Source: an uncultured Croceitalea sp. (GTDB lineage: Bacteria > Bacteroidota > Bacteroidia > Flavobacteriales > Flavobacteriaceae). From it: a stretch of 64,000 bases of DNA. Numbering within the stretch: position 1 is the first letter of the stretch; every line of letters starts with the position of its first letter. A model generated the notes under the pieces. The model did not search any database. It saw only the letters and a program-made list of their open reading frames with translations, and had not been told where the DNA came from. The stretch spans positions 434,001 to 498,000 of the forward strand of contig CANLXH010000002.1 in assembly GCA_947495075.1 (NCBI GenBank), written 5' to 3'. Positions 1-64,000 of the stretch are shown piece by piece. The translations under genes were made by a program, and so were the position numbers.

Positions 1-116
1 TTCATTGTTACAAATAGCTTTCATTTTAGTCTAACTGAATAGTTACATTTTAAAAAAAATGCAATAGATTTTAAATCTTTCGTCTTTATAAATGAAGACC
101 AATACAAAACCTGTAG

Positions 117-653
117 ATGGGTTCTAAGAAAAGTAACACCCAACTTAACGATTTCTTTAGAGAAGAATATAACTCGCTCAAAGGGTATGTGCGTTCAAAA
201 ATTGAACATACCTCAGAGAGTGATGCTGAAGATATTATACAGGATGTCGCCTTACGGATATTTTCTAGACCTATAGATGCTTTACCCATCCATAATGTGG
301 GTGGCTTTGTTTACAATGCTATAAAAAACAGAATTATAGACGTTATACGGGTGAAAAAAGAAAGAATCTCAAATGAGAAAGCAATAGAAGACTTATGGAC
401 AGAATTTACAGAGTTGTTTTATGGAGGTATTTCAAATGAATATTCAGAACAATTAAAAGTAAATCTAAAAAATGCGATACAGGATTTAAAACCACTTTAC
501 AGAGATATCATTTTAGCGGTAGATTTTGAAGGATATAGCTATAAGGAAATTTCAGAAGAAACAGGGATATCTCAAGGAACTTTAATGTCTAGAAGGCATA
601 GGGCAATGTCTATTCTTTTAAAAAAATTAGAAATAAAAAATAATAAAACTTAA
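117..653 (+). CDS. ECF-type RNA polymerase sigma factor
   Basis: A 178-residue sigma-70 family protein, the usual ECF length. Region 2 is seen at about residues 15-85, with the acidic ESDAEDIIQDVALRIF segment. Region 4 is at about 115-172, with the helix-turn-helix YKEISEETGISQGTLMSRRHR. It should direct RNA polymerase to a small regulon. The ATG at 117 is the only sensible start. The next gene begins 5 bp after the stop, so the two are probably co-transcribed. No classical anti-sigma domain (zinc-binding ZAS or FecR) is seen next to it; the following membrane protein may take that role, which is inference. The regulon is unknown. Confidence 0.9.
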   Translation: MGSKKSNTQLNDFFREEYNSLKGYVRSKIEHTSESDAEDIIQDVALRIFSRPIDALPIHNVGGFVYNAIKNRIIDVIRVKKERISNEKAIEDLWTEFTELFYGGISNEYSEQLKVNLKNAIQDLKPLYRDIILAVDFEGYSYKEISEETGISQGTLMSRRHRAMSILLKKLEIKNNKT

Positions 654-658
654 AATAT

Positions 659-1084
659 ATGGAACATAAAGAAAGGATTGAAAAAAGTGTAGAAAATAAA
701 GTAGAGGTAGGTATCACCAAAGTAGTTAAGGTTATCTTCTTTATTATTCTTGGAATTCTCATAGCCTTTTTGGTAGGCTATATTGTAATGCGTCTATGGA
801 ACTGGCTAATGCCAGATCTTTTTGGACTTCCAATGGTTGGCTATTGGCAAGCTGTTGGTATCCTAATTTTAGCAAAAATAATCTTTGGTTTTGGTAGAGG
901 CGATGGTCCTGGTGGAAATAAAAAAAGTAAATCCAAAAATTGGTCTAACTATAGAAAGTGTGGACCAATTAGAAGCGATTTTTCTGAATGGAAACATTAT
1001 GACCAATTCTGGAAAGATGAAGGCGAAGAAGCCTATGAAAAATACTTAGCCAATATTAAAAATAAAAGAGAAAGTTATGACTAA
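659..1084 (+). CDS. Membrane protein in sigma-factor operon
   Basis: A 141-residue protein I do not recognise as a named family. Two hydrophobic segments are visible, at about residues 22-46 and 60-80. Before them lies a charged N-terminus. After them comes a glycine-rich linker (GFGRGDGPGG) and a soluble, charged C-terminal tail of about 55 residues rich in Lys, Trp and Glu. It lies 5 bp behind the ECF sigma factor and overlaps the start of the next small gene. Position and topology would fit a membrane anchor or an anti-sigma-like partner, but no sequence motif proves that. Confidence 0.75.
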   Translation: MEHKERIEKSVENKVEVGITKVVKVIFFIILGILIAFLVGYIVMRLWNWLMPDLFGLPMVGYWQAVGILILAKIIFGFGRGDGPGGNKKSKSKNWSNYRKCGPIRSDFSEWKHYDQFWKDEGEEAYEKYLANIKNKRESYD

Positions 1085-1229
1085 AGACAAGAATAACCCA
1101 ACATATAAGAAACATAGATATAAATACAAATCGTTTTTCTGGAGTTTAAGTAATAAAACGACAATTGAGTCCAATTCTAAACCTCAAGATCGTTCTAATA
1201 CTGATATTTCTATAATAGAAAATGAATAA
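1077..1229 (+). CDS. Small basic hypothetical protein (50 aa)
   Basis: An ATG at 1077 overlaps the end of the preceding gene by 8 bp and opens a 50-codon frame ending TAA at 1227-1229. The product begins MTKDKNNPTYKKHRYKYKSF; it is Lys/Arg/Tyr-rich in its first half and polar after that, with no signal peptide or membrane segment. The overlapping start and direct continuation of the sigma-factor operon argue for a real, translationally coupled gene. No family is recognised. Confidence 0.5.
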   Translation: MTKDKNNPTYKKHRYKYKSFFWSLSNKTTIESNSKPQDRSNTDISIIENE

Positions 1230-1261
1230 TTAAAGATTTGTTAAAAAAATGTAAAAACTTA

Positions 1262-1289
1262 GGAAACTTTTTTTGTTTTTAAAGTTTCC
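1262..1289. promoter_or_regulatory. Inverted repeat, candidate TetR operator
   Basis: GGAAACTTT (1262-1270) and AAAGTTTCC (1281-1289) form a perfect 9-bp inverted repeat with a 10-bp spacer. It lies directly before the -7 element of the TetR/RND operon and covers the expected -33 region. Size, symmetry and position fit the binding site of the adjacent TetR repressor. Binding itself is inferred. Confidence 0.6.
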
Positions 1290-1293
1290 AACT

Positions 1294-1301
1294 TACATTT
1301 G
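1294..1301 (+). promoter_or_regulatory. Promoter -7 element of the efflux operon
   Basis: TACATTTG matches the Bacteroidota -7 consensus TAnnTTTG exactly. A TTTG at 1272-1275 lies 18 bp upstream as a possible -33 element. The predicted transcript start is a few bases before the ATG at 1312, so the leader would be very short. This also makes the TTG at 1273 an unlikely start codon. Confidence 0.6.
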
Positions 1302-1311
1302 CTCTCCAATT

Positions 1312-1917
1312 ATGAGAGATAAGATCTTACAAAAAGCAACGGACCTATTTTTAAACCTTGGGTTTAAAAGTGTTACCATGGATGATTTAGCCAATGAAAT
1401 GGGGATTTCCAAAAAGACCATTTATTCCCATTTTATGAATAAGACAAAATTGGTTGAAGAAACAACCATGAATCTTTTTTGGGTTATTTCTAACGGGATA
1501 GATCATATAGTATCTCAAAAACACAATCCTATCGAGGAACTTTACGAGATAAAGAAATTTGTAATGGCACGCCTTAAAGATGAGAAATCGTCTCCGCAAT
1601 ACCAACTGCAAAAATACTATCCTAAAATACACCAAACATTAAGAAGTAAACAGTTTGAAGTTATGCAAGATTGTGTAGTGGATAATATAAAAAGAGGTAT
1701 TGATATTGGTATTTATAGGGAAAATCTAAACATTCAATTTGTAGCTAGAATATATTTTTCTGGTGTAAACAGCCTTGGCGATGACGATTTGTTTCCAAAT
1801 ACCATGTTTACAAAAGTTGAACTTGAGGACTACTTTCTAGAATATCACCTACGTGGTATAGTTACTCCGAGAGGAAGAAAAAAATTAAATGAAATCATCA
1901 ACTCAAATCAAGAATAA
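1312..1917 (+). CDS. TetR/AcrR family transcriptional regulator
   Basis: A 201-residue protein from the ATG at 1312. The N-terminal TetR DNA-binding domain starts MRDKILQKATDLFLNLGFKS and contains the helix-turn-helix VTMDDLANEMGISKKTIYSHF at about residues 24-44. The remaining ~150 residues form a helical ligand-binding region without a recognisable ligand signature. The open frame extends back to a TTG at 1273, but that lies in the promoter, so I start at 1312. Its stop (1915-1917) directly abuts the TolC-like gene, so it heads the efflux operon and most likely represses it by binding the palindrome at 1262-1289. Confidence 0.92.
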   Translation: MRDKILQKATDLFLNLGFKSVTMDDLANEMGISKKTIYSHFMNKTKLVEETTMNLFWVISNGIDHIVSQKHNPIEELYEIKKFVMARLKDEKSSPQYQLQKYYPKIHQTLRSKQFEVMQDCVVDNIKRGIDIGIYRENLNIQFVARIYFSGVNSLGDDDLFPNTMFTKVELEDYFLEYHLRGIVTPRGRKKLNEIINSNQE

Positions 1918-3279
1918 ATGCAAAAAATAACATTAATAGCACTCATTTTATTTTTGCCTTGGTCGGTTTTATCACAAGACCAGGACAACAACTATAGTCT
2001 AGAAGAAGCTATTGCTTATGCCTTGGAGCATAACTATAGTTCCATAAATGCTAGTAGGGATTTAATAGATGCTCAAAAACAAAAATGGGAAACTATAGCA
2101 ACTGGATTGCCCCAAATAAGTGGAGCAATAACTTATCAAAACCAAATAAAACAACCCATAAATCAATTTCCATCTATTCTAGTACCAGAAGAGTTTTTAC
2201 CTCCGGGCGTAGTACAAAGTCCAGAAGTATTTGTACCTATTGTTTTTGGACCACCCCAAACTGCAACTGCAACTGCCACACTTAGACAGCAAATATTTGA
2301 TGGGTCTTATATAGTTGGCGTACAAGCAACCAAAGCCTTCTTGGAATACAGTAAAAACAATAAAGAAAAGACAGACTTAGAAGTTCGTAAAGCTGTAGTT
2401 GAAGCTTATGGTAATGTGCTTCTAGCTAAGGAAAGTGTCAAAATTCTAGAGAATAACAAAGAAACCTTAGATAAGAATCTATTTGAAACTAAGAAAATAT
2501 TCGAAAATGGTCTAGGTGATGAAGAAAGTGTAGACCAGCTAAAAATAACATTATCCTCTATTGAAAATCAATTAAAAAATGCCAAAAGATTAGAAAAAAT
2601 AACCCTTCAAATGTTGAATTTAATGATGGGTATTCCTATTAACTCGGCAACGATTTTGACAGAAGATTTAGATGTCTTAACTCAAAAACAAATAGATTTT
2701 GGACTATTAAATACTGATTTTAATGTTGAAAATAATATTGATTACAAAGTAGTTAACAATTTAAATGAACAACGATATTTTGAGTTAAAGCTTGCAAAAA
2801 GTAGAGCTTTACCCACACTCAATGCATTTGTAAATTATGGGGGTTCATCGTTTAGTGATAGTTTTAATTTTTTAAGTAATGGACAAGAATGGTTTGGCTC
2901 TTCTGTTTTAGGAGCAGATTTACAGATTCCTATTTTTAGTTCTTTAAAAAGAAGCGCAAGTACACAACGCGCAAAGATTGCTTTAGAAAAAGCTAAAACA
3001 CAATTAACAGAAATTCAAGACCAAGTTAGATTACAATTAGAGAGTGCTAAAAGTGATTATATCCTTGCTATTGAAGAATATGAAACTTCTAAACAAAATT
3101 TAGGACTTGCAGAACGTATAGAAAATAAAAATCAAATTAAATATACTGAAGGCTTGGCAACAAGTTTTGAGCTTCGTCAAGCACAAACACAATTATATAC
3201 CACCCAACAAGAGTATTTACAATCTATGGTTAATGTTATTAACCGTAAAACTGCTCTTGAAATCGTACTTAATCAATAA
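1918..3279 (+). CDS. TolC family outer membrane efflux protein
   Basis: A 453-residue protein with a signal peptide (about residues 1-19, cleavage after VLSQ). Two repeated outer membrane efflux protein domains, rich in Ala, Leu, Gln and Glu, form the alpha-helical barrel arms (for example about 150-240 and 340-440). It should form the outer-membrane channel of the tripartite pump encoded with the next two genes. Its ATG follows the TetR stop without a gap, and the adaptor gene starts 24 bp after its stop. The length is usual for TolC/OprM proteins. The exported substrate cannot be told from sequence. Confidence 0.92.
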   Translation: MQKITLIALILFLPWSVLSQDQDNNYSLEEAIAYALEHNYSSINASRDLIDAQKQKWETIATGLPQISGAITYQNQIKQPINQFPSILVPEEFLPPGVVQSPEVFVPIVFGPPQTATATATLRQQIFDGSYIVGVQATKAFLEYSKNNKEKTDLEVRKAVVEAYGNVLLAKESVKILENNKETLDKNLFETKKIFENGLGDEESVDQLKITLSSIENQLKNAKRLEKITLQMLNLMMGIPINSATILTEDLDVLTQKQIDFGLLNTDFNVENNIDYKVVNNLNEQRYFELKLAKSRALPTLNAFVNYGGSSFSDSFNFLSNGQEWFGSSVLGADLQIPIFSSLKRSASTQRAKIALEKAKTQLTEIQDQVRLQLESAKSDYILAIEEYETSKQNLGLAERIENKNQIKYTEGLATSFELRQAQTQLYTTQQEYLQSMVNVINRKTALEIVLNQ

Positions 3280-3303
3280 TCAAAAAACTAAACATAAATT
3301 ACA

Positions 3304-4476
3304 ATGAAAAACATATTCTATTTACTAACGATAACCATCATGCTATCTTCTTGCGGAGGAGGTTCCGAGGTGTCGACAGAAAGTTTGATAGCCGAAAAAG
3401 ATGTAAATGCTATCAGAGCAAAACGAAATGAGATTGTAGGGCAACAAAAAGCACTTGAGAAAGAGATTCGACAATTAGATTCTGCAATAGCCACTTTAGA
3501 TGATAAGGCCAAACTACCTCTAGTCACTACTTTTCTTGCAAAATCTCAAGAATTTAACCATTATCTAGAATTGCAGGGAGATGTAATGACCAAACAGAAT
3601 GTTCTAATTTATCCAGAGTTACCGGGCACTTTATACCGAGTATATGTAAAAAAAGGGCAAAAGGTTTCGAAAGGGCAACTATTAGCTGCTATCGACGATG
3701 GAGGTTTATCAAGTCAATTAGCACAAATGAAAACCCAGACAGCATTGGCTAAAACTACTTTTGAACGTCAAAAAAGACTATGGGAACAGAACATTGGCTC
3801 CGAGATACAGTACTTGCAGGCAAAAACTACATATGAAGCCCAAGAGAGTGCAGTAAAACAAATGCAAAGTCAAGTAGCTAAATCAACCATTCGCGCTCCT
3901 TTTTCAGGAATCATAGATGATGTCATTAAAGATCAAGGTACTGTTGTAAGTCCTGGTCCTGGTTCTGAAGTTTTTAGAATTGTTAACCTTTCCAATATGT
4001 ATATTGAAGTAGAGGTTCCAGAAAGTCATCTGCCCAACGTAACACCTGGTAAAAATGTGAACGTTTACTTTCCCGTTCTTGGGGATAGCGTAAATACAAC
4101 CATTAGGCAAACAGGTAATTTTATTAACCCTAGCAACCGTTCTTTTACTGCAGAAATTCCAGTTCCAAACAAAAGCGGTAAGGTAAAACCAAATCTTACT
4201 GCAAAAGTTATGATTAATGATTATACCAATGAAGAGGCCATTTTAATTCCTCAAAGTATAGTCTCGGAAAATGCAAAAGGCGAGCAGTATGTATATCTCG
4301 TTGATAATGCCGATGATGAGACAGAAGCTATTGCAAAAAAGGCAATCATAATTACAGGTAAAACGCAAGGTGATTTTGTTGAAGTTCTTTCAGGCATTTC
4401 AAATGGTGATGGCGTCATAGATGAAGGTGCAAGAAGTGTAAAAGAGGGCCAAAAGGTGAAAATAAAAAATAGCTAA
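3304..4476 (+). CDS. RND efflux periplasmic adaptor (HlyD/AcrA-type)
   Basis: A 390-residue membrane-fusion protein. The N-terminus carries a lipoprotein signal with Cys near residue 17 (TIMLSSCGGG). A coiled-coil segment follows at about residues 32-68. The biotinyl-lipoyl-like domain is split around a helical hairpin: PELPGTLYRVYVKKGQKVSKG on one side and STIRAPFSGIIDDV on the other. Beta-barrel and membrane-proximal domains complete the protein. It bridges the permease and the TolC-like channel. Unusually for the family, an extra predicted coiled coil lies before the lipoyl region; this is common in Bacteroidota adaptors. It sits mid-operon, 10 bp before the permease gene. Confidence 0.92.
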   Translation: MKNIFYLLTITIMLSSCGGGSEVSTESLIAEKDVNAIRAKRNEIVGQQKALEKEIRQLDSAIATLDDKAKLPLVTTFLAKSQEFNHYLELQGDVMTKQNVLIYPELPGTLYRVYVKKGQKVSKGQLLAAIDDGGLSSQLAQMKTQTALAKTTFERQKRLWEQNIGSEIQYLQAKTTYEAQESAVKQMQSQVAKSTIRAPFSGIIDDVIKDQGTVVSPGPGSEVFRIVNLSNMYIEVEVPESHLPNVTPGKNVNVYFPVLGDSVNTTIRQTGNFINPSNRSFTAEIPVPNKSGKVKPNLTAKVMINDYTNEEAILIPQSIVSENAKGEQYVYLVDNADDETEAIAKKAIIITGKTQGDFVEVLSGISNGDGVIDEGARSVKEGQKVKIKNS

Positions 4477-4486
4477 AGACTTAGAT

Positions 4487-7400
4487 ATGAGTAAGCAAAA
4501 GAAAAAAGTAGACAAAGAATTTAAATTGTCTTCATGGGCTATTGACAACAAAACAACAATGTATGTTTTAATTGCCTTGATTCTCTTTCTAGGAGCATCG
4601 GCCTATTTTAGTATGCCTAGGGAAAACTTCCCGGAGATAAAAGAAACAAAAATCTATATCAGTTCTATTTATCCTGGTAATACCGCAGAAGATATTGAAA
4701 AACTCATTACAGACCCTTTAGAAGATGAACTAAAGACGGTAAGCAATGTAGTTGAAATCACTTCTACCTCACAAGAAGACTATTCTATGATAGTTGTAGA
4801 GTTTGATGAAAGCATTTCAGTTGAGGCTGCTAAACAAAAGGTAAAAGACGAGGTAGATAGTAAAACCTCAGGTGAAGATTGGCCAACTTTTAACGGTGCC
4901 AAGGTAGAACCTAGCGTATTTGACCTAAGCATTTCTGAAGAGACCCCCATACTCAACATCAATATTTCTGGAGACTATCCTGTAGGAAGACTAAAAGAGT
5001 ATGGTGAATATTTGGAGGATAAGATTGAGAGCTTACAGGAAATTAAGCAGGTAGATATTAGAGGTGCTCAGGAAAAGGAAGTTGAAGTTGCTGTTGATAT
5101 TTACAAAATGATGGCTGCTCAAGTTAGTTTTGACGATATCATAAATGCAATAAACCGCGGGAATATGACAACATCTGCTGGTAACCTTATCACAAGCGGA
5201 CAGCGTAGAACTATTCGTATTGTTGGTGAAATAGACAAGCCTGCCGAGTTGGAGAGTTTTGTGGTAAAATCAGAAAACAACAACCCTATTTACCTTAAAG
5301 ATATTGCCCAGGTGCGTTTTAAGGAAGAAGATAAGACCACCTACGCTAGAGAATTCGGAAATCCTGTGGTTATGCTTGATGTTAAAAAACGTAACGGTAA
5401 AAATATGGTGGCTGCTGCTGAGCAAATAGAGGTTATTGTAGCCGATGCCATAGCTAATGTATTTCCTCAAGATTTAGAGGTTACTATAGCTAATGATCAG
5501 TCCTCAAAAACAATTGGACAGGTAGATGATTTGGTCAATAATATCATCTTTGGGATTATTCTGGTAGTAACTGTTTTGATGTTTTTCTTAGGTTTTAAGA
5601 ATGCATTGTTTGTTGGTTTTGCAATACCCATGTCCATGTTTATGTCTCTTATGATTCTGAATCTGTTGGGCTATACTATGAATACCATGATTCTTTTCGG
5701 TTTGATTATGGGACTAGGAATGCTGGTAGATAATGGAATTGTTGTGGTCGAAAATGTCTATCGTTTAATTGACCAAGAGGGAATGAGTCGTGTGGAAGCC
5801 GCTAAAAAAGGTATTGGCGAAATTGCTTTCCCTATCATTATTTCTACACTTACTACGGTTGCGGCCTTTGTTCCGCTTGGTTTATGGCCTGGAGTCATGG
5901 GCCAGTTTATGAAGTATTTCCCTATAACTCTTTCAGTAGTTTTAGGCTCCTCACTCTTTGTAGCAATATTCTTTAACTCTGTTTTGGTGTCTCAGTTTAT
6001 GACTACAGAGGATAAAAATATGCCATTAAAACAGATTATTAGAATTACTGTGATAGTGGGAATAATTGGGTTATTAATCACAATTTTAGGCGGTGCTTAT
6101 CGTGGTCTTGGTACACTAATGTTATTTACGACGCTTATGCTTTGGGCGTACCGATTGTTTCTTAGAAAGTGGGCTAATGGTTTTCAAACCAAAGTATTAC
6201 CAAGATGGGAACGATTTTATGAAAAGGTTTTAGGAAAAGCTCTTGCAGGTAAGATGCCCGTTTTTATTACAATAGGAACCTTTGTATTATTATTTTTAGC
6301 ATTTGGGGGATTTGGTGCCTCGGTAGGTAGTCAACGTACCAAAGTTGAGTTTTTCCCAGATAATACTCCCAATCAGATTGTGGTCTATATCGAATATCCC
6401 GAAGGTACAGATATTGCAAAAACCAATTCCATCACAAAGGATATAGAAGAACGCGTATACAAAATAATCCAAGAAGATTCTTATAAAAATGGCAAGTACA
6501 ACTTTCTAACAGAAAGTGCTGTATCGCAGGTTGGCGAAGGTGCTGGCAACCCTTTTACTGATGGCGGTTCCGCCGCTGAGATGCCGCATCGTGGTAAAAT
6601 AACGGCTACAATGCGCGAGTACAAATTTAGGGAAGGTGCAGATAGTAAAGAATTATTAAAAAAGATTCAAGAAACACTTAAAGATGTATACCCTGGAGTT
6701 GCCATTTCGGTTGAAAAAGACCCTGTTGGTCCACCTGCTGGATATCCTATTAATATTGAATTGGAAGGTGATGATTATTCCGAATTAATTGTGGCCGCCG
6801 AAAAAATGCGCAACTACATTAATTCCAAAAATATCCCTGGTGTTGATGAGCTAAAGATTGATGTAAATAAGTCTAAACCAACCATGCTGGTTGCTGTAGA
6901 TCGAAAAAAAGCTGGAGAACTTGGTGTATCCACGGGTCAAGTGGGTCAACAACTTAGAAATTCCATTTTTGGGGCAAAGGCTGGTATATATAAAGAAGAT
7001 GGCGAAGATTATGATATCTACGTCCGTTTTGATGAAGAAAACAGATACAATACCAGTGCAATTTTTAACCAAAAAATTACTTTTAGAGACCAATCATCTG
7101 GTCAGATTAAAGAAGTGCCTATTTCAGCCGTTGCTAAACAGGTAAACAGCTCAGGTTTTAGCGCCATAAAACATAGAGATGTAGAACGTGTTGTCACTGT
7201 ATATTCTGCCCTAGCTCCAGGTTTTACAGATGCGGCAGCCATCGTAAGTCAAATTCAGAATGAGATGGATAGCTTTTCTGGCATTCCAGCAGATATTAAA
7301 GTGGATTATACGGGTCAGATTGAAGAGCAAAACAAACAAATGACGTTTTTAATGGGTGCCTTTTTTACAGGACTAGGTTTAATATTCTTTATTTTAATAT

Positions 7401-7996
7401 TTCAGTTCAACTCTATATCAAAACCTGGTATTATTATGCTCGCTATTTTCTTGAGTTTAATAGGTGTATTTGGTGGTATTGTTGCTACGGGTAGTGCATT
7501 TGTGATAATGATGACTATGATGGGTATTATCTCGCTTGCAGGTATTGTAGTAAATAATGGTGTGGTGCTCTTGGATTATACGCAACTACTTATTGATCGA
7601 AAGAAAGTAGCACTTGAGTTGGAAGACGATGAATTCTTAAGTAAGGCCGATTTTACCGAAGCGGTTATTAAAGGAGGTAAAGCTAGGTTGCGCCCTGTGT
7701 TATTAACGGCTATTACAACTATACTAGGGTTAATCCCTTTAGCAACAGGATTCAATATTAATTTCTTTTCTTTATTCAGTAAGTTCGATGCCCAAATTTA
7801 CTTTGGAGGTGACAATGTTATCTTTTGGGGGCCTCTCGCATGGACAGTTATCTACGGACTATTAATAGCCACGTTCTTAACACTTATAGTGGTACCGATT
7901 CTATTTAGTCTGGTGTATAAACTTAAGTTAAGGGTCTATAAAAGAAAAATTCGTAAAATAGAAAAAGACAAACAAAATCTAGACCTTGCTGCATAG
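4487..7996 (+). CDS. RND family efflux permease (AcrB/HAE1-type)
   Basis: An inner-membrane proton-driven exporter of 1169 residues, longer than AcrB (about 1050). Hydrophobic helix 1 is at about residues 23-43. Two large periplasmic loops follow, each leading into a bundle of membrane helices. The TM4 segment GLGMLVDNGIVVVENVY contains Asp415, equivalent to the proton-relay Asp of AcrB. The second half repeats the architecture (GIVVNNGVVLLDY). The extra length comes partly from an additional hydrophobic stretch around residues 515-560, between the two halves. It is the last gene of the operon and is followed by a strong terminator. The substrate is unknown; drugs, bile-type detergents or metabolites are all possible. 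Confidence 0.93.
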   Translation: MSKQKKKVDKEFKLSSWAIDNKTTMYVLIALILFLGASAYFSMPRENFPEIKETKIYISSIYPGNTAEDIEKLITDPLEDELKTVSNVVEITSTSQEDYSMIVVEFDESISVEAAKQKVKDEVDSKTSGEDWPTFNGAKVEPSVFDLSISEETPILNINISGDYPVGRLKEYGEYLEDKIESLQEIKQVDIRGAQEKEVEVAVDIYKMMAAQVSFDDIINAINRGNMTTSAGNLITSGQRRTIRIVGEIDKPAELESFVVKSENNNPIYLKDIAQVRFKEEDKTTYAREFGNPVVMLDVKKRNGKNMVAAAEQIEVIVADAIANVFPQDLEVTIANDQSSKTIGQVDDLVNNIIFGIILVVTVLMFFLGFKNALFVGFAIPMSMFMSLMILNLLGYTMNTMILFGLIMGLGMLVDNGIVVVENVYRLIDQEGMSRVEAAKKGIGEIAFPIIISTLTTVAAFVPLGLWPGVMGQFMKYFPITLSVVLGSSLFVAIFFNSVLVSQFMTTEDKNMPLKQIIRITVIVGIIGLLITILGGAYRGLGTLMLFTTLMLWAYRLFLRKWANGFQTKVLPRWERFYEKVLGKALAGKMPVFITIGTFVLLFLAFGGFGASVGSQRTKVEFFPDNTPNQIVVYIEYPEGTDIAKTNSITKDIEERVYKIIQEDSYKNGKYNFLTESAVSQVGEGAGNPFTDGGSAAEMPHRGKITATMREYKFREGADSKELLKKIQETLKDVYPGVAISVEKDPVGPPAGYPINIELEGDDYSELIVAAEKMRNYINSKNIPGVDELKIDVNKSKPTMLVAVDRKKAGELGVSTGQVGQQLRNSIFGAKAGIYKEDGEDYDIYVRFDEENRYNTSAIFNQKITFRDQSSGQIKEVPISAVAKQVNSSGFSAIKHRDVERVVTVYSALAPGFTDAAAIVSQIQNEMDSFSGIPADIKVDYTGQIEEQNKQMTFLMGAFFTGLGLIFFILIFQFNSISKPGIIMLAIFLSLIGVFGGIVATGSAFVIMMTMMGIISLAGIVVNNGVVLLDYTQLLIDRKKVALELEDDEFLSKADFTEAVIKGGKARLRPVLLTAITTILGLIPLATGFNINFFSLFSKFDAQIYFGGDNVIFWGPLAWTVIYGLLIATFLTLIVVPILFSLVYKLKLRVYKRKIRKIEKDKQNLDLAA

Positions 7997-8010
7997 TGAG
8001 GTATTAAAAC

Positions 8011-8048
8011 AAAAAAAGGTCCCATGATTTTATCATGGGACCTTTTTT
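8011..8048. terminator. Bidirectional intrinsic terminator
   Basis: GGTCCCATGAT (8018-8028) pairs perfectly with ATCATGGGACC (8032-8042) across a 3-nt loop. It is flanked by A7 on the left and T6 on the right, so it can end both the efflux operon (+) and the MORN-type gene (-). Confidence 0.92.
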
Positions 8049-8062
8049 ATTTACTAAGAATT

Positions 8063-8416
8063 TTATTTGTCTACGGATACAACTTGAGCGTTGTTCCAAT
8101 CTTTCATATAAGCAATTTTATTATCTTGGAAATCTACTTCTTTTAAAATATCATTTTTCCAAAAGAACCATTTCCCGGAACGTTGTCCATTTTCATAACT
8201 ACCTGAAACTATTTTTTTACCCTCTACATTATACATAAACCATTGTCCATGTAATTTTCCATCAAGTAAAAACCCAGTTTGAGCTACTTCTCCATTATCA
8301 TGGAAATAAGTTGCTTTTATCATTTTACCATCTTTCTCAAAAATTGGTTTAATATCCTGCGCATAGGTATGGACTGAAAATATAACTGCTAAAATTAATA
8401 TCGTTTTCTTCATCAT
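8063..8416 (-). CDS. Secreted MORN-repeat-like protein
   Basis: A 117-residue protein with an N-terminal signal peptide ending near HTYAQ (about residue 20). Tandem MORN/YwqK-type repeats follow: YFHDNGEVAQTGFLLDGKLHGQW, then YNVEGKKIVSGSYENGQRSGKWFFW. Such repeats occur in many flavobacterial exported proteins and in so-called YwqK antitoxins, but there is no toxin gene beside it, so I do not call an antitoxin. Function is unknown. The mRNA start has an AAGGAGA-like ribosome-binding sequence (minus strand, 8434-8440). It is monocistronic. Confidence 0.8.
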   Translation of the reverse strand: MMKKTILILAVIFSVHTYAQDIKPIFEKDGKMIKATYFHDNGEVAQTGFLLDGKLHGQWFMYNVEGKKIVSGSYENGQRSGKWFFWKNDILKEVDFQDNKIAYMKDWNNAQVVSVDK

Positions 8417-8453
8417 TTAAGATTTAAATTACTTCTCCTTTACATTAACGATA

Positions 8454-8461
8454 CAAACATA
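8454..8461 (-). promoter_or_regulatory. Promoter -7 element for the MORN-type gene
   Basis: On the minus strand this reads TATGTTTG, an exact TAnnTTTG match, 37 bp before the start codon at 8416. No clear TTG -33 element is visible. Confidence 0.45.
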
Positions 8462-8550
8462 CAAATTATTTTACCTAAAATACATATTTAAATAACGAAT
8501 AATTTACATTAATTTTACATTAATTATGTAAGTTATTGATTATTAATTTA

Positions 8551-8591
8551 TTGAATTTTTTAAAAATAGAATTCTATATTAAAAAATTCAA
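8551..8591. repeat. Long AT-rich inverted repeat
   Basis: TTGAATTTTTTAA (8551-8563) and TTAAAAAATTCAA (8579-8591) are perfect 13-bp arms. Between them sits a second palindrome, ATAGAATTCTAT (8566-8577), with almost the same centre. It lies between two minus-strand genes, downstream of the SusD terminator and upstream of the MORN-type promoter. It could be a protein-binding site or an RNA hairpin. Confidence 0.55.
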
Positions 8592-8616
8592 TGGATAGAT
8601 ATCGTTTAAATACAAA

Positions 8617-8639
8617 AAAGCCCGCGTAAAACGGGCTTT
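8617..8639 (-). terminator. Intrinsic terminator after the SusC/SusD operon
   Basis: On the minus strand, AAAGCCCG pairs with CGGGCTTT across a 7-nt loop and is followed by a T tract (plus-strand A run 8614-8619). It lies 30 bp after the susD-like stop codon. Confidence 0.88.
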
Positions 8640-8669
8640 CATCACTTTTTATAACCAAAAGAAATTATT

Positions 8670-9977
8670 CTATTGAACCTCAAATGGCGGTATGGGGAAT
8701 TGAGTATGAATAATATCCCCAGGTCTGTCAATTGGTAAAAAGGTATCATTTAAACGATCATATCTTCTCAAGTCGAACATCGCATGACCTTCTCCAAAAA
8801 GTGAATACGTTCTATTGTATAACATTTCATCAATCAAATCATCTTCTGTAACTGCACCAGCATAATCGCCTAGTCCATTAGCATTTCTAATAATATTCAG
8901 TGCATCGACGGCCTCTGTAAAGTTGGCTTGACGAATGTTCGCTTCAGCATAAATAAGTACGAGCTCTTCATTTCTAATATGGTCAATCGGCGAAGTGACC
9001 GACTCGTAAACATTGATTTCATGGGTACCATTGAGACCGTCTCTTGCCACTGGGTCATTTCTAAGCCTAAACTTATTGATTCTAGCATCCCCAGCTTCAA
9101 TATCGCTTATAAACCTATTGTGCACTATATACTGGTCACCACTTTGTTGTGGTGCTTTGAAAATTGGATTTAATAGCTCTGTCCCTCCTTGTGCATAAAT
9201 CCTTTTTGGTCCAGTTCCAAGATTAGCACCACTAAGTTCTAAAAACGAATCATTCAATAATGAAAGTGCACTAGCAAAATCCCCTTGTCTAACGGCTACT
9301 CTCGCTGCAATAGCTCTATTGAATTGTGCAAAAGTAGTGGGAGTATCAAAATCTTCAAAGCCTTCGGAAAACTGAAAAGTAAACTCTGCACTTTGCAATT
9401 CAGCAAAACCTTGATCAAGTAAATCACTTATGGCCTGAAAACCTTCAGCCCTACCTAAAAAAGGTCCTAAATTTTCAGGATCAGCTATATCAACCCTAAC
9501 ACCATTGTCTCCTAACAGCTCAAGTACATCTAAAAGCAAATATCCCTTAAAGGTCAATGCTATCCCTCGAAAACCGCTTTTTTGAGTATCAGAAATTTCT
9601 GATCTTTCAACTGCGTCAAGAATAAAGTCAGCACTTTTAACTGCTTGATATCGTCCAAACATCGTTCCAGTAAGCTGAGGTTCGGAACCCGTAAGCATTC
9701 CACCTTCTTTTCCAATCAATGTTTCTGTAGTGGTTGGATCTGATGCATTAAAAAAATACATCTCTCTTGAGATAGAACCCGTCGCCGTTATAAAACCGCC
9801 CCAACTATTGACAGCACGTGCTTCAAGACCTTGGGCCAATAAATTTAAATTCTGCAAGCTTGGGTCTCCGACCACACCTTCTAAGCTTGGTTGATTTGGA
9901 TCCACTACTCCATCTAAACTACACGACAATACAAAGAGTGTCATGGTCATAATTACTAATCTTCTTATATTTTTCAT
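8670..9977 (-). CDS. SusD/RagB family outer membrane lipoprotein
   Basis: A 435-residue surface nutrient-binding lipoprotein. The N-terminus carries a lipoprotein signal with Cys near residue 19 (MTLFVLSCSLDG). SusD-type helical TPR-like regions follow, and the RagB/SusD C-terminal region includes RNEELVLIYAEANIRQANF and LYNRTYSLFGEGHAMFDLRRY. It partners the TonB-dependent SusC-like transporter encoded 11 bp upstream on the same strand. It is shorter than many SusD proteins (500 or more residues). No glycoside hydrolase, sulfatase, peptidase or regulator gene is next to it, so the ligand cannot be predicted. Confidence 0.93.
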   Translation of the reverse strand: MKNIRRLVIMTMTLFVLSCSLDGVVDPNQPSLEGVVGDPSLQNLNLLAQGLEARAVNSWGGFITATGSISREMYFFNASDPTTTETLIGKEGGMLTGSEPQLTGTMFGRYQAVKSADFILDAVERSEISDTQKSGFRGIALTFKGYLLLDVLELLGDNGVRVDIADPENLGPFLGRAEGFQAISDLLDQGFAELQSAEFTFQFSEGFEDFDTPTTFAQFNRAIAARVAVRQGDFASALSLLNDSFLELSGANLGTGPKRIYAQGGTELLNPIFKAPQQSGDQYIVHNRFISDIEAGDARINKFRLRNDPVARDGLNGTHEINVYESVTSPIDHIRNEELVLIYAEANIRQANFTEAVDALNIIRNANGLGDYAGAVTEDDLIDEMLYNRTYSLFGEGHAMFDLRRYDRLNDTFLPIDRPGDIIHTQFPIPPFEVQ

Positions 9978-9988
9978 GACTATTTTTT

Positions 9989-12919
9989 TTAAAATGTAAA
10001 TTGTAAATGAAAGTAATATTGTTCAGCACTCGGGAAAGGTGCTACTTCTATACCTTGAGATAGACCTGATGGGCCAAAAGCAGATGTTTCTGGATCATAA
10101 CCCGTGTAATCTGTAAATGTCAAGATATTTTTTCCTGATATACCAATCCTTGCCTTTTCTATAAAGTCGAATTTAAAAGGCAAAGTATAATAAGCCCCAA
10201 CCTCGCGCAATCGAATATAAGACCCGTCTTCAATATACCCTGCTGCACCGAAGGTCCCAAATCTCGGATTTGCTATAACATCAGGATTATCTAAATCTGG
10301 TGTAACACCCCCAAAATCTGACAATAACTTAGTAAGATTGAGCACATCTCCTCCTTGCTTTAAGTGCCATAGAAACGTTATGTCTAAATTTTTGAACAAT
10401 GTGATTTGATTAAACCAGCTCATTTCATAATCTGGAGCAGCATCACCAATAATAGTGGTTACACCATTGATATTGGCAGCCAAAGATGTTGCTGTCTCAC
10501 CCTCACGAATAAAGGAGCTACCAAAAGTTAAGCTAAATCCTTCTCCTGTTGGCTGAAATTCTCCTACACCTAATCTCTCTACTTCAGCCTCATTTCTCCA
10601 AAAATTTAACGTGGTATTCCAATTTACATTGGAGTTACTTATCGGATTTGCATTAAGTGATATTTCAAATCCTTTATTGCTCAAGTCAAAATCATTTCTG
10701 ATAGAATTAGCAAAACCTGAAGATAAAGGAATAGAAGAAAATGGGTAAATAAGATTTTTCACATCCCTGATATAACCTGTAAGTTCCAGTCCCAATTTAT
10801 TGTTGAAAAATGAGAAATCAGCTCCAAATTCAAGTTCTTGGGAAGTTTCTGGTTCTAAGTTAGCCTCACCCAATTGAGCTGATTGGTTGTTTTGACCTAC
10901 CGTTGGTAGTGCCAATCCTTGGGAACCTCCAACCGATGTTGGACCTAAAGGGGTAAATAATGAACCAAATCTTGCACTACTTCCCGTTTCACCATAAGCG
11001 ACTCTCAATTTAAAAAGGCTAATATCATCAACATTCCAAAAATCAAAATTTGCAATGTTCACCGCTACAGATGCCCTGGGAAACGCAAAAAATTTGTTAG
11101 GATCCCCATTTAAGTTTGATTTATCAAAACGAATACCAGCGGTAGCAATAATTTTATCGTCCCAATTTAAGGTGCTCTGACCTATAATCCCAAACTCTTC
11201 TTCTTCGGTCAGTCTCTGAAATGTATTGAATTCACCTCCTTGTTGAAGGTTTCTCTGCGTAGGTACCAACTGCGTTGTCTGGCTAATAACTGCATCACTT
11301 TCAAAATTAAGATATGAGATACCAAATTGCCCATTAAGGGTAATTTTTTCAGAAGGAAGGTAATTTAATACTGCGAAAGCATTATAATTGTATTGTAACG
11401 AACTATTATTCCCAGCACTTATAAACCCTTGAGTAGTTGCGCGTTGTATTTGCTGCGTTTCTGGTATATATACAAAAGTCTTGCCCTGAAAATAATCCAA
11501 TCCTCCATTCGCGGTTAATTTCAATGAAAAGTCATCATTGGTTATGGCTTTATATTCAATATTTGCTCCTTGTATGTATCTATTTATTTCTTCCGAATTA
11601 TCTATTAAATCCCTATTAAAAATAACATTGGCTGCTGAAAACCTTGCATCAGGATAGATACCATTTTCGTCCGGAAAAAGATTTTCCCAATCAGCAGTAA
11701 CTAAAGCAAGATTATACCCAACACTGAATCCTCCATTGTTTTCATTACCAACTGGACCTCTATCTGCCCTACTATTCACATAATTAGAAGAAAGACCTAT
11801 TTTGAGTTCATCACTAATAATATGATCTAGATTTACTCTTAAAGAGTTTCTTTTGTATCCTGTTCTTTGCATGATTCCATCTTCATTCCTTCTACTTGCA
11901 TTAAAATAAAACTTGGTCTTCTCTCCACCACCAGATACAGATACCCTAGTATCGATAATCAAACCTTCTTCTCCATACAATTCTTCTTCATAATTAAATA
12001 TTCTTCCGGCAGCCTGTGCAGCCTCAAAAATTGGAACTTCAGCAGCACCAAATGTTGATGCTACAGTAGCAGAAGTAAACTGTCTTCTACCCGCAAAGTT
12101 TTGTATTGTGTTGAAACCAACATCCTGCTCAAACTTAATACTTGTCTTTCCGGCAGCTCCTCTTTTTGTAGTAATTATAACTACACCCGCGTTGGCACGA
12201 GTACCATAAATAGCTGCTGCAGAAGCCCCTTTCAATACCTCAATACTCTCAATATCCTCGGGATTTATGTCTGAGACCCTATTAGAACCTCCTTCTTCTC
12301 TACCCGCGTTAGCCCCAGAAGCTACTGCCGAACCGTTTGTTAACTGAATATTACTTATGTACACCCCATCAACGATAAAAAGTGGTTGGTTATTACCAGA
12401 AAGCGAAGAGATTCCTCTAAGGCGTAAGGCCGTTTGCCCTCCTGGAGCTCCACCAGCAGCATTGATGTTTACGCCAGTAAGTTTTCCATAAAGTGCTCCA
12501 TCAAGCGTTGATCCTGTAGTAGCACCGGTCAATGCCTCACTATCGACAGTGGAAATATTATTTGCCAGATTTGACCTTTTTATACTAGATACAAGACCAG
12601 TTACGACAACCTCATCTAGGTTGGTGACGTCAACATTCATCTGTACATTGCTTGCATCTGAAGCAAGCACTTCTTTAGTTGAGTAACCTATATAAGAAAA
12701 TACCAAGGTATCATCTTGAGAGGCCATAATACTAAAATTACCATCAAAATCGGTCAAAGCTCCAGTTATAGAGCCTTTTAGTACCACTGAAACCCCAACC
12801 AATGGGTCACCATTGGCAGCATCAGTTACAGTTCCGCTGATAGTATCTTGTGCAAACATCCCGATAGGAATTACAAGAAACATCAGTAAAAATACATTTT
12901 TCAAAAAAGTTTGTTTCAT
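9989..12919 (-). CDS. SusC/RagA family TonB-linked outer membrane transporter
   Basis: A 976-residue TonB-dependent transporter from the ATG at 12919. The longest frame begins at a TTG at 12925, which I reject. Order seen: signal peptide ending GMFAQ; a carboxypeptidase-regulatory-like (DUF4480) domain at about residues 27-110; a TonB box-like LDEVVVTG; a plug domain with the SusC signature (LRLRGISSLSGNNQPLFIVDGV, SIEVLKGASAAAIYGTRANAGVV); and a beta-barrel ending in aromatic YYFHLQFTF. It imports a SusD-captured ligand into the periplasm. There is no FecR/sigma pair or STN domain, so regulation is not by a local anti-sigma system. Confidence 0.93.
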   Translation of the reverse strand: MKQTFLKNVFLLMFLVIPIGMFAQDTISGTVTDAANGDPLVGVSVVLKGSITGALTDFDGNFSIMASQDDTLVFSYIGYSTKEVLASDASNVQMNVDVTNLDEVVVTGLVSSIKRSNLANNISTVDSEALTGATTGSTLDGALYGKLTGVNINAAGGAPGGQTALRLRGISSLSGNNQPLFIVDGVYISNIQLTNGSAVASGANAGREEGGSNRVSDINPEDIESIEVLKGASAAAIYGTRANAGVVIITTKRGAAGKTSIKFEQDVGFNTIQNFAGRRQFTSATVASTFGAAEVPIFEAAQAAGRIFNYEEELYGEEGLIIDTRVSVSGGGEKTKFYFNASRRNEDGIMQRTGYKRNSLRVNLDHIISDELKIGLSSNYVNSRADRGPVGNENNGGFSVGYNLALVTADWENLFPDENGIYPDARFSAANVIFNRDLIDNSEEINRYIQGANIEYKAITNDDFSLKLTANGGLDYFQGKTFVYIPETQQIQRATTQGFISAGNNSSLQYNYNAFAVLNYLPSEKITLNGQFGISYLNFESDAVISQTTQLVPTQRNLQQGGEFNTFQRLTEEEEFGIIGQSTLNWDDKIIATAGIRFDKSNLNGDPNKFFAFPRASVAVNIANFDFWNVDDISLFKLRVAYGETGSSARFGSLFTPLGPTSVGGSQGLALPTVGQNNQSAQLGEANLEPETSQELEFGADFSFFNNKLGLELTGYIRDVKNLIYPFSSIPLSSGFANSIRNDFDLSNKGFEISLNANPISNSNVNWNTTLNFWRNEAEVERLGVGEFQPTGEGFSLTFGSSFIREGETATSLAANINGVTTIIGDAAPDYEMSWFNQITLFKNLDITFLWHLKQGGDVLNLTKLLSDFGGVTPDLDNPDVIANPRFGTFGAAGYIEDGSYIRLREVGAYYTLPFKFDFIEKARIGISGKNILTFTDYTGYDPETSAFGPSGLSQGIEVAPFPSAEQYYFHLQFTF

Positions 12920-13085
12920 GTTCAATTGGTTTTTTGATTAATACTTAAAAAATATCATTTAAAGTACTAAAGTTTTTAAAATTTTAAAATTTTTTTAAGA
13001 CTTTTCTGTAATAAAATCTTAAAAAAACTAATAATTGTTAGTCTTAAAATAGCTCAATATTTACAATGGATACAACGGAACTCAT

Positions 13086-13093
13086 TACCTTTG
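13086..13093 (+). promoter_or_regulatory. Promoter -7 element of aspS
   Basis: TACCTTTG matches TAnnTTTG exactly and lies 20 bp before the aspS ATG at 13114. No clear -33 TTG is found upstream. Confidence 0.55.
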
Positions 13094-13113
13094 CGAAATC
13101 ATAAAATGAGTAC

Positions 13114-14865
13114 ATGTACAGAAGTAATACTTGCGGTGAACTGAACGTTTCATATATAGGAAAAAAGGTGACTTTGTGTGGTTGGATACAAAAAGTTAGG
13201 GATAAAGGTTTTGTTGCATGGATAGACTTAAGAGACCGCTATGGGATAACCCAATTGGTTTTTGATGAAGAACGTACTTCCAAAGAACTTTTAGAGTTGG
13301 TAAGGACCCTTGGTCGAGAAACAGTAATCCAAATAAAAGGAACTGTTATCGAGCGCGCTTCTAAGAATAAAAATATTCCTACTGGAGAAATAGAGGTATT
13401 GGTTTCAGAATTAACCATACTAAATGAGTCTTTATTACCTCCTTTTACCGTTGAAGATGAAACTGATGGCGGCGAAGATATTCGTATGAAATATCGTTAT
13501 CTGGATATTCGTAGGAATCCTGTAAAAGAGAACCTCATCTTTAGGCACAAAGTCTCTATGGAGGTTAGAAAATACCTTTCGGACCAAGGGTTTATAGATG
13601 TAGAAACACCTTATTTAATTAAATCCACTCCAGAAGGTGCACGTGATTTTGTGGTGCCAAGTAGAATGAACGAGGGGCAGTTTTATGCCTTACCCCAATC
13701 TCCACAGACCTTTAAACAGTTATTGATGGTTGGTGGAATGGATAAGTATTTCCAGATTGTAAAGTGTTTTAGGGATGAAGACCTAAGAGCCGACAGACAA
13801 CCTGAATTTACCCAGATAGATTGTGAAATGGCCTTTGTAGAGCAAGAAGATATCTTAAATACTTTTGAAGGACTAACCAAACATCTTTTGAAAGAAATTA
13901 AAGGAGTCGAGATTGTCAATTTTCCGAGAATAACTTACGATGATGCCATGAAGTGTTACGGAAATGACAAGCCGGATATCCGTTTTGGGATGGAATTTGG
14001 AGAACTCAATGAATTTGCCAAACATAAAGACTTTAATGTTTTTAATTCTGCCGAGTTAGTAGTTGGTATTGCTGTACCAGGTGCAAACACCTATACCAGA
14101 AAAGAAATAGACAAATTAATAGATTGGATGAAAAGACCCCAAGTTGGCGCCCTAGGTATGGTGTATTGCAGATGTAATGACGATGGCTCTTATAAATCTT
14201 CTGTAGATAAATTTTATGCCCAAGAAGACCTAGCCAAATGGGCAGAAGTTACAGGTGCAAATACTGGTGATTTAATCTGCGTACTATCTGGTGACAAGAA
14301 CAAAGTAAGAGCACAATTAAGTGCCTTACGTATGGAAATGGCAGAACGCTTAGGACTGCGAAAAGCAGATGAATTTGCCCCACTTTGGGTAATCGATTTT
14401 CCATTATTAGAACTAGATGAAGAAACAGGAAACTACCATGCCATGCACCATCCCTTTACATCGCCAAAACCAGGTCAATTAGAATTATTGGATACCAATC
14501 CAGGAGAGGTAAAAGCCAATGCTTATGATTTGGTCTTAAATGGTAATGAAATTGGTGGGGGCTCTATCCGTATTTATGATAAAGAAACCCAAGCTACCAT
14601 GTTTAAACACCTAGGTTTTACCCCTAAAGAGGCAAAAGCACAGTTTGGTTTTTTAATGGATGCCTTTCAATATGGCGCTCCACCACATGGAGGTATTGCT
14701 TTTGGTTTGGATAGACTGGTCTCCATACTAGGTGGGCAAGAAACTATCCGTGATTTTATTGCTTTTCCAAAAAACAATAGTGGTCGTGATGTAATGATTG
14801 ATGCTCCTGCAAATATTGATAACGAGCAATTAAAAGAGCTAAATCTAAAATTGGATTTAGATTAG
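13114..14865 (+). CDS. aspS: Aspartate--tRNA ligase
   Basis: A 583-residue class II aminoacyl-tRNA synthetase that charges tRNA-Asp. An N-terminal OB-fold anticodon-binding domain covers about residues 1-105. Catalytic motif 2 is seen as [19 protein letters not shown]. The bacterial GAD insertion domain lies in the middle (about 290-400). Motif 3 is [15 protein letters not shown] near the C-terminus. Length and domain order are those of the bacterial type. It stands alone with its own promoter, divergent from the SusC operon. Confidence 0.97.
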
Positions 14866-14890
14866 TATTTCAATATGATTATTTTATCGA

Positions 14891-14922
14891 GATGATTTTT
14901 AATACTTTTATTAGGAATCATC
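14891..14922. other. Hairpin just upstream of the ClC gene
   Basis: GATGATT (14891-14897) pairs with AATCATC (14916-14922), and an inner TAATA/TATTA pair (14900-14904, 14909-14913) extends the stem with bulges. It ends 6 bp before the ATG at 14929. It has no long T run after it, so it is not a good terminator. It may sit in the 5' leader of the next gene. Confidence 0.35.
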
Positions 14923-14928
14923 TACAAT

Positions 14929-16710
14929 ATGCTCAACACCAAAGGCTTGCTAAAAAAGTTTCTAAAATGGCGGTATAAAAATATCTCCAACAAGACTTTT
15001 ATACATATAATGAGTCTTATGGTAGGGCTAATTGCTGGTCTTGTCGCAGTTACCTTAAAAAACCTAACCTTTTTTATACGGGCGTTATTAGAAAAAGGAA
15101 TCGCAATTACAGAGAATCAGTTATACTTTATCTTACCCGTTGTCGGACTTACTCTGGTCTATCTTTACGTAAAATACATTCACAAACATCCTTTGGGGCA
15201 CGCCGTTTCTTCCATACTTTTAGCACTATCAAAAAACAAGGGATTACTCGCTATTAAAAAGATTTATGCACCATTGATAACTGCTCCACTCACCGTTGGT
15301 TTCGGTGGTTCTGTAGGCTTGCTTGGTCCCGCGGTAGAATCAGGTTCCGCTTTAAGTTCCAATATCAGTCGTTTATTTCATATAGATGCAAAAATACGTT
15401 CGCTTTTAATTGCTTGTGCATCTGCAGGTGCCATTGCATCCATCTTTCAGTCACCCATAGCGGCAATCGTCTTTGCTGTAGAAGTTTTTAGTATCGATTT
15501 TACAATGTTATCCGTCCTTCCACTACTTCTAGCCTCTATTGCTGGAGTCTTAACATCCTATTTTTTCTTGGGAAATGAAGTCCTGTTCAAATTTTCACTT
15601 ACCGAAGGTTTTGAATTAAACGATACGTTATTTTACGTTCTCTTGGGAGTAGGCACAGCATTTGCATCTATCTATTTCACCAAAATGTACTTTGGAATTC
15701 TGAATATTTTTAAACCATTAAAAAGCCCTAAATACAAACTTTTAGTAGGTGGTGTAGCCATAGGTATTATGCTCTATTTTATACCTCCACTCTACGGTGA
15801 AGGATTTGGTTTTATTAATAACCTCTTAGAGGGAAATCACATAAAAGCCTTGGGCAAAACTCCATTTGATACATATCTGGACAGTATTTGGGTGGTTATC
15901 TTATTATTGTTTGGCATTACCGTCTTTAAGGCCATTGCTATGACCACAACATTTGCCGCAGGTGGTGCTGGAGGAGTTTTTATCCCTACTATGGTGATGG
16001 GTAGTGCCTTGGGGAATGTTGTGGCTAAGGTCATTAACAACCTTGGACTGGGCTTTGACGTTTCCGAAAGCAATTTCACCCTTATAGGAATGGCCGGGCT
16101 CATCGCAGGGGTAATTCATGCTCCATTAACAGCAATTTTTCTTATTGCAGAAATTACTGGAGGTTATGAGCTTTTTGTACCATTAATGATTACAGCTTCT
16201 ATTTCTTATTTAATTACAAAAAACACCTTAGATTATACTATTTACACCAAAGAGCTGGTGCAAAAAGGGGCTTTACTAACACATAATAAAGACCAAACAG
16301 TACTAACTTTAATGCAGTTAGATGATGTTATTGAAACGAATTTTAAAATCGTAAAGCCTGAGATGACCCTAGGGGAAATGTTGTATAAATCTGTTTCAAA
16401 ATCTACCCGTAATATTTTTCCCGTTTTGGACAGTGATAAGAAAATGGTAGGCATTGTGCTCTTGGATGATATAAGGGAGTTTATGTTTAATACCGAAATG
16501 TATGAGACTACTTTTGTTAAAGATGTAATGCATGCTCCGCCAGAATATATTTTTTACGGGGAAGATTCTATGAAAAAAGTAATGTCGAAGTTTCAGGATA
16601 GCGGAGCATGGAACTTACCTGTAATAAAAGAAGGTAAATACATGGGTTTTATCTCAAAATCAAAATTATTGACTGCATATAGAAGAAAATTAATTAACTA
16701 CTCTCGTTAA
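14929..16710 (+). CDS. ClC-type chloride channel with CBS domains
   Basis: A 593-residue membrane protein. Voltage-gated chloride channel helices cover about residues 20-435. The selectivity segments are recognisable: GFGGSVGLLGPAVESG and GGAGGVFIPTMVMGSALG. Two CBS domains follow at about 455-590 (VLDSDKKMVGIVLLDDIREF; LPVIKEGKYMGFISKSKL). In the GxEGP-type motif the position of the gating glutamate is Leu132. At the inner proton-glutamate position, VFAVEVF aligns Val186 with Glu203 of the E. coli antiporter. This suggests a channel rather than a chloride/proton antiporter. The next small gene starts 1 bp after its stop. Confidence 0.9.
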   Translation: MLNTKGLLKKFLKWRYKNISNKTFIHIMSLMVGLIAGLVAVTLKNLTFFIRALLEKGIAITENQLYFILPVVGLTLVYLYVKYIHKHPLGHAVSSILLALSKNKGLLAIKKIYAPLITAPLTVGFGGSVGLLGPAVESGSALSSNISRLFHIDAKIRSLLIACASAGAIASIFQSPIAAIVFAVEVFSIDFTMLSVLPLLLASIAGVLTSYFFLGNEVLFKFSLTEGFELNDTLFYVLLGVGTAFASIYFTKMYFGILNIFKPLKSPKYKLLVGGVAIGIMLYFIPPLYGEGFGFINNLLEGNHIKALGKTPFDTYLDSIWVVILLLFGITVFKAIAMTTTFAAGGAGGVFIPTMVMGSALGNVVAKVINNLGLGFDVSESNFTLIGMAGLIAGVIHAPLTAIFLIAEITGGYELFVPLMITASISYLITKNTLDYTIYTKELVQKGALLTHNKDQTVLTLMQLDDVIETNFKIVKPEMTLGEMLYKSVSKSTRNIFPVLDSDKKMVGIVLLDDIREFMFNTEMYETTFVKDVMHAPPEYIFYGEDSMKKVMSKFQDSGAWNLPVIKEGKYMGFISKSKLLTAYRRKLINYSR

Positions 16711-16711
16711 C

Positions 16712-16969
16712 ATGAAACTCAAATACATCATAGTTTTTATTGTTCTTACATCTTTTGGTGTAATAATTTATGGATTTACACTAAAGCAAGGGAACGAATT
16801 TTTAGCGCATAGGCTTATTGGAACCGGAACAGTTGGACTTTTCTTAATTGCAATGCCTCTATTTTTATTTAAAGAAAGTAAAGGCAAAAAGATGAAGGAT
16901 TATATGTTAACCAAGGAAAATATTGAAAAAATGCAAAAGAAAGAACGTCAAAATACTGACAGTCAATAA
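16712..16969 (+). CDS. Small membrane protein, unknown function
   Basis: An 85-residue protein with two hydrophobic helices (about residues 5-23 and 35-53) and a Lys/Glu-rich cytoplasmic-type tail (KKMKDYMLTKENIEKMQKKE). It starts 1 bp after the ClC stop, so it is probably in the same transcript and may accompany the channel. I do not recognise a family; many flavobacterial genomes carry short proteins of this shape. Confidence 0.7.
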   Translation: MKLKYIIVFIVLTSFGVIIYGFTLKQGNEFLAHRLIGTGTVGLFLIAMPLFLFKESKGKKMKDYMLTKENIEKMQKKERQNTDSQ

Positions 16970-17018
16970 TTTTAAAGAGATTTAACTGCTATTTCTTATA
17001 CTTTTTAATGAATTGTAG

Positions 17019-17026
17019 TACCTTTA
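17019..17026 (+). promoter_or_regulatory. Possible promoter -7 element of the cold-shock gene
   Basis: TACCTTTA matches seven of eight positions of TAnnTTTG (last base differs) and lies 24 bp before the ATG at 17051. Confidence 0.3.
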
Positions 17027-17050
17027 AGTTTTAACATTTATATTTTTTTA

Positions 17051-17242
17051 ATGACTGGCACAGTAAAATTTTTTAACGAATCAAAAGGATTTGGTTTCAT
17101 CACTAATGATGATACCGGACAAGACATTTTCGTTCATGCTACTGCATTGAACGGCACTCAACTAAATGAGGGCGACAAAGTAGAATACCAAGAGGAAGAA
17201 GGAAGAAAAGGCATGGTTGCTGCACAAGTTCAGGTAATTTAA
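17051..17242 (+). CDS. Cold-shock domain protein (CspA family)
   Basis: A 63-residue single cold-shock domain. The nucleic-acid-binding motifs RNP1 (KGFGFIT) and RNP2 (DIFVHAT) are both present near residues 12-18 and 25-31. It begins MTGTVKFFNESKGFGFI, a typical start. It should act as an RNA chaperone that melts mRNA secondary structure. It is a single gene closed by a palindromic terminator shared with convergent tadA. Which stress induces it cannot be told. Confidence 0.95.
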   Translation: MTGTVKFFNESKGFGFITNDDTGQDIFVHATALNGTQLNEGDKVEYQEEEGRKGMVAAQVQVI

Positions 17243-17268
17243 TGCCTAGTATACTTGATAATAATATA

Positions 17269-17293
17269 AACCCTGACATATGTCAGGGTTTTC
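17269..17293. terminator. Bidirectional terminator between csp and tadA
   Basis: AACCCTGACAT (17269-17279) and ATGTCAGGGTT (17280-17290) are a perfect inverted repeat, flanked by an A-rich left side and TTTTC on the right. It lies between two convergent genes. Confidence 0.8.
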
Positions 17294-17296
17294 TAT

Positions 17297-17746
17297 TTAA
17301 TTTAGATTTCTCTTTTGAACAAAAAAGCGTTTAAGTAATTCCGATGCTTCTTTTTCCATTATTCCTGATATTACTTTAGTTTTAGGATGCAGGTTGGCAC
17401 CCATTACATTATAACCCCTTTTTAAATCTGAAGCACCATACACCACCTTTGAAATCTGACTCCAATACAAGGCTCCTGCACACATTTGGCAAGGTTCTAA
17501 AGTAACGTAGAGGGTACATCCGGTCAAATATTTTCCACCAATAAAATTAGCGGCAGAAGTAATTGTTTGCATTTCGGCATGGGCAGTAACGTCATGTAAT
17601 TTTTCAACCAAATTATAGCCCCTACCTATTATCCTATTATTAGCAACAATTACAGCACCAACAGGCACTTCCCCATTTTCAAAGGCCTGTTCTGCCTCTT
17701 GCAGTGCCTTTTTCATAAAATAATTATCATCTAATGGTTCTAACAT
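17297..17746 (-). CDS. tadA: tRNA-specific adenosine deaminase
   Basis: A 149-residue zinc deaminase that converts A34 to inosine in the tRNA-Arg(ACG) anticodon. The zinc and proton-relay motifs are complete: HAEMQTI (His and catalytic Glu) and PCQMCAGAL (two Cys). Length and N-terminus (YFMKKALQEAEQAFENGEVP) match the TadA group better than free-base cytosine or guanine deaminases. It is convergent with the cold-shock gene and shares its terminator. Confidence 0.93.
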   Translation of the reverse strand: MLEPLDDNYFMKKALQEAEQAFENGEVPVGAVIVANNRIIGRGYNLVEKLHDVTAHAEMQTITSAANFIGGKYLTGCTLYVTLEPCQMCAGALYWSQISKVVYGASDLKRGYNVMGANLHPKTKVISGIMEKEASELLKRFFVQKRNLN

Positions 17747-17791
17747 AAATTAGCCTTATTTCGCAATAGTAGGAATTAAAAAAAACAAAAC

Positions 17792-17821
17792 AAAAAAACC
17801 CTCTACATCTGTAAAGGGTTT
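17792..17821 (-). terminator. Intrinsic terminator after the 368-aa lipoprotein gene
   Basis: AAACCCT and AGGGTTT arms (17796-17802, 17815-17821) extend through TACA/TGTA with one mismatch. The plus-strand A run at 17792-17798 gives a T tract on the minus strand. It lies 25 bp after the stop codon at 17846. Confidence 0.8.
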
Positions 17822-17845
17822 CCATAAACTAAAGGCTAATTTTAG

Positions 17846-18952
17846 TTATTCTTTTTCGTAGTATACTTTGTATCCATATCCTTCTTCTTCTATCACTTCC
17901 TCATAGGTTAGTTTGTTTCCTTCAACCTTAAGTCCATCAGTTTCAACAAAAGCTTCTGCTTCACCTGGTTCATACGTATACGTTTGCGTTTGTCCATTAT
18001 AGTTATATTCGACTTCGTATATAACTAATATAAAAGTTTCCGTATCTGAGTTATAAGCCCATTGACCACTACCAGAACTACTATCTTCAAATTCATCATA
18101 AATGGCATTACATGCAGCTGCCGTAGCATCTTGGTTTAAATTCTTGCTCGTATCATTAGAAGCAAATTCAAAAGTTCCATTATCATTAAATCTGATAAAA
18201 GCATCTCCAGTAATATAACAATAGAAACTTACTTCTATTTCTTCTTGAGAATCGCAAAAAAATGAAGTAACCTCGTTACAATCCTCTTCACCAACAAGTA
18301 ATGTAGAAGTTTCCTCATTAAGTGTTTCTTCTCTTTTAGTGAAATTCCATTTGCCAACTACATCATTATTTCCTCCCCAGCTTTCAACAGTTACACATAC
18401 TTCTTCTGGCGCACTAATGTTTCCTTCGGCATCATAAACACAGATTACATAACAAAATGTCCCTGGTTCAATATTTAGGTTAAAATCTACATCTAAAGTA
18501 GCATCATCTACTTGCTTTGAAAAAATGGAAGATTTCAGTTTGTTAGATTTAAATAAATTTCTTGTGGTTTTTGATGTAGTTGAATTTGCATTCAAGTCTA
18601 CATCATAATAACTATCTGAAACTTGTCCATCATTAGATTTAAACTGAAGATAAGCTCCAGTAATATTAGCATTTGAATTAATAGATACATCAAATCCTTC
18701 GCCTAATAATGCCACAGTACTTGATGATGAAACATCTAATGAAATTAATTCATTAGGGGTTGGCGGTGTACCATCGTTTTTAGTTCCGCCAGGGATAACA
18801 ACATTATCTGCTACATCATTTGCTTGTAAGAGCGTATTTTCTAATTCCTCAATAGCTTGTTCATTTCCATCGGGAGTGGTAGTCTCATCATTTGAGCAAG
18901 AGCCTAAAAATACAATAGAAGCTAATGCCAGCGTTTTAAAAGTGTTTTTCAT
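17846..18952 (-). CDS. Secreted lipoprotein, lipocalin-like C-terminus
   Basis: A 368-residue protein with a clear lipoprotein signal: MKNTFKTLALASIVFLGSCSNDE, with Cys near residue 19. An acidic, low-complexity linker follows. The middle (about 75-195) looks like a beta-sandwich segment. The C-terminal third begins VVGKWNFTKREETLNEE and contains FIRFNDNGTFEF and GQWAYNSDTETFIL, typical of the lipocalin-like (lipocalin_4/5) domains in flavobacterial lipoproteins. Ligand and role are unknown. It is monocistronic with its own terminator. Confidence 0.8.
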   Translation of the reverse strand: MKNTFKTLALASIVFLGSCSNDETTTPDGNEQAIEELENTLLQANDVADNVVIPGGTKNDGTPPTPNELISLDVSSSSTVALLGEGFDVSINSNANITGAYLQFKSNDGQVSDSYYDVDLNANSTTSKTTRNLFKSNKLKSSIFSKQVDDATLDVDFNLNIEPGTFCYVICVYDAEGNISAPEEVCVTVESWGGNNDVVGKWNFTKREETLNEETSTLLVGEEDCNEVTSFFCDSQEEIEVSFYCYITGDAFIRFNDNGTFEFASNDTSKNLNQDATAAACNAIYDEFEDSSSGSGQWAYNSDTETFILVIYEVEYNYNGQTQTYTYEPGEAEAFVETDGLKVEGNKLTYEEVIEEEGYGYKVYYEKE

Positions 18953-19037
18953 GGTTTGTTATTAGATTATAATAGTCTACTAAACTAATTCTAAGGACTA
19001 TGCTGTTAAACTAATTGTTGTAAATAAATATTAAACC

Positions 19038-19066
19038 GTTGTAAACTCACAAAAAATGTAGCTTTG
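19038..19066 (+). promoter_or_regulatory. Promoter of dxs (-33 GTTG, -7 TAGCTTTG)
   Basis: GTTG (19038-19041) and TAGCTTTG (19059-19066) are separated by 17 bp, a good fit to the Bacteroidota promoter. The expected transcript start is just before the ATG at 19082. This excludes the upstream TTG at 19064, which is inside the -7 element. Confidence 0.65.
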
Positions 19067-19081
19067 TGTTTTAACTTATGT

Positions 19082-20851
19082 ATGGTGCCAAACCTTCTTA
19101 AACATATTAATTCACCTGTAGACTTAAAAAAACTGTCAAAGAGTACATTAGGTGAACTTGCTATTGAACTTAGAAAATTTATTATTGATATTGTCGCTAC
19201 CAAAGAAGGTCATTTGGGCGCCAGTTTAGGGGTAATCGAGTTAACCATTGCGCTACATTATGTTTTTGATACTCCAAACGATAAATTAATTTGGGATGTA
19301 GGACATCAAGCATATGGTCATAAAATATTAACGGGAAGAAAGGAAGTTTTTGAAACCAATAGGCAATTAAACGGTATAAGTGGTTTTCCAAAACGAAGTG
19401 AAAGCAAATATGATGATTTTGGAACAGGTCATAGTTCTACTTCTATTTCTGCGATTCTTGGTATGGCGATGGCTTCGCAACTAAATGGTGATGATAAAAA
19501 ACAACATATTGCGGTAATTGGTGATGCATCAATCGCTAGCGGGATGGCATTTGAAGGACTTAACCACCTTGGGGTTACTAATGCCAATGTGTTAATAATA
19601 TTAAATGATAATGCTATTGGGATTGATCCAAGTGTTGGAGCATTAAAGAAATATTTAACTAATGTAAAACAGGGTACGGCAAAAGATGAAAATATCTTTG
19701 AGTGTTTAAATTTAAAATACTCAGGACCTATTGATGGACATGACTTACCCAAGTTACTTAAAGAACTAGAACGACTTAAATCAATAGAAGGACCACGTTT
19801 ATTACATCTTATTACTACGAAAGGAAAAGGGCTAAAACAAGCTGAGGAAAACCAAGTCACTTATCATGCACCAGGAAAATTTAATAAAGAAACTGGGGAA
19901 CTTAGAAAAAAAGGCGCTGTAGAGCAACCTCCAAAATACCAAGATGTTTTTGGTCATACTTTGGTTGAATTAGCAAAGAAAAATGAAAAAATTGTTGGTA
20001 TAACGCCAGCAATGCCTACAGGGAGCTCTTTAAAATATATGATGGAAGAAATTCCGAATAGGGCTTTTGATGTAGGTATTGCAGAGCAACACGCTGTTAC
20101 TTTAGCTGCTGGCATGGCTACTCAAGGATTAGTGCCTTTTTGTAATGTCTATTCCACATTTTTACAAAGAGCATATGATCAAGTAATACATGATGTCGCC
20201 TTACAAAATTTACCAGTAATCTTCTGTTTAGATAGGGCTGGTTTAGTTGGGCAAGATGGCCCAACACATCATGGGGTTTTTGATTTAGCATATTTACAGT
20301 GCATTCCTAACCTTATTATTTTTTCTCCAATAAATGAAGTTGAACTTAGAAATATAATGTTCACGGCACAAAATGGTTTAAAAAACCCAATCGCAATTCG
20401 TTATCCTAGAGGTAAGGGCACCACTTTAGATTGGAGAAAAGACTTTTCAAAAATCGAAATTGGAAGCGCAAGAGAGTTAAAAACCGGAAGTAAGGTTGCA
20501 ATACTCTCCTTAGGCCATATTGGCAATGAAGTTCAAAAAGCAATTGCTAGAATTAAAGACAAAACCAAAATTGCCCATTATGATATGCGTTTTGCAAAGC
20601 CTTTAGACATGGATCTACTTCACAAAGTTTTTGAAAATTTTAATCATATTATTACTATTGAAGACGGTTGCAAAATAGGTGGTTTTGGAAGTACCATCTT
20701 AGAAAATGCAAACAGTTTTGGTTATAAAGGGCATATTAGAATTTTTGGCATAGACGATACATTTATAGACCAAGGAACTATAGAAGAATTATATGATATT
20801 TGTGGTCTAAATGCAAAAGCAATTAAACAATATATCGAACAAGTTTTATAA
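19082..20851 (+). CDS. dxs: 1-deoxy-D-xylulose-5-phosphate synthase
   Basis: A 589-residue transketolase-like enzyme that makes DXP from pyruvate and glyceraldehyde 3-phosphate, the first step of the MEP isoprenoid pathway. The DXS-type start is seen (WDVGHQAYGHKILTGR). The thiamine-diphosphate motif runs from GDASIASGMAFEGLNHLG to NDN. The pyrimidine-binding domain contains GIAEQHAVTLAAGMA, and the C-terminal transketolase domain is present. It lacks part of the long loop of larger DXS enzymes (about 620-640 residues), as often in Bacteroidota. The start was set at 19082 because of the promoter. The next gene overlaps its 3' end by 41 bp. Confidence 0.92.
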   Translation: MVPNLLKHINSPVDLKKLSKSTLGELAIELRKFIIDIVATKEGHLGASLGVIELTIALHYVFDTPNDKLIWDVGHQAYGHKILTGRKEVFETNRQLNGISGFPKRSESKYDDFGTGHSSTSISAILGMAMASQLNGDDKKQHIAVIGDASIASGMAFEGLNHLGVTNANVLIILNDNAIGIDPSVGALKKYLTNVKQGTAKDENIFECLNLKYSGPIDGHDLPKLLKELERLKSIEGPRLLHLITTKGKGLKQAEENQVTYHAPGKFNKETGELRKKGAVEQPPKYQDVFGHTLVELAKKNEKIVGITPAMPTGSSLKYMMEEIPNRAFDVGIAEQHAVTLAAGMATQGLVPFCNVYSTFLQRAYDQVIHDVALQNLPVIFCLDRAGLVGQDGPTHHGVFDLAYLQCIPNLIIFSPINEVELRNIMFTAQNGLKNPIAIRYPRGKGTTLDWRKDFSKIEIGSARELKTGSKVAILSLGHIGNEVQKAIARIKDKTKIAHYDMRFAKPLDMDLLHKVFENFNHIITIEDGCKIGGFGSTILENANSFGYKGHIRIFGIDDTFIDQGTIEELYDICGLNAKAIKQYIEQVL

Positions 20852-21908
20852 AAGACTTTCCAGTTTTACAATTATTTCTTTGTTTGGCTTAACTGTATGT
20901 TTTGCTCAGAATACTACTCAAGATACTGTTGTTGCAAAAAGCACCACTCCTGATACTATTGTTATACGATGGGAGCAAAAGAAAATAAAAAACATACTAC
21001 GAGGTGTAAAACTTAGAAGTCCCAAATATTCTTTCAACAGCACAAAACCTTTATTAAAAAAACCAAAGAAGTTTATTCCTTTATCTTTTTGGGAAAATAA
21101 GAATGACTTTGGCATTAACCTTAATGAGGTTGCTTTCGTAAACTGGAATGCTGGTGGAGACAATTCTATTTCAGCTTTAGGCAATCTAAATTTTATTCGT
21201 AATTATAAGTTTAGATATATAAATTGGGAAAACGAACTTCGTTTACGTTATGGCTTAAATGCTCAAGAAGGAAGAAAGCTCAGAAAAACTGATGATTTTA
21301 TACGATTAGCTTCAACTTTTGGATTCAGAAGAGATACACTAACAAGTTGGTATTACTCCGTAAAACTAAACTTTAATACTCAGTTTTCTAATGGATTTAA
21401 ATATCCCGATAGAACTACTCCCATTTCACGATTTATGGCTCCAGGATATTTATTTTTAGGTGCTGGTACTTCGTATATTCCAGAGGGGAAAGAATTCAAC
21501 CTTTACATATCTCCATTCACACAAAAAGCAACTTTTGTATTAGACGACGCACTTTCAGAACAAGGTGCTTTTGGCGTTGATGAAGGTAAATCTATATTTA
21601 TGGAGATAGGTTTTCTTGTAACTAACACTTGGGAAAAAGAAGTTTTTAAAAATGTATCTATGAACCATCGTATTAGTCTGTACTCTGATTATCTAAGGAG
21701 TTTTGGAAACATAGATGTAGACTGGGAGCTTGCATTTACTTTAACTGTAAATAAAAATGTGAAAACTAATATTGGTACACATTTAATATATGATGATGAT
21801 ATAAAATTTGATGAGGTTATTGCCGATGATGGTACCGTAAGTAATCCTGGAGAACCTAGAATACAGTTTAAGCAATTATTAGGTGTAGGATTTAATTACT
21901 CTTTTTAA
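20811..21908 (+). CDS. DUF3078 family outer membrane protein
   Basis: A 365-residue exported protein. The signal peptide ends near FAQ (SFTIISLFGLTVCFAQN). A beta-rich body follows, with the DUF3078 features LNEVAFVNWNAGGDNSISALG and the terminal GVGFNYSF, consistent with an outer-membrane barrel. The function of the family is unknown. The ATG at 20811 lies within dxs, giving a 41-bp overlap; no later in-frame ATG leaves a signal peptide, so I keep it. The overlap suggests co-transcription with dxs. Confidence 0.85.
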   Translation: MQKQLNNISNKFYKRLSSFTIISLFGLTVCFAQNTTQDTVVAKSTTPDTIVIRWEQKKIKNILRGVKLRSPKYSFNSTKPLLKKPKKFIPLSFWENKNDFGINLNEVAFVNWNAGGDNSISALGNLNFIRNYKFRYINWENELRLRYGLNAQEGRKLRKTDDFIRLASTFGFRRDTLTSWYYSVKLNFNTQFSNGFKYPDRTTPISRFMAPGYLFLGAGTSYIPEGKEFNLYISPFTQKATFVLDDALSEQGAFGVDEGKSIFMEIGFLVTNTWEKEVFKNVSMNHRISLYSDYLRSFGNIDVDWELAFTLTVNKNVKTNIGTHLIYDDDIKFDEVIADDGTVSNPGEPRIQFKQLLGVGFNYSF

Positions 21909-21990
21909 CATTGGTTAATTAGCGTTACCACTTTTGTATTATCAAGCAGATAAGTAATCACAGAGTAAGTTCGAGTGAATTTATGCAAGG

Positions 21991-23349
21991 TTAGAGTTGT
22001 TTCCCCATTAATTTATTATGAATATGGACTGCAGCACTATCTGAAAGGCTTGCAACAAAACAGCTTGTATTTAGTAAAATGCTATATACAGAAATAGCTG
22101 TTTGTTGATATCGTAGTGGTAAAGAACGTATTAATAATTTATCATAATTTGTCTCTTTATTCTCCTTTTTATTAATCAATGCATTAGTGTAAACTTCAAG
22201 AATATCTGATATAATTTTATAACCTGCCAATTCTTTCTCCAGAACTTCTGGAGATTTATAAATCTTTTCGATACTCAAGTTAATAATATCTGTTATTTGA
22301 GCATTATAAGCACTTTTATCGAGCAATGCGGTCTCAAAATTACCCTGTAGTATTTCAGTTTCGTTCTCTTCAAAAACACGAGCAGCATCTTTAATTAGTG
22401 TATTTATCGCAAGTGCCCTTAGATAACTCAATCGGTCACTCATAGAATCCATGACTTGATATTTTTTAGTATTGATGTTATCTTTTACCAACTTAATCAA
22501 ATACTCCAAGGCGTATTCTTCAGAAATTAACCCCAAATTAATACCGTCTTCAAAATCGATTATAGTATAACAAATATCATCAGCAGCTTCCACCAAATAT
22601 GTTAGAGGATGACGGTAATATCCAATTTCTGGATTATTATTATTTTTTCTTAGCCCTAATTCATTAACAACATCTAAAAAGAATGTAGTTTCTGATTGAA
22701 AAAATCCAAACTTTTTATCGATGATGTTTTTTGATGGCTTTTTAGGCAAAGACTCCTTGGGATATTTCATAAAAGCTCCCAAAGTAGCATAACTTAATCG
22801 CAGTCCTCCTTCTACTCCATTTCTTGATTCGTTCAACAGTTTAAATCCATTAGCATTTCCTTCAAAATCTATTAAATCTTGGTATTCTTTTGCGGATAAC
22901 TGCGCTTTATACTTTTGTCCCTCACCAAATTTAAAGTAAGTTCCTATTGCTTTTTCCCCACTATGTCCAAAAGGTGGATTCCCAATATCATGAGCCAAAG
23001 AAGCTGCAGCCACAATAGCACCAAAATCATTGAATTGGTATCCGTGCTGTTCCTTTAGAACCGGATATTTTTCGAGCAACATCTTGCCTGCAACTCTACC
23101 TAAACTTCTCCCAACAACGGACACCTCTAAACTGTGGGTTAATCTAGTATGCACAAACTCCTTTCTAGAACCAACTGTAATTGGCATTGGTACAACCTGC
23201 GTTTTATCCTGTAAGCTTCTAAATGCCGAAGAAAAAATTATTCGATCATAATCTACTTCAAAACCTAAGCGTGTTTCGTCTTGGTTTTTTCGTAATCTTT
23301 TGGTTGTATCACCAAATCGTTTTAAGGAAAGTAGTTGTTCCCAGTTCAT
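21991..23349 (-). CDS. dgt: Deoxyguanosinetriphosphate triphosphohydrolase (dGTPase)
   Basis: A 452-residue HD-domain enzyme that hydrolyses dGTP (or other dNTPs) to deoxynucleoside and triphosphate. The metal-binding residues are visible: RLTHSLEV, then SLAHDIGNPPFGHSGEKAI, and LVEAADDICYTIIDFEDGI further on. The N-terminus MNWEQLLSLKRFGD and length match the long bacterial dGTPase group. It lies alone, convergent with the DUF3078 gene; the 82 bp between them holds no clear terminator. Confidence 0.93.
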   Translation of the reverse strand: MNWEQLLSLKRFGDTTKRLRKNQDETRLGFEVDYDRIIFSSAFRSLQDKTQVVPMPITVGSRKEFVHTRLTHSLEVSVVGRSLGRVAGKMLLEKYPVLKEQHGYQFNDFGAIVAAASLAHDIGNPPFGHSGEKAIGTYFKFGEGQKYKAQLSAKEYQDLIDFEGNANGFKLLNESRNGVEGGLRLSYATLGAFMKYPKESLPKKPSKNIIDKKFGFFQSETTFFLDVVNELGLRKNNNNPEIGYYRHPLTYLVEAADDICYTIIDFEDGINLGLISEEYALEYLIKLVKDNINTKKYQVMDSMSDRLSYLRALAINTLIKDAARVFEENETEILQGNFETALLDKSAYNAQITDIINLSIEKIYKSPEVLEKELAGYKIISDILEVYTNALINKKENKETNYDKLLIRSLPLRYQQTAISVYSILLNTSCFVASLSDSAAVHIHNKLMGKQL

Positions 23350-23480
23350 ATAGGGTAAATTTTACGCCAAGATAAGCTCCTTTACCATTTTAACAGCTAT
23401 TTTTAAGGGGTATTTGGTAACATTTTATTAACCTATAAGCCAAATTATAATAGCATTTTTGCTTACTTTCAAAAAATAGT

Positions 23481-25790
23481 ATGGGCGAAAATATTTACTT
23501 ATTAATGATTATTGCTCTAGCAGTTTTAGCTATTGCAGATTTAGTTGTTGGTGTTAGTAATGATGCTGTTAACTTTTTAAATTCAGCTATTGGGTCTAAG
23601 GCTATTTCCTTTAGAACCATTATGATGGTTGCAAGTATCGGTATTGCTTGTGGTGCCATATTTTCTAGTGGCCTTATGGAGGTTGCAAGAAAAGGTATTT
23701 TTAATCCCGGAGAATTTTACTTTCAAGAAATCATGTTCATTTTTATGGCAGTCATGATTACGGATATTTTACTCCTAGACTTTTTCAATACCCTTAAAAT
23801 GCCCACTTCAACTACTGTCTCTATTGTATTTGAACTTTTGGGTGCTGCTGTAGCCATGTCCTTGATTAAGATTGGAGTTGACAATGGTAATTTTGGGGAT
23901 GTTGTTAATTATATCAATACAGCAAAGGCTACCGAAATAATCTTAGGAATTCTATTATCCGTAGTAGTTGCATTCTCTATAGGTGCAATAGTTCAATGGA
24001 TTTCAAGATTTCTATTATCCTATGATTTTGAGAAAAAAGCAAAATGGGTAGGTGCACTTTTTGGTGGTGTTGCCCTATCTGCCATCACCTATTTTATCTT
24101 AATGAAAGGTATTAAGGGAACTCCTTATGCCAGTGAAAGTTTTGACTTTATTGGCGGAATGAAAATAGAAGACTTTCTAGAAGCGGAGTGGATATCCATT
24201 GCATTAGCCAATTTTATTGCTTGGTCTCTTCTTTCCTACCTATTCATCAATATTTTTAAAATAAATATTTACAAATTAATTATAGGAGCGGGTACTTTTG
24301 CATTAGCTTTAGCATTTGCAGGAAATGATCTTGTGAATTTTATTGGAGTACCTATTGCAGCGTGGCAATCTTACGAGGCATGGATGGTTTCTGGAGTCCC
24401 TGCAACAGAATTTGGCATGGATATTTTAGCTGAAAAAGTTCCGACACCCACTGTTCTTTTATTTATTGCTGGAATGGTTATGGTATTAACCCTGTGGTTC
24501 TCTAGTAAAGCAAAAGGGGTTGTTAAAACTTCTATTGACTTATCTAGCCAAAGTGAGACAAAAGAACGCTTTCAACCTAATTTTTTATCACGTAGTTTGG
24601 TTCGTTCGGCAGTTGGGGTTTCTACTGTAATTACTTCCATACTACCTAAATCATGGAAAAACAAAATTGAGCAGCGATTCCAAGTACCTGTAATTCCACC
24701 ATCACATAATAAACTTCATGAATTACCTGCTTTTGATATGGTGAGGGCTGCGGTAAACTTAATGGTTGCTGGAATCTTAATTTCGATAGCTACTTCATAC
24801 AAATTACCATTGTCTACTACCTATGTCACTTTCATGGTTGCCATGGGAACTTCATTAGCTGACCGTGCGTGGGGAGCAGAAAGCGCTGTTTATAGAGTAG
24901 CCGGGGTTCTTAATGTTATTGGCGGGTGGTTTGGAACTGCAATTATTGCTTTTATCGTATCTGGAATAATCTTAGCCGTTATTAGCTTTGGCAAAGGGGT
25001 TGCTATTGCAGTTTTATTATTTGCTGCCGTTCTTTTATTGGCTAGGAATTATATTTCCTACAATAAAAAATCTAAAGAAATAAAAGCCGAAGATCAATTA
25101 AAAAGAGCTGAGAGTAGTTCTATACAAGGAGTAATTGAAGAAAGTGCTAGCAATATCGCCAGTGTAGTCAAGAGAATTAATAAAATATATTCCAACTCCA
25201 TAAATGGTCTTGCAAGACAAGATTTAGATTTACTAAAGAAAAATAAGAAGCAAGGAAATAAACTCTCTGCTGAAATTGAAGATCTAAGGGACCATACTTT
25301 TTATTTTATCAAAAACTTAGATGAAGCACACATAGGCGCTAGTAATTTTTATATAAATGCAATGGCACATTTAACAGATATGTCACAATCATTAGAATAT
25401 ATTGGCAAAATGAGTCATAAACATGTCAATAATAATCACCGAAAATTAAAGTACAATCAGATAAAAGAATTAAAAGAGATTGACTTAAAACTAGAAGATA
25501 TTCTAAACAAGACTCAAAAAGCTTTTGAGGACCGCTCTTTTGAACAAATAGGTGCAATTTTAGGTACTAAACAAGAGTTAAATGATTTAGTTTCAGAAAA
25601 AATTCAGAAACAAGTTGCTAGGACTAGAACAGAAGAATTGAGTCCTAAAAATACTACGCTATATTTTTCTTTACTTGTAGAAACTAAAGATTTAATGACG
25701 GCAATTTTAAATCTATTAGAGCAATATTACAGTGAACATGACAGCTCTATCGAACCTGCTAAAATTGAAATAACAGAAGAAAACAATTAA
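23481..25790 (+). CDS. PiT-family inorganic phosphate transporter with C-terminal PhoU-like region
   Basis: A 769-residue membrane protein. Two PHO4 repeats are seen: VVGVSNDAVNFLNSAIGSKA and AFAGNDLVNFIGVPIAAW. The helix with KLPLSTTYVTFMVAMGTSLADRAWG carries the second family signature. After the last helix (about residue 530) comes a soluble, fully helical region of about 220 residues, with DLRDHTFYFIKNLDEAHIG and coiled-coil character, resembling PhoU/DUF47 proteins. Elsewhere such a regulator is usually a separate gene next to pit, so this is a transporter-regulator fusion. It should import phosphate with H+ or Na+. Confidence 0.88.
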   Translation: MGENIYLLMIIALAVLAIADLVVGVSNDAVNFLNSAIGSKAISFRTIMMVASIGIACGAIFSSGLMEVARKGIFNPGEFYFQEIMFIFMAVMITDILLLDFFNTLKMPTSTTVSIVFELLGAAVAMSLIKIGVDNGNFGDVVNYINTAKATEIILGILLSVVVAFSIGAIVQWISRFLLSYDFEKKAKWVGALFGGVALSAITYFILMKGIKGTPYASESFDFIGGMKIEDFLEAEWISIALANFIAWSLLSYLFINIFKINIYKLIIGAGTFALALAFAGNDLVNFIGVPIAAWQSYEAWMVSGVPATEFGMDILAEKVPTPTVLLFIAGMVMVLTLWFSSKAKGVVKTSIDLSSQSETKERFQPNFLSRSLVRSAVGVSTVITSILPKSWKNKIEQRFQVPVIPPSHNKLHELPAFDMVRAAVNLMVAGILISIATSYKLPLSTTYVTFMVAMGTSLADRAWGAESAVYRVAGVLNVIGGWFGTAIIAFIVSGIILAVISFGKGVAIAVLLFAAVLLLARNYISYNKKSKEIKAEDQLKRAESSSIQGVIEESASNIASVVKRINKIYSNSINGLARQDLDLLKKNKKQGNKLSAEIEDLRDHTFYFIKNLDEAHIGASNFYINAMAHLTDMSQSLEYIGKMSHKHVNNNHRKLKYNQIKELKEIDLKLEDILNKTQKAFEDRSFEQIGAILGTKQELNDLVSEKIQKQVARTRTEELSPKNTTLYFSLLVETKDLMTAILNLLEQYYSEHDSSIEPAKIEITEENN

Positions 25791-25798
25791 ATTTAAAG

Positions 25799-25848
25799 GG
25801 TATCTTAGAAGAGTTTTATTTACCTGATATGATAAGATACCTATTTTT
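25799..25848 (+). promoter_or_regulatory. Terminator-like hairpin across a start codon
   Basis: GGTATCTT (25799-25806) can pair with AAGATACC (25834-25841), directly followed by TATTTTTTA. The ATG at 25829 lies in the loop. The structure could end phosphate-transporter transcripts and/or hide the next gene's start; the 27-nt loop makes it weaker than a normal terminator. Confidence 0.4.
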
Positions 25849-26539
25849 TATTCTACTCTTCCTCAAGTTCTTTGATAGTAAAGCACAATTATTAAGCGGA
25901 ACAGAACTTTTAGAAAAAGCTATTGCATTTCATGACCCTAACGGAAATTGGCAAAGTTTTAAAGGCAGCTTTAAAGTAACTATGGAAACACCTAATTCAA
26001 GTAGTAGAATTAGCACTATCCATATAGATTTACCTAGAGAAGAGTTTGTGTTAGATGTTGCCAAAGATAACGACACCTATGCTTACCTAATTGAAAAAGA
26101 TAGTTGTAGCATATCTTTGAATGGGAGTTCAAAAATTTCTTCTGAAGATACTGGAAGGCTTCGATTAAGTTGTGAGCGAGGTACAATGATGAAAGATTAT
26201 TACACTTATCTCTATGGTCTCCCAATGAAACTTAAAGACTCAGGTACAATTATTAATTCTAAAGTTGAAAAGAAAATATTTAAAGGTAAAGAATACTTAG
26301 TTTTAAAAGTAAATTATGCTGAAACGATAGGGAAAGATACTTGGTATTTTTATTTTGACCCTTTAACATACGCAATGGAAGTTTATCAATTCTACCATGA
26401 CGAGTCTAAAAATGATGGCGAATATATTCTTCTTGAAGGTTTGGAAACTATAAATAATATAAAAATGCCTAAAACTAGAGCTTGGTATTATAACAAAGAC
26501 GACAAGTATTTAGGCACAGATATTTTATCTATTAACTAA
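25829..26539 (+). CDS. Exported DUF6503-like / LolA-fold protein
   Basis: A 236-residue protein with a short hydrophobic signal peptide ending near SKAQ (residue 19). The body begins SGTELLEKAIAFHDPNGNWQSF and is rich in beta-strand patterns, with DTWYFYFDPLTYAMEVYQFYHDE near the end. This resembles flavobacterial periplasmic proteins with an outer-membrane lipoprotein-sorting (LolA/LppX-like) fold. It contains three cysteines in the middle. The function is unknown. Its start codon is inside a hairpin (25799-25841), and its stop is 9 bp from that of the convergent metalloprotease. Confidence 0.75.
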   Translation: MIRYLFFILLFLKFFDSKAQLLSGTELLEKAIAFHDPNGNWQSFKGSFKVTMETPNSSSRISTIHIDLPREEFVLDVAKDNDTYAYLIEKDSCSISLNGSSKISSEDTGRLRLSCERGTMMKDYYTYLYGLPMKLKDSGTIINSKVEKKIFKGKEYLVLKVNYAETIGKDTWYFYFDPLTYAMEVYQFYHDESKNDGEYILLEGLETINNIKMPKTRAWYYNKDDKYLGTDILSIN

Positions 26540-26548
26540 TTAAAGCTA

Positions 26549-29032
26549 TTAATCAGCATTGAAAATGTTTTCTATTCTTGCAATTACATCTTCATAATGG
26601 TATTTAGTTTCTTTATTAATTCTTCCGTTTTTAGCCGAAGTCAATTTGGACTTTAAGGCTTTAAGTTCTCCACGCACCAATGGTCTAACATCTGAGGCAT
26701 TTGTATTATAATAAATCTGCCCTTCAAATCCAGCTCTTCTAAATCTACTAGGTTGCAATTCTTCAGTCATTAAATACGCCATCCTATCAACATAAGAACG
26801 TTGTAAGTTTCTTCTATGTAAGTCAACACTTACGCCTCTAGAAGTTTCTTTCCAAATACCGTTTCTTAAATCATTAAGCATATTTAAGGTGCTATAATAA
26901 TTCTCATCTAAGCTTTCCCCATCTATAAGCCTACCTAGTCTTTCAAAACTCAACAATGAGTTTAACTGTCTTATTTGAAGCCTTCTAAGTCTCTCAAAAT
27001 GTCCTGCATGGTCAATATTTTTTAGAATTTCTTTTTTTAGAAGCCAATCTGGAGTTTCAAAAATATTGGTATGTAACCATTGCATTGCTTTCTTCTGCCC
27101 TGCTACATCAAAATTAGAATATACAGTACCTTCCTGCTCTGGGGTTTTGATATTTTCATATACACCGCCAATAGTGTTTGTTACATGACCAGCATACCTA
27201 CTATAAACTCCCATAAGTTCTCCATACAACTCCTCTAAATCCTGATAATTATTTGTAACATCTGATGTCCATTTGGGCAAGTTTTCAGCAACATACTTTA
27301 AATTATTTAGCCCGTATGTACTGGCTTTTATTGGGTCATCACCAATGCATTCTGTCTGCGATTGTGGATCAAAACGGCTAGACTGTCTTCCAAATTTATA
27401 TTTAGGGTCATTTGCCTTTTCAAGTACCCAGGAGTTTAATGTAGTTCTTTCCGCTTCTGCACTATTAGAAGCTAAATATCTATACCCCCAATTAACCGCA
27501 TAGTGGTCATATGGTCCCATTTGCCGTACAAATCGTATATTTTTATCCCCTGGTTGAGCAACATAATTATAACGCGCGTAATCCATTATGCTTGCTGCTA
27601 TTCCATTCTTCTGGGTAAAAGCTCCATTACGTAAAGAGTCTACTGGATAGGCATAACTCGCTGCCATATTATGAGGAAAACCAAGTGCATGACCAACCTC
27701 ATGTGCAATTACCATGCGCATCATCTCACCTATTTCTTCTTCGGGGGTATTCAAGGTTCTAGCAGAAGGGTTCGCAGCTCCAGTTTCTAATAAATAACGG
27801 TTACGATAGCTTCGTAAATGGTTATGATACCAAATAATATCGCTCTCTATAATTTCTCCACTTCTGGGATCAGATACACTAGGACCTACAGCATTTCTGG
27901 TTGTACTAGCAACGTAACGCACCACCGAATATCTAATATCTTCTGGGCTAAACTCTGGATCTTCTTCTTTTGTGGGAACATCTTTTGCGATTATCGCATT
28001 TTTAAACCCTGCTGTTTCAAAAGGTTTTTGCCAATCTTCAATTCCCTGTTTTATATAAGATTGTAAATTTTCTGGTGTTCCTGGGTCCAAGTAATATACT
28101 ATGGGTTTAACAGGTTCTACCAATTCTCCACGAGCATAAGCCTCCGGGTCTTTAGGTTCTAATCGCCACCTGCGGATATAGGTTTTCTGATCTGCTTTTA
28201 AAGCTTCACTACCATAATCATATTGTGATACCGTAAAAAATCCAACTCTTGGGTCATAGATTCTCGGTTGCATTGGTTCTTCTGGAAGCAGAATCATAGA
28301 TTGATTCATTTGAATACTTACAGATTGCGTGCTTCTAAAACTAGGTGGCTCAGCCGCATCATAAGTAAAGTCTTGCTTCACTTCTACATTTTCTGGAAAG
28401 CTTTTAATACTATTGATAAAACTACGGGAACCATCTAACTTTTTGACCTTATATTCTTTACGCAATCTTGATGACAAGCCACTTATTGCCGGAACATCTG
28501 AAATAAAAAACTTAGTAACATCAATTACAACCGCAGAAGAATCGGTACTAAAGGCTTTAATATCAAATGCGCGTAAAGTTGGTTCATAATTATTAACCCT
28601 AACAGAATTACTTATAGCCTTAGAACTATCTGCTGTATTTACGAAAGATTTTGACTTTAACAAGATTTTATTTCTAAATCTAGTCCATTGAACTACTTGC
28701 TCGTTTGTTTTAGACCCCGCATTTACATAACCACCTCCAAGACCATTTTGGATTTGAGCAATGCGGCTTACCCAAAGCATGTCTTTATTTAAATGATTCA
28801 TAGGGATTTCATAGAAATAACTATCCTCAACTTGATGAACGGTAAACACGCCATCATCTGAAATTGCTTCTTTGGTTATAACTTTCGAGTAAGGCTTTAT
28901 TCCATTTTTAGGTTTTGGCTTTGAAACTACTTCCGTATCTTTTTTAGATTTTTTTTTGGATCTCTTTTGAGCTTCAGCAGCGTTGGAAAACACAAGAGAA
29001 AACAGAACGAATGCGCAAAGAATTTTGTTCAT
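26549..29032 (-). CDS. Secreted zinc metalloprotease (DUF5117/DUF5118 type)
   Basis: An 827-residue exported protein. The signal peptide is MNKILCAFVLFSLVFSNAAEA, followed by a Lys/Ser-rich linker. A DUF5118-like segment lies around residues 45-90 and a DUF5117 region through about 100-290. The metzincin-like zinc site is HEVGHALGFPHN at residues 444-455, with HEXXHXXGXXH spacing. A long DUF4953-type C-terminus follows. Homologues in Bacteroidota are often near SusCD pairs and are thought to degrade proteins in the periplasm or outside; the substrate is unknown. It stands alone here. Confidence 0.9.
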   Translation of the reverse strand: MNKILCAFVLFSLVFSNAAEAQKRSKKKSKKDTEVVSKPKPKNGIKPYSKVITKEAISDDGVFTVHQVEDSYFYEIPMNHLNKDMLWVSRIAQIQNGLGGGYVNAGSKTNEQVVQWTRFRNKILLKSKSFVNTADSSKAISNSVRVNNYEPTLRAFDIKAFSTDSSAVVIDVTKFFISDVPAISGLSSRLRKEYKVKKLDGSRSFINSIKSFPENVEVKQDFTYDAAEPPSFRSTQSVSIQMNQSMILLPEEPMQPRIYDPRVGFFTVSQYDYGSEALKADQKTYIRRWRLEPKDPEAYARGELVEPVKPIVYYLDPGTPENLQSYIKQGIEDWQKPFETAGFKNAIIAKDVPTKEEDPEFSPEDIRYSVVRYVASTTRNAVGPSVSDPRSGEIIESDIIWYHNHLRSYRNRYLLETGAANPSARTLNTPEEEIGEMMRMVIAHEVGHALGFPHNMAASYAYPVDSLRNGAFTQKNGIAASIMDYARYNYVAQPGDKNIRFVRQMGPYDHYAVNWGYRYLASNSAEAERTTLNSWVLEKANDPKYKFGRQSSRFDPQSQTECIGDDPIKASTYGLNNLKYVAENLPKWTSDVTNNYQDLEELYGELMGVYSRYAGHVTNTIGGVYENIKTPEQEGTVYSNFDVAGQKKAMQWLHTNIFETPDWLLKKEILKNIDHAGHFERLRRLQIRQLNSLLSFERLGRLIDGESLDENYYSTLNMLNDLRNGIWKETSRGVSVDLHRRNLQRSYVDRMAYLMTEELQPSRFRRAGFEGQIYYNTNASDVRPLVRGELKALKSKLTSAKNGRINKETKYHYEDVIARIENIFNAD

Positions 29033-29107
29033 CTATTTTTGAATTTTTTCCAAGATGCTCATATAAATAGTTAAACAAAATAGCAGTTTTATGGAATTAA
29101 AAGAAAA

Positions 29108-29692
29108 TCACCTATAAAAGTTCATTTCGTCCATATACTTCCAAACAGCATCAGGCAGCATTGCTTTAATGTTTTTTCCTAGTGCGTGCTGTTTTCTAAT
29201 AAATGTTGAGGAAATTTCGATAATAGGGGCAGCTACTTTATTTACTTTAGGGTGATTCTTAAATTGATGTTCAATGTTCCCTTCTAAAATTCTAGGATAT
29301 ACGTATAAACTATAATCCTTTAAAATAACTTCATAATTCTTCCATTTATGAAAGCTTTTTAGGTTGTCTTCTCCCATGATAAGGGAAAATTTATATTCGG
29401 TTTCATACTTATCCTCCAAATAAATTAAAGTATTTATAGTATAGTTAGGTTGAGGTAAATCAAACTCAATTTTACTTGGTTTTAGTTTAGGATAATCTGC
29501 GACAGCTTCAAAAACCATCTGATACCGGTGATGGTTATCTAATAAAGATTTTTTTGTTTTAAAGGGGCTTTGAGGAGTAATCACTAGCCAAACCTCATCC
29601 AAGTCCGAAAACTCTACCATGTGATTGGCAATAATTAAATGTCCAATATGTATTGGATTAAAAGTACCGAAATATAAACCTACTTTTTTCAT
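29108..29692 (-). CDS. nadD: Nicotinate-nucleotide adenylyltransferase
   Basis: A 194-residue nucleotidyltransferase that adenylates nicotinate mononucleotide in NAD synthesis. The ATP-binding motif GTFNPIHIGHL is at residues 9-19 and the second motif ISSTFIRK lies near residue 160. Length and motifs are typical. Its start overlaps the gmk stop by 4 bp (ATGA), so it is translationally coupled as the last gene of the yicC-gmk-nadD operon. Confidence 0.95.
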   Translation of the reverse strand: MKKVGLYFGTFNPIHIGHLIIANHMVEFSDLDEVWLVITPQSPFKTKKSLLDNHHRYQMVFEAVADYPKLKPSKIEFDLPQPNYTINTLIYLEDKYETEYKFSLIMGEDNLKSFHKWKNYEVILKDYSLYVYPRILEGNIEHQFKNHPKVNKVAAPIIEISSTFIRKQHALGKNIKAMLPDAVWKYMDEMNFYR

Positions 29693-30291
29693 TCTTCTGC
29701 GTCACTATCAATACTAGTAGCTCCAACATATTCAGCAACTAATTCATGTGCTTCTTTTAATGCACTATTTAGGTCATAATTTTTTATGATTTTATCAAAC
29801 TGTGGAGCTGTCGCTAATTCCACTGAAGCTTTTGCAACCCGCATATTAATTTTATCATCACTTTCTGTGCTCCGCTTCTTTAATCTAATCTTAAGTTCGT
29901 CCACACTGGGTGGTTTTACAAAAACTGCTAAAGTTTGTTCTGGAAATTTCTTTTTAATACGTAATCCTCCAACAACGTCTATATCAAAAATTACATTTTT
30001 CCCTTCTGCCCAGAGTCGTTCTACCTCGCTTTTTAACGTCCCATAAAAACTATCTCTGTACACTTCTTCCCACTCTAAAAAATCATCGTTTTTAATATGC
30101 TTTTTAAAATCCGATACCGAGATAAAATAATAGTTCACACCATCTTTCTCTTCTCCACGAAGTGGACGCGATGTCGCCGATACCGAGAATGCGAGATTTA
30201 ACTCTGGTTGTTTTAACAAATGGCGTACAATAGTGGTTTTTCCACTTCCTGAAGGCGCTGAAAAAATGATAAGTTTACCTCCCTTACTCAT
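29689..30291 (-). CDS. gmk: Guanylate kinase
   Basis: A 200-residue kinase that phosphorylates GMP to GDP. The P-loop APSGSGKTT is at about residues 11-19, followed by TSRPLRGEEKDGVNYYF (GMP binding) and the lid region LKKRSTESDDKINMR. The size is standard. It overlaps both neighbours by 4 bp, so all three genes should be made from one transcript. Confidence 0.96.
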   Translation of the reverse strand: MSKGGKLIIFSAPSGSGKTTIVRHLLKQPELNLAFSVSATSRPLRGEEKDGVNYYFISVSDFKKHIKNDDFLEWEEVYRDSFYGTLKSEVERLWAEGKNVIFDIDVVGGLRIKKKFPEQTLAVFVKPPSVDELKIRLKKRSTESDDKINMRVAKASVELATAPQFDKIIKNYDLNSALKEAHELVAEYVGATSIDSDAEE

Positions 30292-31145
30292 AAAACATTG
30301 AGCATTTGTTCTTTAATCTTTTCTAGCTCATCTTTCATCTGAACTACCAATTGTTGCATTGGTGCATAATTAGCTTTTGAGCCAATAGTATTTATTTCTC
30401 GACCTATTTCTTGAGATATAAACCCTAATTTTTTTCCATTTGAATCTTGTGAGTCTATGGTAGTTTCAAAATAATCTAAATGATTAGCTAAACGTACTTT
30501 TTCTTCGGTAATATCGTATTTTTCTAAGTAGTAAATTAACTCTTGCTCAAACCGATTCTCATCCAATTCTACTTTTAAATCTGAAACGGCTTTTTCTAAA
30601 CGCTCCCTAATGGAATCTATACGTTCCGTATCCATTTCTTTAACCTGTTCTAACAAGCTAGAGAGAATCTTTAATCTGTTTTTAAAGTCTTTCTCTAACA
30701 CATTGCCTTCTTCAGTCCTAAAGGTGTTTATGGCTTTTAATGCATCTTTCAGCGCCCCTTTTATAGTAGCAAATTCTTTAGAATCAATATCGCTTTTATC
30801 CGTTTTAAGCGTATCTGGCATTTTAAGTGCCATTTCAAGCAACTTAACTTCATTCCCTTCAGCAATGGTTCTTAATTGCTCCATATACTTTTTAACCATG
30901 GCAATATTTACTTCTGCCGTGGTTTCATCACCAGTTAGTTCTATATGGAGGTTAAAGTCAATTTTACCACGCATTAAAGAGTCTGAAATTAGTTTTCGTA
31001 ATTCTAATTCTTTCTCCCGATAAGTCTGCGGAATTCTCGCATTAATATCAAGATTTTTACTATTTAATGATTTAAGTTCAACGGTAATTTTTTTTGATGG
31101 AAGTTGTACCACATGCTTCCCATAACCGGTCATTGATTGAATCAT
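30288..31145 (-). CDS. YicC family endoribonuclease-like protein
   Basis: A 285-residue protein starting MIQSMTGYGK, the family hallmark. The N-terminal YicC domain and the C-terminal DUF1732 domain (KLGFISQEIGREINTIGSKA, near the end) are both present. Relatives include an RNA endonuclease in E. coli and YloC/RemA-linked proteins in Firmicutes. It is the first gene of the yicC-gmk-nadD operon, a conserved bacterial arrangement, with its promoter at 31166-31173. Confidence 0.93.
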   Translation of the reverse strand: MIQSMTGYGKHVVQLPSKKITVELKSLNSKNLDINARIPQTYREKELELRKLISDSLMRGKIDFNLHIELTGDETTAEVNIAMVKKYMEQLRTIAEGNEVKLLEMALKMPDTLKTDKSDIDSKEFATIKGALKDALKAINTFRTEEGNVLEKDFKNRLKILSSLLEQVKEMDTERIDSIRERLEKAVSDLKVELDENRFEQELIYYLEKYDITEEKVRLANHLDYFETTIDSQDSNGKKLGFISQEIGREINTIGSKANYAPMQQLVVQMKDELEKIKEQMLNVL

Positions 31146-31158
31146 AAAAGATGGCTAA

Positions 31159-31181
31159 ATTTTGGCAAAGGTAGCCAAAAT
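31159..31181 (-). promoter_or_regulatory. yicC operon promoter inside a palindrome
   Basis: On the minus strand the -7 element TACCTTTG (plus 31166-31173) is an exact TAnnTTTG match, 21 bp before the yicC start. It sits between perfect 8-bp arms ATTTTGGC (31159-31166) and GCCAAAAT (31174-31181). A protein bound to this palindrome would block the promoter. Confidence 0.55.
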
Positions 31182-31218
31182 AGACTTTTAGTGAATTCTT
31201 ATAAAAAGCACGCACTAA

Positions 31219-32028
31219 CTATAGTTCTCTCACCCAAATATTGCGAAAGCTTACGCGACTATTGTCCCTATGATCTTGTAACTGTATAGGGGCTTTACCA
31301 TGAATTTCATACTTTGGCCAACCAATATATTTAATAGCACCTTCAATTTCAAAATGGTCTTGTATTAAAACCCCATTGTGTAAAACTGTAATATTTGCTG
31401 GTTGAAGTACTTTTCCACTTTTCCCAAATTGCGGTGCATGAAATATAATATCATACGTATTCCATTTTCCTGTTGGCACGGATGCCATTGCTAATGGAAT
31501 AGATTGTTTATATATTGCTCCGACCTGCCCGTTAGTATATGTTGGATTACCATTATTATCCAGTATCTGAACTTCATATCGTTGTTGTATAAAAACGCCA
31601 CTATTAGCTCTAGCTTGGCCTTCGTTAATAATCTCAGCTGGAGATTTCCACTCTAAATGCAATTGCATGCTTCCAAAATTTCTTTTAGTTTGTATAAATC
31701 CAGATTTATCTTTTACGGTCATGCTAGCGTCATCATTTATATGCCATTGTGCTGCGGTACTATCTGCAGCATTAATCCATTCGCTTAAATCTGTACCATC
31801 AAAAAGGACAATAGCATCACTTGGCACTCCATTATCATCTTGTGTAACTTTTGGCGGAACAGGCTCATAAACCTCAGTTGCTTCAGGAGTAGTTGGTTCC
31901 TCTCCTTGATATTTTTTGGTAACAGCTTTAGTTTCGCTATCGTCTATTGTTTGCGGTGTCGTCTTCGTATTTTCTTGACAACTGGATAAAATAAAAAGTC
32001 CTATTAAAACTAAGATGCCGTATTTCAT
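31219..32028 (-). CDS. DUF1080 (3-keto-disaccharide hydrolase family) lipoprotein
   Basis: A 269-residue lipoprotein (lipobox LFILSSCQEN, Cys near residue 17). A Pro/Thr/Glu-rich linker leads to a single DUF1080 domain (PF06439, concanavalin-like beta-sandwich) at about residues 75-268. Family landmarks are LFDGTDLSEWINA, ARANSGVFIQQRYEVQILDN, and the terminal IQLQDHRDNSRVSFRNIWVREL. The family includes enzymes that cleave glycosides already oxidised to 3-keto sugars. It lies 3 bp behind a second DUF1080 gene and is last in an operon headed by a TIM-barrel epimerase-like gene. The exact reaction is inferred. Confidence 0.88.
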   Translation of the reverse strand: MKYGILVLIGLFILSSCQENTKTTPQTIDDSETKAVTKKYQGEEPTTPEATEVYEPVPPKVTQDDNGVPSDAIVLFDGTDLSEWINAADSTAAQWHINDDASMTVKDKSGFIQTKRNFGSMQLHLEWKSPAEIINEGQARANSGVFIQQRYEVQILDNNGNPTYTNGQVGAIYKQSIPLAMASVPTGKWNTYDIIFHAPQFGKSGKVLQPANITVLHNGVLIQDHFEIEGAIKYIGWPKYEIHGKAPIQLQDHRDNSRVSFRNIWVREL

Positions 32029-32031
32029 TTA

Positions 32032-32778
32032 TTATAATTCTTTAATTTTTATATTTCGGTAAGACACAATATCTGCATGATCTTGCAAACCTATTCTCCC
32101 CGTTTTATACTTACCAAAACCTTCCCAACCATTAAACTTAGAATTCGTAATCATGGTATCCCAGACTTCACCATGGACAGGGAACTCTACCACCATTTCT
32201 CCATTTAATTTAGCATATCCTTTATTGGTTTTATGATTTACCATTAGCTCCACGGTATTCCATTCTCCAGCTGGCTTTACTGCTTCTGAACTACTAGGCG
32301 GAACCATATCATACAAAGCTCCAGCCTGTCTTGTAGGTCCGTTTTTAGCATCTGGATGCCTTTCGTTATCTAAAACTTGAATTTCTGGACCAGTCTCATA
32401 GGGTTTTACATATTTCTCATCTTCAAAAATTCCCCAAAAAATACCACTATTTCCTCCTTCAGAAATCTTCCATTCTAAAGAAAGTATAAAGTTGGTATAT
32501 TCTTTTTCTGTAACTATGTTATAACTTTCGTCATTTCTTTCTTTAGGTGGATAAAAAACCATAGCCCCGTTTTCCAACTTCCAAGGTTCGGTTACCTGTT
32601 CAGCACGATAATACTTCCATCCTTCAAAAGAATTCCCATCAAAAAGCATGGTCCACTCTTCTTTTTCGGATTTTAAATCGGTTTCAACTACCATTTCATC
32701 CTGCGTAATAGTTTTAGTCTTTTCTTTACAAGATGTAGTAATTAAAAATGTAATTAGAAGTATACTCAGTTTTTTCAT
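32032..32778 (-). CDS. DUF1080 (3-keto-disaccharide hydrolase family) lipoprotein
   Basis: A 248-residue lipoprotein (ITTSCKEK, Cys near residue 17) with one DUF1080 domain. Signatures: MLFDGNSFEGWKYYR, GGNSGIFWGIFEDEKYVKPY, GPEIQVLDNERHPDAKNGP and GRIGLQDHADIVSYRNIKIKEL. It differs clearly from the neighbouring DUF1080 protein, so the pair is not a recent duplication and probably differs in specificity. It lies 87 bp downstream of the epimerase-like gene on the same strand. A periplasmic role in cleaving 3-keto-glycosides is inferred from family and context. Confidence 0.9.
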   Translation of the reverse strand: MKKLSILLITFLITTSCKEKTKTITQDEMVVETDLKSEKEEWTMLFDGNSFEGWKYYRAEQVTEPWKLENGAMVFYPPKERNDESYNIVTEKEYTNFILSLEWKISEGGNSGIFWGIFEDEKYVKPYETGPEIQVLDNERHPDAKNGPTRQAGALYDMVPPSSSEAVKPAGEWNTVELMVNHKTNKGYAKLNGEMVVEFPVHGEVWDTMITNSKFNGWEGFGKYKTGRIGLQDHADIVSYRNIKIKEL

Positions 32779-32865
32779 GATTGTATATTTAATACTAAAA
32801 TAAGTTGGAAAGATTAGGTTACATTCTTTTTTCTACGAACGACATCTTTCAAGAGCATTATGGAA

Positions 32866-33918
32866 TTATATTCCTAATATTTTTTTCAGCATCTCTTTAT
32901 CTGTTTCTCCTCCTGCAAAATCATCAAAAGTCTTTTGTGTAGCTTCAATAATATGGTCTTGAATAAAAATAGCGCCCTCTCTAGCTCCTTGTTCTGGACT
33001 CTTAATCACACATTCCCACTCCATAACAGCCCAAACATCACACCCATATTGAGTTAATTTAGAGAATATGGTCTTAAAATCTATCTGGCCATCACCTAAA
33101 GAGCGGTATCTACCAGCGCGGTCTTGCCAATCGTTATATCCACCAAAAGCTCCCTTTTTACCTGTAGGGTTAAATTCAGAATCCTTAACATGAAAAGATT
33201 TAATAAACTCATGGTAATGGTCTATGTAGGTAATATAATCTAATTGCTGTAGCACAAAATGGCTTGGGTCATAAAGTATATTAACTCTTTTATGATTACC
33301 AGTAGCTTCTAAAAAACGTTCAAAAGTATCGCCATCATGTAAATCTTCGCCTGGATGAATTTCATAACAAACATCTACCCCTTCTTCATCAAAATGATTT
33401 AGAATAGGCATCCAACGTTTTGCCAATTCTTCAAACCCCATTTCAACTAGACCAGCTGGTCGTTGCGGCCATGGGTGCATAGTATGCCATAACAGCGTTC
33501 CTGAAAAGGTGGCATGCGCTGTTATTCCTAATCTACGACTTGCAGTAGCCGCTTTCTTAACTGTTTCTACTGCCCATTGTGTGCGTTCTTTAGGTTTACC
33601 TTTAAGATGGTCTGGCGCAAAATTATCGAACATTAAATCGTAAGCTGGATTAACAGCGACCAATTGTCCTTGTAAATGTGTAGAAAGCTCTGTTATTTCC
33701 AGCCCATAAGAGTTTACTTTACCTTTGAGTTCATCACAATAATCTTGACTCTCCGCTGCCTTATCTAAATCGATTAAAAAAGATTCCCAAGTAGGGATTT
33801 GTATTCCTTTGTATCCCAAATCTGATGCCCATTTGCACATTCCGTCCAAAGTATTAAATGGTGCTTTGCTATCTACAAACTGTGCTAAAAAAACCGCGGG
33901 GCCTTTAATTGTCTTCAT
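32866..33918 (-). CDS. Sugar phosphate isomerase/epimerase-like TIM-barrel protein
   Basis: A 350-residue cytoplasmic-type protein (no signal) of the xylose-isomerase-like AP-endonuclease-2 fold. Metal-ligand segments are visible: CYEIHPGEDLHDGD, NILYDPSHFVLQ, SFHVKDSEF and WAVMEWECVIKSPEQG. Many relatives act on inososes, hydroxypyruvate or 3-keto sugars; one group hydrates 3-keto-2-hydroxyglucal after DUF1080 cleavage. It heads the operon with the two DUF1080 genes and is divergent from a GMC dehydrogenase gene, which favours a 3-keto-sugar role. Confidence 0.88.
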   Translation of the reverse strand: MKTIKGPAVFLAQFVDSKAPFNTLDGMCKWASDLGYKGIQIPTWESFLIDLDKAAESQDYCDELKGKVNSYGLEITELSTHLQGQLVAVNPAYDLMFDNFAPDHLKGKPKERTQWAVETVKKAATASRRLGITAHATFSGTLLWHTMHPWPQRPAGLVEMGFEELAKRWMPILNHFDEEGVDVCYEIHPGEDLHDGDTFERFLEATGNHKRVNILYDPSHFVLQQLDYITYIDHYHEFIKSFHVKDSEFNPTGKKGAFGGYNDWQDRAGRYRSLGDGQIDFKTIFSKLTQYGCDVWAVMEWECVIKSPEQGAREGAIFIQDHIIEATQKTFDDFAGGETDKEMLKKILGI

Positions 33919-33969
33919 CTAAATTGTCTTTTATGTATTAGGTTACCTTAGAATTTTTGCTATAATCCA

Positions 33970-33988
33970 CTATATTTAAAGAATATAG
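33970..33988. promoter_or_regulatory. Inverted repeat between divergent sugar genes
   Basis: CTATATT (33970-33976) and AATATAG (33982-33988) are perfect 7-bp arms around TAAAG, in the 138-bp region between the epimerase-like gene (-) and the GMC gene (+). A further palindrome, ATTAGTACTAAT, lies at 34031-34042. Either could be an operator; AT-richness makes chance occurrence possible. Confidence 0.3.
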
Positions 33989-34056
33989 CAGAACTTTTAT
34001 TTTATGCAAAGTGAAGTTATAAATATAATGATTAGTACTAATTTAATACTACTGTT

Positions 34057-35760
34057 TTGAATCAAGATACTGTTTATGATGCCATTGTTGTTGGCACCGG
34101 AATAACTGGAGGATGGGCTGCCAAAGAACTTTGCGAAAATGGTTTAAAAACACTTGTTCTTGAACGAGGTCCTATGGTAAAACACATTCAGGATTATAAA
34201 ACCATGAATGATGACCCATGGGATTATCCATACAAAGGTGAATTATCAAGAGAGGATAAGAAAAAGTATCTAAAACAGTCACGAGTTGGATGGGCACCCC
34301 AAGATGATGTAAAACATTTTTTTGTGAACGATTTGGAACATCCATATCAAGAAACCAAACGTTTTGATTGGATTCGTGGTTATCATGTAGGTGGGCGTTC
34401 CCTAACATGGGGAAGGCAAAGTTATCGCTGGAGTGATATTGATTTTGAAGCAAATTTAAAAGAAGATATAGCAGTAGACTGGCCAGTTCGTTATAAAGAT
34501 ATTGCACCTTGGTATGATAAAGTAGAATCTTATATTGGTGTAAGTGGTGAAAAACTTGGTTTAAAACAATTACCAGATGGTCAATTTCTACCAGCAATGG
34601 ATTTAAATTGTGTAGAAAAAGACCTGCAGACCGCTATGCAGACAGGTTTTGAAGATGGACGCTTGTTAACTATTGGTCGTGTAGCTCATATTACAAAAAA
34701 TACTACCAAGTTTGAAGGGAGAGGCCCATGCCAGTATAGAAATAGATGTTGGAGAGGATGTCCTTTTGGTGGATATTTTAGTAGTAACTCCTCCACATTG
34801 CCAGCAGCAGAACGAACAGGTAATATGACCTTACGAGCTAACTCCATAGTTCATGAAGTTGTATATGATGAAAACACTAAAAAAGCTACAGGTGTTAAAA
34901 TTGTAGATGCCGAAACGGGTGAAAAAATAGAGTTTAAGAGTAAAATTGTCTTTTTATGTGCTTCAGCGATGGCGTCAGTAGGTATTTTACTGCAATCTAA
35001 ATCTAAAAGCTTCCCTAGCGGTTTGGGTAATAATTATGATGAAGTTGGTCGTAACATTATGGACCATCATTATCAATTAGGTGCATCCGCAAAAGTAGAT
35101 GGTCATTTAGATAAATATTATAAAGGTCGAAGACCAAACGGTTTTTATATACCTCGATTTGTAAATCTTGATGATAGTACAAAACGTACTAACTTTTTAA
35201 GAGGTTTTGGGTATCAAGGAGGTGCAGGGCGTGATAATTGGGGTGAAATGGTTGCAGAACTTGGCTACGGAGAAGCTTATAAAGAAGCTATGTTAAAACC
35301 AGGCGGATGGCAGATTGGAATGACAGGCTTTGGAGAAATGCTTCCACATCATAACAATAGAGTTACGCTAAGCAAGGATAAAAAAGATAAGTGGGGCCTG
35401 CCGCAACTGGATTTTGATGTAGAGTTTAAAGAGAACGAACTTAAAATGCGAGAAGCCATAAAAGAAGAAGCCGTTGCTATTTTAAAATCTGCTGGTTTTA
35501 AAAATGTAAACTCCTTTGATACGGAAACTGGCCCAGGTCTAGGCATACACGAAATGGGTGGAGCACGTATGGGTTGGAACCCGAGAACTTCTGTTTTAAA
35601 TAAAAACAACCAAATTCATGATGTCCCCAATGTTTATATAACAGATGGTGCATTTATGACTTCTGCTAGTTGTGTTAACCCTTCATTAACCTATATGGCT
35701 TTTACAGTCAGAGCTGCTAATCATGCGGCTGAACAATTTAAATTAGGTAAATTCGCTTAA
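34057..35760 (+). CDS. GMC-family FAD dehydrogenase with Fe-S motif
   Basis: A 567-residue GMC oxidoreductase. FAD-binding GTGITGGWAAKEL lies at about residues 13-25. A CX5CX3C cluster (Cys225, Cys231, Cys235; CQYRNRCWRGC) matches the 3Fe-4S motif of FAD-dependent glucose dehydrogenase catalytic subunits. The catalytic pair is His498 (GLGIHEMGGARMG) and Asn541 (CVNPSLTYMAF). It likely oxidises a sugar hydroxyl, passing electrons to a partner. There is no small-subunit gene next to it. The start must be TTG at 34057: an in-frame stop lies at 34039 and the first ATG comes about 40 codons in, after the FAD motif. Confidence 0.9.
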   Translation: MNQDTVYDAIVVGTGITGGWAAKELCENGLKTLVLERGPMVKHIQDYKTMNDDPWDYPYKGELSREDKKKYLKQSRVGWAPQDDVKHFFVNDLEHPYQETKRFDWIRGYHVGGRSLTWGRQSYRWSDIDFEANLKEDIAVDWPVRYKDIAPWYDKVESYIGVSGEKLGLKQLPDGQFLPAMDLNCVEKDLQTAMQTGFEDGRLLTIGRVAHITKNTTKFEGRGPCQYRNRCWRGCPFGGYFSSNSSTLPAAERTGNMTLRANSIVHEVVYDENTKKATGVKIVDAETGEKIEFKSKIVFLCASAMASVGILLQSKSKSFPSGLGNNYDEVGRNIMDHHYQLGASAKVDGHLDKYYKGRRPNGFYIPRFVNLDDSTKRTNFLRGFGYQGGAGRDNWGEMVAELGYGEAYKEAMLKPGGWQIGMTGFGEMLPHHNNRVTLSKDKKDKWGLPQLDFDVEFKENELKMREAIKEEAVAILKSAGFKNVNSFDTETGPGLGIHEMGGARMGWNPRTSVLNKNNQIHDVPNVYITDGAFMTSASCVNPSLTYMAFTVRAANHAAEQFKLGKFA

Positions 35761-35776
35761 CTAATCGTATTTATAA

Positions 35777-36241
35777 ATGGATAACGCTTCGGCTAGAAAC
35801 CTTTGGGGAGATTTTTTAGATAAACACACAGAATTTGCTTTTGAAAAAGCACCAGAAGTAGGTTATTTTGGAGATAATGAAAAAGATGCCAACGAATTGG
35901 CAAACTTAGTTTCCAAAGACATTAAAAGAGCAACTTCACACTCCTTATTAGGACTACAGTTACGTGAAGAATCTATGCCCAAAATTGGTGACTTCTTTGT
36001 CGTAACAGATTGGGCTGGAGAAGCCAAATGTTTAATACGAACTACATCTGTTAAATTATTACCCTATTTTTCAATTCATTCAGAACACGCTCGTTTAGAA
36101 GGTGAAGGTGATAAGAGTCTAGAGTATTGGAAAAAAGCACATTGGGACTATTATACTCGTGAACTTGAACCATTCAATAGAGTTCCAAGAGAAAGTATGA
36201 TTATTATTTTTGAACGATTCGAACTTTTATTCAAAAGATAA
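35777..36241 (+). CDS. ASCH domain protein
   Basis: A 154-residue soluble protein that is essentially one ASCH domain: DFFVVTDWAGEAKCLIRTTSVKLLPYFSI followed by LEGEGDKSLEYWKKAHWDYYTREL. The domain is related to PUA and thought to bind RNA or nucleosides; some members are nucleic-acid hydrolases. It starts 16 bp after the GMC gene and may be co-transcribed, but has no obvious link to sugar oxidation. Its stop is inside a hairpin (36238-36267) between convergent genes. Confidence 0.85.
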   Translation: MDNASARNLWGDFLDKHTEFAFEKAPEVGYFGDNEKDANELANLVSKDIKRATSHSLLGLQLREESMPKIGDFFVVTDWAGEAKCLIRTTSVKLLPYFSIHSEHARLEGEGDKSLEYWKKAHWDYYTRELEPFNRVPRESMIIIFERFELLFKR

Positions 36242-36267
36242 TGGCCACTCTTAAGAGCAGCCATTAT
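36238..36267. terminator. Hairpin between convergent genes
   Basis: ATAATGGC (36238-36245) pairs with GCCATTAT (36260-36267), and an inner CTCTTAAGAG palindrome extends the stem. It overlaps the ASCH stop codon and lies about 30 bp from the end of the convergent oxidoreductase gene. T runs are short, so termination would be modest. Confidence 0.5.
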
Positions 36268-36297
36268 TGTATTTGAGGCGAGGTGTAAGAATAGAAA

Positions 36298-37434
36298 CTA
36301 ATCCAAATCTATCCAAACGTTTCCTTTTTTGTGTGATGCTACAGTGCTTTCGATAAAATTCATTCCATGTACGCCATCTTTCATCGTTGGAAATTCACCA
36401 CTGTTATACTTTTCTCCTCGGATTGCTTTTGCAGCCCCTAAATAAATATTTGCCATAGAATCAAAAATACCTTCTGGATGGCCTGGTGGTAACTTAGTTC
36501 CTGATAAAGAAAGCTCCGAATTATACGCATGCCCTGGCTTGTATACTTGCAAAGGCTCAGTATCACTTAGTTTGTATAAAAAATTAGGACGTTCTTGTTC
36601 CCATCTAAAAGCTCCTTTCTCACCATAAATAGCAATGGCTAACCCATTTTCCTCACCTGTCGCCACTTGACTAGAACGTATTACCCCTTTTACGTGGTTA
36701 TCCATTCGTATCAAAACTGTTCCATCTACATCCATTTGATTGTCTTCATAGAGATAGTTAAAGTCGCACAATAAAGATTTTATCTTTAGACCAGTGGTAA
36801 ATTCCACTAAATTAAATGCATGTACTCCAATATCACCCATACAGGAACTGATACCTGCTTTTGTTGGGTCTAAGCGCCAAACTGATGAACGTTTCTCTTT
36901 ATCATGAATAATGGTATTAATCCATCCTTGATAATATCTAGCGTCAACTTTATGGATTTTTCCTAAAGCACCTGCTTTTATCATTTCTCGCATTTGTCTT
37001 ACCATAGGATAACCAGTGTAAGTGTGCGTTAAGGCAAATACTTTTCCAGATTTTTCATGAGCATCTGCTAAAACTTTAGCCTCCTCATAATTCATAGTCA
37101 TCGGTTTTTCACAAATAACATGAAAACCATTATCCAAGAGCTTTTTAGCCATTGGAAAATGTAAAAAGTTAGGGGTCTGCACCGAACAAACTTGAATACG
37201 TTTATCTTCAGGAAGTTTTAGTTCTTCTTCAATAAGCATATCAAAATCTTTGTAGATTCTGTTTGTTGGAATATCAATCTCATGAGCAAAATCTATGCTC
37301 TCTTGATGCTCTGGACTAAATACAGCTCCAACAATTTCATAGTTATCATTAATTTGAGAAGCTACTCGATGTAAAATTCCAATTAATGAATCTCCTCCTC
37401 CTCCTAAAATTCCTAATCTTATTTTTTTTGGCAT
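36298..37434 (-). CDS. Gfo/Idh/MocA family oxidoreductase
   Basis: A 378-residue NAD(P)-dependent dehydrogenase. The N-terminal Rossmann fold begins LGILGGGGDSLIGILHR, followed by the family motif VICEKPMTMNYEEA (EKP) near residues 112-125. The C-terminal alpha/beta domain holds the substrate site (MGDIGVHAFNLVEF, catalytic His). No Tat signal is seen, so it works in the cytoplasm. It is the last gene of a five-gene minus-strand operon with two MFS transporters and an epimerase-like gene. Reduction or oxidation of a keto sugar or inositol-like compound is likely. Confidence 0.92.
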   Translation of the reverse strand: MPKKIRLGILGGGGDSLIGILHRVASQINDNYEIVGAVFSPEHQESIDFAHEIDIPTNRIYKDFDMLIEEELKLPEDKRIQVCSVQTPNFLHFPMAKKLLDNGFHVICEKPMTMNYEEAKVLADAHEKSGKVFALTHTYTGYPMVRQMREMIKAGALGKIHKVDARYYQGWINTIIHDKEKRSSVWRLDPTKAGISSCMGDIGVHAFNLVEFTTGLKIKSLLCDFNYLYEDNQMDVDGTVLIRMDNHVKGVIRSSQVATGEENGLAIAIYGEKGAFRWEQERPNFLYKLSDTEPLQVYKPGHAYNSELSLSGTKLPPGHPEGIFDSMANIYLGAAKAIRGEKYNSGEFPTMKDGVHGMNFIESTVASHKKGNVWIDLD

Positions 37435-37448
37435 TGTATTTCTAAATT

Positions 37449-38618
37449 TTATGCGGTTTCCGTTTTTCTTTTTTTCATATAAATATAGAGTCCAATAAAC
37501 GCTATTATTAAAATCGCAGGCAAAATGGACATTGTTCTTAGTGCCTCTGTTGCATTAGCATTGTCCATTAAATTCCCCATGACTGGTAAAACTACAGATA
37601 CAGACAACATTCCTGCACCTCCCATAATGGATAATCCAAGTGCTCCTGTCTCGGGAAGATATTCTGCTACAAAACCAAGCATAGTTGGCCAGAAAAAAGT
37701 AACCCCAACAGCAAAAACTGCTGCAGCAACAAAGATCATTCCTCCACTTGTAATAGTCAATAGCCAAAGACCAATAAATGTAAATACCGCTGAAAATAAT
37801 AGCATCCCAGCTGGTTGCAACTTATGGATTACTTGACCAGCAGATGCGCGACCAATTGCCATAATTCCATTAATAAAAGCAAGGACTAATAAAGGTATCG
37901 CAACAGACTCTTTTAATAGAGATTCTATCCGCTGGGTAGTACCCAATTCAGATGCAGCCGTCAAAAACATACACAATACCATAAATATAAAAAGTGGCTT
38001 TCCTAAACTAGATAGCATCTTTTTCGTGCTTATTCCCATTTGCACACGTTCTGTAACAGGAAATTTTTGTCCTAAAAATAGAAATCCATAAATAATTAAT
38101 GGAATAAACAAGGCTCCCACCATAACTTGCCAGCTAAGCCCCATAACATCCATAATTAGCCAACCAACTAAAGACCCTATAACTATTCCACCTGGAAACC
38201 AAACGTGGAACCTATTAAGCATTTTGGTCTTATTTTCAGTATACATAGAGGCAATCATTGGATTCAATGCTGCTTCAACCATACCATTACCTATACCAAC
38301 AAAAAGTGTGGCAATAAAAAGTGAGGTTTGATCATTAGCCAAAATCGTCCAAACAATACCAATTGCATGAGTAATAAAAGCTATCCATGTTATTTTTTTA
38401 ATCCCTAAAGAATCAACTAAAGGTCCTCCTATTATCATAGCTAGGGTAAAGCCCCAAAAAGCAGGGGTAAAAGCCCATCCAATTTGTTCAAGCGTAAGTC
38501 CAACTCCTTCTGGTCCAAAAACACTTTCTAATCTTGCACGAATTGCAAAAGTCATAGCTGTTACTAAAAGTGCAACACAGGAAGCTATAAATAGTCTATT
38601 CTTATTAATGTTTTCCAT
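37449..38618 (-). CDS. MFS transporter (sugar-type)
   Basis: A 389-residue major facilitator protein with about 12 hydrophobic helices. The loop after helix 2 is visible as GGPLVDSLGIKKITW. The protein continues with FVGIGNGMVEAALNPMIASMY and FFWPTMLGFVAEYLPETGALG, reminiscent of fucose/glucose permease-type MFS proteins. It lies 14 bp upstream of the Gfo/Idh gene, in the putative sugar-oxidation operon. The substrate, perhaps an oxidised sugar, cannot be read from sequence. Confidence 0.88.
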   Translation of the reverse strand: MENINKNRLFIASCVALLVTAMTFAIRARLESVFGPEGVGLTLEQIGWAFTPAFWGFTLAMIIGGPLVDSLGIKKITWIAFITHAIGIVWTILANDQTSLFIATLFVGIGNGMVEAALNPMIASMYTENKTKMLNRFHVWFPGGIVIGSLVGWLIMDVMGLSWQVMVGALFIPLIIYGFLFLGQKFPVTERVQMGISTKKMLSSLGKPLFIFMVLCMFLTAASELGTTQRIESLLKESVAIPLLVLAFINGIMAIGRASAGQVIHKLQPAGMLLFSAVFTFIGLWLLTITSGGMIFVAAAVFAVGVTFFWPTMLGFVAEYLPETGALGLSIMGGAGMLSVSVVLPVMGNLMDNANATEALRTMSILPAILIIAFIGLYIYMKKRKTETA

Positions 38619-38644
38619 GTTTAATTTATCTGATTGTCAGTTGG

Positions 38645-39901
38645 TTATTGTTTGTACTCAATTTTTTCATTCTTAAAAGCCACGGCAAAAAGGATTGATA
38701 CCCCTAATGCGAAAAATGCCGGGAATTGCCAAATACTGGACCACTCATGCTTATTTTCCTCTATGAGATTTAAATCTGTAATTTGGCCTGCGACCCAAAA
38801 GCCAATAAGCATTCCTATTCCATAGGTAGCCAGGGTAATTAAACCTTGTGCTGCACTTTTATATTTTTCACCTGCTTTTGTATCAGTATATATTTGACCA
38901 GAAACAAAGAAAAAGTCATAACAAATTCCATGCAAAGCGATACCAACAAGCAACATAAAGGTAAGCTCACCAGCATTTCCATAAGCAAATAGCATATATC
39001 TTACCAACCATGCAACCATTCCTACCAATATGGTCTTTTTAAAGCCAAACTTTTTAAAGAAAAATGGCAAGAGCAGTAAAAACAGAGCTTCTGATATTTG
39101 TCCAATTGTCATCATTCCAGCTGGACCTACTTGCGAACCAAATACTCCAATAGAAGCCCCTATTTCCCCAAGGAATTGTCCTGCATGTTGATAATAGAAA
39201 GCTAAGGGTATACAAATTAGAATAGAAGCTATAAAAAAGGTTAGATAGTTTCGGTCTTTGAGTAATTTAAGAGCATCTAAACCAAGGATAGTTGACAATG
39301 ATACTTCTTCTCCTTTGGAAACTCTAGGTGGTGTTTTAGGTAGTGTAAAACTAAACACTCCCAATATGCTAGAAGCGATTGCTGTCATCAAAAAGGTATT
39401 TTTTAAAGCTCCACTTGCAATATTCTCAGGTGAGTCCCATTTAAACAGTACGCTAATGAAAATTAAGCCTGCAACTATCCAACCAATTGTGCCAAATACC
39501 CGAATAAAAGAAAACTCTTTTGACGGATCCTTCATTTGATTAAAGGACACAGAATTAACTAATGCTAAGGTTGGCATATACGCTATCATATAGCCAAAAA
39601 CATAGGGTATAAAAGCAGCAATGTCCGTCGCATTTGCCATTAGATACATTAGCCCTGCTCCTGCTAAATGCAAAACGCCTAAAATCTTTTCTGCGTTAAA
39701 ATACCTATCAGCAATTAGTCCAATAATAAAAGGTGCTATTATTGCACCCCAAGATTGACTGGAGTAGGCAAAAGCAATTTGGCTTCCATCTGCGCCCAAG
39801 GTGTTAGGTAAATAAATACCCATAGTCACAAACCAACCTCCCCAGATAAAAAACTCAAGGAACATCATTAAAGACAGCTGAAATTTGGTTTTAAAATTCA
39901 T
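38645..39901 (-). CDS. NupG-type nucleoside:H+ symporter family MFS transporter
   Basis: A 418-residue protein with about 12 membrane helices. The start MNFKTKFQLSLMMFLEFFIWGGWFVTMGIYL is typical of the NupG/XapB-like group in Bacteroidota. YMLFAYGNAGELTFMLLVGIALHGICYDFFFVSGQIYTD is the second family segment. E. coli members carry nucleosides, but Bacteroidota members often sit in sugar clusters with Gfo/Idh and epimerase-like genes, as here. It is 26 bp from the next MFS gene. Confidence 0.85.
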   Translation of the reverse strand: MNFKTKFQLSLMMFLEFFIWGGWFVTMGIYLPNTLGADGSQIAFAYSSQSWGAIIAPFIIGLIADRYFNAEKILGVLHLAGAGLMYLMANATDIAAFIPYVFGYMIAYMPTLALVNSVSFNQMKDPSKEFSFIRVFGTIGWIVAGLIFISVLFKWDSPENIASGALKNTFLMTAIASSILGVFSFTLPKTPPRVSKGEEVSLSTILGLDALKLLKDRNYLTFFIASILICIPLAFYYQHAGQFLGEIGASIGVFGSQVGPAGMMTIGQISEALFLLLLPFFFKKFGFKKTILVGMVAWLVRYMLFAYGNAGELTFMLLVGIALHGICYDFFFVSGQIYTDTKAGEKYKSAAQGLITLATYGIGMLIGFWVAGQITDLNLIEENKHEWSSIWQFPAFFALGVSILFAVAFKNEKIEYKQ

Positions 39902-39921
39902 ATAAAATTTAGTTAGTTGGA

Positions 39922-40365
39922 TTATCGTTTGTATGAAATGTAATCTAGATTTCCGGGCTCAACGTCGTTAGTCCTAAAATCTGCCAATACCTGCCCTCTA
40001 TGATGCGTTGAATGATTAATTATATGAAACAAGATATCTTTTAGCTCATTTGCAAACACACGTCCCTCTGTTGTTTCATAATCAACTCTTTTCTGAAAAT
40101 CATCACTATTTGTTATAATTTCAAATGTTGTTCGCTGATTCTCATAATGTATATCTTCCCATGTTTCCAATGGATGTATTTGCCAAACATCATATTTGTG
40201 CTCTTTCCCCAATAAACGCATATTCCAAATATGGTGCGCATTAAGGACATGACTAAAAAGAGAAACTGCTTTTTCAGGAACTTCTTTTAGTTCCTTACAT
40301 TTTTCTATAAGATTCTTATTACAGTAAAAATTGTAATCGAATAATTGGTTAAATAACGTATTCAT
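39922..40365 (-). CDS. DinB-like family protein
   Basis: A 147-residue four-helix-bundle protein of the DinB/YfiT-like superfamily. Three metal-ligand histidines can be suggested: FSHVLNAHHIWNMRLLG near residue 40 and HIINHSTHHRGQ near 115-125. Such proteins bind metal and include thiol-dependent transferases; the name does not mean a DNA polymerase. It lies between the NupG-type transporter and the epimerase-like gene and is probably co-transcribed. The link to sugar metabolism is unclear. Confidence 0.85.
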   Translation of the reverse strand: MNTLFNQLFDYNFYCNKNLIEKCKELKEVPEKAVSLFSHVLNAHHIWNMRLLGKEHKYDVWQIHPLETWEDIHYENQRTTFEIITNSDDFQKRVDYETTEGRVFANELKDILFHIINHSTHHRGQVLADFRTNDVEPGNLDYISYKR

Positions 40366-40380
40366 ATATTAAAACTAGAA

Positions 40381-41385
40381 CTAAGTAAGCTCATCTATTG
40401 TTTTTAATAGTAGGTTCTTGGTTGCGATAATTCCTTCTTCTTCCCCTAATATATCTCCTTCATATTCCACTCCAACATAACCATTATATCCTGCATCTTT
40501 TACAATCTGCATCATTCTAACATAATCTATTTTAGCTTCATTCCCTTCCTTATCAAAATCATAGGTTTTAGCACTTACGGCTTTCGCAAAAGGCATTAAT
40601 TCCTGAACTCCTTGGTATTTGTCATACTCTTCTAGACATTTAGAATCATAATAAGACCCATTTTCTCTTACAACACAAAAATTCCCAAAATCCGGTAGCG
40701 TTCCACAATTATCCATGTTTACTTTTTGCATAACGGATGCAAGCCAAGAAGCATTAGAAGAAGGTCCTCCATGGTTCTCCACAATAATATTTATGTTTTT
40801 GTCTTTAGCATAAGTTGCTAGTTGCGTAAGACCATCTACTGATGCTTTAATCCAAGGTTCTTTCTCCATTGCTCCTTGAAGGTTTACCCGGATAGAATGA
40901 CACCCCATATCTGCAGCTGCATTTACCCACTTATAGTGGCTCTCAATAGCTTCTTTACGCTCTTTGGCATCAATAGCTGCTAAAGGGCCTTCACTATCAA
41001 TCATTATAAGAAGATTCGTTAATCCATATTTTTTTGCCTCAGCATTATTCTTAGCTACAAAATTTTGCATGGCTTCTTCGGAATAGTTAGTTTCTTCCAA
41101 CTCTGGCTTATATAGTTGACTCACATATTCTAATCCTGTGAAACCCCAAGATTTTGCTTTCTCAGCAAATCTGTATGGATTCATACCATCTCGTCTAATC
41201 ATTCTATTTATAGACCATTGTGCTAGTGATAATTTGAAAAAGGGAGTTGTATCTGGAATATTTATTGATTCATCAACATCAGTTTTAGACTTTTCTTTAG
41301 CACCATCTTTACAAGCATAGGCACCTAATAACGAGAAGGCAATTCCAGCTTTTGCACCGTTATGAATAAAGCTTCTTCTTTTCAT
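40381..41385 (-). CDS. Exported sugar isomerase/epimerase-like TIM-barrel protein
   Basis: A 334-residue xylose-isomerase-like TIM barrel with an N-terminal Tat-type signal (MKRRSFIHNGAKAGIAFSLLGAYAC); the Cys at about residue 25 could be lipidated. Putative metal ligands are ENHGG, TLPDFGNF, SAKTYDFD and VGVEYEGD. Unlike the relative at 32866-33918 it is exported, so it should act in the periplasm, where the GMC/DUF1080 enzymes also work. It is the first gene of the five-gene operon, with a candidate operator and promoter upstream. Confidence 0.88.
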   Translation of the reverse strand: MKRRSFIHNGAKAGIAFSLLGAYACKDGAKEKSKTDVDESINIPDTTPFFKLSLAQWSINRMIRRDGMNPYRFAEKAKSWGFTGLEYVSQLYKPELEETNYSEEAMQNFVAKNNAEAKKYGLTNLLIMIDSEGPLAAIDAKERKEAIESHYKWVNAAADMGCHSIRVNLQGAMEKEPWIKASVDGLTQLATYAKDKNINIIVENHGGPSSNASWLASVMQKVNMDNCGTLPDFGNFCVVRENGSYYDSKCLEEYDKYQGVQELMPFAKAVSAKTYDFDKEGNEAKIDYVRMMQIVKDAGYNGYVGVEYEGDILGEEEGIIATKNLLLKTIDELT

Positions 41386-41427
41386 GTTGATTATTTAGAG
41401 GTTGCGTCTACTAACTAAATTGCAATA

Positions 41428-41445
41428 TACTACAACGTTATAGTA
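41428..41445. promoter_or_regulatory. LacI/GalR-like operator candidate
   Basis: TACTACAACGTTATAGTA is an 18-bp palindrome around central CG with only one mismatched pair, the shape of LacI/GalR-family operators (AACGTT core). It lies between the candidate -7 element at 41471-41478 (-) and the start of the epimerase-like gene, where a repressor would block transcription. No LacI gene is in the window. Confidence 0.45.
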
Positions 41446-41470
41446 CAGATTTCTCAATAAACATAGGGAT

Positions 41471-41507
41471 TAAATGTAGAAAATTAATTTAATATTTAAT
41501 ACATTTA
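41471..41507. promoter_or_regulatory. Symmetric divergent -7 elements
   Basis: TAAATGTA (41471-41478) is TACATTTA on the minus strand; TACATTTA (41500-41507) is on the plus strand. Both match seven of eight TAnnTTTG positions and face away from each other, towards the epimerase-like operon and the GMC operon respectively. The plus-strand copy is 22 bp from the ATG at 41530. Confidence 0.4.
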
Positions 41508-41529
41508 GAGAATAAACAATCATGTATAA

Positions 41530-43245
41530 ATGAGTAAATTCTATTACAATGAAGAACAAGAATCGTATGATGCGATTGTTGTCGGAACTGGGATAAGTGG
41601 AGGTTGGGCTGCTAAAGAATTATGTGAAAATGGATTGAAGACTTTGGTCTTAGAGAGAGGCAGAATGGTGAAGCACCGAGAAGATTATCCAACTGCGAAT
41701 ATGGATACTTGGGATTTTCCACATAACCAGCAACCCACCAGAGAAGATGTTGCCAAGCAAGAAAAGCAAAACCGTACTGGCTATACAACAAGAGCCGCAT
41801 CTAAACATTGGTTTGTAAATGATATTGAACATCCATATAATGAAACCAAGCGTTTTGATTGGATGCGTGGTTATCACGTTGGTGGACGTTCTATCATGTG
41901 GGGAAGGCATAGTTACAGATGGAGTGATATAGATTTTGAAGCCAATAAAAAGGAAGGTATAGCCGTAGATTGGCCTGTACGCTATAAAGATATCGCACCT
42001 TGGTATGATAAGGTTGAATCTTACATTGGTATCTCAGGAGAACTTTTAGGCTTACCACAATTACCTGATGGACAGTTTACTCCAATGATGCCTTTAAATT
42101 GTGTGGAAGACCATGTAAAAGGTAAAGTCGCCGAGCATTTTGATGGGCGTGTGGTAACTGCTGGTCGCGTGGCTCATATTACAGGAGATAAAAAATTTGA
42201 AGGTGATGGGCGTTCTAAATGTCAATTCCGTAATAGATGTATAAGAGGCTGCCCTTTTGGAGCATACTTTAGTAGTGTGTCATCAACATTGCCAGCTGCT
42301 GAGGCTACAGGAAATATGACCCTTAGACCAGATGCTATTGTTCATGAAGTTATGTATGACCCTGATACCAAAAAAGCAACTGGTGTTAAAGTTATAGATA
42401 GAGTTACCAAAGAAGAATATGTGTTTAAAGCAAAAGTTATTTTCCTTTGTGCTTCAGCAATTTCATCTACTTCTATCTTAATGCAATCTAAATCTGACCG
42501 TTTTGAAAATGGTCTTGGCAATGATTCTGGAGAACTTGGACATAATATCATGGATCACCATTTTCAAGTTGGTGCTAGAGGTAAAGTAGATGGTTTCAAT
42601 GACAAATATTACAAAGGAAGAAAGCCAAACGGTATTTATGTGCCAAGGTTTAGAAATGTAGGAAGTAATACCATGAAAGATTTTACAAGAGGCTACGGTT
42701 ATCAAGGCGGTGCTGGAAGAGGAGAGTACGATGATATGGTTGCAGAGGCTACTTTTGGAAAAGAATACAAAGACACTATTCTTACTCCAGGAGGTTGGAA
42801 TATGAACATGTTAGCCTTTGGCGAAATTTTACCTTATCATGATAACAAGATGACCTTGGATTATGATAAGTTAGATCAATGGGGGCTCCCAACAGTGACT
42901 TTTGACGCTGAAATAAAGCAAAATGAACTTAATATGCGTAAGGATATGATGGACCAAGCAGTACAAATGCTTGAGAGATCTGGAGCTCGTGATATTGAAC
43001 CTTACGATAATCCATATGCAATTGGACTAGGAATACACGAGATGGGAACTGCTAGAATGGGTAGTAATCCTAAAACATCCGTTGTAAATGAGTATAATCA
43101 GGTACATGCATGTAAAAATGTTTATGTGACTGATGGTGCTTTTATGACTTCAGCAGCTTGTGTTAATCCATCTTTAACTTATATGGCCTTTACGGCAAGA
43201 GCTGCTAATCATGCTGCTCAAGAACTTAAAAAAGGAAATATCTAA
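41530..43245 (+). CDS. GMC-family FAD dehydrogenase, catalytic subunit
   Basis: A 571-residue GMC oxidoreductase, clearly homologous over its full length to the one at 34057-35760. FAD site: GTGISGGWAAKELC. Fe-S motif: Cys231, Cys237, Cys241 (CQFRNRCIRGC, CX5CX3C). Catalytic residues: His503 (GLGIHEMGTARMG) and Asn546 (CVNPSLTYMAF). It has no signal peptide; catalytic subunits of this class are exported by riding with the Tat-tagged small subunit, which is the next gene here (1-bp overlap). Likely activity: oxidation of glycosides, possibly to 3-keto forms. No cytochrome c subunit gene is nearby. Confidence 0.92.
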   Translation: MSKFYYNEEQESYDAIVVGTGISGGWAAKELCENGLKTLVLERGRMVKHREDYPTANMDTWDFPHNQQPTREDVAKQEKQNRTGYTTRAASKHWFVNDIEHPYNETKRFDWMRGYHVGGRSIMWGRHSYRWSDIDFEANKKEGIAVDWPVRYKDIAPWYDKVESYIGISGELLGLPQLPDGQFTPMMPLNCVEDHVKGKVAEHFDGRVVTAGRVAHITGDKKFEGDGRSKCQFRNRCIRGCPFGAYFSSVSSTLPAAEATGNMTLRPDAIVHEVMYDPDTKKATGVKVIDRVTKEEYVFKAKVIFLCASAISSTSILMQSKSDRFENGLGNDSGELGHNIMDHHFQVGARGKVDGFNDKYYKGRKPNGIYVPRFRNVGSNTMKDFTRGYGYQGGAGRGEYDDMVAEATFGKEYKDTILTPGGWNMNMLAFGEILPYHDNKMTLDYDKLDQWGLPTVTFDAEIKQNELNMRKDMMDQAVQMLERSGARDIEPYDNPYAIGLGIHEMGTARMGSNPKTSVVNEYNQVHACKNVYVTDGAFMTSAACVNPSLTYMAFTARAANHAAQELKKGNI

Positions 43246-43898
43246 TGGAAAGAAGATCAGCACTCAAAAACATGGGGATGGTATTTGGTTATGCCGTTGC
43301 CACTCCAACGCTATTAGGACTAGTACAAAGTTGTAAGGAAAAAGTTCCATTCGCTGAATGGGCGCCTAGCTATTTTGACAAGGATAAAGGTTATGCCTTA
43401 GCACAAATGGTTGATGTTATTTTACCAAAAACAGATACTCCTTCTGCCACTGAAGTTAATGTACATATATTTATAGATGAATTTGCAAAAAATGTTCTTC
43501 CTGAAGAGCAACAGGATTTTATGAATGTACTTATGGATAAATTCATGGGTAAAATCCTTACGGATTCTGGTAAAGATACCTTAGCAGATATAGAAGGTGT
43601 GGATTTTGAAGCTGCATTAACAAAATACCTAGCCAAACGTTCCGATGAAGATGAAGAAGCACATGGCAAAGCAATCGGCGAATATATGGAAGCGACTATC
43701 GGTGGTAAAGCAGCAGAATTAAATGAAGATGTTGCCTGTTACGAATTTGCCGGAAATATAAGAGGTATGGCAACTTGGGCTTACAAAACTTCCGAATATG
43801 TAGGTGAAGAAGTTCTTGCATACCTACCTTTACCTGGGGAATACATAGCTTGTGCAGATGTAAATGAACTAACACAAGGCAAAGCTTGGTCGCTATAA
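43245..43898 (+). CDS. Gluconate 2-dehydrogenase subunit 3 family protein
   Basis: A 217-residue small subunit (PF13618-type). The N-terminus MERRSALKNMGMVFGYAV is a twin-arginine signal (RRSALK) and ends in a possible lipobox Cys (GLVQSC, near residue 30). The mature part shows the family pattern LAQMVDVILPKTDTPSATEVNVHIFIDEF. In glucose and glucoside 3-dehydrogenases this subunit escorts the FAD subunit across the membrane and supports its folding. The gene starts on the last base of the GMC stop codon (TAATG), showing translational coupling, and a terminator follows. Confidence 0.92.
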   Translation: MERRSALKNMGMVFGYAVATPTLLGLVQSCKEKVPFAEWAPSYFDKDKGYALAQMVDVILPKTDTPSATEVNVHIFIDEFAKNVLPEEQQDFMNVLMDKFMGKILTDSGKDTLADIEGVDFEAALTKYLAKRSDEDEEAHGKAIGEYMEATIGGKAAELNEDVACYEFAGNIRGMATWAYKTSEYVGEEVLAYLPLPGEYIACADVNELTQGKAWSL

Positions 43899-43924
43899 AT
43901 TAGGTACAAACAAATAAGAGCTAT

Positions 43925-43957
43925 AACCCTTTCTAAATAGAAAGGGTTTTTGTTTTT
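43925..43957 (+). terminator. Intrinsic terminator of the GMC/subunit-3 operon
   Basis: AACCCTTTCTA (43925-43935) pairs with TAGAAAGGGTT (43938-43948), followed by a T-rich tract to about 43957. It lies 27 bp after the stop codon. Confidence 0.88.
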
Positions 43958-44092
43958 ATGCTAAATCTTCGTTAAACCTGTAAGTTTTTACCTTTTATAA
44001 CGTTCATATAGAAGTAGTTGTACATTCTATATCGTTTTCGTAATCTAAAATTGATTTCAGAGCGTATCTATATCACTATATATCTCGTTAAA

Positions 44093-44179
44093 ATGGATAA
44101 GTATTTAATTTTCTTGGTAATCTATATAGCCATGCTAGTGCTTTCAGCTGTAGCTTTTAGGTTACTTATTAGGAAATAA
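44093..44179 (+). CDS. Possible 28-aa membrane peptide
   Basis: ATG at 44093 opens a 28-codon frame ending TAA at 44177-44179. The product MDKYLIFLVIYIAMLVLSAV continues with AFRLLIRK: one full transmembrane helix with a basic end. It lies in the 363-bp region between two terminators, with no neighbour on its strand. The rest of this region shows only AT-rich sequence and the two terminators. Translation is unproven. Confidence 0.35.
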   Translation: MDKYLIFLVIYIAMLVLSAVAFRLLIRK

Positions 44180-44190
44180 GTTATATTTCT

Positions 44191-44236
44191 AAAAAAATAC
44201 CCTAGGCGCTCTGCTGTGGGGTGAGCTTTCCTAGGG
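44191..44236 (-). terminator. Intrinsic terminator of nrdA
   Basis: On the minus strand CCCTAGG and CCTAGGG arms (44230-44236, 44200-44206), helped by an inner GCTC/GAGC pair, are followed by a T7 tract (plus A run 44191-44197). It lies about 25 bp after the nrdA stop. Confidence 0.8.
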
Positions 44237-44261
44237 CATTAATCAAATAAACACTAGCGAA

Positions 44262-46739
44262 TTATGATCCGCACATAAGACAATCATCATCCGCTTGACC
44301 CTCTTTTGCTCTCGCAATCATTTCTTTCATTTCAGCCGGCGTCATCGGCTTAATATCTACCTGCTGCTGAGCAACAGGAGTAGGGTTTACTTTCATATTT
44401 TCTGCCGCTTTTGGGTCTGCTGCAATTACCTCAGCTTCCGCAGCAACACTCACAGGAACTTCTTTCTTTTTTGTATTATCCAATGTAAACTTAATTGCAT
44501 CTACCGCTGCTTTAGTTCTTAAATAATACATTCCCGTTTTTAAGCCACTTTTCCATGCATAAAAATGCATTGAAGTTAATTTGGAGTAGTTAGCATTCTC
44601 CATGAATAAATTAAGAGATTGACTTTGGTCGATAAAGTATCCTCTATGTCTGGACATATCTATAATGTCTTTCATACTTAATTCCCAAACCGTTTTATAC
44701 AGCTCTCTAATATCTTGTGGTATTGTTTCTATATGTTGAATGGAACCATTTGCACGCATTAACTCTTGCTTCATATTCTCATTCCAAAGACCCAGATTAA
44801 CCAAATCTTCTAAAAGATGTTTATTAACTACAATAAACTCGCCTGAAAGTACTCTTCGTGTATAAATATTAGAAGTATACGGCTCAAAACATTCATTATT
44901 ACCAAGAATCTGTGACGTAGATGCGGTAGGCATAGGCGCAACTAAAAGTGAGTTACGTACTCCATTTTTCTTTACGTCCTTACGAAGTTTACCCCAATCC
45001 CAACGTCCAGAAAGTTCATCATCCTTAATACCCCAAAGATTATGTTGGAAATCACCATTAGCAATTGGAGAACCTTCGTAAGAAGAATATGCTCCTTCTG
45101 TCTTGGCTAACTCCATAGAAGCTGTAACAGCTGCAAAGTATAAGGTTTCGAAAATCTCTTGGTTTAATTTCTGTGCATCATCACTTGTAAAAGGCATGCG
45201 TAACATAATAAAAGCATCTGCTAATCCTTGAACACCTAAACCAATTGGTCTGTGGCGCATATTGGAGTTTTCTGCCTCTTTTACTGGGTAGTAATTCCTA
45301 TCTATTACTTTATTCAGGTTTTTGGTAACTCTTTTGGTTACTTTGAATAGTTCTTTGTGATCAAATGTTCCATTCTTAACAAACATTGGCAAGGCAATAG
45401 AAGCCAAATTACATACGGCTATCTCATCAGGAGAAGTATACTCCAAAATCTCTGTACATAAGTTAGAGGAGCGTATAGTTCCCAGATTCTTCTGATTACT
45501 CTTACGGTTTGCTGCATCTTTATACAACATGTAAGGTGTACCAGTCTCAATTTGTGACTCTAAGATTTTTTCCCATAGATCACGTGCTTTTACCGTCTTA
45601 CGACCCTTACCTTCTGCTTCGTATTTAGTATATAATTTTTCAAATTCTTCACTATGGTTAGTGAAAAGACCCGGGCACTCATTAGGGCACATTAAAGTCC
45701 AATCTTCATTAGCTTCTACACGTTTCATAAATAAATCCGAAATCCACATAGCATAGAATAAGTCACGCGCTCGCATCTCTTCTTTACCATGGTTCTTCTT
45801 TAAATCTAAAAAGTCATAAATATCTGCATGCCAAGGCTCCATATAAATAGCAAAGCTTCCTTTACGCTTACCGCCTCCTTGGTCTACATAACGTGCCGTA
45901 TCGTTAAATACTTTTAGCATTGGTACAATACCGTTAGAAGTACCGTTAGTACCTCCAATGTATGAGCCTCTTGCACGTACATTATGTATAGATAAACCTA
46001 TACCGCCAGCAGATTGAGAAATCTTAGCGGTTTGTTTTAACGTATCATATATTCCATCGATACTATCCTCCTTCATTGCTAGTAAAAAGCAAGAAGACAT
46101 TTGTGGTTTTGGTGTACCTGAGTTAAATAAGGTTGGAGTCGCATGTGTAAAATACTTTTTGGACATTAACTCATAGGTCTCTATAGCAGCGTCTAAATCA
46201 TCTACATGAATTCCTACGGAAACACGCATTAACATATGTTGTGGGCGTTCTGCTATTTGACCATTAACTTTTAATAGATATGAACGTTCTAATGTTTTAA
46301 AACCGAAGTAATCGTAGCCAAAATCACGGTTGTAAATAATAGTAGAATCAAGTCGTTCTGCATTTTCAGAGATTACTTTAAAAACCTCATCTGAAAGTAA
46401 TGGTGCTTTTTTGCCTGTTCTAGGATTTACATATTCATATAAATCCTTCATAGTCTCAGAGAAAGACTTTTTTGTATTCTTATGTAGGTTAGAAACAGAT
46501 ATACGCGCCGCTAGTTTTGCATAATCAGGATGAGTAGTGGTCATTGTAGCTGCAATCTCTGCCGCTAAATTATCCAACTCCGAAGTAGTTACTCCATCAT
46601 AAAGACCTTCAATTACTCGCATTGCGACTTTTAAAGGATCTACAAGGCCGTTAAGACCGTAACATAATTTACGTACTCGAGCTGTAATCTTATCGAACAT
46701 TATCAACTCTTTTCTTCCGTCTCTTTTTACTACATACAT
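44262..46739 (-). CDS. nrdA: Class I ribonucleotide reductase, large (alpha) subunit
   Basis: An 825-residue catalytic subunit that reduces ribonucleoside diphosphates. The ATP-cone allosteric domain is at residues 1-90 ([16 protein letters not shown]). The ten-stranded barrel follows, with [16 protein letters not shown] and the NLAS-type motif VCNLASIAL. The C-terminal swinging thiol pair is DDDCLMCGS. Before it lies a low-complexity Ala/Glu/Pro-rich linker (about 755-800). nrdB lies 157 bp upstream on the same strand, so the order is nrdB-nrdA. A terminator follows. Confidence 0.96.
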
Positions 46740-46896
46740 GTGGCTACTGTGTTTTTATTGTTGTTTATCTACTATAAATAGTTGTCTATCCAATCAAAAC
46801 TAGTTTGAGGGACATTTGGTAGCAGGCGTTCCTTAATTTAGGGCAAAAAAGGATTGAAATCTTCTTTTGAAGAAATCTATAGTTCTTAATCTTTAT

Positions 46897-47883
46897 CTAG
46901 AAATCTGCGTCGAAACTAATTTTCTGCGCATCTTCATCTTTGTCTTTGTTAAGTACTCCAGCTTTTTGGTACTCTGATACTCTTTTCTCAAAGAAATTTG
47001 TTTTTCCTTGTAGCGAAATCATATCCATAAAGTCAAATGGGTTTGTAGCATTGTAAACCTTATCACACTCTAACTCAACAAGCAATCTATCTGTTACAAA
47101 TTCTAAATACTGTGTCATCAGTTTAGAATTCATTCCTATTAAACTAGCTGGTAAAGATTCTGTAATAAACTCACGCTCAATATTTAAAGCATCTGTTAAA
47201 ATCTGAGTGATACGTTCTTTAGGAACTTTGTTTATAAGATGTTTGTTATGAAGATGTACCGCATAATCACAGTGCATTCCTTCGTCTCTAGAGATTAGTT
47301 CATTAGAAAATGTAAGCCCTGGCATTAATCCTCTTTTCTTTAACCAGAAAATAGAGCAGAACGCTCCAGAGAAGAAAATACCTTCTACTGCAGCAAAAGC
47401 AATTAGACGCTCAGCAAAACTTGGAGATTCTATCCAATTTAGAGCCCAATCTGCCTTTTTCTTAATTGCAGGAAAGTTTTCGATAGCCTTGAACAATATG
47501 TTTTTTTCCTTCTCATCTTTAACATAAGTATCTATTAAAAGAGAGTATGTTTCAGAATGGATGTTTTCCATCATAATCTGGAAACCATAGAAGAATTTAG
47601 CCTCGGCATACTGAACCTCGCTTACAAAGTTCTCTGCTAAATTTTCATTTACTATGCCATCAGAAGCTGCAAAAAAGGCAAGAATGTGCTTTATAAAGTA
47701 ACGCTCATCATCGTTTAATTTATTGTTCCAATCCGTAAGGTCTTCCCCAAGGTCTATCTCTTCTGCAGTCCAAAAACAAGCCTCACATTTTTTATACCAT
47801 TCCCATAAATCGTCATGCTTGATAGGAAAAATTACAAATCGGTCTTCATTTTCTTCTAGGATAGGCTCAATGGCAGCTGACAT
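46897..47883 (-). CDS. nrdB: Class I ribonucleotide reductase, small (beta) subunit
   Basis: A 328-residue di-metal radical subunit. Carboxylate and histidine ligands are seen in order: [32 protein letters not shown] (EXXH), then [12 protein letters not shown] and [18 protein letters not shown] (EXXH). The tail ([12 protein letters not shown]) is the alpha-subunit docking peptide. It supplies the radical to NrdA. The 845 bp upstream hold the LytTR-associated small gene, a structured RNA candidate and its terminator. No exact TAnnTTTG or NrdR box was found before nrdB. Confidence 0.95.
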
Positions 47884-48100
47884 AGTGTTCTATTTAAAAT
47901 TAAAATATAATGGCTTGAAAATTACCTTGCGGTACGGACTAACAAAGATTCAAAAATGTTATTGATCTGTAAAGTTTGTTTCAGCTTATCATAGGCAAAG
48001 TTTTTAACACAGAATGTTGAAATCTAGGTTGACAAGTGATGTTTGCTAGGTTAAAGAAACTTATCTTGATGATAACTTTTAAATGTTAAAATGAACAAAT

Positions 48101-48144
48101 AAAAAAGACCAAAAAGTATCTTTTTAAAGATACCTTTTGGTCTT
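48101..48144 (-). terminator. Strong intrinsic terminator before nrdB
   Basis: AAGACCAAAA.GTATCTTT pairs with AAAGATAC.TTTTGGTCTT (48105-48144) with a single mismatch. On the minus strand it is followed by a T tract (plus A run 48101-48106). It ends whatever is transcribed leftwards from the 48.1-48.5 kb region and separates it from nrdB. Confidence 0.88.
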
Positions 48145-48310
48145 AAAAATTTATCACCAAACCGTACGGCCTAGTCATTGGTTTAACTTTTACTCTTAAG
48201 ATTGGGTAGTTCCCCCGAAACCCTCACCTAAAATCCAAGTTTTAAATGACCTAAACTATTTTTTCACACATACCATTGGCATGTTTGGCTGGCCGTACGC
48301 TGGTTGATAT
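48105..48310 (-). ncRNA. Structured non-coding RNA candidate (6S-like architecture)
   Basis: No ORF fits 48145-48332, yet its ends pair. On the plus strand CGTACGGCC (48163-48171) is the exact reverse complement of GGCCGTACG (48291-48299). The pairing continues outwards through TATCA.CCA / TGG.TGATA (from 48152 to 48310). The interior holds a G-rich hairpin (48205-48222 region) and loosely paired AT-rich segments, and a strong minus-strand terminator closes the unit. A long closing stem around an open interior, about 200 nt long, resembles 6S RNA, but I cannot confirm a family. It could also be the 3' UTR of the small gene at 48333-48452. Confidence 0.45.
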
Positions 48311-48332
48311 ATCATATATAGTATAATATGCA

Positions 48333-48452
48333 TTAGTTTCTAAATTCAACTGATGCTATCTCATTTGCCTCTTCAGCGATTTTATTTTCACTGATAGCTG
48401 CAAATACAAGCGCAATTAATAAAACTACAAACAGTATTAAGCTTCTTTTCAT
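48333..48452 (-). CDS. 39-aa signal-anchored or secreted peptide
   Basis: ATG at 48452 (minus) opens a 39-codon frame ending at 48333. The product begins MKRSLILFVVLLIALVFAAI, a clear hydrophobic signal or anchor, followed by an acidic tail of about 19 residues (SENKIAEEANEIASVEFRN). It lies divergent from the LytTR response regulator, with a weak -7 element and a 21-bp-period direct repeat upstream. I recognise no family. The signal-like N-terminus and regulatory context favour a real gene, perhaps the target of the adjacent two-component system. Confidence 0.55.
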   Translation of the reverse strand: MKRSLILFVVLLIALVFAAISENKIAEEANEIASVEFRN

Positions 48453-48493
48453 TAGTTTGGTTGATTGAATAAACTTCTTTAAAAATCTTTATT

Positions 48494-48501
48494 CGAAGAT
48501 A
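48494..48501 (-). promoter_or_regulatory. Weak -7 element for the 39-aa peptide gene
   Basis: On the minus strand TATCTTCG matches seven of eight TAnnTTTG positions, about 40 bp before the ATG at 48452. No -33 TTG is present at the right spacing, as expected for an activator-dependent promoter. Confidence 0.35.
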
Positions 48502-48529
48502 TAATGCCAACTAGCTGAATATTAGGTCA

Positions 48530-48563
48530 AATGTATAAATGGTAGCTATTAATGTATAAATGG
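48530..48563. promoter_or_regulatory. Direct repeat, candidate LytTR binding site
   Basis: AATGTATAAATGG occurs exactly twice, at 48530-48542 and 48551-48563, a period of 21 bp (two helical turns). LytTR-domain regulators bind pairs of direct repeats with about this spacing. The site lies about 30 bp upstream of the minus-strand -7 element at 48494-48501 and 166 bp before the LytTR regulator gene. Confidence 0.5.
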
Positions 48564-48728
48564 ACTCTGATGAAATAAATTGTTAATGTCTGATTATCAT
48601 TGTGTTATACGCAATTCAATTAGCTTATTTGCTTTTTCATACCAATTATAATACATATCACACCATTAATACATATTTTTAAACGTACTACCCTTTTTAG
48701 TTCTATGTTTATGTTTTAGTTTGTTCTT

Positions 48729-49463
48729 ATGTTAGAAGCCGTAATAGTTGATGATGAAATAAAAGCATTGGAGAGTCTTAGTTGGGAACTTACCAACTTA
48801 AGCGATGAAGTAAAAATTATCGCCTCATTTATAGATGCGAACGAAGCGCTAGCTTACTTAGAAAAAAATACGCCCGATTGTCTTTTCTTGGATATTGAAA
48901 TGCCTATAATGGATGGGTTTCAGTTTATAAAAAATCTTACAAATAAAAAGTTTCCAGTTGTTATTACCACAGCTTATAACCAATACGCATTAAAGGCATT
49001 AAAAAATGAAGCTATAGATTATCTTCTAAAACCAATTGATACAGATGATTTAACTGAAACAATCGGTAAAATAAAAAGATACAATTCTAAAAATTATACT
49101 GCTGAGAAGTTTGAAAAAATCTTATTGAACTTTAACTCTAATTCTTTAGATAGAAAAATCACTGTTAATACTGACGGAAAACTTTTATTCCTTGAAGCTG
49201 ACGAAATTTTATACGCAGAATCTGATGGAAACTATAGCACTATTTATTTAGCAGATGGTCAAAAAATAGTATTGACTAAAAAATTAAAAGAAGTAAATGC
49301 TTTGTTACCCAAAGATTCTTTTTTTAGAATACATAACTCGTATGTAGTAAACTTAGGACAGATTAAAGAGTTTCTAAAAACTGATGGTTATGTAATTTTA
49401 AAGTCTAATCATAAAATTCCTGTTTCTAGACAAAAGAAGTCGGATTTTTTAGATTTGTTATAA
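48729..49463 (+). CDS. LytTR-family response regulator
   Basis: A 244-residue protein. The receiver domain (residues 1-120) has the acidic pair in IVDDE, phospho-acceptor Asp55 (CLFLDIEMP), Thr80 and Lys101 (LLKPID). The LytTR DNA-binding domain (about 140-240) includes ILYAESDGNYSTIYLADGQ, FFRIHNSYVVNLGQI and the final KIPVSRQKK. It is paired with the histidine kinase starting 9 bp downstream. Candidate targets are its own promoter region and the divergent 39-aa peptide gene. Confidence 0.95.
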   Translation: MLEAVIVDDEIKALESLSWELTNLSDEVKIIASFIDANEALAYLEKNTPDCLFLDIEMPIMDGFQFIKNLTNKKFPVVITTAYNQYALKALKNEAIDYLLKPIDTDDLTETIGKIKRYNSKNYTAEKFEKILLNFNSNSLDRKITVNTDGKLLFLEADEILYAESDGNYSTIYLADGQKIVLTKKLKEVNALLPKDSFFRIHNSYVVNLGQIKEFLKTDGYVILKSNHKIPVSRQKKSDFLDLL

Positions 49464-49472
49464 TTTCTCTTA

Positions 49473-51437
49473 ATGCCAAACTACCGCATACCTTACACAA
49501 ACAAGAGGCACAATTATAGTTTTACACTACTTTTTGTTATCGTTTTATTATGCGCTTTTCACGGAACCACACAGGAAATTCCAGAAGATTTTAAAGAAAA
49601 AGTAGAGACTTTAGTTACAATTGCACCTAAATCTTATAAAGAAATAGATGCTGAATTAAAGTTGATAAAAAGAGATACCAATGCACTCAATTACTTTATA
49701 AAAATAGCATCACAAAATAACTACTTAGAAGGAGAATCTTATGCAATCAATCAATTAGGTAGAAGTTATAGATATGCATCTAACCTAGACAAATCTATAG
49801 AAGCGCACTTTAGAGCCCTCGCTATAGCTGAAAAAGCGGACAATAATGAACTTAGGGTCTTAAGTCTTAATTGGCTTGGTGTTAGTTATCGAAGAAAAGA
49901 TGCTATAAAAACCGCCATAGATTATCATCAAAAAGCATTAGATATTTCAGAAGCTTTAGAAGTTAAAAGCGTACATATAAAACGAAGCATTAATGTTGCA
50001 TTAAATAGTATTGGGAATCTATACCAAACACTAGGTCAGTATGATTTAGCAATTATACAATTTAAAAGGGCTCTTGAGCTGGAAAGAGAATTAAACAACA
50101 AATTAGGTCTTGCCATAAATAATCAAAATATTGGAGACTGTTATGAGCTAAAAGAGAATCTAGAAGTAGCATTAGAATATTACAGAAAATCCTTAGCTTA
50201 CAATGAAGATATTAATAATAATTACGGTCGCGTAATTTGCAAAAATAGTATTGCTCGTATTTATACAAAGCAAGGCATGCCCAATGCTGCTTTAGTAATT
50301 TTTGAACCCTTAAAAGAACAGGCATTAAAAATTGGAGATAATTTTATTACTTCATCTGTTTTAATAAACACAGGAGATGCCCAAACTGCTATTGGCAAGT
50401 ATGGTCTTGCGAAGAAAAACATAGAACATGGTCTAAGATTAGCAGAGGAAAGTAACATGCCTGCATTGATTATAGCAGCAAAGCGTTTCTTAGCAAATCT
50501 AGCTGAAAGCAAAGCAAATTATAAAGAAGCCTTAAAACAACATAAAGAAGCCGAAAACTATGAAAATGAAATTATAAACCAGCGTAATCTCAATTACATG
50601 AACGAGATGATTTTACGGTACGATTCTGAAAAGAAGAATAGCGAAATAATATCTCTTGCCCAAGAAGCGGAGCTATCTAAAATTAGACTCCGTAAAAACC
50701 AAACTACAATTCTTGTCGCTGCTTTAACCCTAGGTTTAATAGGTACAATGCTTTTTATTATGTACCGTAAATATCATTCTGATAATGAAAAAAAGGTGTT
50801 GAGTCTAGAGCAGAATATGTTACGGAGCCAAATGAATCCACATTTTCTGTTTAATTCTTTAAATTCTATTAAGTTGTATATCATCAACAATGATAAAAAG
50901 AATGCCGTGCACTACCTTAACAAGTTCTCTAAACTGGTACGGCGAATTTTAGAGGGCTCTTCTTTAAAAGAAATTTCGATATCGGAAGAATTAGAAACAG
51001 CCGAGCTTTATTTAAATATAGAAAACATTCGCTTTTCTGAGGAAATTAAGTTTAAAATAGATGTAGCAAAGGATATAGATGCTGAGCAGGTGAAAATTCC
51101 TTCCTTGGTTTTACAACCTTTTCTAGAGAATGCTATTTGGCATGGCTTGTCCTCAAAAGAGGGTGAAAAAAGAATATGGCTTAATGTCTATAATTATGAC
51201 AGTTATCACATCGCAATTGATATTATTGATAATGGTGTCGGTAGAAACGCTTCAGAAAAAATTAAAGAAAGTAGGGTGCTTAAAAGAAAATCTGTTGGTA
51301 TTGATATTACTACAGAGCGTTTGGCAAATTTTTCCAAAGATTACCAGAACGATTTTGAAGTCACAATTGAAGATTTGACTAATGATTCCGGGCAGCCATC
51401 TGGAACTAAAATCATCTTAAAAATTCCTACGATTTAG
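49473..51437 (+). CDS. TPR-containing LytS/YpdA-type histidine kinase
   Basis: A 654-residue sensor kinase. An N-terminal signal or first membrane segment (about residues 15-32) is followed by roughly six TPR units in the periplasm (about 85-380; for example INQLGRSYRYASNLDKSIEAHFRAL). A coiled coil comes next, then one membrane helix (ILVAALTLGLIGTMLFIMY, about 412-430). The His_kinase domain has phospho-acceptor His457 (QMNPHFLFNSLNSIK), and the ATPase domain contains FLENAIWHGLS (N box) and DNGVGRNAS (G1). It phosphorylates the LytTR regulator. The TPR sensor suggests a protein or peptide ligand. Its last 11 bp overlap a convergent gene. Confidence 0.93.
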   Translation: MPNYRIPYTNKRHNYSFTLLFVIVLLCAFHGTTQEIPEDFKEKVETLVTIAPKSYKEIDAELKLIKRDTNALNYFIKIASQNNYLEGESYAINQLGRSYRYASNLDKSIEAHFRALAIAEKADNNELRVLSLNWLGVSYRRKDAIKTAIDYHQKALDISEALEVKSVHIKRSINVALNSIGNLYQTLGQYDLAIIQFKRALELERELNNKLGLAINNQNIGDCYELKENLEVALEYYRKSLAYNEDINNNYGRVICKNSIARIYTKQGMPNAALVIFEPLKEQALKIGDNFITSSVLINTGDAQTAIGKYGLAKKNIEHGLRLAEESNMPALIIAAKRFLANLAESKANYKEALKQHKEAENYENEIINQRNLNYMNEMILRYDSEKKNSEIISLAQEAELSKIRLRKNQTTILVAALTLGLIGTMLFIMYRKYHSDNEKKVLSLEQNMLRSQMNPHFLFNSLNSIKLYIINNDKKNAVHYLNKFSKLVRRILEGSSLKEISISEELETAELYLNIENIRFSEEIKFKIDVAKDIDAEQVKIPSLVLQPFLENAIWHGLSSKEGEKRIWLNVYNYDSYHIAIDIIDNGVGRNASEKIKESRVLKRKSVGIDITTERLANFSKDYQNDFEVTIEDLTNDSGQPSGTKIILKIPTI

Positions 51438-51999
51438 TATGTTCTTTAGCTACTTCTTCTAACTCCGCATACCATTTTTCTCCAAATTTTCTTATCAAAG
51501 ATTCTTTAACGAATTTATATATAGGCATTTGTAACTCTTTCCCTAAAGCACAAGCAGCATCACAAATTTCCCATTTGTGATAATTGACCGCTGTAAACTC
51601 AGAATATTCTCGTACGCGCACAGGGTACATGTGGCAAGAAATAGGTTTTTTCCACTCGGTAGCATCGCTATTGTAGGCTTCTTCTAGACCGCATTTGGTA
51701 ATTCCACCCTCTGAAAAAGTAACATAGGCACATTCTCTATTATTGACCAGAGGGGTCTCCCATTCACCATCGTCGCCTTTTACAAAGGTTCCTTGTTTTT
51801 GAATTGCCTTAATCCCTTCCGGTCTAAGAAACGGTTTTACCGAATCAAATATCTCATCGAGAATAATCGTTTCATCATCGTCTAATGGCGCACCGGACTG
51901 CCCATCTACACAACAAGCTCCCTTACAAGCATTTAAATTGCACACAAAATCATTTTCTATGATTTCTTCAGAGATTAGCGTTTTATCTATTTGAAACAT
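51427..51999 (-). CDS. DUF3109 family protein
   Basis: A 190-residue soluble protein with a cysteine-rich pattern typical of DUF3109: VCNLNACKGACCVDG near residues 19-34, then CAYVTF, CGLEEAY, ISCHMYPVRV and ICDAACALGKEL. The arrangement recalls the YkgJ/CxxCxxCC group of metal- or Fe-S-binding proteins. The function is unknown. Its stop overlaps the convergent histidine kinase gene by 11 bp, and it has no partner on its strand. Confidence 0.9.
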   Translation of the reverse strand: MFQIDKTLISEEIIENDFVCNLNACKGACCVDGQSGAPLDDDETIILDEIFDSVKPFLRPEGIKAIQKQGTFVKGDDGEWETPLVNNRECAYVTFSEGGITKCGLEEAYNSDATEWKKPISCHMYPVRVREYSEFTAVNYHKWEICDAACALGKELQMPIYKFVKESLIRKFGEKWYAELEEVAKEHTKS

Positions 52000-52089
52000 T
52001 AAGTGTCTTAAAAAAGATTAATTAAAAAGGTAAATTTAAAACTTTCATTTAATACACATTCTTATAATCTAAATCCTTCTTTTTAAACG

Positions 52090-52097
52090 TAAATTTG
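52090..52097 (+). promoter_or_regulatory. Promoter -7 element of the marC-like gene
   Basis: TAAATTTG is an exact TAnnTTTG match, 24 bp before the ATG at 52122. The longer open frame would start at a TTG inside this element, so the internal ATG is the start. Confidence 0.55.
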
Positions 52098-52121
52098 CAC
52101 GGATTTTTAAGAAATTTAAAA

Positions 52122-52697
52122 ATGAACTTTAACTTTAAAGAGATTGTTACTGCTACAATGATTCTATTTGCAGTAATAGACATTTTAGGTAGTATTCCTA
52201 TTATAATTGGTTTACGCAAGAAAGTAGGTCATATCCAGTCAGAAAAAGCTTCAATAGTTGGGGCTTGCATTATGGTTGCATTTCTATTTGTAGGTGAGAG
52301 TATTCTATCTTTAATAGGTATTGACGTTAACTCCTTTGCGGTAGCTGGAGCATTCATTATTTTCTTCCTTGCCATTGAAATGGTCTTGGGAATAACGCTT
52401 TATAAAGATGATGAGCCAGAAAGCGCTTCTATAGTTCCAATTGCATTTCCATTAATTGCGGGAGCAGGCACCATGACTTCACTATTATCCTTACGTGCTG
52501 AGTATTATGTAGAAAATATAATAGTAGCTATTATCATAAATGTAATTTTTGTCTACATCGTACTAAAATCATCTGTGAAGATTGAAAAAATTCTAGGTAA
52601 AAATGGCTTAAATATTATAAGAAAGGTTTTTGGAGTAATTTTGTTAGCTATAGCGGTTAAATTATTTGCAACCAATATTAATGCTTTACTAACTTAA
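52122..52697 (+). CDS. MarC family integral membrane protein
   Basis: A 191-residue protein from ATG 52122 (MNFNFKEIVTATMILFAVID). Six hydrophobic helices are expected; the family core is seen in DILGSIPIIIGLRKKVG, SFAVAGAFIIFFLAIEMVLG and PIAFPLIAGAGTMTSLLSL. MarC proteins were once linked to multiple antibiotic resistance, but this is not supported for most members, and the transported compound is unknown. A small membrane-protein gene follows after 10 bp and is probably co-transcribed. Confidence 0.9.
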   Translation: MNFNFKEIVTATMILFAVIDILGSIPIIIGLRKKVGHIQSEKASIVGACIMVAFLFVGESILSLIGIDVNSFAVAGAFIIFFLAIEMVLGITLYKDDEPESASIVPIAFPLIAGAGTMTSLLSLRAEYYVENIIVAIIINVIFVYIVLKSSVKIEKILGKNGLNIIRKVFGVILLAIAVKLFATNINALLT

Positions 52698-52707
52698 ATT
52701 AAGCACT

Positions 52708-52911
52708 ATGAACAGAACCATAACTCTAATTCTAATTTTTATAGCTCTAGGGCTTATTACTTATAACGTAACCTTGTTGGATTTTAATGCAATATTTGAA
52801 GGGGATAGTTTAATTGCCGCTATTGGCATTGTAGCCTCTTTGTGTGCAATTGTTCTTTTACTAATATTTATGACAGCCAAAAAGATTGAAGAAAAGGTAA
52901 AAAAGAGCTAG
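52708..52911 (+). CDS. Small two-helix membrane protein
   Basis: A 67-residue protein with two hydrophobic segments (about residues 4-22 and 36-58) and a Lys/Glu-rich end (AKKIEEKVKKS). It starts 10 bp after the marC-like gene, so it is likely in the same transcript. No family is recognised; similar short proteins follow marC in other flavobacteria, as far as I recall, but this is not certain. Its stop overlaps the convergent S41 protease gene by 4 bp. Confidence 0.7.
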   Translation: MNRTITLILIFIALGLITYNVTLLDFNAIFEGDSLIAAIGIVASLCAIVLLLIFMTAKKIEEKVKKS

Positions 52912-54533
52912 TTTTTAGATTCTATTAAATCTGCTTCCTCCATTTTAATTTCTTCTTGATTCAATTCTAAGATTTTCTTTAGCATTTTATCCTCTTTGCT
53001 CTTAATTTCTGCAGCGAGATTAGGAGAATATAGTTGCTCAGCAATATTCGCTTTTAAATATCTTTTTATTTTCTCGTCCTGTCCATAAAAATCCATTTTC
53101 ACATTTGAGTTTAGCGCATAATCTATAAAGCGTTCAAAGATGATATCATCAACTTTATAGTCGTTCATAAACTCATTCTTTGGGAAATTGGCAAACCTAC
53201 TCCTATCTCTTTCAAGAAAACGAAAGATAAAATCAGAGAAGTAACCTCTACTATCGAGACTTTCTACGAGTTCTTCATCAATAGTACCAATTGGAACAAA
53301 TACATCTGGGATTATACCTCCTCCACCATAAACGATTTTACCTTTTGGAGTTTTAAATTTTAAAGAATCTGCAACCTTAATACTATCTACAGAAACTAAT
53401 TCTCCGCTATTGTAACGATCCATAAACTTTTGATAATAATCTTTATGCCCTTTATCATAAGCTTTTTGTATGGAACGCCCTGTTGGTGTATAATAACGTG
53501 AAACTGTTAACCGAACAGCAGACCCGTCTCCTAAATCCATTTCTCGTTGTACCAACCCTTTTCCAAAGGAGCGTCTACCAACAATAGTTCCAATATCATT
53601 GTCTTGCAAGGCTCCAGCGATTATCTCACTAGCAGATGCTGAACGTTCATTAATTAAAACATATACTGGTTTATCTTCAAAACTTCCTTTTTTAGTAGCA
53701 AACGCTTTATTTATTCTGCCTTTCTTATTTTTTGTAAATAATATTAGTTTGCCATCTTTTAAAAACTCATCTGCCAACTTCTCAGCTATTCCTAAATATC
53801 CTCCAGGGTTATCTCTAACATCTAGGACTAGTTTTTTAGCTCCTTTTTTTTGTAGCCTATGAAGTGCTTTTTTAAATTCATCAAAAGTAGATTCTGCAAA
53901 ACGATTAATCTTAATATAACCTAAATCATTAGACAGCATAAAATTGGCTTCAACACTTCTAATTGGAACCACATCTCTTTTTATAGTAATATAGAAAACT
54001 TCATTTTCTGGCTTTTTTAGAACTTTTAAACGCACTTTTGTTCCTTGTTCTCCTTTTAATTTAGAAATTAGTTCATTATTTAAAATTTTCTTTCCATAAA
54101 GTGTATCCTTATCAGCCATTAAAATCTTATCTCCAGCTTTTATTCCTTTAATATCACTAGGACCACCCTTAATAGCTCTTACAACAGTAATAGTATCTTT
54201 AACTCTATTGAATTGAATCCCTATTCCCACAAAGTCTCCTTTCATATTTTCTGCAACAGCTTCCATTTCACTCTTTGGAATATATACAGAATGAGGGTCT
54301 AGTTTGCCAAGTATATTGTTGACAGTAACATCTACAATACTATCCGTATCAATATCATCTACATATTCATAATCTATGTAATCTATCAATCGGTTTAGTT
54401 TATCTTTCTTAGAATTGGTAGAAAAAAGTTTTTCTGGTGAATCGTTAAAATGGAGTTTTCCTCCAATAAAGATTCCAATGGCAACAGCCAATCCTAGTAG
54501 GGTAGGTAATATATAAGTATACTTTTTCTTCAT
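52908..54533 (-). CDS. S41 family C-terminal processing peptidase
   Basis: A 541-residue protease with an N-terminal membrane anchor (YILPTLLGLAVAIGIFIGG). A PDZ domain is at about residues 90-180 (GDFVGIGIQFNRVKDTITVV). The S41 catalytic domain has the Ser300/Lys325 dyad (RSASASE and RRSFGKGLVQ, 25 residues apart, as in CtpB and Prc). The C-terminal region is helical and charged. It should trim proteins in the periplasm. The deaminase gene upstream lies 11 bp away on the same strand, so both may be co-transcribed. Confidence 0.94.
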   Translation of the reverse strand: MKKKYTYILPTLLGLAVAIGIFIGGKLHFNDSPEKLFSTNSKKDKLNRLIDYIDYEYVDDIDTDSIVDVTVNNILGKLDPHSVYIPKSEMEAVAENMKGDFVGIGIQFNRVKDTITVVRAIKGGPSDIKGIKAGDKILMADKDTLYGKKILNNELISKLKGEQGTKVRLKVLKKPENEVFYITIKRDVVPIRSVEANFMLSNDLGYIKINRFAESTFDEFKKALHRLQKKGAKKLVLDVRDNPGGYLGIAEKLADEFLKDGKLILFTKNKKGRINKAFATKKGSFEDKPVYVLINERSASASEIIAGALQDNDIGTIVGRRSFGKGLVQREMDLGDGSAVRLTVSRYYTPTGRSIQKAYDKGHKDYYQKFMDRYNSGELVSVDSIKVADSLKFKTPKGKIVYGGGGIIPDVFVPIGTIDEELVESLDSRGYFSDFIFRFLERDRSRFANFPKNEFMNDYKVDDIIFERFIDYALNSNVKMDFYGQDEKIKRYLKANIAEQLYSPNLAAEIKSKEDKMLKKILELNQEEIKMEEADLIESKN

Positions 54534-54544
54534 AGCTAAATTGC

Positions 54545-54982
54545 CTAGACCACCTCTTCTAAAATGGGCATGTGCATTGTTTTAACCCCAGCTCGCTCTA
54601 AAAAACGCAACCCTGAGTCATCTTTATAAGCTGTTTGATAAACAACTCTTCTTATTCCTGATTGATGAATTAACTTACTGCAATCTCTACAAGGCGAAAG
54701 TGTGATGTATAGTGTGGCTCCTTCGCATGATTGTGTTGATGCCGCAACTTTTAAAATTGCATTTGCCTCAGCATGTAAAACATACCATTTGGTATCTCCT
54801 TCTTCATCTTCACATACATTTTCAAATCCAGTTGGTGTCCCATTATATCCATCAGAGATTATCATTCTATCTTTAACAATAATCGCACCAACCTGCTTTC
54901 GTTCGCAATAAGAAAGTTTACCCCATTCTTTTGCCATGCGCAAATAAGCCTTATCATATTTCTCTTGCTTACTTTCCTTCAT
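54545..54982 (-). CDS. dCMP deaminase-like cytidine deaminase family protein
   Basis: A 145-residue zinc deaminase. Catalytic motifs are HAEANAILKVAAS (His, Glu) and PCRDCSKLIHQSGIRRVVY (two Cys); the deoxycytidylate-type segment EWGKLSYCERKQVGAIIVKD precedes them. ComEB/dCMP deaminases make dUMP for thymidylate synthesis, and this one fits by length and motifs. It is the first gene of a two-gene unit with the S41 protease. Confidence 0.9.
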   Translation of the reverse strand: MKESKQEKYDKAYLRMAKEWGKLSYCERKQVGAIIVKDRMIISDGYNGTPTGFENVCEDEEGDTKWYVLHAEANAILKVAASTQSCEGATLYITLSPCRDCSKLIHQSGIRRVVYQTAYKDDSGLRFLERAGVKTMHMPILEEVV

Positions 54983-55046
54983 ATAATTAAATATACCTGC
55001 TTTGAAAATGCCTTACAACCTTATTCGCTTAAAATTAACTATTGCA

Positions 55047-55631
55047 TTAGTTAGGGAACGTATCTATTAACATTGGTATTGTAACCAATAGAATTAAAAT
55101 CGATGTAACGCCAATAAAAATGGATTGCTTTACTTTTAAAACCGATTGTACTACAAAAGCTAGTATTAGAATGACTAAAATAATTAGGATTTGAGAAAAT
55201 TCAATACCTGTTGCAAAGCCTAAAAGTGGTGAAAGCTTATTTTCTTCTTCTGCCATTAGCATGTTAAAGTAATTGGAAAAACCAAAACCATGGATTAGTC
55301 CAAAAAAAGTTGTAGCTAAGATTTGGAAGTAAATACCCGTTGCATATTCTTTTCTAAAAACTCTAAAGAAGTTTAATGCAGCGGTTAAAGCTATGGTCAC
55401 TGGGATTAAAAACTCTATCCAAGCTACATCAATAGATAAAATACCATACACCGAAAATGCCAAAGAAGTGCAATGAGCAATGGTAAAAACCGTTGCTAAC
55501 ACTACTACTTGTTTCCAACTTTTAAATGTAAAAGGAATAGCTAATGCTGATAAGAAAAGAATATGATCATAAGCAGCAAAATCTAAAACGTGTTCTAAAC
55601 CTAGTTTTATGTAAAACCAAAAATCTTGCAT
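55047..55631 (-). CDS. HupE/UreJ family membrane protein
   Basis: A 194-residue protein with about six to seven hydrophobic helices. The HupE/UreJ_2 features are GLEHVLDFAAYDHILFLSALA, VFTIAHCTSLAFS and FGLIHGFGFSNYF, with His residues likely to bind metal. The family is linked to nickel or cobalt import, but members in Bacteroidota usually stand without hydrogenase or urease genes, as here. Metal transport is therefore a hypothesis. It is monocistronic. Confidence 0.88.
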   Translation of the reverse strand: MQDFWFYIKLGLEHVLDFAAYDHILFLSALAIPFTFKSWKQVVVLATVFTIAHCTSLAFSVYGILSIDVAWIEFLIPVTIALTAALNFFRVFRKEYATGIYFQILATTFFGLIHGFGFSNYFNMLMAEEENKLSPLLGFATGIEFSQILIILVILILAFVVQSVLKVKQSIFIGVTSILILLVTIPMLIDTFPN

Positions 55632-55721
55632 CTAATAAAATTGTAAGTTATAAGCTTTGGGGTATTTTAAGCCGTTAACAAATTTAGTATTATCTAAATA
55701 TAGTTCAATATAATGGAATGA

Positions 55722-56462
55722 CTAATTCATTCCTCTTTCCTCTTGAATTACCTCGTAAGCTTTTTGTACTTCTTTAAACTTTTCTTCCGCACCTTTTTTA
55801 ATGGCTTCGTTTTCTGTAATCACTTTATCTGGATGGTATTTTTTAGCCATTGTTCTATAGGCCTTTTTTACTTCATCATCAGATGCGGAACGTTGAATCT
55901 CCAATATCTTATAGGCATTATCAGCAGATTTTATAAACATTGCCATGATGCTTTCAAAATCATTTAACCCAACACGTAGGTATCCTGCCAACTCTCTTAT
56001 TTTGGCAACCTCTTGCTGGCTTACCTGGCCATCTGCTTGTGCAATTCCAAATAAAAAATGAATGAGTTGTAATCGCACTTCATATCGTGTTCTTTGGTTT
56101 AAGTAATTACAAATACGTTGCGCAGAGATTTCTCTTTTCTTTATAACATCATTAAATGTTCTAAAAATAGCATTTGCCTTTTCTTTGCCATAAGTGCTAA
56201 TAAAGTATTGACGCACATAATCTAATTCTCTTTGGCTTACTTGCCCATCTGCTTTAATAACAATAGAACAAAGCGATAAAAGATTTAGTTCAAAATCGGC
56301 TGGGGAAACGGTTTGTTTGGTAAAATCTCTAAAGATAGTTCCTGCTCCACCGCCTTTAGTTCTATTTAAATTATCAATAAAGCTTCCTAATAAAAACCCT
56401 AAAATAGCCCCTGGAAGGCGTAAAAAAGAATACCCTATAATGGCTGCAAACCACTTAATCAT
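55722..56462 (-). CDS. TerB/DnaJ domain protein (DjlA-like co-chaperone)
   Basis: A 246-residue protein. An N-terminal hydrophobic segment (about residues 3-25) with a Gly motif could anchor it in the membrane. A TerB-like helical domain lies at about 60-160 ([20 protein letters not shown], and a second copy, [14 protein letters not shown]). The C-terminal J domain (about 180-245) carries the HPD triad in AKKYHPDK. This is the DjlA layout: a membrane-bound J-protein that recruits DnaK. A -7 element (56482-56489) and a palindrome (56492-56509) lie upstream. Confidence 0.92.
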
Positions 56463-56481
56463 ACTATAAAAATTGAAATTT

Positions 56482-56489
56482 CAAATATA
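56482..56489 (-). promoter_or_regulatory. Promoter -7 element of the TerB/DnaJ gene
   Basis: On the minus strand TATATTTG matches TAnnTTTG exactly, 20 bp before the start codon at 56462. A 12-bp palindrome, TTGAAATTTCAA (56473-56484), overlaps it. Confidence 0.55.
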
Positions 56490-56491
56490 GT

Positions 56492-56509
56492 CCTTTGAAT
56501 AGTCAAAGG
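56492..56509. promoter_or_regulatory. Palindrome in a divergent promoter region
   Basis: CCTTTGA (56492-56498) and TCAAAGG (56503-56509) are perfect 7-bp arms with a 4-bp spacer, immediately upstream of the TerB/DnaJ -7 element and about 40 bp before the bacilliredoxin -7 element. It may be an operator for one or both genes. Confidence 0.4.
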
Positions 56510-56545
56510 CATGTTAAGTCTCATAAAAAAATACGACAAAAATCC

Positions 56546-56553
56546 TATCTTTG
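56546..56553 (+). promoter_or_regulatory. Promoter -7 element of the bacilliredoxin gene
   Basis: TATCTTTG is an exact TAnnTTTG match, 20 bp before ATG 56574. It lies inside the longer open frame that begins at 56511, which argues for the internal start. Confidence 0.55.
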
Positions 56554-56573
56554 TTGAGATTAAAAATAAGTCT

Positions 56574-56984
56574 ATGTATCCAGAGGAATTAGTAAAACCA
56601 ATGAGAAACGACCTAGCAAGTGTTGGGTTCGAAGAATTATATACACGTGAAGCTGTTGAAGCTGCGCTTGAAAAAGAAGGAACAACTTTGGTGGTTGTAA
56701 ACTCTGTATGTGGTTGCGCTGCAGCAAATGCAAGGCCCGCAGCGAAATTAAGTTTACAAAACGATAAAAAGCCAGATTATATTACAACTGTATTTGCAGG
56801 TGTAGATACTGAGGCTGTAAATACTGCCAGAGCTGCGATGGTTCCTTTTCCACCATCGTCGCCAAGTATGGCTTTGTTTAAAAATGGAGAGCTTGTTCAT
56901 ATGATTGAAAGACACCATATTGAAGGACGCCCTGCAGAAATGATTGCAGAAAACTTAACTGAAGCTTATAACGAACATTGTTAA
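56574..56984 (+). CDS. BrxA/BrxB family bacilliredoxin-like protein
   Basis: A 136-residue thioredoxin-fold protein starting MYPEELVKPMRNDLASVGFEE, which matches the family N-terminus; the upstream extension from 56511 is rejected because the promoter lies inside it. The redox motif is Cys46-Gly-Cys48 (NSVCGCAAANARPA), the CGC type of BrxA/BrxB. In bacilli these remove bacillithiol from oxidised proteins. Bacteroidota members are widespread, but the thiol partner may differ. A terminator follows at 57007. Confidence 0.92.
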   Translation: MYPEELVKPMRNDLASVGFEELYTREAVEAALEKEGTTLVVVNSVCGCAAANARPAAKLSLQNDKKPDYITTVFAGVDTEAVNTARAAMVPFPPSSPSMALFKNGELVHMIERHHIEGRPAEMIAENLTEAYNEHC

Positions 56985-57006
56985 GAAACTATAATTTAGT
57001 TTATTC

Positions 57007-57036
57007 AAAAACCACTTCTTTTTGAGGTGGTTTTTT
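57007..57036 (+). terminator. Intrinsic terminator after the bacilliredoxin gene
   Basis: AAAACCACTTC pairs with GAGGTGGTTTT (one G-T pair) around a TTTTT loop and is followed by T6. The GTG at 57027, the start of a longer frame of the next gene, lies in its right arm. Confidence 0.85.
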
Positions 57037-57047
57037 ATTTTTACAGT

Positions 57048-57785
57048 ATGCAAAAGTTGCTTTCATATCCGCTTACATTCCTTTTCTTTATTTCCTTTGG
57101 ATTAATGCTCCTTATTTTTCATCCTATTCAGTGGATTTGTTTTAATCTATTCGGATATAACGCCCATAAAGGGAGTGTAGCAATTCTTAATAGGTTTTTA
57201 ATGCTAAGTACTAATTTTTTAGGTACTCGGTATTCATTTGTAAATAATCAAAACATTCCAATAGGTAAACCATTAATCATTGTTTGCAACCATCAAAGTA
57301 TGTATGATATTCCGCCAATTATATGGCACATGCGAAAATACCATCCAAAATTTGTAAGTAAGAAAGAATTAGGGAAAGGTATTCCTAGCGTTTCTTATAA
57401 TCTTAAACATGGAGGTTCTGTATTAATAGACAGAAAAGATGGGAAACAAGCCATCATGGAAATAGGGAAATTAGGTTCTTATATTGAAAAACACAATCGG
57501 AGTGCTGTAATTTTTCCTGAAGGTACACGTAGCAGGGATGGTAATCCCAAACCCTTTAAGCCAATGGGGCTAAAAATACTTCTTAAAAAAGCCCCTTCCG
57601 CATTAGTTGTACCAATAACTATAAACAACTCATGGAAATTATTACGCTATGGTAAATTCCCTATGGGTATTGGAGCATATTTAAAATTTAAGGTTCACTC
57701 TCCTTTAGAAAATAACGGCAATGTAGATGAACTAATAACCAAGATAGAAGAACAAATCACCAAGGATATTATAGTAAATGAATGA
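57048..57785 (+). CDS. 1-acyl-sn-glycerol-3-phosphate acyltransferase (PlsC-like)
   Basis: A 245-residue membrane-bound acyltransferase that makes phosphatidic acid from lysophosphatidic acid. A hydrophobic segment at about residues 8-30 precedes the catalytic HX4D motif (CNHQSMYDIPP). The acyl-acceptor motif FPEGTRSRDG and the block PLIIVCNHQ are both present. The start is ATG 57048, after the terminator, not the GTG in its stem. The next gene overlaps its 3' end by 8 bp and is translationally coupled. Confidence 0.92.
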   Translation: MQKLLSYPLTFLFFISFGLMLLIFHPIQWICFNLFGYNAHKGSVAILNRFLMLSTNFLGTRYSFVNNQNIPIGKPLIIVCNHQSMYDIPPIIWHMRKYHPKFVSKKELGKGIPSVSYNLKHGGSVLIDRKDGKQAIMEIGKLGSYIEKHNRSAVIFPEGTRSRDGNPKPFKPMGLKILLKKAPSALVVPITINNSWKLLRYGKFPMGIGAYLKFKVHSPLENNGNVDELITKIEEQITKDIIVNE

Positions 57786-58437
57786 TTCCGAATTAGTTGA
57801 AGAAACCATCGTATTTGTAAAGAAAACCTTAAGAGGTGCTGAGGGAGGACATGATTGGTTTCATATTCAACGAGTCTTTAACAATACTTTGCTACTTGCT
57901 AAAGATGAAAAAGTAAATGTTTTAGTTGTTAGTCTTGCGGCTCTTCTGCATGATATTGCAGACCCTAAATTCTATGATGGTGATGAAAGCATCGGTCCAC
58001 AATTAGCAAAAGATTTTTTGAGCTCTCTTAATGTGGATAATAAAACTATTAGCCATGTAGTTGAAATCATTAAGAATATGTCTTTCAAAAACTCTTTGGA
58101 TAAAAAAAGAAAACCGTTTTATACAAAAGAGTTACAGGTTGTCCAAGATGCAGATAGATTGGATGCGATTGGTGCGATTGGTATCGCTCGAGCTTTTAAC
58201 TATGGTGGGTTTAAGAATAGAGAATTATACAATCCTGCAATAGCTCCAAATCTAAATATGACAAAGGAGGAGTATAAAAAATCTTCCGCACCAACAATTA
58301 ATCATTTCTATGAAAAATTGTTGTTGTTAAAAGATAAAATGAATACTAATACTGGCAAAAAAATAGCTGAAAAGCGGCATCAATTTATGCTGGATTACCT
58401 GGAACAATTTTATCAGGAATGGAACGGGCAACTCTAA
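57778..58437 (+). CDS. HD domain phosphohydrolase
   Basis: A 219-residue soluble HD-superfamily protein. Metal-binding residues are seen in GGHDWFHIQRVFNNTLLLA, LAALLHDIADPKF (His-Asp) and VQDADRLDAIGAIGIARAF (Asp). This resembles the YedJ-type HD group of nucleotide phosphohydrolases, but the substrate is unknown. It overlaps the PlsC-like gene by 8 bp, so the two are one operon, although a shared pathway is not obvious. Confidence 0.92.
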   Translation: MNDSELVEETIVFVKKTLRGAEGGHDWFHIQRVFNNTLLLAKDEKVNVLVVSLAALLHDIADPKFYDGDESIGPQLAKDFLSSLNVDNKTISHVVEIIKNMSFKNSLDKKRKPFYTKELQVVQDADRLDAIGAIGIARAFNYGGFKNRELYNPAIAPNLNMTKEEYKKSSAPTINHFYEKLLLLKDKMNTNTGKKIAEKRHQFMLDYLEQFYQEWNGQL

Positions 58438-58484
58438 TGCCTTATTTAAGCACTTTTTGTACCTTCTAATTACTTAAATAAGTT

Positions 58485-60515
58485 ATGAAAAAGGAAATAG
58501 TTACTTTTTGTCTTCTTTACACTCTTATATGGTGTAAAGGTATCGCTCAGGATTCCTTAACTCAAGACTATTGGAAACTGGTAGATGAAAAAAGTATTGT
58601 TTGGGATGTTACCAAAGAAAATAGGCTCCCTCACAAAGACAACATAGAAATGTCTGGAAGAAAAGTATCTGCTATTCTCTATTATGAGGTAGATTCTCTA
58701 CGCAATCTATCCATTTCAAGAGATGTCATCTTTCCTCAATTAAGAACCTATACTAAATCCAACGAGCCAGATTGGAAGAAATATCGTGCCTATTTTAGAA
58801 GAACAACAAATGATGATATAGGACCATCTATAAAACTAGAAGATAAGCTACTAATTCCTTCAAAAATAGATTCAGTTAAAATATCAGGGAAACTTACTTT
58901 CTATTGTACTCCTGTAAATGGAATTCGAGTTATCAAAACTTTTTACCCATCTATGGAGGAACGCTTTTTGGTAGAAGAATGGCAGATAAAAAACGTATCC
59001 AATAAAAACAAAGAAATCCAATTTTCTAATATTGATTTTAAACAAAATCAATTAGGTTACAAGGGGACTTACAGTCATCAAATTTTCAGTATTGCTAAAG
59101 ATTCTATTACGTTAGCTCCTAAATCTACCTACACTTTTCCAATTTATTATGGAGCGACATTAAATGATGAAGAAAAGACGGACTTTAATTTTGAAAAAGC
59201 TTCTAAACAACGAGAATCTTTTCTTGATGAACTTTATAGCAAGTTGGAATTAAAAACTCCTAATCCTATAATCAATACATTATTTTACTTTTCAAAAATT
59301 AGAGCTTCTGAAAGTATTTTTGATTCATCTATGGGTCTGGTGCATTCCCCTGGAGGTGGAAATTATTATACAGGAGTTTGGGCAAATGACCAAGTAGAAT
59401 ATAGCGGACCATTTTTTCCTTCATTAGGGTACACCAAAGGAAACATTGCCGCTTTTAATACCTACAAAAAGTTCTTAGAAAATATTCCAAAAGAAGATAC
59501 ACATATCCCTTACGCTTTTGAGGTTGATGGTATTTTTTCTATGGGACATTTAGATCGTGGTGATGCAGCCATGATTGCTTACGGAACTTCTCTTTACTTA
59601 TTGTCTACCGGAAATAAAAAAGAAGCCCAAGAACTCTGGCCTTTAATTGAATGGTCTATTAATTACTGTCATAAAATGCGAAATGAAGAAGGTGCTGTAC
59701 GTTCAGAATCTGACGAAATGGAAGGTAGAATTGAGACAGGAACCGCTAATCTTTCCACATCTACCCTTTATTATGGAGGTTTAAAATATGCATCTAGACT
59801 TGCAAAAGAACTAGGTTTAAGTGCAAAGGCAAAACTTTATCAAAGGCGGTCAACGGTAATGGAACGGGTTATAGAAAGTTATTTTGGAAGTACTATGGAA
59901 GGTCTAGAAACTTATAAGTACTTTGAAGAAAACAAACTATTGCGCCATTGGATTTGCCTACCACTTACCATGGGTATTGATACTCGAAAAGAAGGCACAT
60001 TAGCCGCTCTTTTTGAGAAGCTTTGGACAGAAAACGGCATATTGGTGGAACTTAACCCAGAAGTCCCAGTAGAAGATGCTATTTTTTGGGATAGAGCGAC
60101 TTTATATGCGTTACGTGGTGCAATGCGAGTAGGTGAGGTAAATCTCACTTATGAAAAACTAAGTAGCTATTCTCAAAAACGCTTATTGGGGAATCACGTC
60201 CCCTACGCTATTGAAGCATTTCCAGAAAATAATATGAAGCATCTATCTGCGGAAAGTGCTTTGTACTGTAGAATTCTAACCGAAGGCTTATTGGGAATAG
60301 AACCTCTTGGTTTTAAAACCACACAGCTATCGCCCAGTTTACCAAAAGGGTGGGGCTTTTTAACTTTAAAAAATATCTATATCTCTGGAAAACCTTTAGA
60401 TATTTCTGCAAAAAGAAAAGACGATAAATTACTGGTACATATACAAACTCAAGGAAGAACCGTGGTTGAAAAGTATATTGCCAATGGAGAGAAATTCTTT
60501 ATAAAGTTTTTCTGA
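58485..60515 (+). CDS. Secreted six-hairpin glycosidase-like protein
   Basis: A 676-residue exported protein with a signal peptide (LLYTLIWCKGIAQ, about residues 1-22). The N-terminal 240 residues look like a beta-sandwich. The rest has the spacing of an (alpha/alpha)6 barrel of the six-hairpin glycosidase type (GH78/95/116-like clans): WANDQVEYSGPFFP, YAFEVDGIFSMGHLDRGD, RSESDEMEGRIETG and YCRILTEGLLGIEPLGF, the last like rhamnosidase C-termini. Several acidic residues in these segments could be catalytic. It has no SusCD partner. I cannot assign a GH family, so a new or divergent one is possible. Confidence 0.7.
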   Translation: MKKEIVTFCLLYTLIWCKGIAQDSLTQDYWKLVDEKSIVWDVTKENRLPHKDNIEMSGRKVSAILYYEVDSLRNLSISRDVIFPQLRTYTKSNEPDWKKYRAYFRRTTNDDIGPSIKLEDKLLIPSKIDSVKISGKLTFYCTPVNGIRVIKTFYPSMEERFLVEEWQIKNVSNKNKEIQFSNIDFKQNQLGYKGTYSHQIFSIAKDSITLAPKSTYTFPIYYGATLNDEEKTDFNFEKASKQRESFLDELYSKLELKTPNPIINTLFYFSKIRASESIFDSSMGLVHSPGGGNYYTGVWANDQVEYSGPFFPSLGYTKGNIAAFNTYKKFLENIPKEDTHIPYAFEVDGIFSMGHLDRGDAAMIAYGTSLYLLSTGNKKEAQELWPLIEWSINYCHKMRNEEGAVRSESDEMEGRIETGTANLSTSTLYYGGLKYASRLAKELGLSAKAKLYQRRSTVMERVIESYFGSTMEGLETYKYFEENKLLRHWICLPLTMGIDTRKEGTLAALFEKLWTENGILVELNPEVPVEDAIFWDRATLYALRGAMRVGEVNLTYEKLSSYSQKRLLGNHVPYAIEAFPENNMKHLSAESALYCRILTEGLLGIEPLGFKTTQLSPSLPKGWGFLTLKNIYISGKPLDISAKRKDDKLLVHIQTQGRTVVEKYIANGEKFFIKFF

Positions 60516-60524
60516 AAACTAGAG

Positions 60525-61757
60525 CTATTCCAGCTTCTTTTGCAAGTGCTTTTTAACCAACTCGTTTTCATTTAAATCAATCGCTTTTTGCAAAATAGCT
60601 TGCTGTTCTGCACGCCTTCCTAATTTGAATAATAAATCTGCTTTAATTGCGTAGAAAAGGCTATTTGAAGTAAAATTTGCCTCTTTTTCTAGTTTTTTAA
60701 GTGCTTTTAGTGCTTTTTCTGGTCCATTCACCTGAGAAACAGGTATAATTCTATTTAAAGCAACAATTGGTGAGTACTGTCTTTTTAATTGTAAATCATA
60801 TAGATATAGAATACTTTTCCAGTCTGTATCCTCAAAAGTTCTAGCCACACAATGATAATAAGACACAGCCGCTTCTAAATGGTAATTGGACGGTGACTTA
60901 TCTTTAGTATTAGCATTTTCTAGATGATATTCCCCAATTTTGATAAGTTCTTTAGAAAATTTAGAACGGTCTTGGTATTCCAGTGAAACCAATGCGTCAC
61001 TATCATCTATTCGAGCATCAAAACGGGCTACATGAAAGCACATTAAGGCAATTAAAGCTTCTAAATTAGGATGCTTACAATATTCGTTTTCTCTTAGAAG
61101 TAATGCTAATCTAAGAGCTTCATAACAAATGTCTTGTTTTAGAATTTGAGAACCTGTTGTTGTGGCGTAACCCTCACTAAATAATAAATAAACCACACGT
61201 AAAACAATAAAAAGCCTTGACTGCAAACCCATCTGATTTGGTATTTTCAAGAACTTTACTTCACTTTTAAATTTTTTCTTTGCACGTGTAAAAGATTTAG
61301 CAACAGTTTCCTCTTTCTTTAGTAAAGCGTCGGCGAGTTCCTTATTATTAAAACCTCCTATTAGCTTTAAACTTAAAACTAGTTGATGTTCTTCTGTCAA
61401 TGAAGGATGACAGCAGGCAAAAATCATTTTAAGTTGACTATCTGTTATTTCATCTCTTGTAGTAATTTCTTCATCCAAAGCAGATTCTTCATATTTTTTG
61501 GAATCGGAAACATAAGCTATCTTTTTGGCTCTCCTTAATCCATCTATCATCATATTATTAGCAACGCGAAATAACCATGCCGTTGGGTTATCAGGAATAT
61601 CTTTATACCCCCAAACACGCATTGCCTTAACAAATGCTTCTTGTACTGTATCCTCAATTTTCTCTAAATAGGTTATACCATATTTGTTAGTGAGTACAGC
61701 GACTAGTTTTCCATACTCATTTCTAAAAAGATGTTCTATGGTATTACTATTCTGCAT
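60525..61757 (-). CDS. ECF42-type sigma factor with C-terminal TPR extension
   Basis: A 410-residue sigma factor, about twice the usual ECF length. Region 2 (residues 10-80) contains EDTVQEAFVKAMRVWGYKDIPDNPTAWLFR. Region 4 (about 110-165) holds LIGGFNNKELADALLKKEETVAKSFTRAKK. The long C-terminal half is the DUF6596/TPR-like extension seen in the ECF42 group. ECF42 genes lie next to DGPF/YCII genes, and the gene upstream here is one, which supports the call. There is no anti-sigma gene; in this group activity is thought to depend on the C-terminal extension. Confidence 0.92.
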   Translation of the reverse strand: MQNSNTIEHLFRNEYGKLVAVLTNKYGITYLEKIEDTVQEAFVKAMRVWGYKDIPDNPTAWLFRVANNMMIDGLRRAKKIAYVSDSKKYEESALDEEITTRDEITDSQLKMIFACCHPSLTEEHQLVLSLKLIGGFNNKELADALLKKEETVAKSFTRAKKKFKSEVKFLKIPNQMGLQSRLFIVLRVVYLLFSEGYATTTGSQILKQDICYEALRLALLLRENEYCKHPNLEALIALMCFHVARFDARIDDSDALVSLEYQDRSKFSKELIKIGEYHLENANTKDKSPSNYHLEAAVSYYHCVARTFEDTDWKSILYLYDLQLKRQYSPIVALNRIIPVSQVNGPEKALKALKKLEKEANFTSNSLFYAIKADLLFKLGRRAEQQAILQKAIDLNENELVKKHLQKKLE

Positions 61758-61764
61758 ATTGTAT

Positions 61765-61790
61765 AAAAAAGCCCGATTTACATCAGGCTT
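61765..61790 (-). terminator. Intrinsic terminator between the DGPF and sigma genes
   Basis: On the minus strand AAGCCTGAT pairs with ATCGGGCTT (one G-T pair) and is followed by a T6 tract (plus A run 61765-61770). Its end is only 7 bp before the sigma-factor ATG at 61757. Confidence 0.75.
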
Positions 61791-61806
61791 CTATTTTCTT
61801 CTTTTA

Positions 61807-62160
61807 TTAATGTTGGTCCATGCTAAGTATTTCCCTGACCTCAACATTACTTCCTTCATAGTCAAAAATGGGGCATCCTTTAGAAATCTCTACAGCCTCA
61901 TCGATATCTTTTGCAGAGACAATTAAATACCCTCCTACTAGTTCTGCTCCTTCTGCAAAAGGTCCATTAGTCACTAATTCTCCCTTATTGTGAACTACTC
62001 TTCCATCCTCGGCCAATGGGAGTCCATCTAATAATTGGCCTTTTTCTTGGAGCTTTCCCATCCATGCTCCCCAAACCTGCATATGTGCTTGTTTTTCTTC
62101 TTGCGACAATTTACCATAAGCATCGTCACCTCCTCTAAATAAATACAAAAAATTACTCAT
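61807..62160 (-). CDS. YCII-related DGPF-type protein
   Basis: A 117-residue soluble protein with the YCII fold. Family landmarks are MSNFLYLFRGGDDAY, AWMGKLQEKGQLLDGLPLAEDG, the NGPFAEGAELVGGYLIV block (DGPF motif with D replaced by N), and the conserved SAKDIDEAVEISKGCPIFDYEG. Such proteins are typical partners and targets of ECF42 sigma factors. The catalytic role is unknown. The sigma gene follows 49 bp downstream behind a terminator. Confidence 0.9.
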   Translation of the reverse strand: MSNFLYLFRGGDDAYGKLSQEEKQAHMQVWGAWMGKLQEKGQLLDGLPLAEDGRVVHNKGELVTNGPFAEGAELVGGYLIVSAKDIDEAVEISKGCPIFDYEGSNVEVREILSMDQH

Positions 62161-62175
62161 TGGTTTTAGTTTTAT

Positions 62176-62193
62176 GTTCGTTTACAAACGAAC
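62176..62193. promoter_or_regulatory. Palindrome upstream of the DGPF gene
   Basis: GTTCGTTT (62176-62183) and AAACGAAC (62186-62193) are perfect 8-bp arms with a 2-bp spacer, 16 bp before the start codon at 62160. It could be a repressor operator or part of a sigma-specific promoter. Confidence 0.5.
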
Positions 62194-62265
62194 TGTTTTT
62201 TATTTGTTTTCATTAGCATGACGAAAACAAGGTTGGTCATTGGACAATATTCATTATAAATTTAT

Positions 62266-63339
62266 TTAAAATAATTTCATCTGTCCATCCTTAAATTGCT
62301 CATGTAAATCTGTTCTAAGCTTTGGAAAAACCTTATTTAAAAAATACTTCTGTCTTGCTAATTTTGCCATAACATGAATCTGCTCAGCGATTTTACCTTC
62401 TCCGCGGTTTCTAAGTCCAAACCTGCTATCATTTACTGCACCTCCGTGACAATCTTGGATTAAGTGCAGTACTTTTTCAGCCCTATCTGGCATTGCTTTT
62501 TTAATCCAGTCCGTAAATATTTGACCAATTGCACCATTAAGTCTCACTACCGTAAAACCAAAAGATAAAGCACCATGTTCTGAAACTGTTTTTGCAAGCT
62601 GCAAAAGTTCGTGACTATTTATGCCTGGAATCATTGGAGCTAGCATCGCATTCACGGGAATTCCATTTTCTGATAAAATCTGGACTGTTTTTAGGCGTTT
62701 TTTAATTGTTGTAGTCCTAGGCTCTAAAAGACGCCTAGTTTTTTCGGACAAAGAAGTAATAGAAACATTTACACCTACTAATCCATCTTTAGAAAGCTCT
62801 TTTAAAATATCTAAATCTCGTAGCACTAAAGCATTCTTTGTAATTATCCCAACTGGATGGCGGTATTTTAAAAAGACGTCAAGACATTTTCTAGTGATTT
62901 CAAATTTCTTTTCTGCGGGTTGATAACAATCTGTATTCCCAGAAAGTACAATGGTTTTAGCCTTCCATCTTTTATTTTTTAATTTCTCCTCCAAAAGTTT
63001 GGGAGCTCCTTTTTTTATAAGAATTTTTCGTTCAAAATCTAGACCTGCACTATATCCCCAAAACTCATGAGCATTGCGAGCATAGCAATAAATACAACCA
63101 TGTTCACAGCCTTGATAAGGATTCATGGAGTAGGACATCCCAACATCTGGGCTTGTCACTTTATTCACAATTGTTTTAGGAAAAATAGGTAAATACTGCG
63201 TACGATTATTATCAGACGCTTCGCCCTCTAATCGGCAAAATTCAAGAAAATCAGCTCTCTGCTCATAAATATGTTGTAAAAACCTGTTGGGTGTGTTTTG
63301 TTGAGCACCTCTCCCTTTAAGAAAATCTTGTTGTTTCAA
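62266..63339 (-). CDS. PA0069 family radical SAM protein
   Basis: A 357-residue radical SAM enzyme. The [4Fe-4S] motif is CEHGCIYCYARN (CX3CX2C). The family N-terminus KGRGAQQNTPNRFL is intact. TKNALVLRDLDILKELSKDG and PGINSHELLQLAKTV follow in the barrel, as in SplB-like/PA0069 proteins. The substrate is unknown. The start codon is TTG at 63339: the conserved N-terminus begins right there, no ATG fits, and a -7 element lies just upstream. Confidence 0.9.
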   Translation of the reverse strand: MKQQDFLKGRGAQQNTPNRFLQHIYEQRADFLEFCRLEGEASDNNRTQYLPIFPKTIVNKVTSPDVGMSYSMNPYQGCEHGCIYCYARNAHEFWGYSAGLDFERKILIKKGAPKLLEEKLKNKRWKAKTIVLSGNTDCYQPAEKKFEITRKCLDVFLKYRHPVGIITKNALVLRDLDILKELSKDGLVGVNVSITSLSEKTRRLLEPRTTTIKKRLKTVQILSENGIPVNAMLAPMIPGINSHELLQLAKTVSEHGALSFGFTVVRLNGAIGQIFTDWIKKAMPDRAEKVLHLIQDCHGGAVNDSRFGLRNRGEGKIAEQIHVMAKLARQKYFLNKVFPKLRTDLHEQFKDGQMKLF

Positions 63340-63353
63340 TTTAGGATTTATTC

Positions 63354-63361
63354 CAAATTTA
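63354..63361 (-). promoter_or_regulatory. Promoter -7 element of the radical SAM gene
   Basis: On the minus strand TAAATTTG matches TAnnTTTG exactly. It leaves a leader of only about 10 nt before the TTG start at 63339. Confidence 0.5.
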
Positions 63362-63394
63362 TGGATTATATCCTAATATTAATGTTAAATCTTC

Positions 63395-64000
63395 TTATTT
63401 AAAAACTACTTCTACCAATTGTTTTTTATTCCCACGCTTTGCGTAGAACAAGAGCTGGTCTTGAGTGGAATCTATTAACGGTTTAGAGACCATTAAGGGT
63501 AATCTGGCTTCTTCATCTCCAATTATTTTCTCATAATCAAGTTTACCAGATGCATCCAAAGAAATTAGAAATACATTTCTATTTCTACTTAGACCCTGTT
63601 TAAAGATTAAACGTTCACCGTTTATAAGCTGTGGATTTTCAGCAGCAGTACAAACAAAGAAATAGGTATTGCCATCTTTGTTATAGGAACTATAAGATGC
63701 GTAGGCCCCATCACCTTGGGTAACTTCAGCTTTATTGATATTTCTTGTCCATATCAAATCTCCGTTTGTATCTAATTTTGCACTTACAATATCGTTGTGG
63801 TGAAAGCGTTCTACACGCATACGTTGACCCGCTCCAGTAACCTGTAAACTATTCGTCACAAAATACTCTTCAGCATTAAATAGAATGTCTTTTTCCTTAG
63901 TAATTATTGCATTCTTAAACACCAAATTCTTAATCCCCTTATCTTCTTCTTTACCAAATTTATCTTCCATAAATTGATCGGAAAAAGGATGGTATTTTTT
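63395..64000 (-). CDS. Hypothetical protein, N-terminus cut by the window edge
   Basis: At least 201 codons are open from the right edge (64000) to the stop at 63395. The Met at 63970 is only internal, since the frame continues upstream without a stop (KKYHPFSDQF). The visible part is rich in strands, with repeated GDLIWTRNINKAE- and GKLDYEKIIGDE-like motifs that suggest a beta-propeller or similar repeat fold. I do not recognise a family. The remainder of the gene is outside the window. Confidence 0.7.
   Translation of the reverse strand, partial: KKYHPFSDQFMEDKFGKEEDKGIKNLVFKNAIITKEKDILFNAEEYFVTNSLQVTGAGQRMRVERFHHNDIVSAKLDTNGDLIWTRNINKAEVTQGDGAYASYSSYNKDGNTYFFVCTAAENPQLINGERLIFKQGLSRNRNVFLISLDASGKLDYEKIIGDEEARLPLMVSKPLIDSTQDQLLFYAKRGNKKQLVEVVFK

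What the first reader, a model, noticed from the sequence alone, without database searches (positions are those of the whole stretch)
31219..43898. Candidate 3-keto-glycoside oxidation and cleavage locus in two divergent halves
Seen: two DUF1080 proteins, two TIM-barrel epimerase-like proteins (one cytoplasmic, one Tat-exported), two GMC dehydrogenases, a gluconate-dehydrogenase subunit-3 protein, a Gfo/Idh oxidoreductase and two MFS carriers within 13 kb. Known: GMC/subunit-3 complexes include glucoside 3-dehydrogenases, DUF1080 members cleave 3-keto-glycosides, and related TIM-barrel proteins act on the products. Inferred: glycosides are oxidised in the periplasm, cleaved by DUF1080 enzymes and imported by the MFS carriers. 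Having two of each main component suggests two substrate classes or stages. I know no description of this exact arrangement.
Basis: partly seen in the sequence, partly recalled or inferred. Interest (0 to 1): 0.75.

Follow-up and report, generated by a model that had tools for sequence, protein, structure and literature searches.

The report
Conserved 3-keto-glycoside breakdown gene cluster
This stretch of a flavobacterium genome carries one widely shared gene set that probably breaks down sugar-containing compounds by oxidising the sugar, splitting it off and repairing it to ordinary glucose, a route already known in other bacteria, with one extra dehydrogenase copy whose role is open.

Summary
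The decisive part was missed: the cytoplasmic TIM barrel matches end to end the solved 2-hydroxy-3-keto-glucal hydratase (8ro4, E 1.6e-163). That fills the published oxidation, elimination, hydration, reduction route of Agrobacterium; the Caulobacter lac cluster has similar parts. In 80 hydratase loci from other Flavobacteriaceae the hydratase, reductase, carrier and exported TIM barrel, where present, share one strand (80 of 80), and GMC2 diverges from them (70 of 70 with both). So it is one locus. ASCH sits between hydratase and reductase in 28 of 80; 13 of these also have GMC1, a paralogue 62-69% identical to GMC2 within a genome, patchily distributed and without its own subunit 3. Carrier and DUF1080 types substitute for each other rather than travelling as two sets. 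New member of a known kind. Open: why GMC1 is kept, what the carriers import, the substrates. No activity is shown.

The parts
31219..32028 (-). DUF1080a: exported lipoprotein (by eye), putative 3-keto-glycoside lyase/hydrolase (PF06439)
   Evidence: 136.1 bits, cut-off 26.8; closest solved relative 4qhz, E 3.2e-69; signal plus Cys at N-terminus (sequence printed)
32032..32778 (-). DUF1080b: exported lipoprotein (by eye), putative 3-keto-glycoside lyase (PF06439), 27% identical to DUF1080a
   Evidence: 153.4 bits; 14 solved sequences matched, 8rr2 among them at E 2.1e-33
32866..33918 (-). Cytoplasmic TIM barrel: 2-hydroxy-3-keto-glucal hydratase (HYD), by orthology
   Evidence: full-length match to 8ro4, 547 bits, E 1.6e-163; 64.6-68.9% identical to four relatives in similar clusters; single copy in the genome
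34057..35760 (+). GMC1: FAD dehydrogenase catalytic subunit, no signal peptide seen, TTG start, no subunit 3 next to it
   Evidence: 64.8% identical to GMC2; one clade of 25 rows; checked Cys, His and Asn sites intact in 25 of 25
35777..36241 (+). ASCH-domain protein, role unknown, between HYD and Gfo/Idh together with GMC1
   Evidence: present in 28 of 80 loci, 13 with GMC1 and 15 without
36298..37434 (-). Cytoplasmic Gfo/Idh/MocA oxidoreductase, putative 3-keto-glucose reductase
   Evidence: 34-41% identical to the reductases of four similar clusters; a Gfo match in 79 of 80 HYD loci
37449..38618 (-). MFS carrier (MFS1)
   Evidence: 45% identical to the carrier of the Pseudoalteromonas cluster
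38645..39901 (-). MFS carrier of the nucleoside-H+ symporter family (NHS)
   Evidence: 378.4 bits; 53% identical to the carrier of the Hymenobacter cluster
39922..40365 (-). DinB-family protein, role unknown, found mostly where ASCH is
   Evidence: in 27 of 28 ASCH loci and 2 of 52 others
40381..41385 (-). Exported TIM-barrel lipoprotein, putative periplasmic 3-keto-glycoside beta-eliminase
   Evidence: profile match to 4ovx (2.7e-111), DgpC1 (4.3e-13) and the chain of 7bvr/7drd/7exz (1.6e-11); fold rows 2-12 are DgpB-C, DfgA-B or CGD structures
41530..43245 (+). GMC2: core catalytic subunit of the putative glycoside 3-dehydrogenase
   Evidence: 55-58% identical to three GMC proteins of similar clusters and 33-46% to two others
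43245..43898 (+). Subunit 3 (Gluconate_2-dh3), RR signal plus Cys, presumed export and anchoring partner of GMC2
   Evidence: 72.6 bits, cut-off 23.4; RR in the first 30 residues of 81 of 81 homologues found in the fetched loci

Best explanation
One glycoside-utilisation locus of the oxidation, elimination, hydration, reduction type. (1) GMC2, exported with the Tat-type subunit 3, oxidises C3 of the sugar ring of glycosides in the periplasm (inferred from homology). (2) Membrane-anchored lipoproteins (DUF1080a, DUF1080b, exported TIM barrel) cleave the 3-keto-glycoside by beta-elimination or hydrolysis, giving aglycone and 2-hydroxy-3-keto-glycal or 3-keto-sugar (inferred). (3) One or both MFS carriers bring that product in (inferred from linkage and location only). 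(4) The cytoplasmic hydratase turns 2-hydroxy-3-keto-glucal into 3-keto-glucose (strong orthology, no assay). (5) The cytoplasmic Gfo/Idh enzyme reduces it to glucose (homology plus linkage). GMC1 and ASCH lie inside an otherwise continuous operon; GMC1 is a second catalytic subunit, perhaps widening substrate range while using the same subunit 3 (guess).
For: Hydratase identity. Four-enzyme route in A. tumefaciens with GMC plus Tat subunit, two TIM barrels and Gfo: PMC10628242 sections 7 and 14. Caulobacter lacABC with two DUF1080 proteins, two epimerases, a reductase and a transporter, with fitness data: PMC9007349 section 10. Linkage in 80 loci: Gfo 79, any MFS 76, exported TIM 74, any GMC 74, DUF1080 73, GMC2-type 72, subunit 3 65, all seven 59; one strand in 80 of 80 (L080 has the hydratase alone) and divergent GMC2 in 70 of 70. 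The group persists where yicC is not beside it: five checked parts in 24 of 32 such loci, against 41 of 48 with yicC. Hydratase, Gfo, GMC and subunit 3 lie together in Croceicoccus, Ketogulonicigenium, Pseudoalteromonas and Hymenobacter plasmids, with DUF1080 in the last two (loci picked by similarity to HYD or GMC2). Zobellia GMC enzymes of one clade are 53-58% identical to tested FAD glycoside oxidoreductases (PMC6950322 section 11).
Against: No activity is shown here for any of these proteins. The exported TIM barrel has no significant profile match to the hydratase (hhalign Probab 0.75, E 0.075), and in that weak alignment the position of the hydratase's His243 reads Ser271 (invariant in 45 of 45), so its metal site may differ. 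AtOGE (8BVK) is not among its 13 profile hits nor among the 50 fold rows shown of 471 with E <= 0.001. The predicted subunit 3 had no solved fold match (0 with E <= 0.001) and no sequence match. No cytochrome lies in the cluster, unlike LacABC; cytochrome-c domains occur elsewhere in the genome (9 matches, 7 over cut-off). The Catenovulum cluster has GMC, subunit 3 and DUF1080 but no gene annotated as hydratase-like isomerase or Gfo within 9 kb. In a Pedobacter, DUF1080 genes had no lactose phenotype, which its authors thought might be redundancy. 15 of 80 loci showed no subunit 3 and 7 no DUF1080 in the stretch read, several cut at its end.
Confidence: 0.82

Rival explanations
1. Two separate pathways side by side, each with its own dehydrogenase, DUF1080 enzyme, TIM barrel and carrier, for two substrate classes or stages.
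For: Two of each main part here; the two DUF1080 proteins are only 27% identical and the two carriers match different families.
Against: Parts do not travel as two sets: GMC1 occurs with DUF1080b alone and NHS alone (L053, L056), and DUF1080 and carrier types substitute for each other. HYD is single in the genome, and in 51 of 79 loci with Gfo the next matched gene after HYD is Gfo. GMC1 has no subunit 3 beside it.
Confidence: 0.1
2. Inositol or other polyol catabolism: TIM barrels as IolE/IolI-like enzymes and Gfo as inositol dehydrogenase.
For: Weak matches to the IolE model (HYD, 59.3 bits) and the IolG model (Gfo/Idh, 47.2 bits).
Against: Both far below cut-offs of 290 and 355, while the hydratase match is 547 bits over its whole length; DUF1080 and GMC/subunit 3 are not parts of inositol routes as I recall them.
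Confidence: 0.03
3. A C-glycoside or polyphenol-glycoside specialist: the exported TIM barrel works as a 3-keto-C-glycoside lyase.
For: Its profile and fold neighbours after 4ovx are DgpC/CGD C-glycoside deglycosidases.
Against: Only 15-19% identity in fold rows 2-12. Known CGEs engage a Tyr of a beta subunit (PMC10628242 Discussion) and no gene of the cluster was recognised as one, though no dedicated search was made. The described clusters most like this one act on O-glycosides.
Confidence: 0.08

Closest known systems
Agrobacterium tumefaciens GlycDH / AtOGE / AtHYD / Gfo operon (Bitter 2023, PMC10628242; abstract, sections 7 and 14 and passages read)
   Same: GMC dehydrogenase with a Tat small subunit, two TIM barrels, Gfo reductase; oxidation, elimination, hydration, reduction; the hydratase matches 8ro4 end to end (that 8ro4 is the Agrobacterium enzyme is recalled)
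   Different: Here the putative eliminase is an exported lipoprotein with no AtOGE match seen, DUF1080 lipoproteins are added, carriers are MFS type, and there are two GMC genes and ASCH and DinB genes
Caulobacter crescentus lacABC cluster (Price 2022, PMC9007349; section 10 and passages read)
   Same: Periplasmic dehydrogenase, two DUF1080 proteins (one said to have a signal peptide), transporter, two epimerases, reductase; LacA and DUF1080 also found together in Indibacter and Algoriphagus
   Different: No cytochrome gene in this cluster (LacB as the cytochrome is recalled); two GMC genes; substrate here unknown
Zobellia AA3 'clade A' GMC enzymes (PMC6950322; section 11 and passages read)
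   Same: Related marine Flavobacteriaceae; Zobellia loci carry orthologues of both GMC1 and GMC2
   Different: Section 11 treats single enzymes and names no cluster; which Zobellia genes it used was not matched here
PuCGE/DgpBC and CGD 3-keto-C-glycoside lyases
   Same: Nearest solved relatives of the exported TIM barrel after 4ovx
   Different: 15-19% identity in the top such fold rows, exported and lipidated here, no beta subunit recognised

Membership tests
Glycoside-utilisation locus (C3 oxidation, elimination, hydration, reduction) | GMC FAD dehydrogenase next to a Tat-type small subunit | tested here: met
   41530-43245 and 43245-43898 overlap by one base; Pfam over cut-off; RR in 81 of 81 subunit-3 homologues found
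Glycoside-utilisation locus (C3 oxidation, elimination, hydration, reduction) | Hydratase for 2-hydroxy-3-keto-glucal | tested here: met
   By sequence only: full-length match to 8ro4, E 1.6e-163
Glycoside-utilisation locus (C3 oxidation, elimination, hydration, reduction) | 3-keto-glycoside lyase | tested here: inconclusive
   Two DUF1080 proteins and a CGE-like exported TIM barrel; no activity known, and a possible metal ligand differs
Glycoside-utilisation locus (C3 oxidation, elimination, hydration, reduction) | Gfo/Idh 3-keto-glucose reductase | tested here: inconclusive
   Family match and linkage in 79 of 80 loci; not compared with the Agrobacterium enzyme itself, and the activity is not testable here
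Glycoside-utilisation locus (C3 oxidation, elimination, hydration, reduction) | Net conversion of a glycoside to glucose | not testable with these tools
   Needs enzymes or mutants
FAD-dependent glycoside 3-dehydrogenase (FAD-GO / LacA type) | Catalytic His of the GMC fold and FAD-binding Gly-rich motif | tested here: met
   His503 and one Gly of the N-terminal motif in 25 of 25 GMC1 and 92 of 92 other rows; Asn546 in 25 of 25 and 91 of 92, the other row having a gap. That these are the catalytic residues is recalled and from PMC6950322 section 11 (His493)
FAD-dependent glycoside 3-dehydrogenase (FAD-GO / LacA type) | Cys-rich Fe-S region as in fructose and glucose dehydrogenases | tested here: inconclusive
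   Cys 231, 237 and 241 are invariant (25 of 25, 92 of 92), but the adjacent second Cys of fructose dehydrogenase is Gln in 24 of 25 and 88 of 92; no cluster shown
LacABC-type complex | Cytochrome c subunit in the cluster | tested here: not met
   None among the 12 genes, and gaps between them are at most about 150 bases; one weak genome match, elsewhere, to the Hymenobacter cluster cytochrome
C-glycoside deglycosidase (CGE/DgpBC) | Partner beta subunit | not tested
   None of the 12 genes was recognised as one by Pfam, but no search with a beta subunit was made
Inositol catabolism (IolE) | Score over the IolE model cut-off | tested here: not met
   59.3 bits against 290

The most novel reading that the evidence does not exclude
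Because every putative cleaving enzyme is exported while the hydratase and reductase are cytoplasmic, the MFS carriers would be dedicated importers of 2-hydroxy-3-keto-glycals or 3-keto-sugars, a carrier class for which I know no characterised member; and GMC1 is an interchangeable second catalytic subunit that shares GMC2's subunit 3, a modular 'two heads, one anchor' dehydrogenase whose second head is repeatedly lost.
Probability: 0.25. Interest if true: 0.5.

Novelty: new member of a known kind. Interest (0 to 1): 0.33.

Why it matters
It suggests that the oxidation-first way of breaking glycosides, described in Agrobacterium and Caulobacter and in part in gut Bacteroides, is a common trait of Flavobacteriaceae: by my count of the rows, a full-length hydratase is in 101 of 199 sampled genomes of the family and 43 of 198 of a phylum sample. 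Surveys that count only glycoside hydrolases could miss it. The split between exported and cytoplasmic steps makes a concrete, testable claim about which intermediate crosses the inner membrane.

Tried and rejected
Rejected: two independent pathways (parts do not co-vary as two sets); inositol route; chance grouping. Led nowhere: solved relatives of subunit 3 by sequence or fold; a profile link between the two TIM barrels. Literature: searches of the open library. Searches returned nothing; in the others I saw the capped listings (titles and starts of abstracts) and opened only PMC9007349, PMC10628242, PMC13273386 (passages), PMC11345257 (passages) and PMC6950322. None that I saw describes this flavobacterial arrangement, but most listed papers were not opened, and the library lacks most subscription journals. 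The two papers most to the point, Kastner 2024 (10.1002/anie.202410681) and Nasseri 2024 (10.1038/s41586-024-07574-y), are not held: I know them by recall only, apart from the reference entry for the first in PMC13273386. PMC11345257 (Maribacter on laminarin) mentions one upregulated sugar phosphate isomerase/epimerase, which I could not match to this cluster. Not done: residue-level comparison with AtOGE, dN/dS, expression, a search for a CGE beta subunit.

Rows left out before counts: 102 of 199 genomes had a match; I set aside G092 (weak partial match), leaving 101. Of these the window's own is not in the set of 80, and 20 others (G197, G205, G101, G114, G115, G217, G132, G214, G071, G125, G203, G108, G064, G054, G144, G174, G165, G024, G169, G147) were not fetched, chosen before counting, partly for closeness to contig ends and partly for low rank. 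Identical GMC sequences were collapsed, 127 to 124 rows. The tally of 14 loci with a GMC1-type best hit includes L100, whose protein falls outside the GMC1 clade; 13 have GMC1 between HYD and ASCH. In one search the broken GMC1 of L120 was counted as present (20 of 40). The QDH counts and the 81 subunit-3 rows pool named and family loci without removing duplicates.
Full report
What is there. The window lies on contig C2 of a 3.73-Mb genome, and the loci most like it carry titles mostly of Flavobacteriaceae. Between yicC/gmk/nadD and the ribonucleotide reductase genes lie twelve genes (the names of these flanking genes are from reading the sequences). On the minus strand, reading right to left: exported TIM barrel, DinB, NHS carrier, MFS1, Gfo/Idh, then cytoplasmic TIM barrel, DUF1080b, DUF1080a. 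On the plus strand: GMC1-ASCH in the middle and GMC2-subunit 3 at the right end. Families were confirmed by Pfam.

The key identification. The cytoplasmic TIM barrel (32866-33918) aligns over residues 1-350 with 1-349 of 8ro4, named '2-hydroxy-3-keto-glucal hydratase', at 547 bits and E 1.6e-163. Bitter et al. (PMC10628242; abstract, sections 7 and 14 and passages read) describe in Agrobacterium a GMC dehydrogenase, an eliminase AtOGE, a hydratase AtHYD (then on preliminary evidence) and a Gfo reductase, and propose oxidation, beta-elimination, water addition and reduction. Price et al. (PMC9007349 section 10) describe in Caulobacter lacABC with two DUF1080 proteins, a transporter, two epimerases and a reductase, important for lactose use. 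The window holds the same kinds of parts except a cytochrome.

The other parts. GMC1 and GMC2 align over nearly their whole length with fructose and glucose dehydrogenase subunits. Three Cys and the catalytic-type His are conserved in 25 of 25 GMC1 and 92 of 92 other rows, the Asn in 25 of 25 and 91 of 92. DUF1080b matches 14 solved DUF1080 sequences, 8rr2 among them; DUF1080a matches chiefly 4qhz. A C-terminal QDH motif is kept in 74 of 75 DUF1080b relatives and 52 of 55 DUF1080a relatives at 43% identity or more. A Bacteroides lyase loses hydration activity in its H275N variant (PMC13273386, passages); that this His corresponds to the QDH motif is my inference from alignment positions and is not shown. 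The exported TIM barrel model is confident (mean pLDDT 90.4). After 4ovx its fold rows 2-12 are DgpB-C, DfgA-B or CGD structures, in line with its profile hits, though other sugar isomerases follow closely. Subunit 3 rests on its Pfam match and position; its model (pLDDT 82.6) matched no solved fold.

One locus, not two. I read about 9 kb either side of the hydratase in 80 of the 101 Flavobacteriaceae genomes that carry it full length (sampled 199). Within that reach: Gfo 79, a carrier 76, exported TIM 74, any GMC 74, DUF1080 73, GMC2-type 72, subunit 3 65; all seven together 59. Several absences are at cut ends of the stretch; one locus, L080, has the hydratase alone. Hydratase, Gfo, carrier and exported TIM, where matched over more than 200 residues, share a strand in 80 of 80 (L080 trivially), and GMC2 diverges beyond the exported TIM in 70 of 70 that have both. 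In 51 loci Gfo is the next matched gene after the hydratase, with gaps of 5-186 bases apart from one of 2765, consistent with an operon. Where yicC is not beside it, 24 of 32 loci still have all five checked parts, against 41 of 48 with yicC, so this is not just frozen synteny.

The insertion. ASCH occurs in 28 of 80 loci; in all 28 it is the next or next-but-one matched gene after the hydratase and before Gfo. Thirteen of these also have GMC1 before it and 15 do not. DinB is in 27 of 28 ASCH loci and 2 of 52 others. GMC1 sequences form one clade of 25 rows with SH-aLRT 100 (quick method, no bootstrap), and GMC1 and GMC2 are 62-69% identical within the same genome (19 genomes). On the GMC2 tree of 40 genomes GMC1 presence (20 of 40) needs at least 11 changes, 8 of them forced by well-supported branches. 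Together with the single clade and fixed position this suggests one gain and repeated losses; transfer between relatives is not excluded. Label shuffles reached as few changes in 44 of 500, so presence is barely clustered. Between genomes GMC1 is about as conserved as GMC2 (mean identity 79% against 81%, 171 pairs), so it does not look like a decaying gene where kept. The genome has three GMC genes and two subunit-3 genes, the third GMC having its own subunit 3 on another contig, so GMC1 lacks a partner of its own.

Mechanism and limits. GMC2 shows no signal peptide while subunit 3 has an RR signal with a Cys; co-export is the expected arrangement (recalled for this enzyme class). DUF1080a, DUF1080b and the exported TIM barrel carry lipoprotein-type signals by eye, while the hydratase starts directly with conserved fold (M1, G6 and P7 invariant in 23 of 23) and so does Gfo (the nucleotide-binding motif 5 or 6 residues after the start in 57 of 59 found). 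No signal predictor was run. So cleavage is placed outside and hydration/reduction inside, which means a 3-keto-glycal or 3-keto-sugar crosses the membrane. This is inferred from sequence, with no activity shown. Since a Bacteroides lyase can also hydrate, hydration could begin outside. Substrates are unknown.

Verdict. Real, well conserved, functionally coherent and essentially a known pathway. What is added here is the hydratase identification, the history of the operon, the second dehydrogenase without a partner, and the implied carrier substrate.

Noticed in passing
L104 6105-9400 (own genome, contig C1): A second GMC, subunit-3 and exported sugar-isomerase-like trio, nearest the Pseudoalteromonas type among the queries used (GMC 47% identical), with no hydratase in the 16-kb stretch; the genome's only hydratase is in the window, so the two loci may share it.
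   Followed up: partly
L105 6633-8164 (own genome, contig C1): Two further DUF1080 frames in opposite orientation (the second only 154 aa), with no GMC match in the 16-kb stretch.
   Followed up: no
L111 8423-10722: A Gfo/Idh gene with an RR signal plus an extra DUF1080 gene inserted between ASCH and the cytoplasmic Gfo in a Croceivirga MAG.
   Followed up: no
L112 9253-11114: A histidine-kinase-like and LytTR-type regulator pair inserted at the same spot in Flavobacteriaceae bacterium GF1 (names from reading the sequences, no family search).
   Followed up: no
20 of the 80 fetched loci, usually just after subunit 3 (for example L046, L047, L055): Another TIM-barrel protein, 40-48% identical to one in the Catenovulum cluster, not seen in the window.
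   Followed up: no
L029 and L120 (Maribacter litopenaei chromosome): Many genes of the cluster and its flanks, gmk and yicC among them, are broken into pieces, which looks like sequencing frameshifts rather than real decay.
   Followed up: no
window 35777-36241 and 39922-40365: ASCH and DinB proteins are tightly linked to each other in this cluster (27 of 28) with no obvious role in the pathway.
   Followed up: partly
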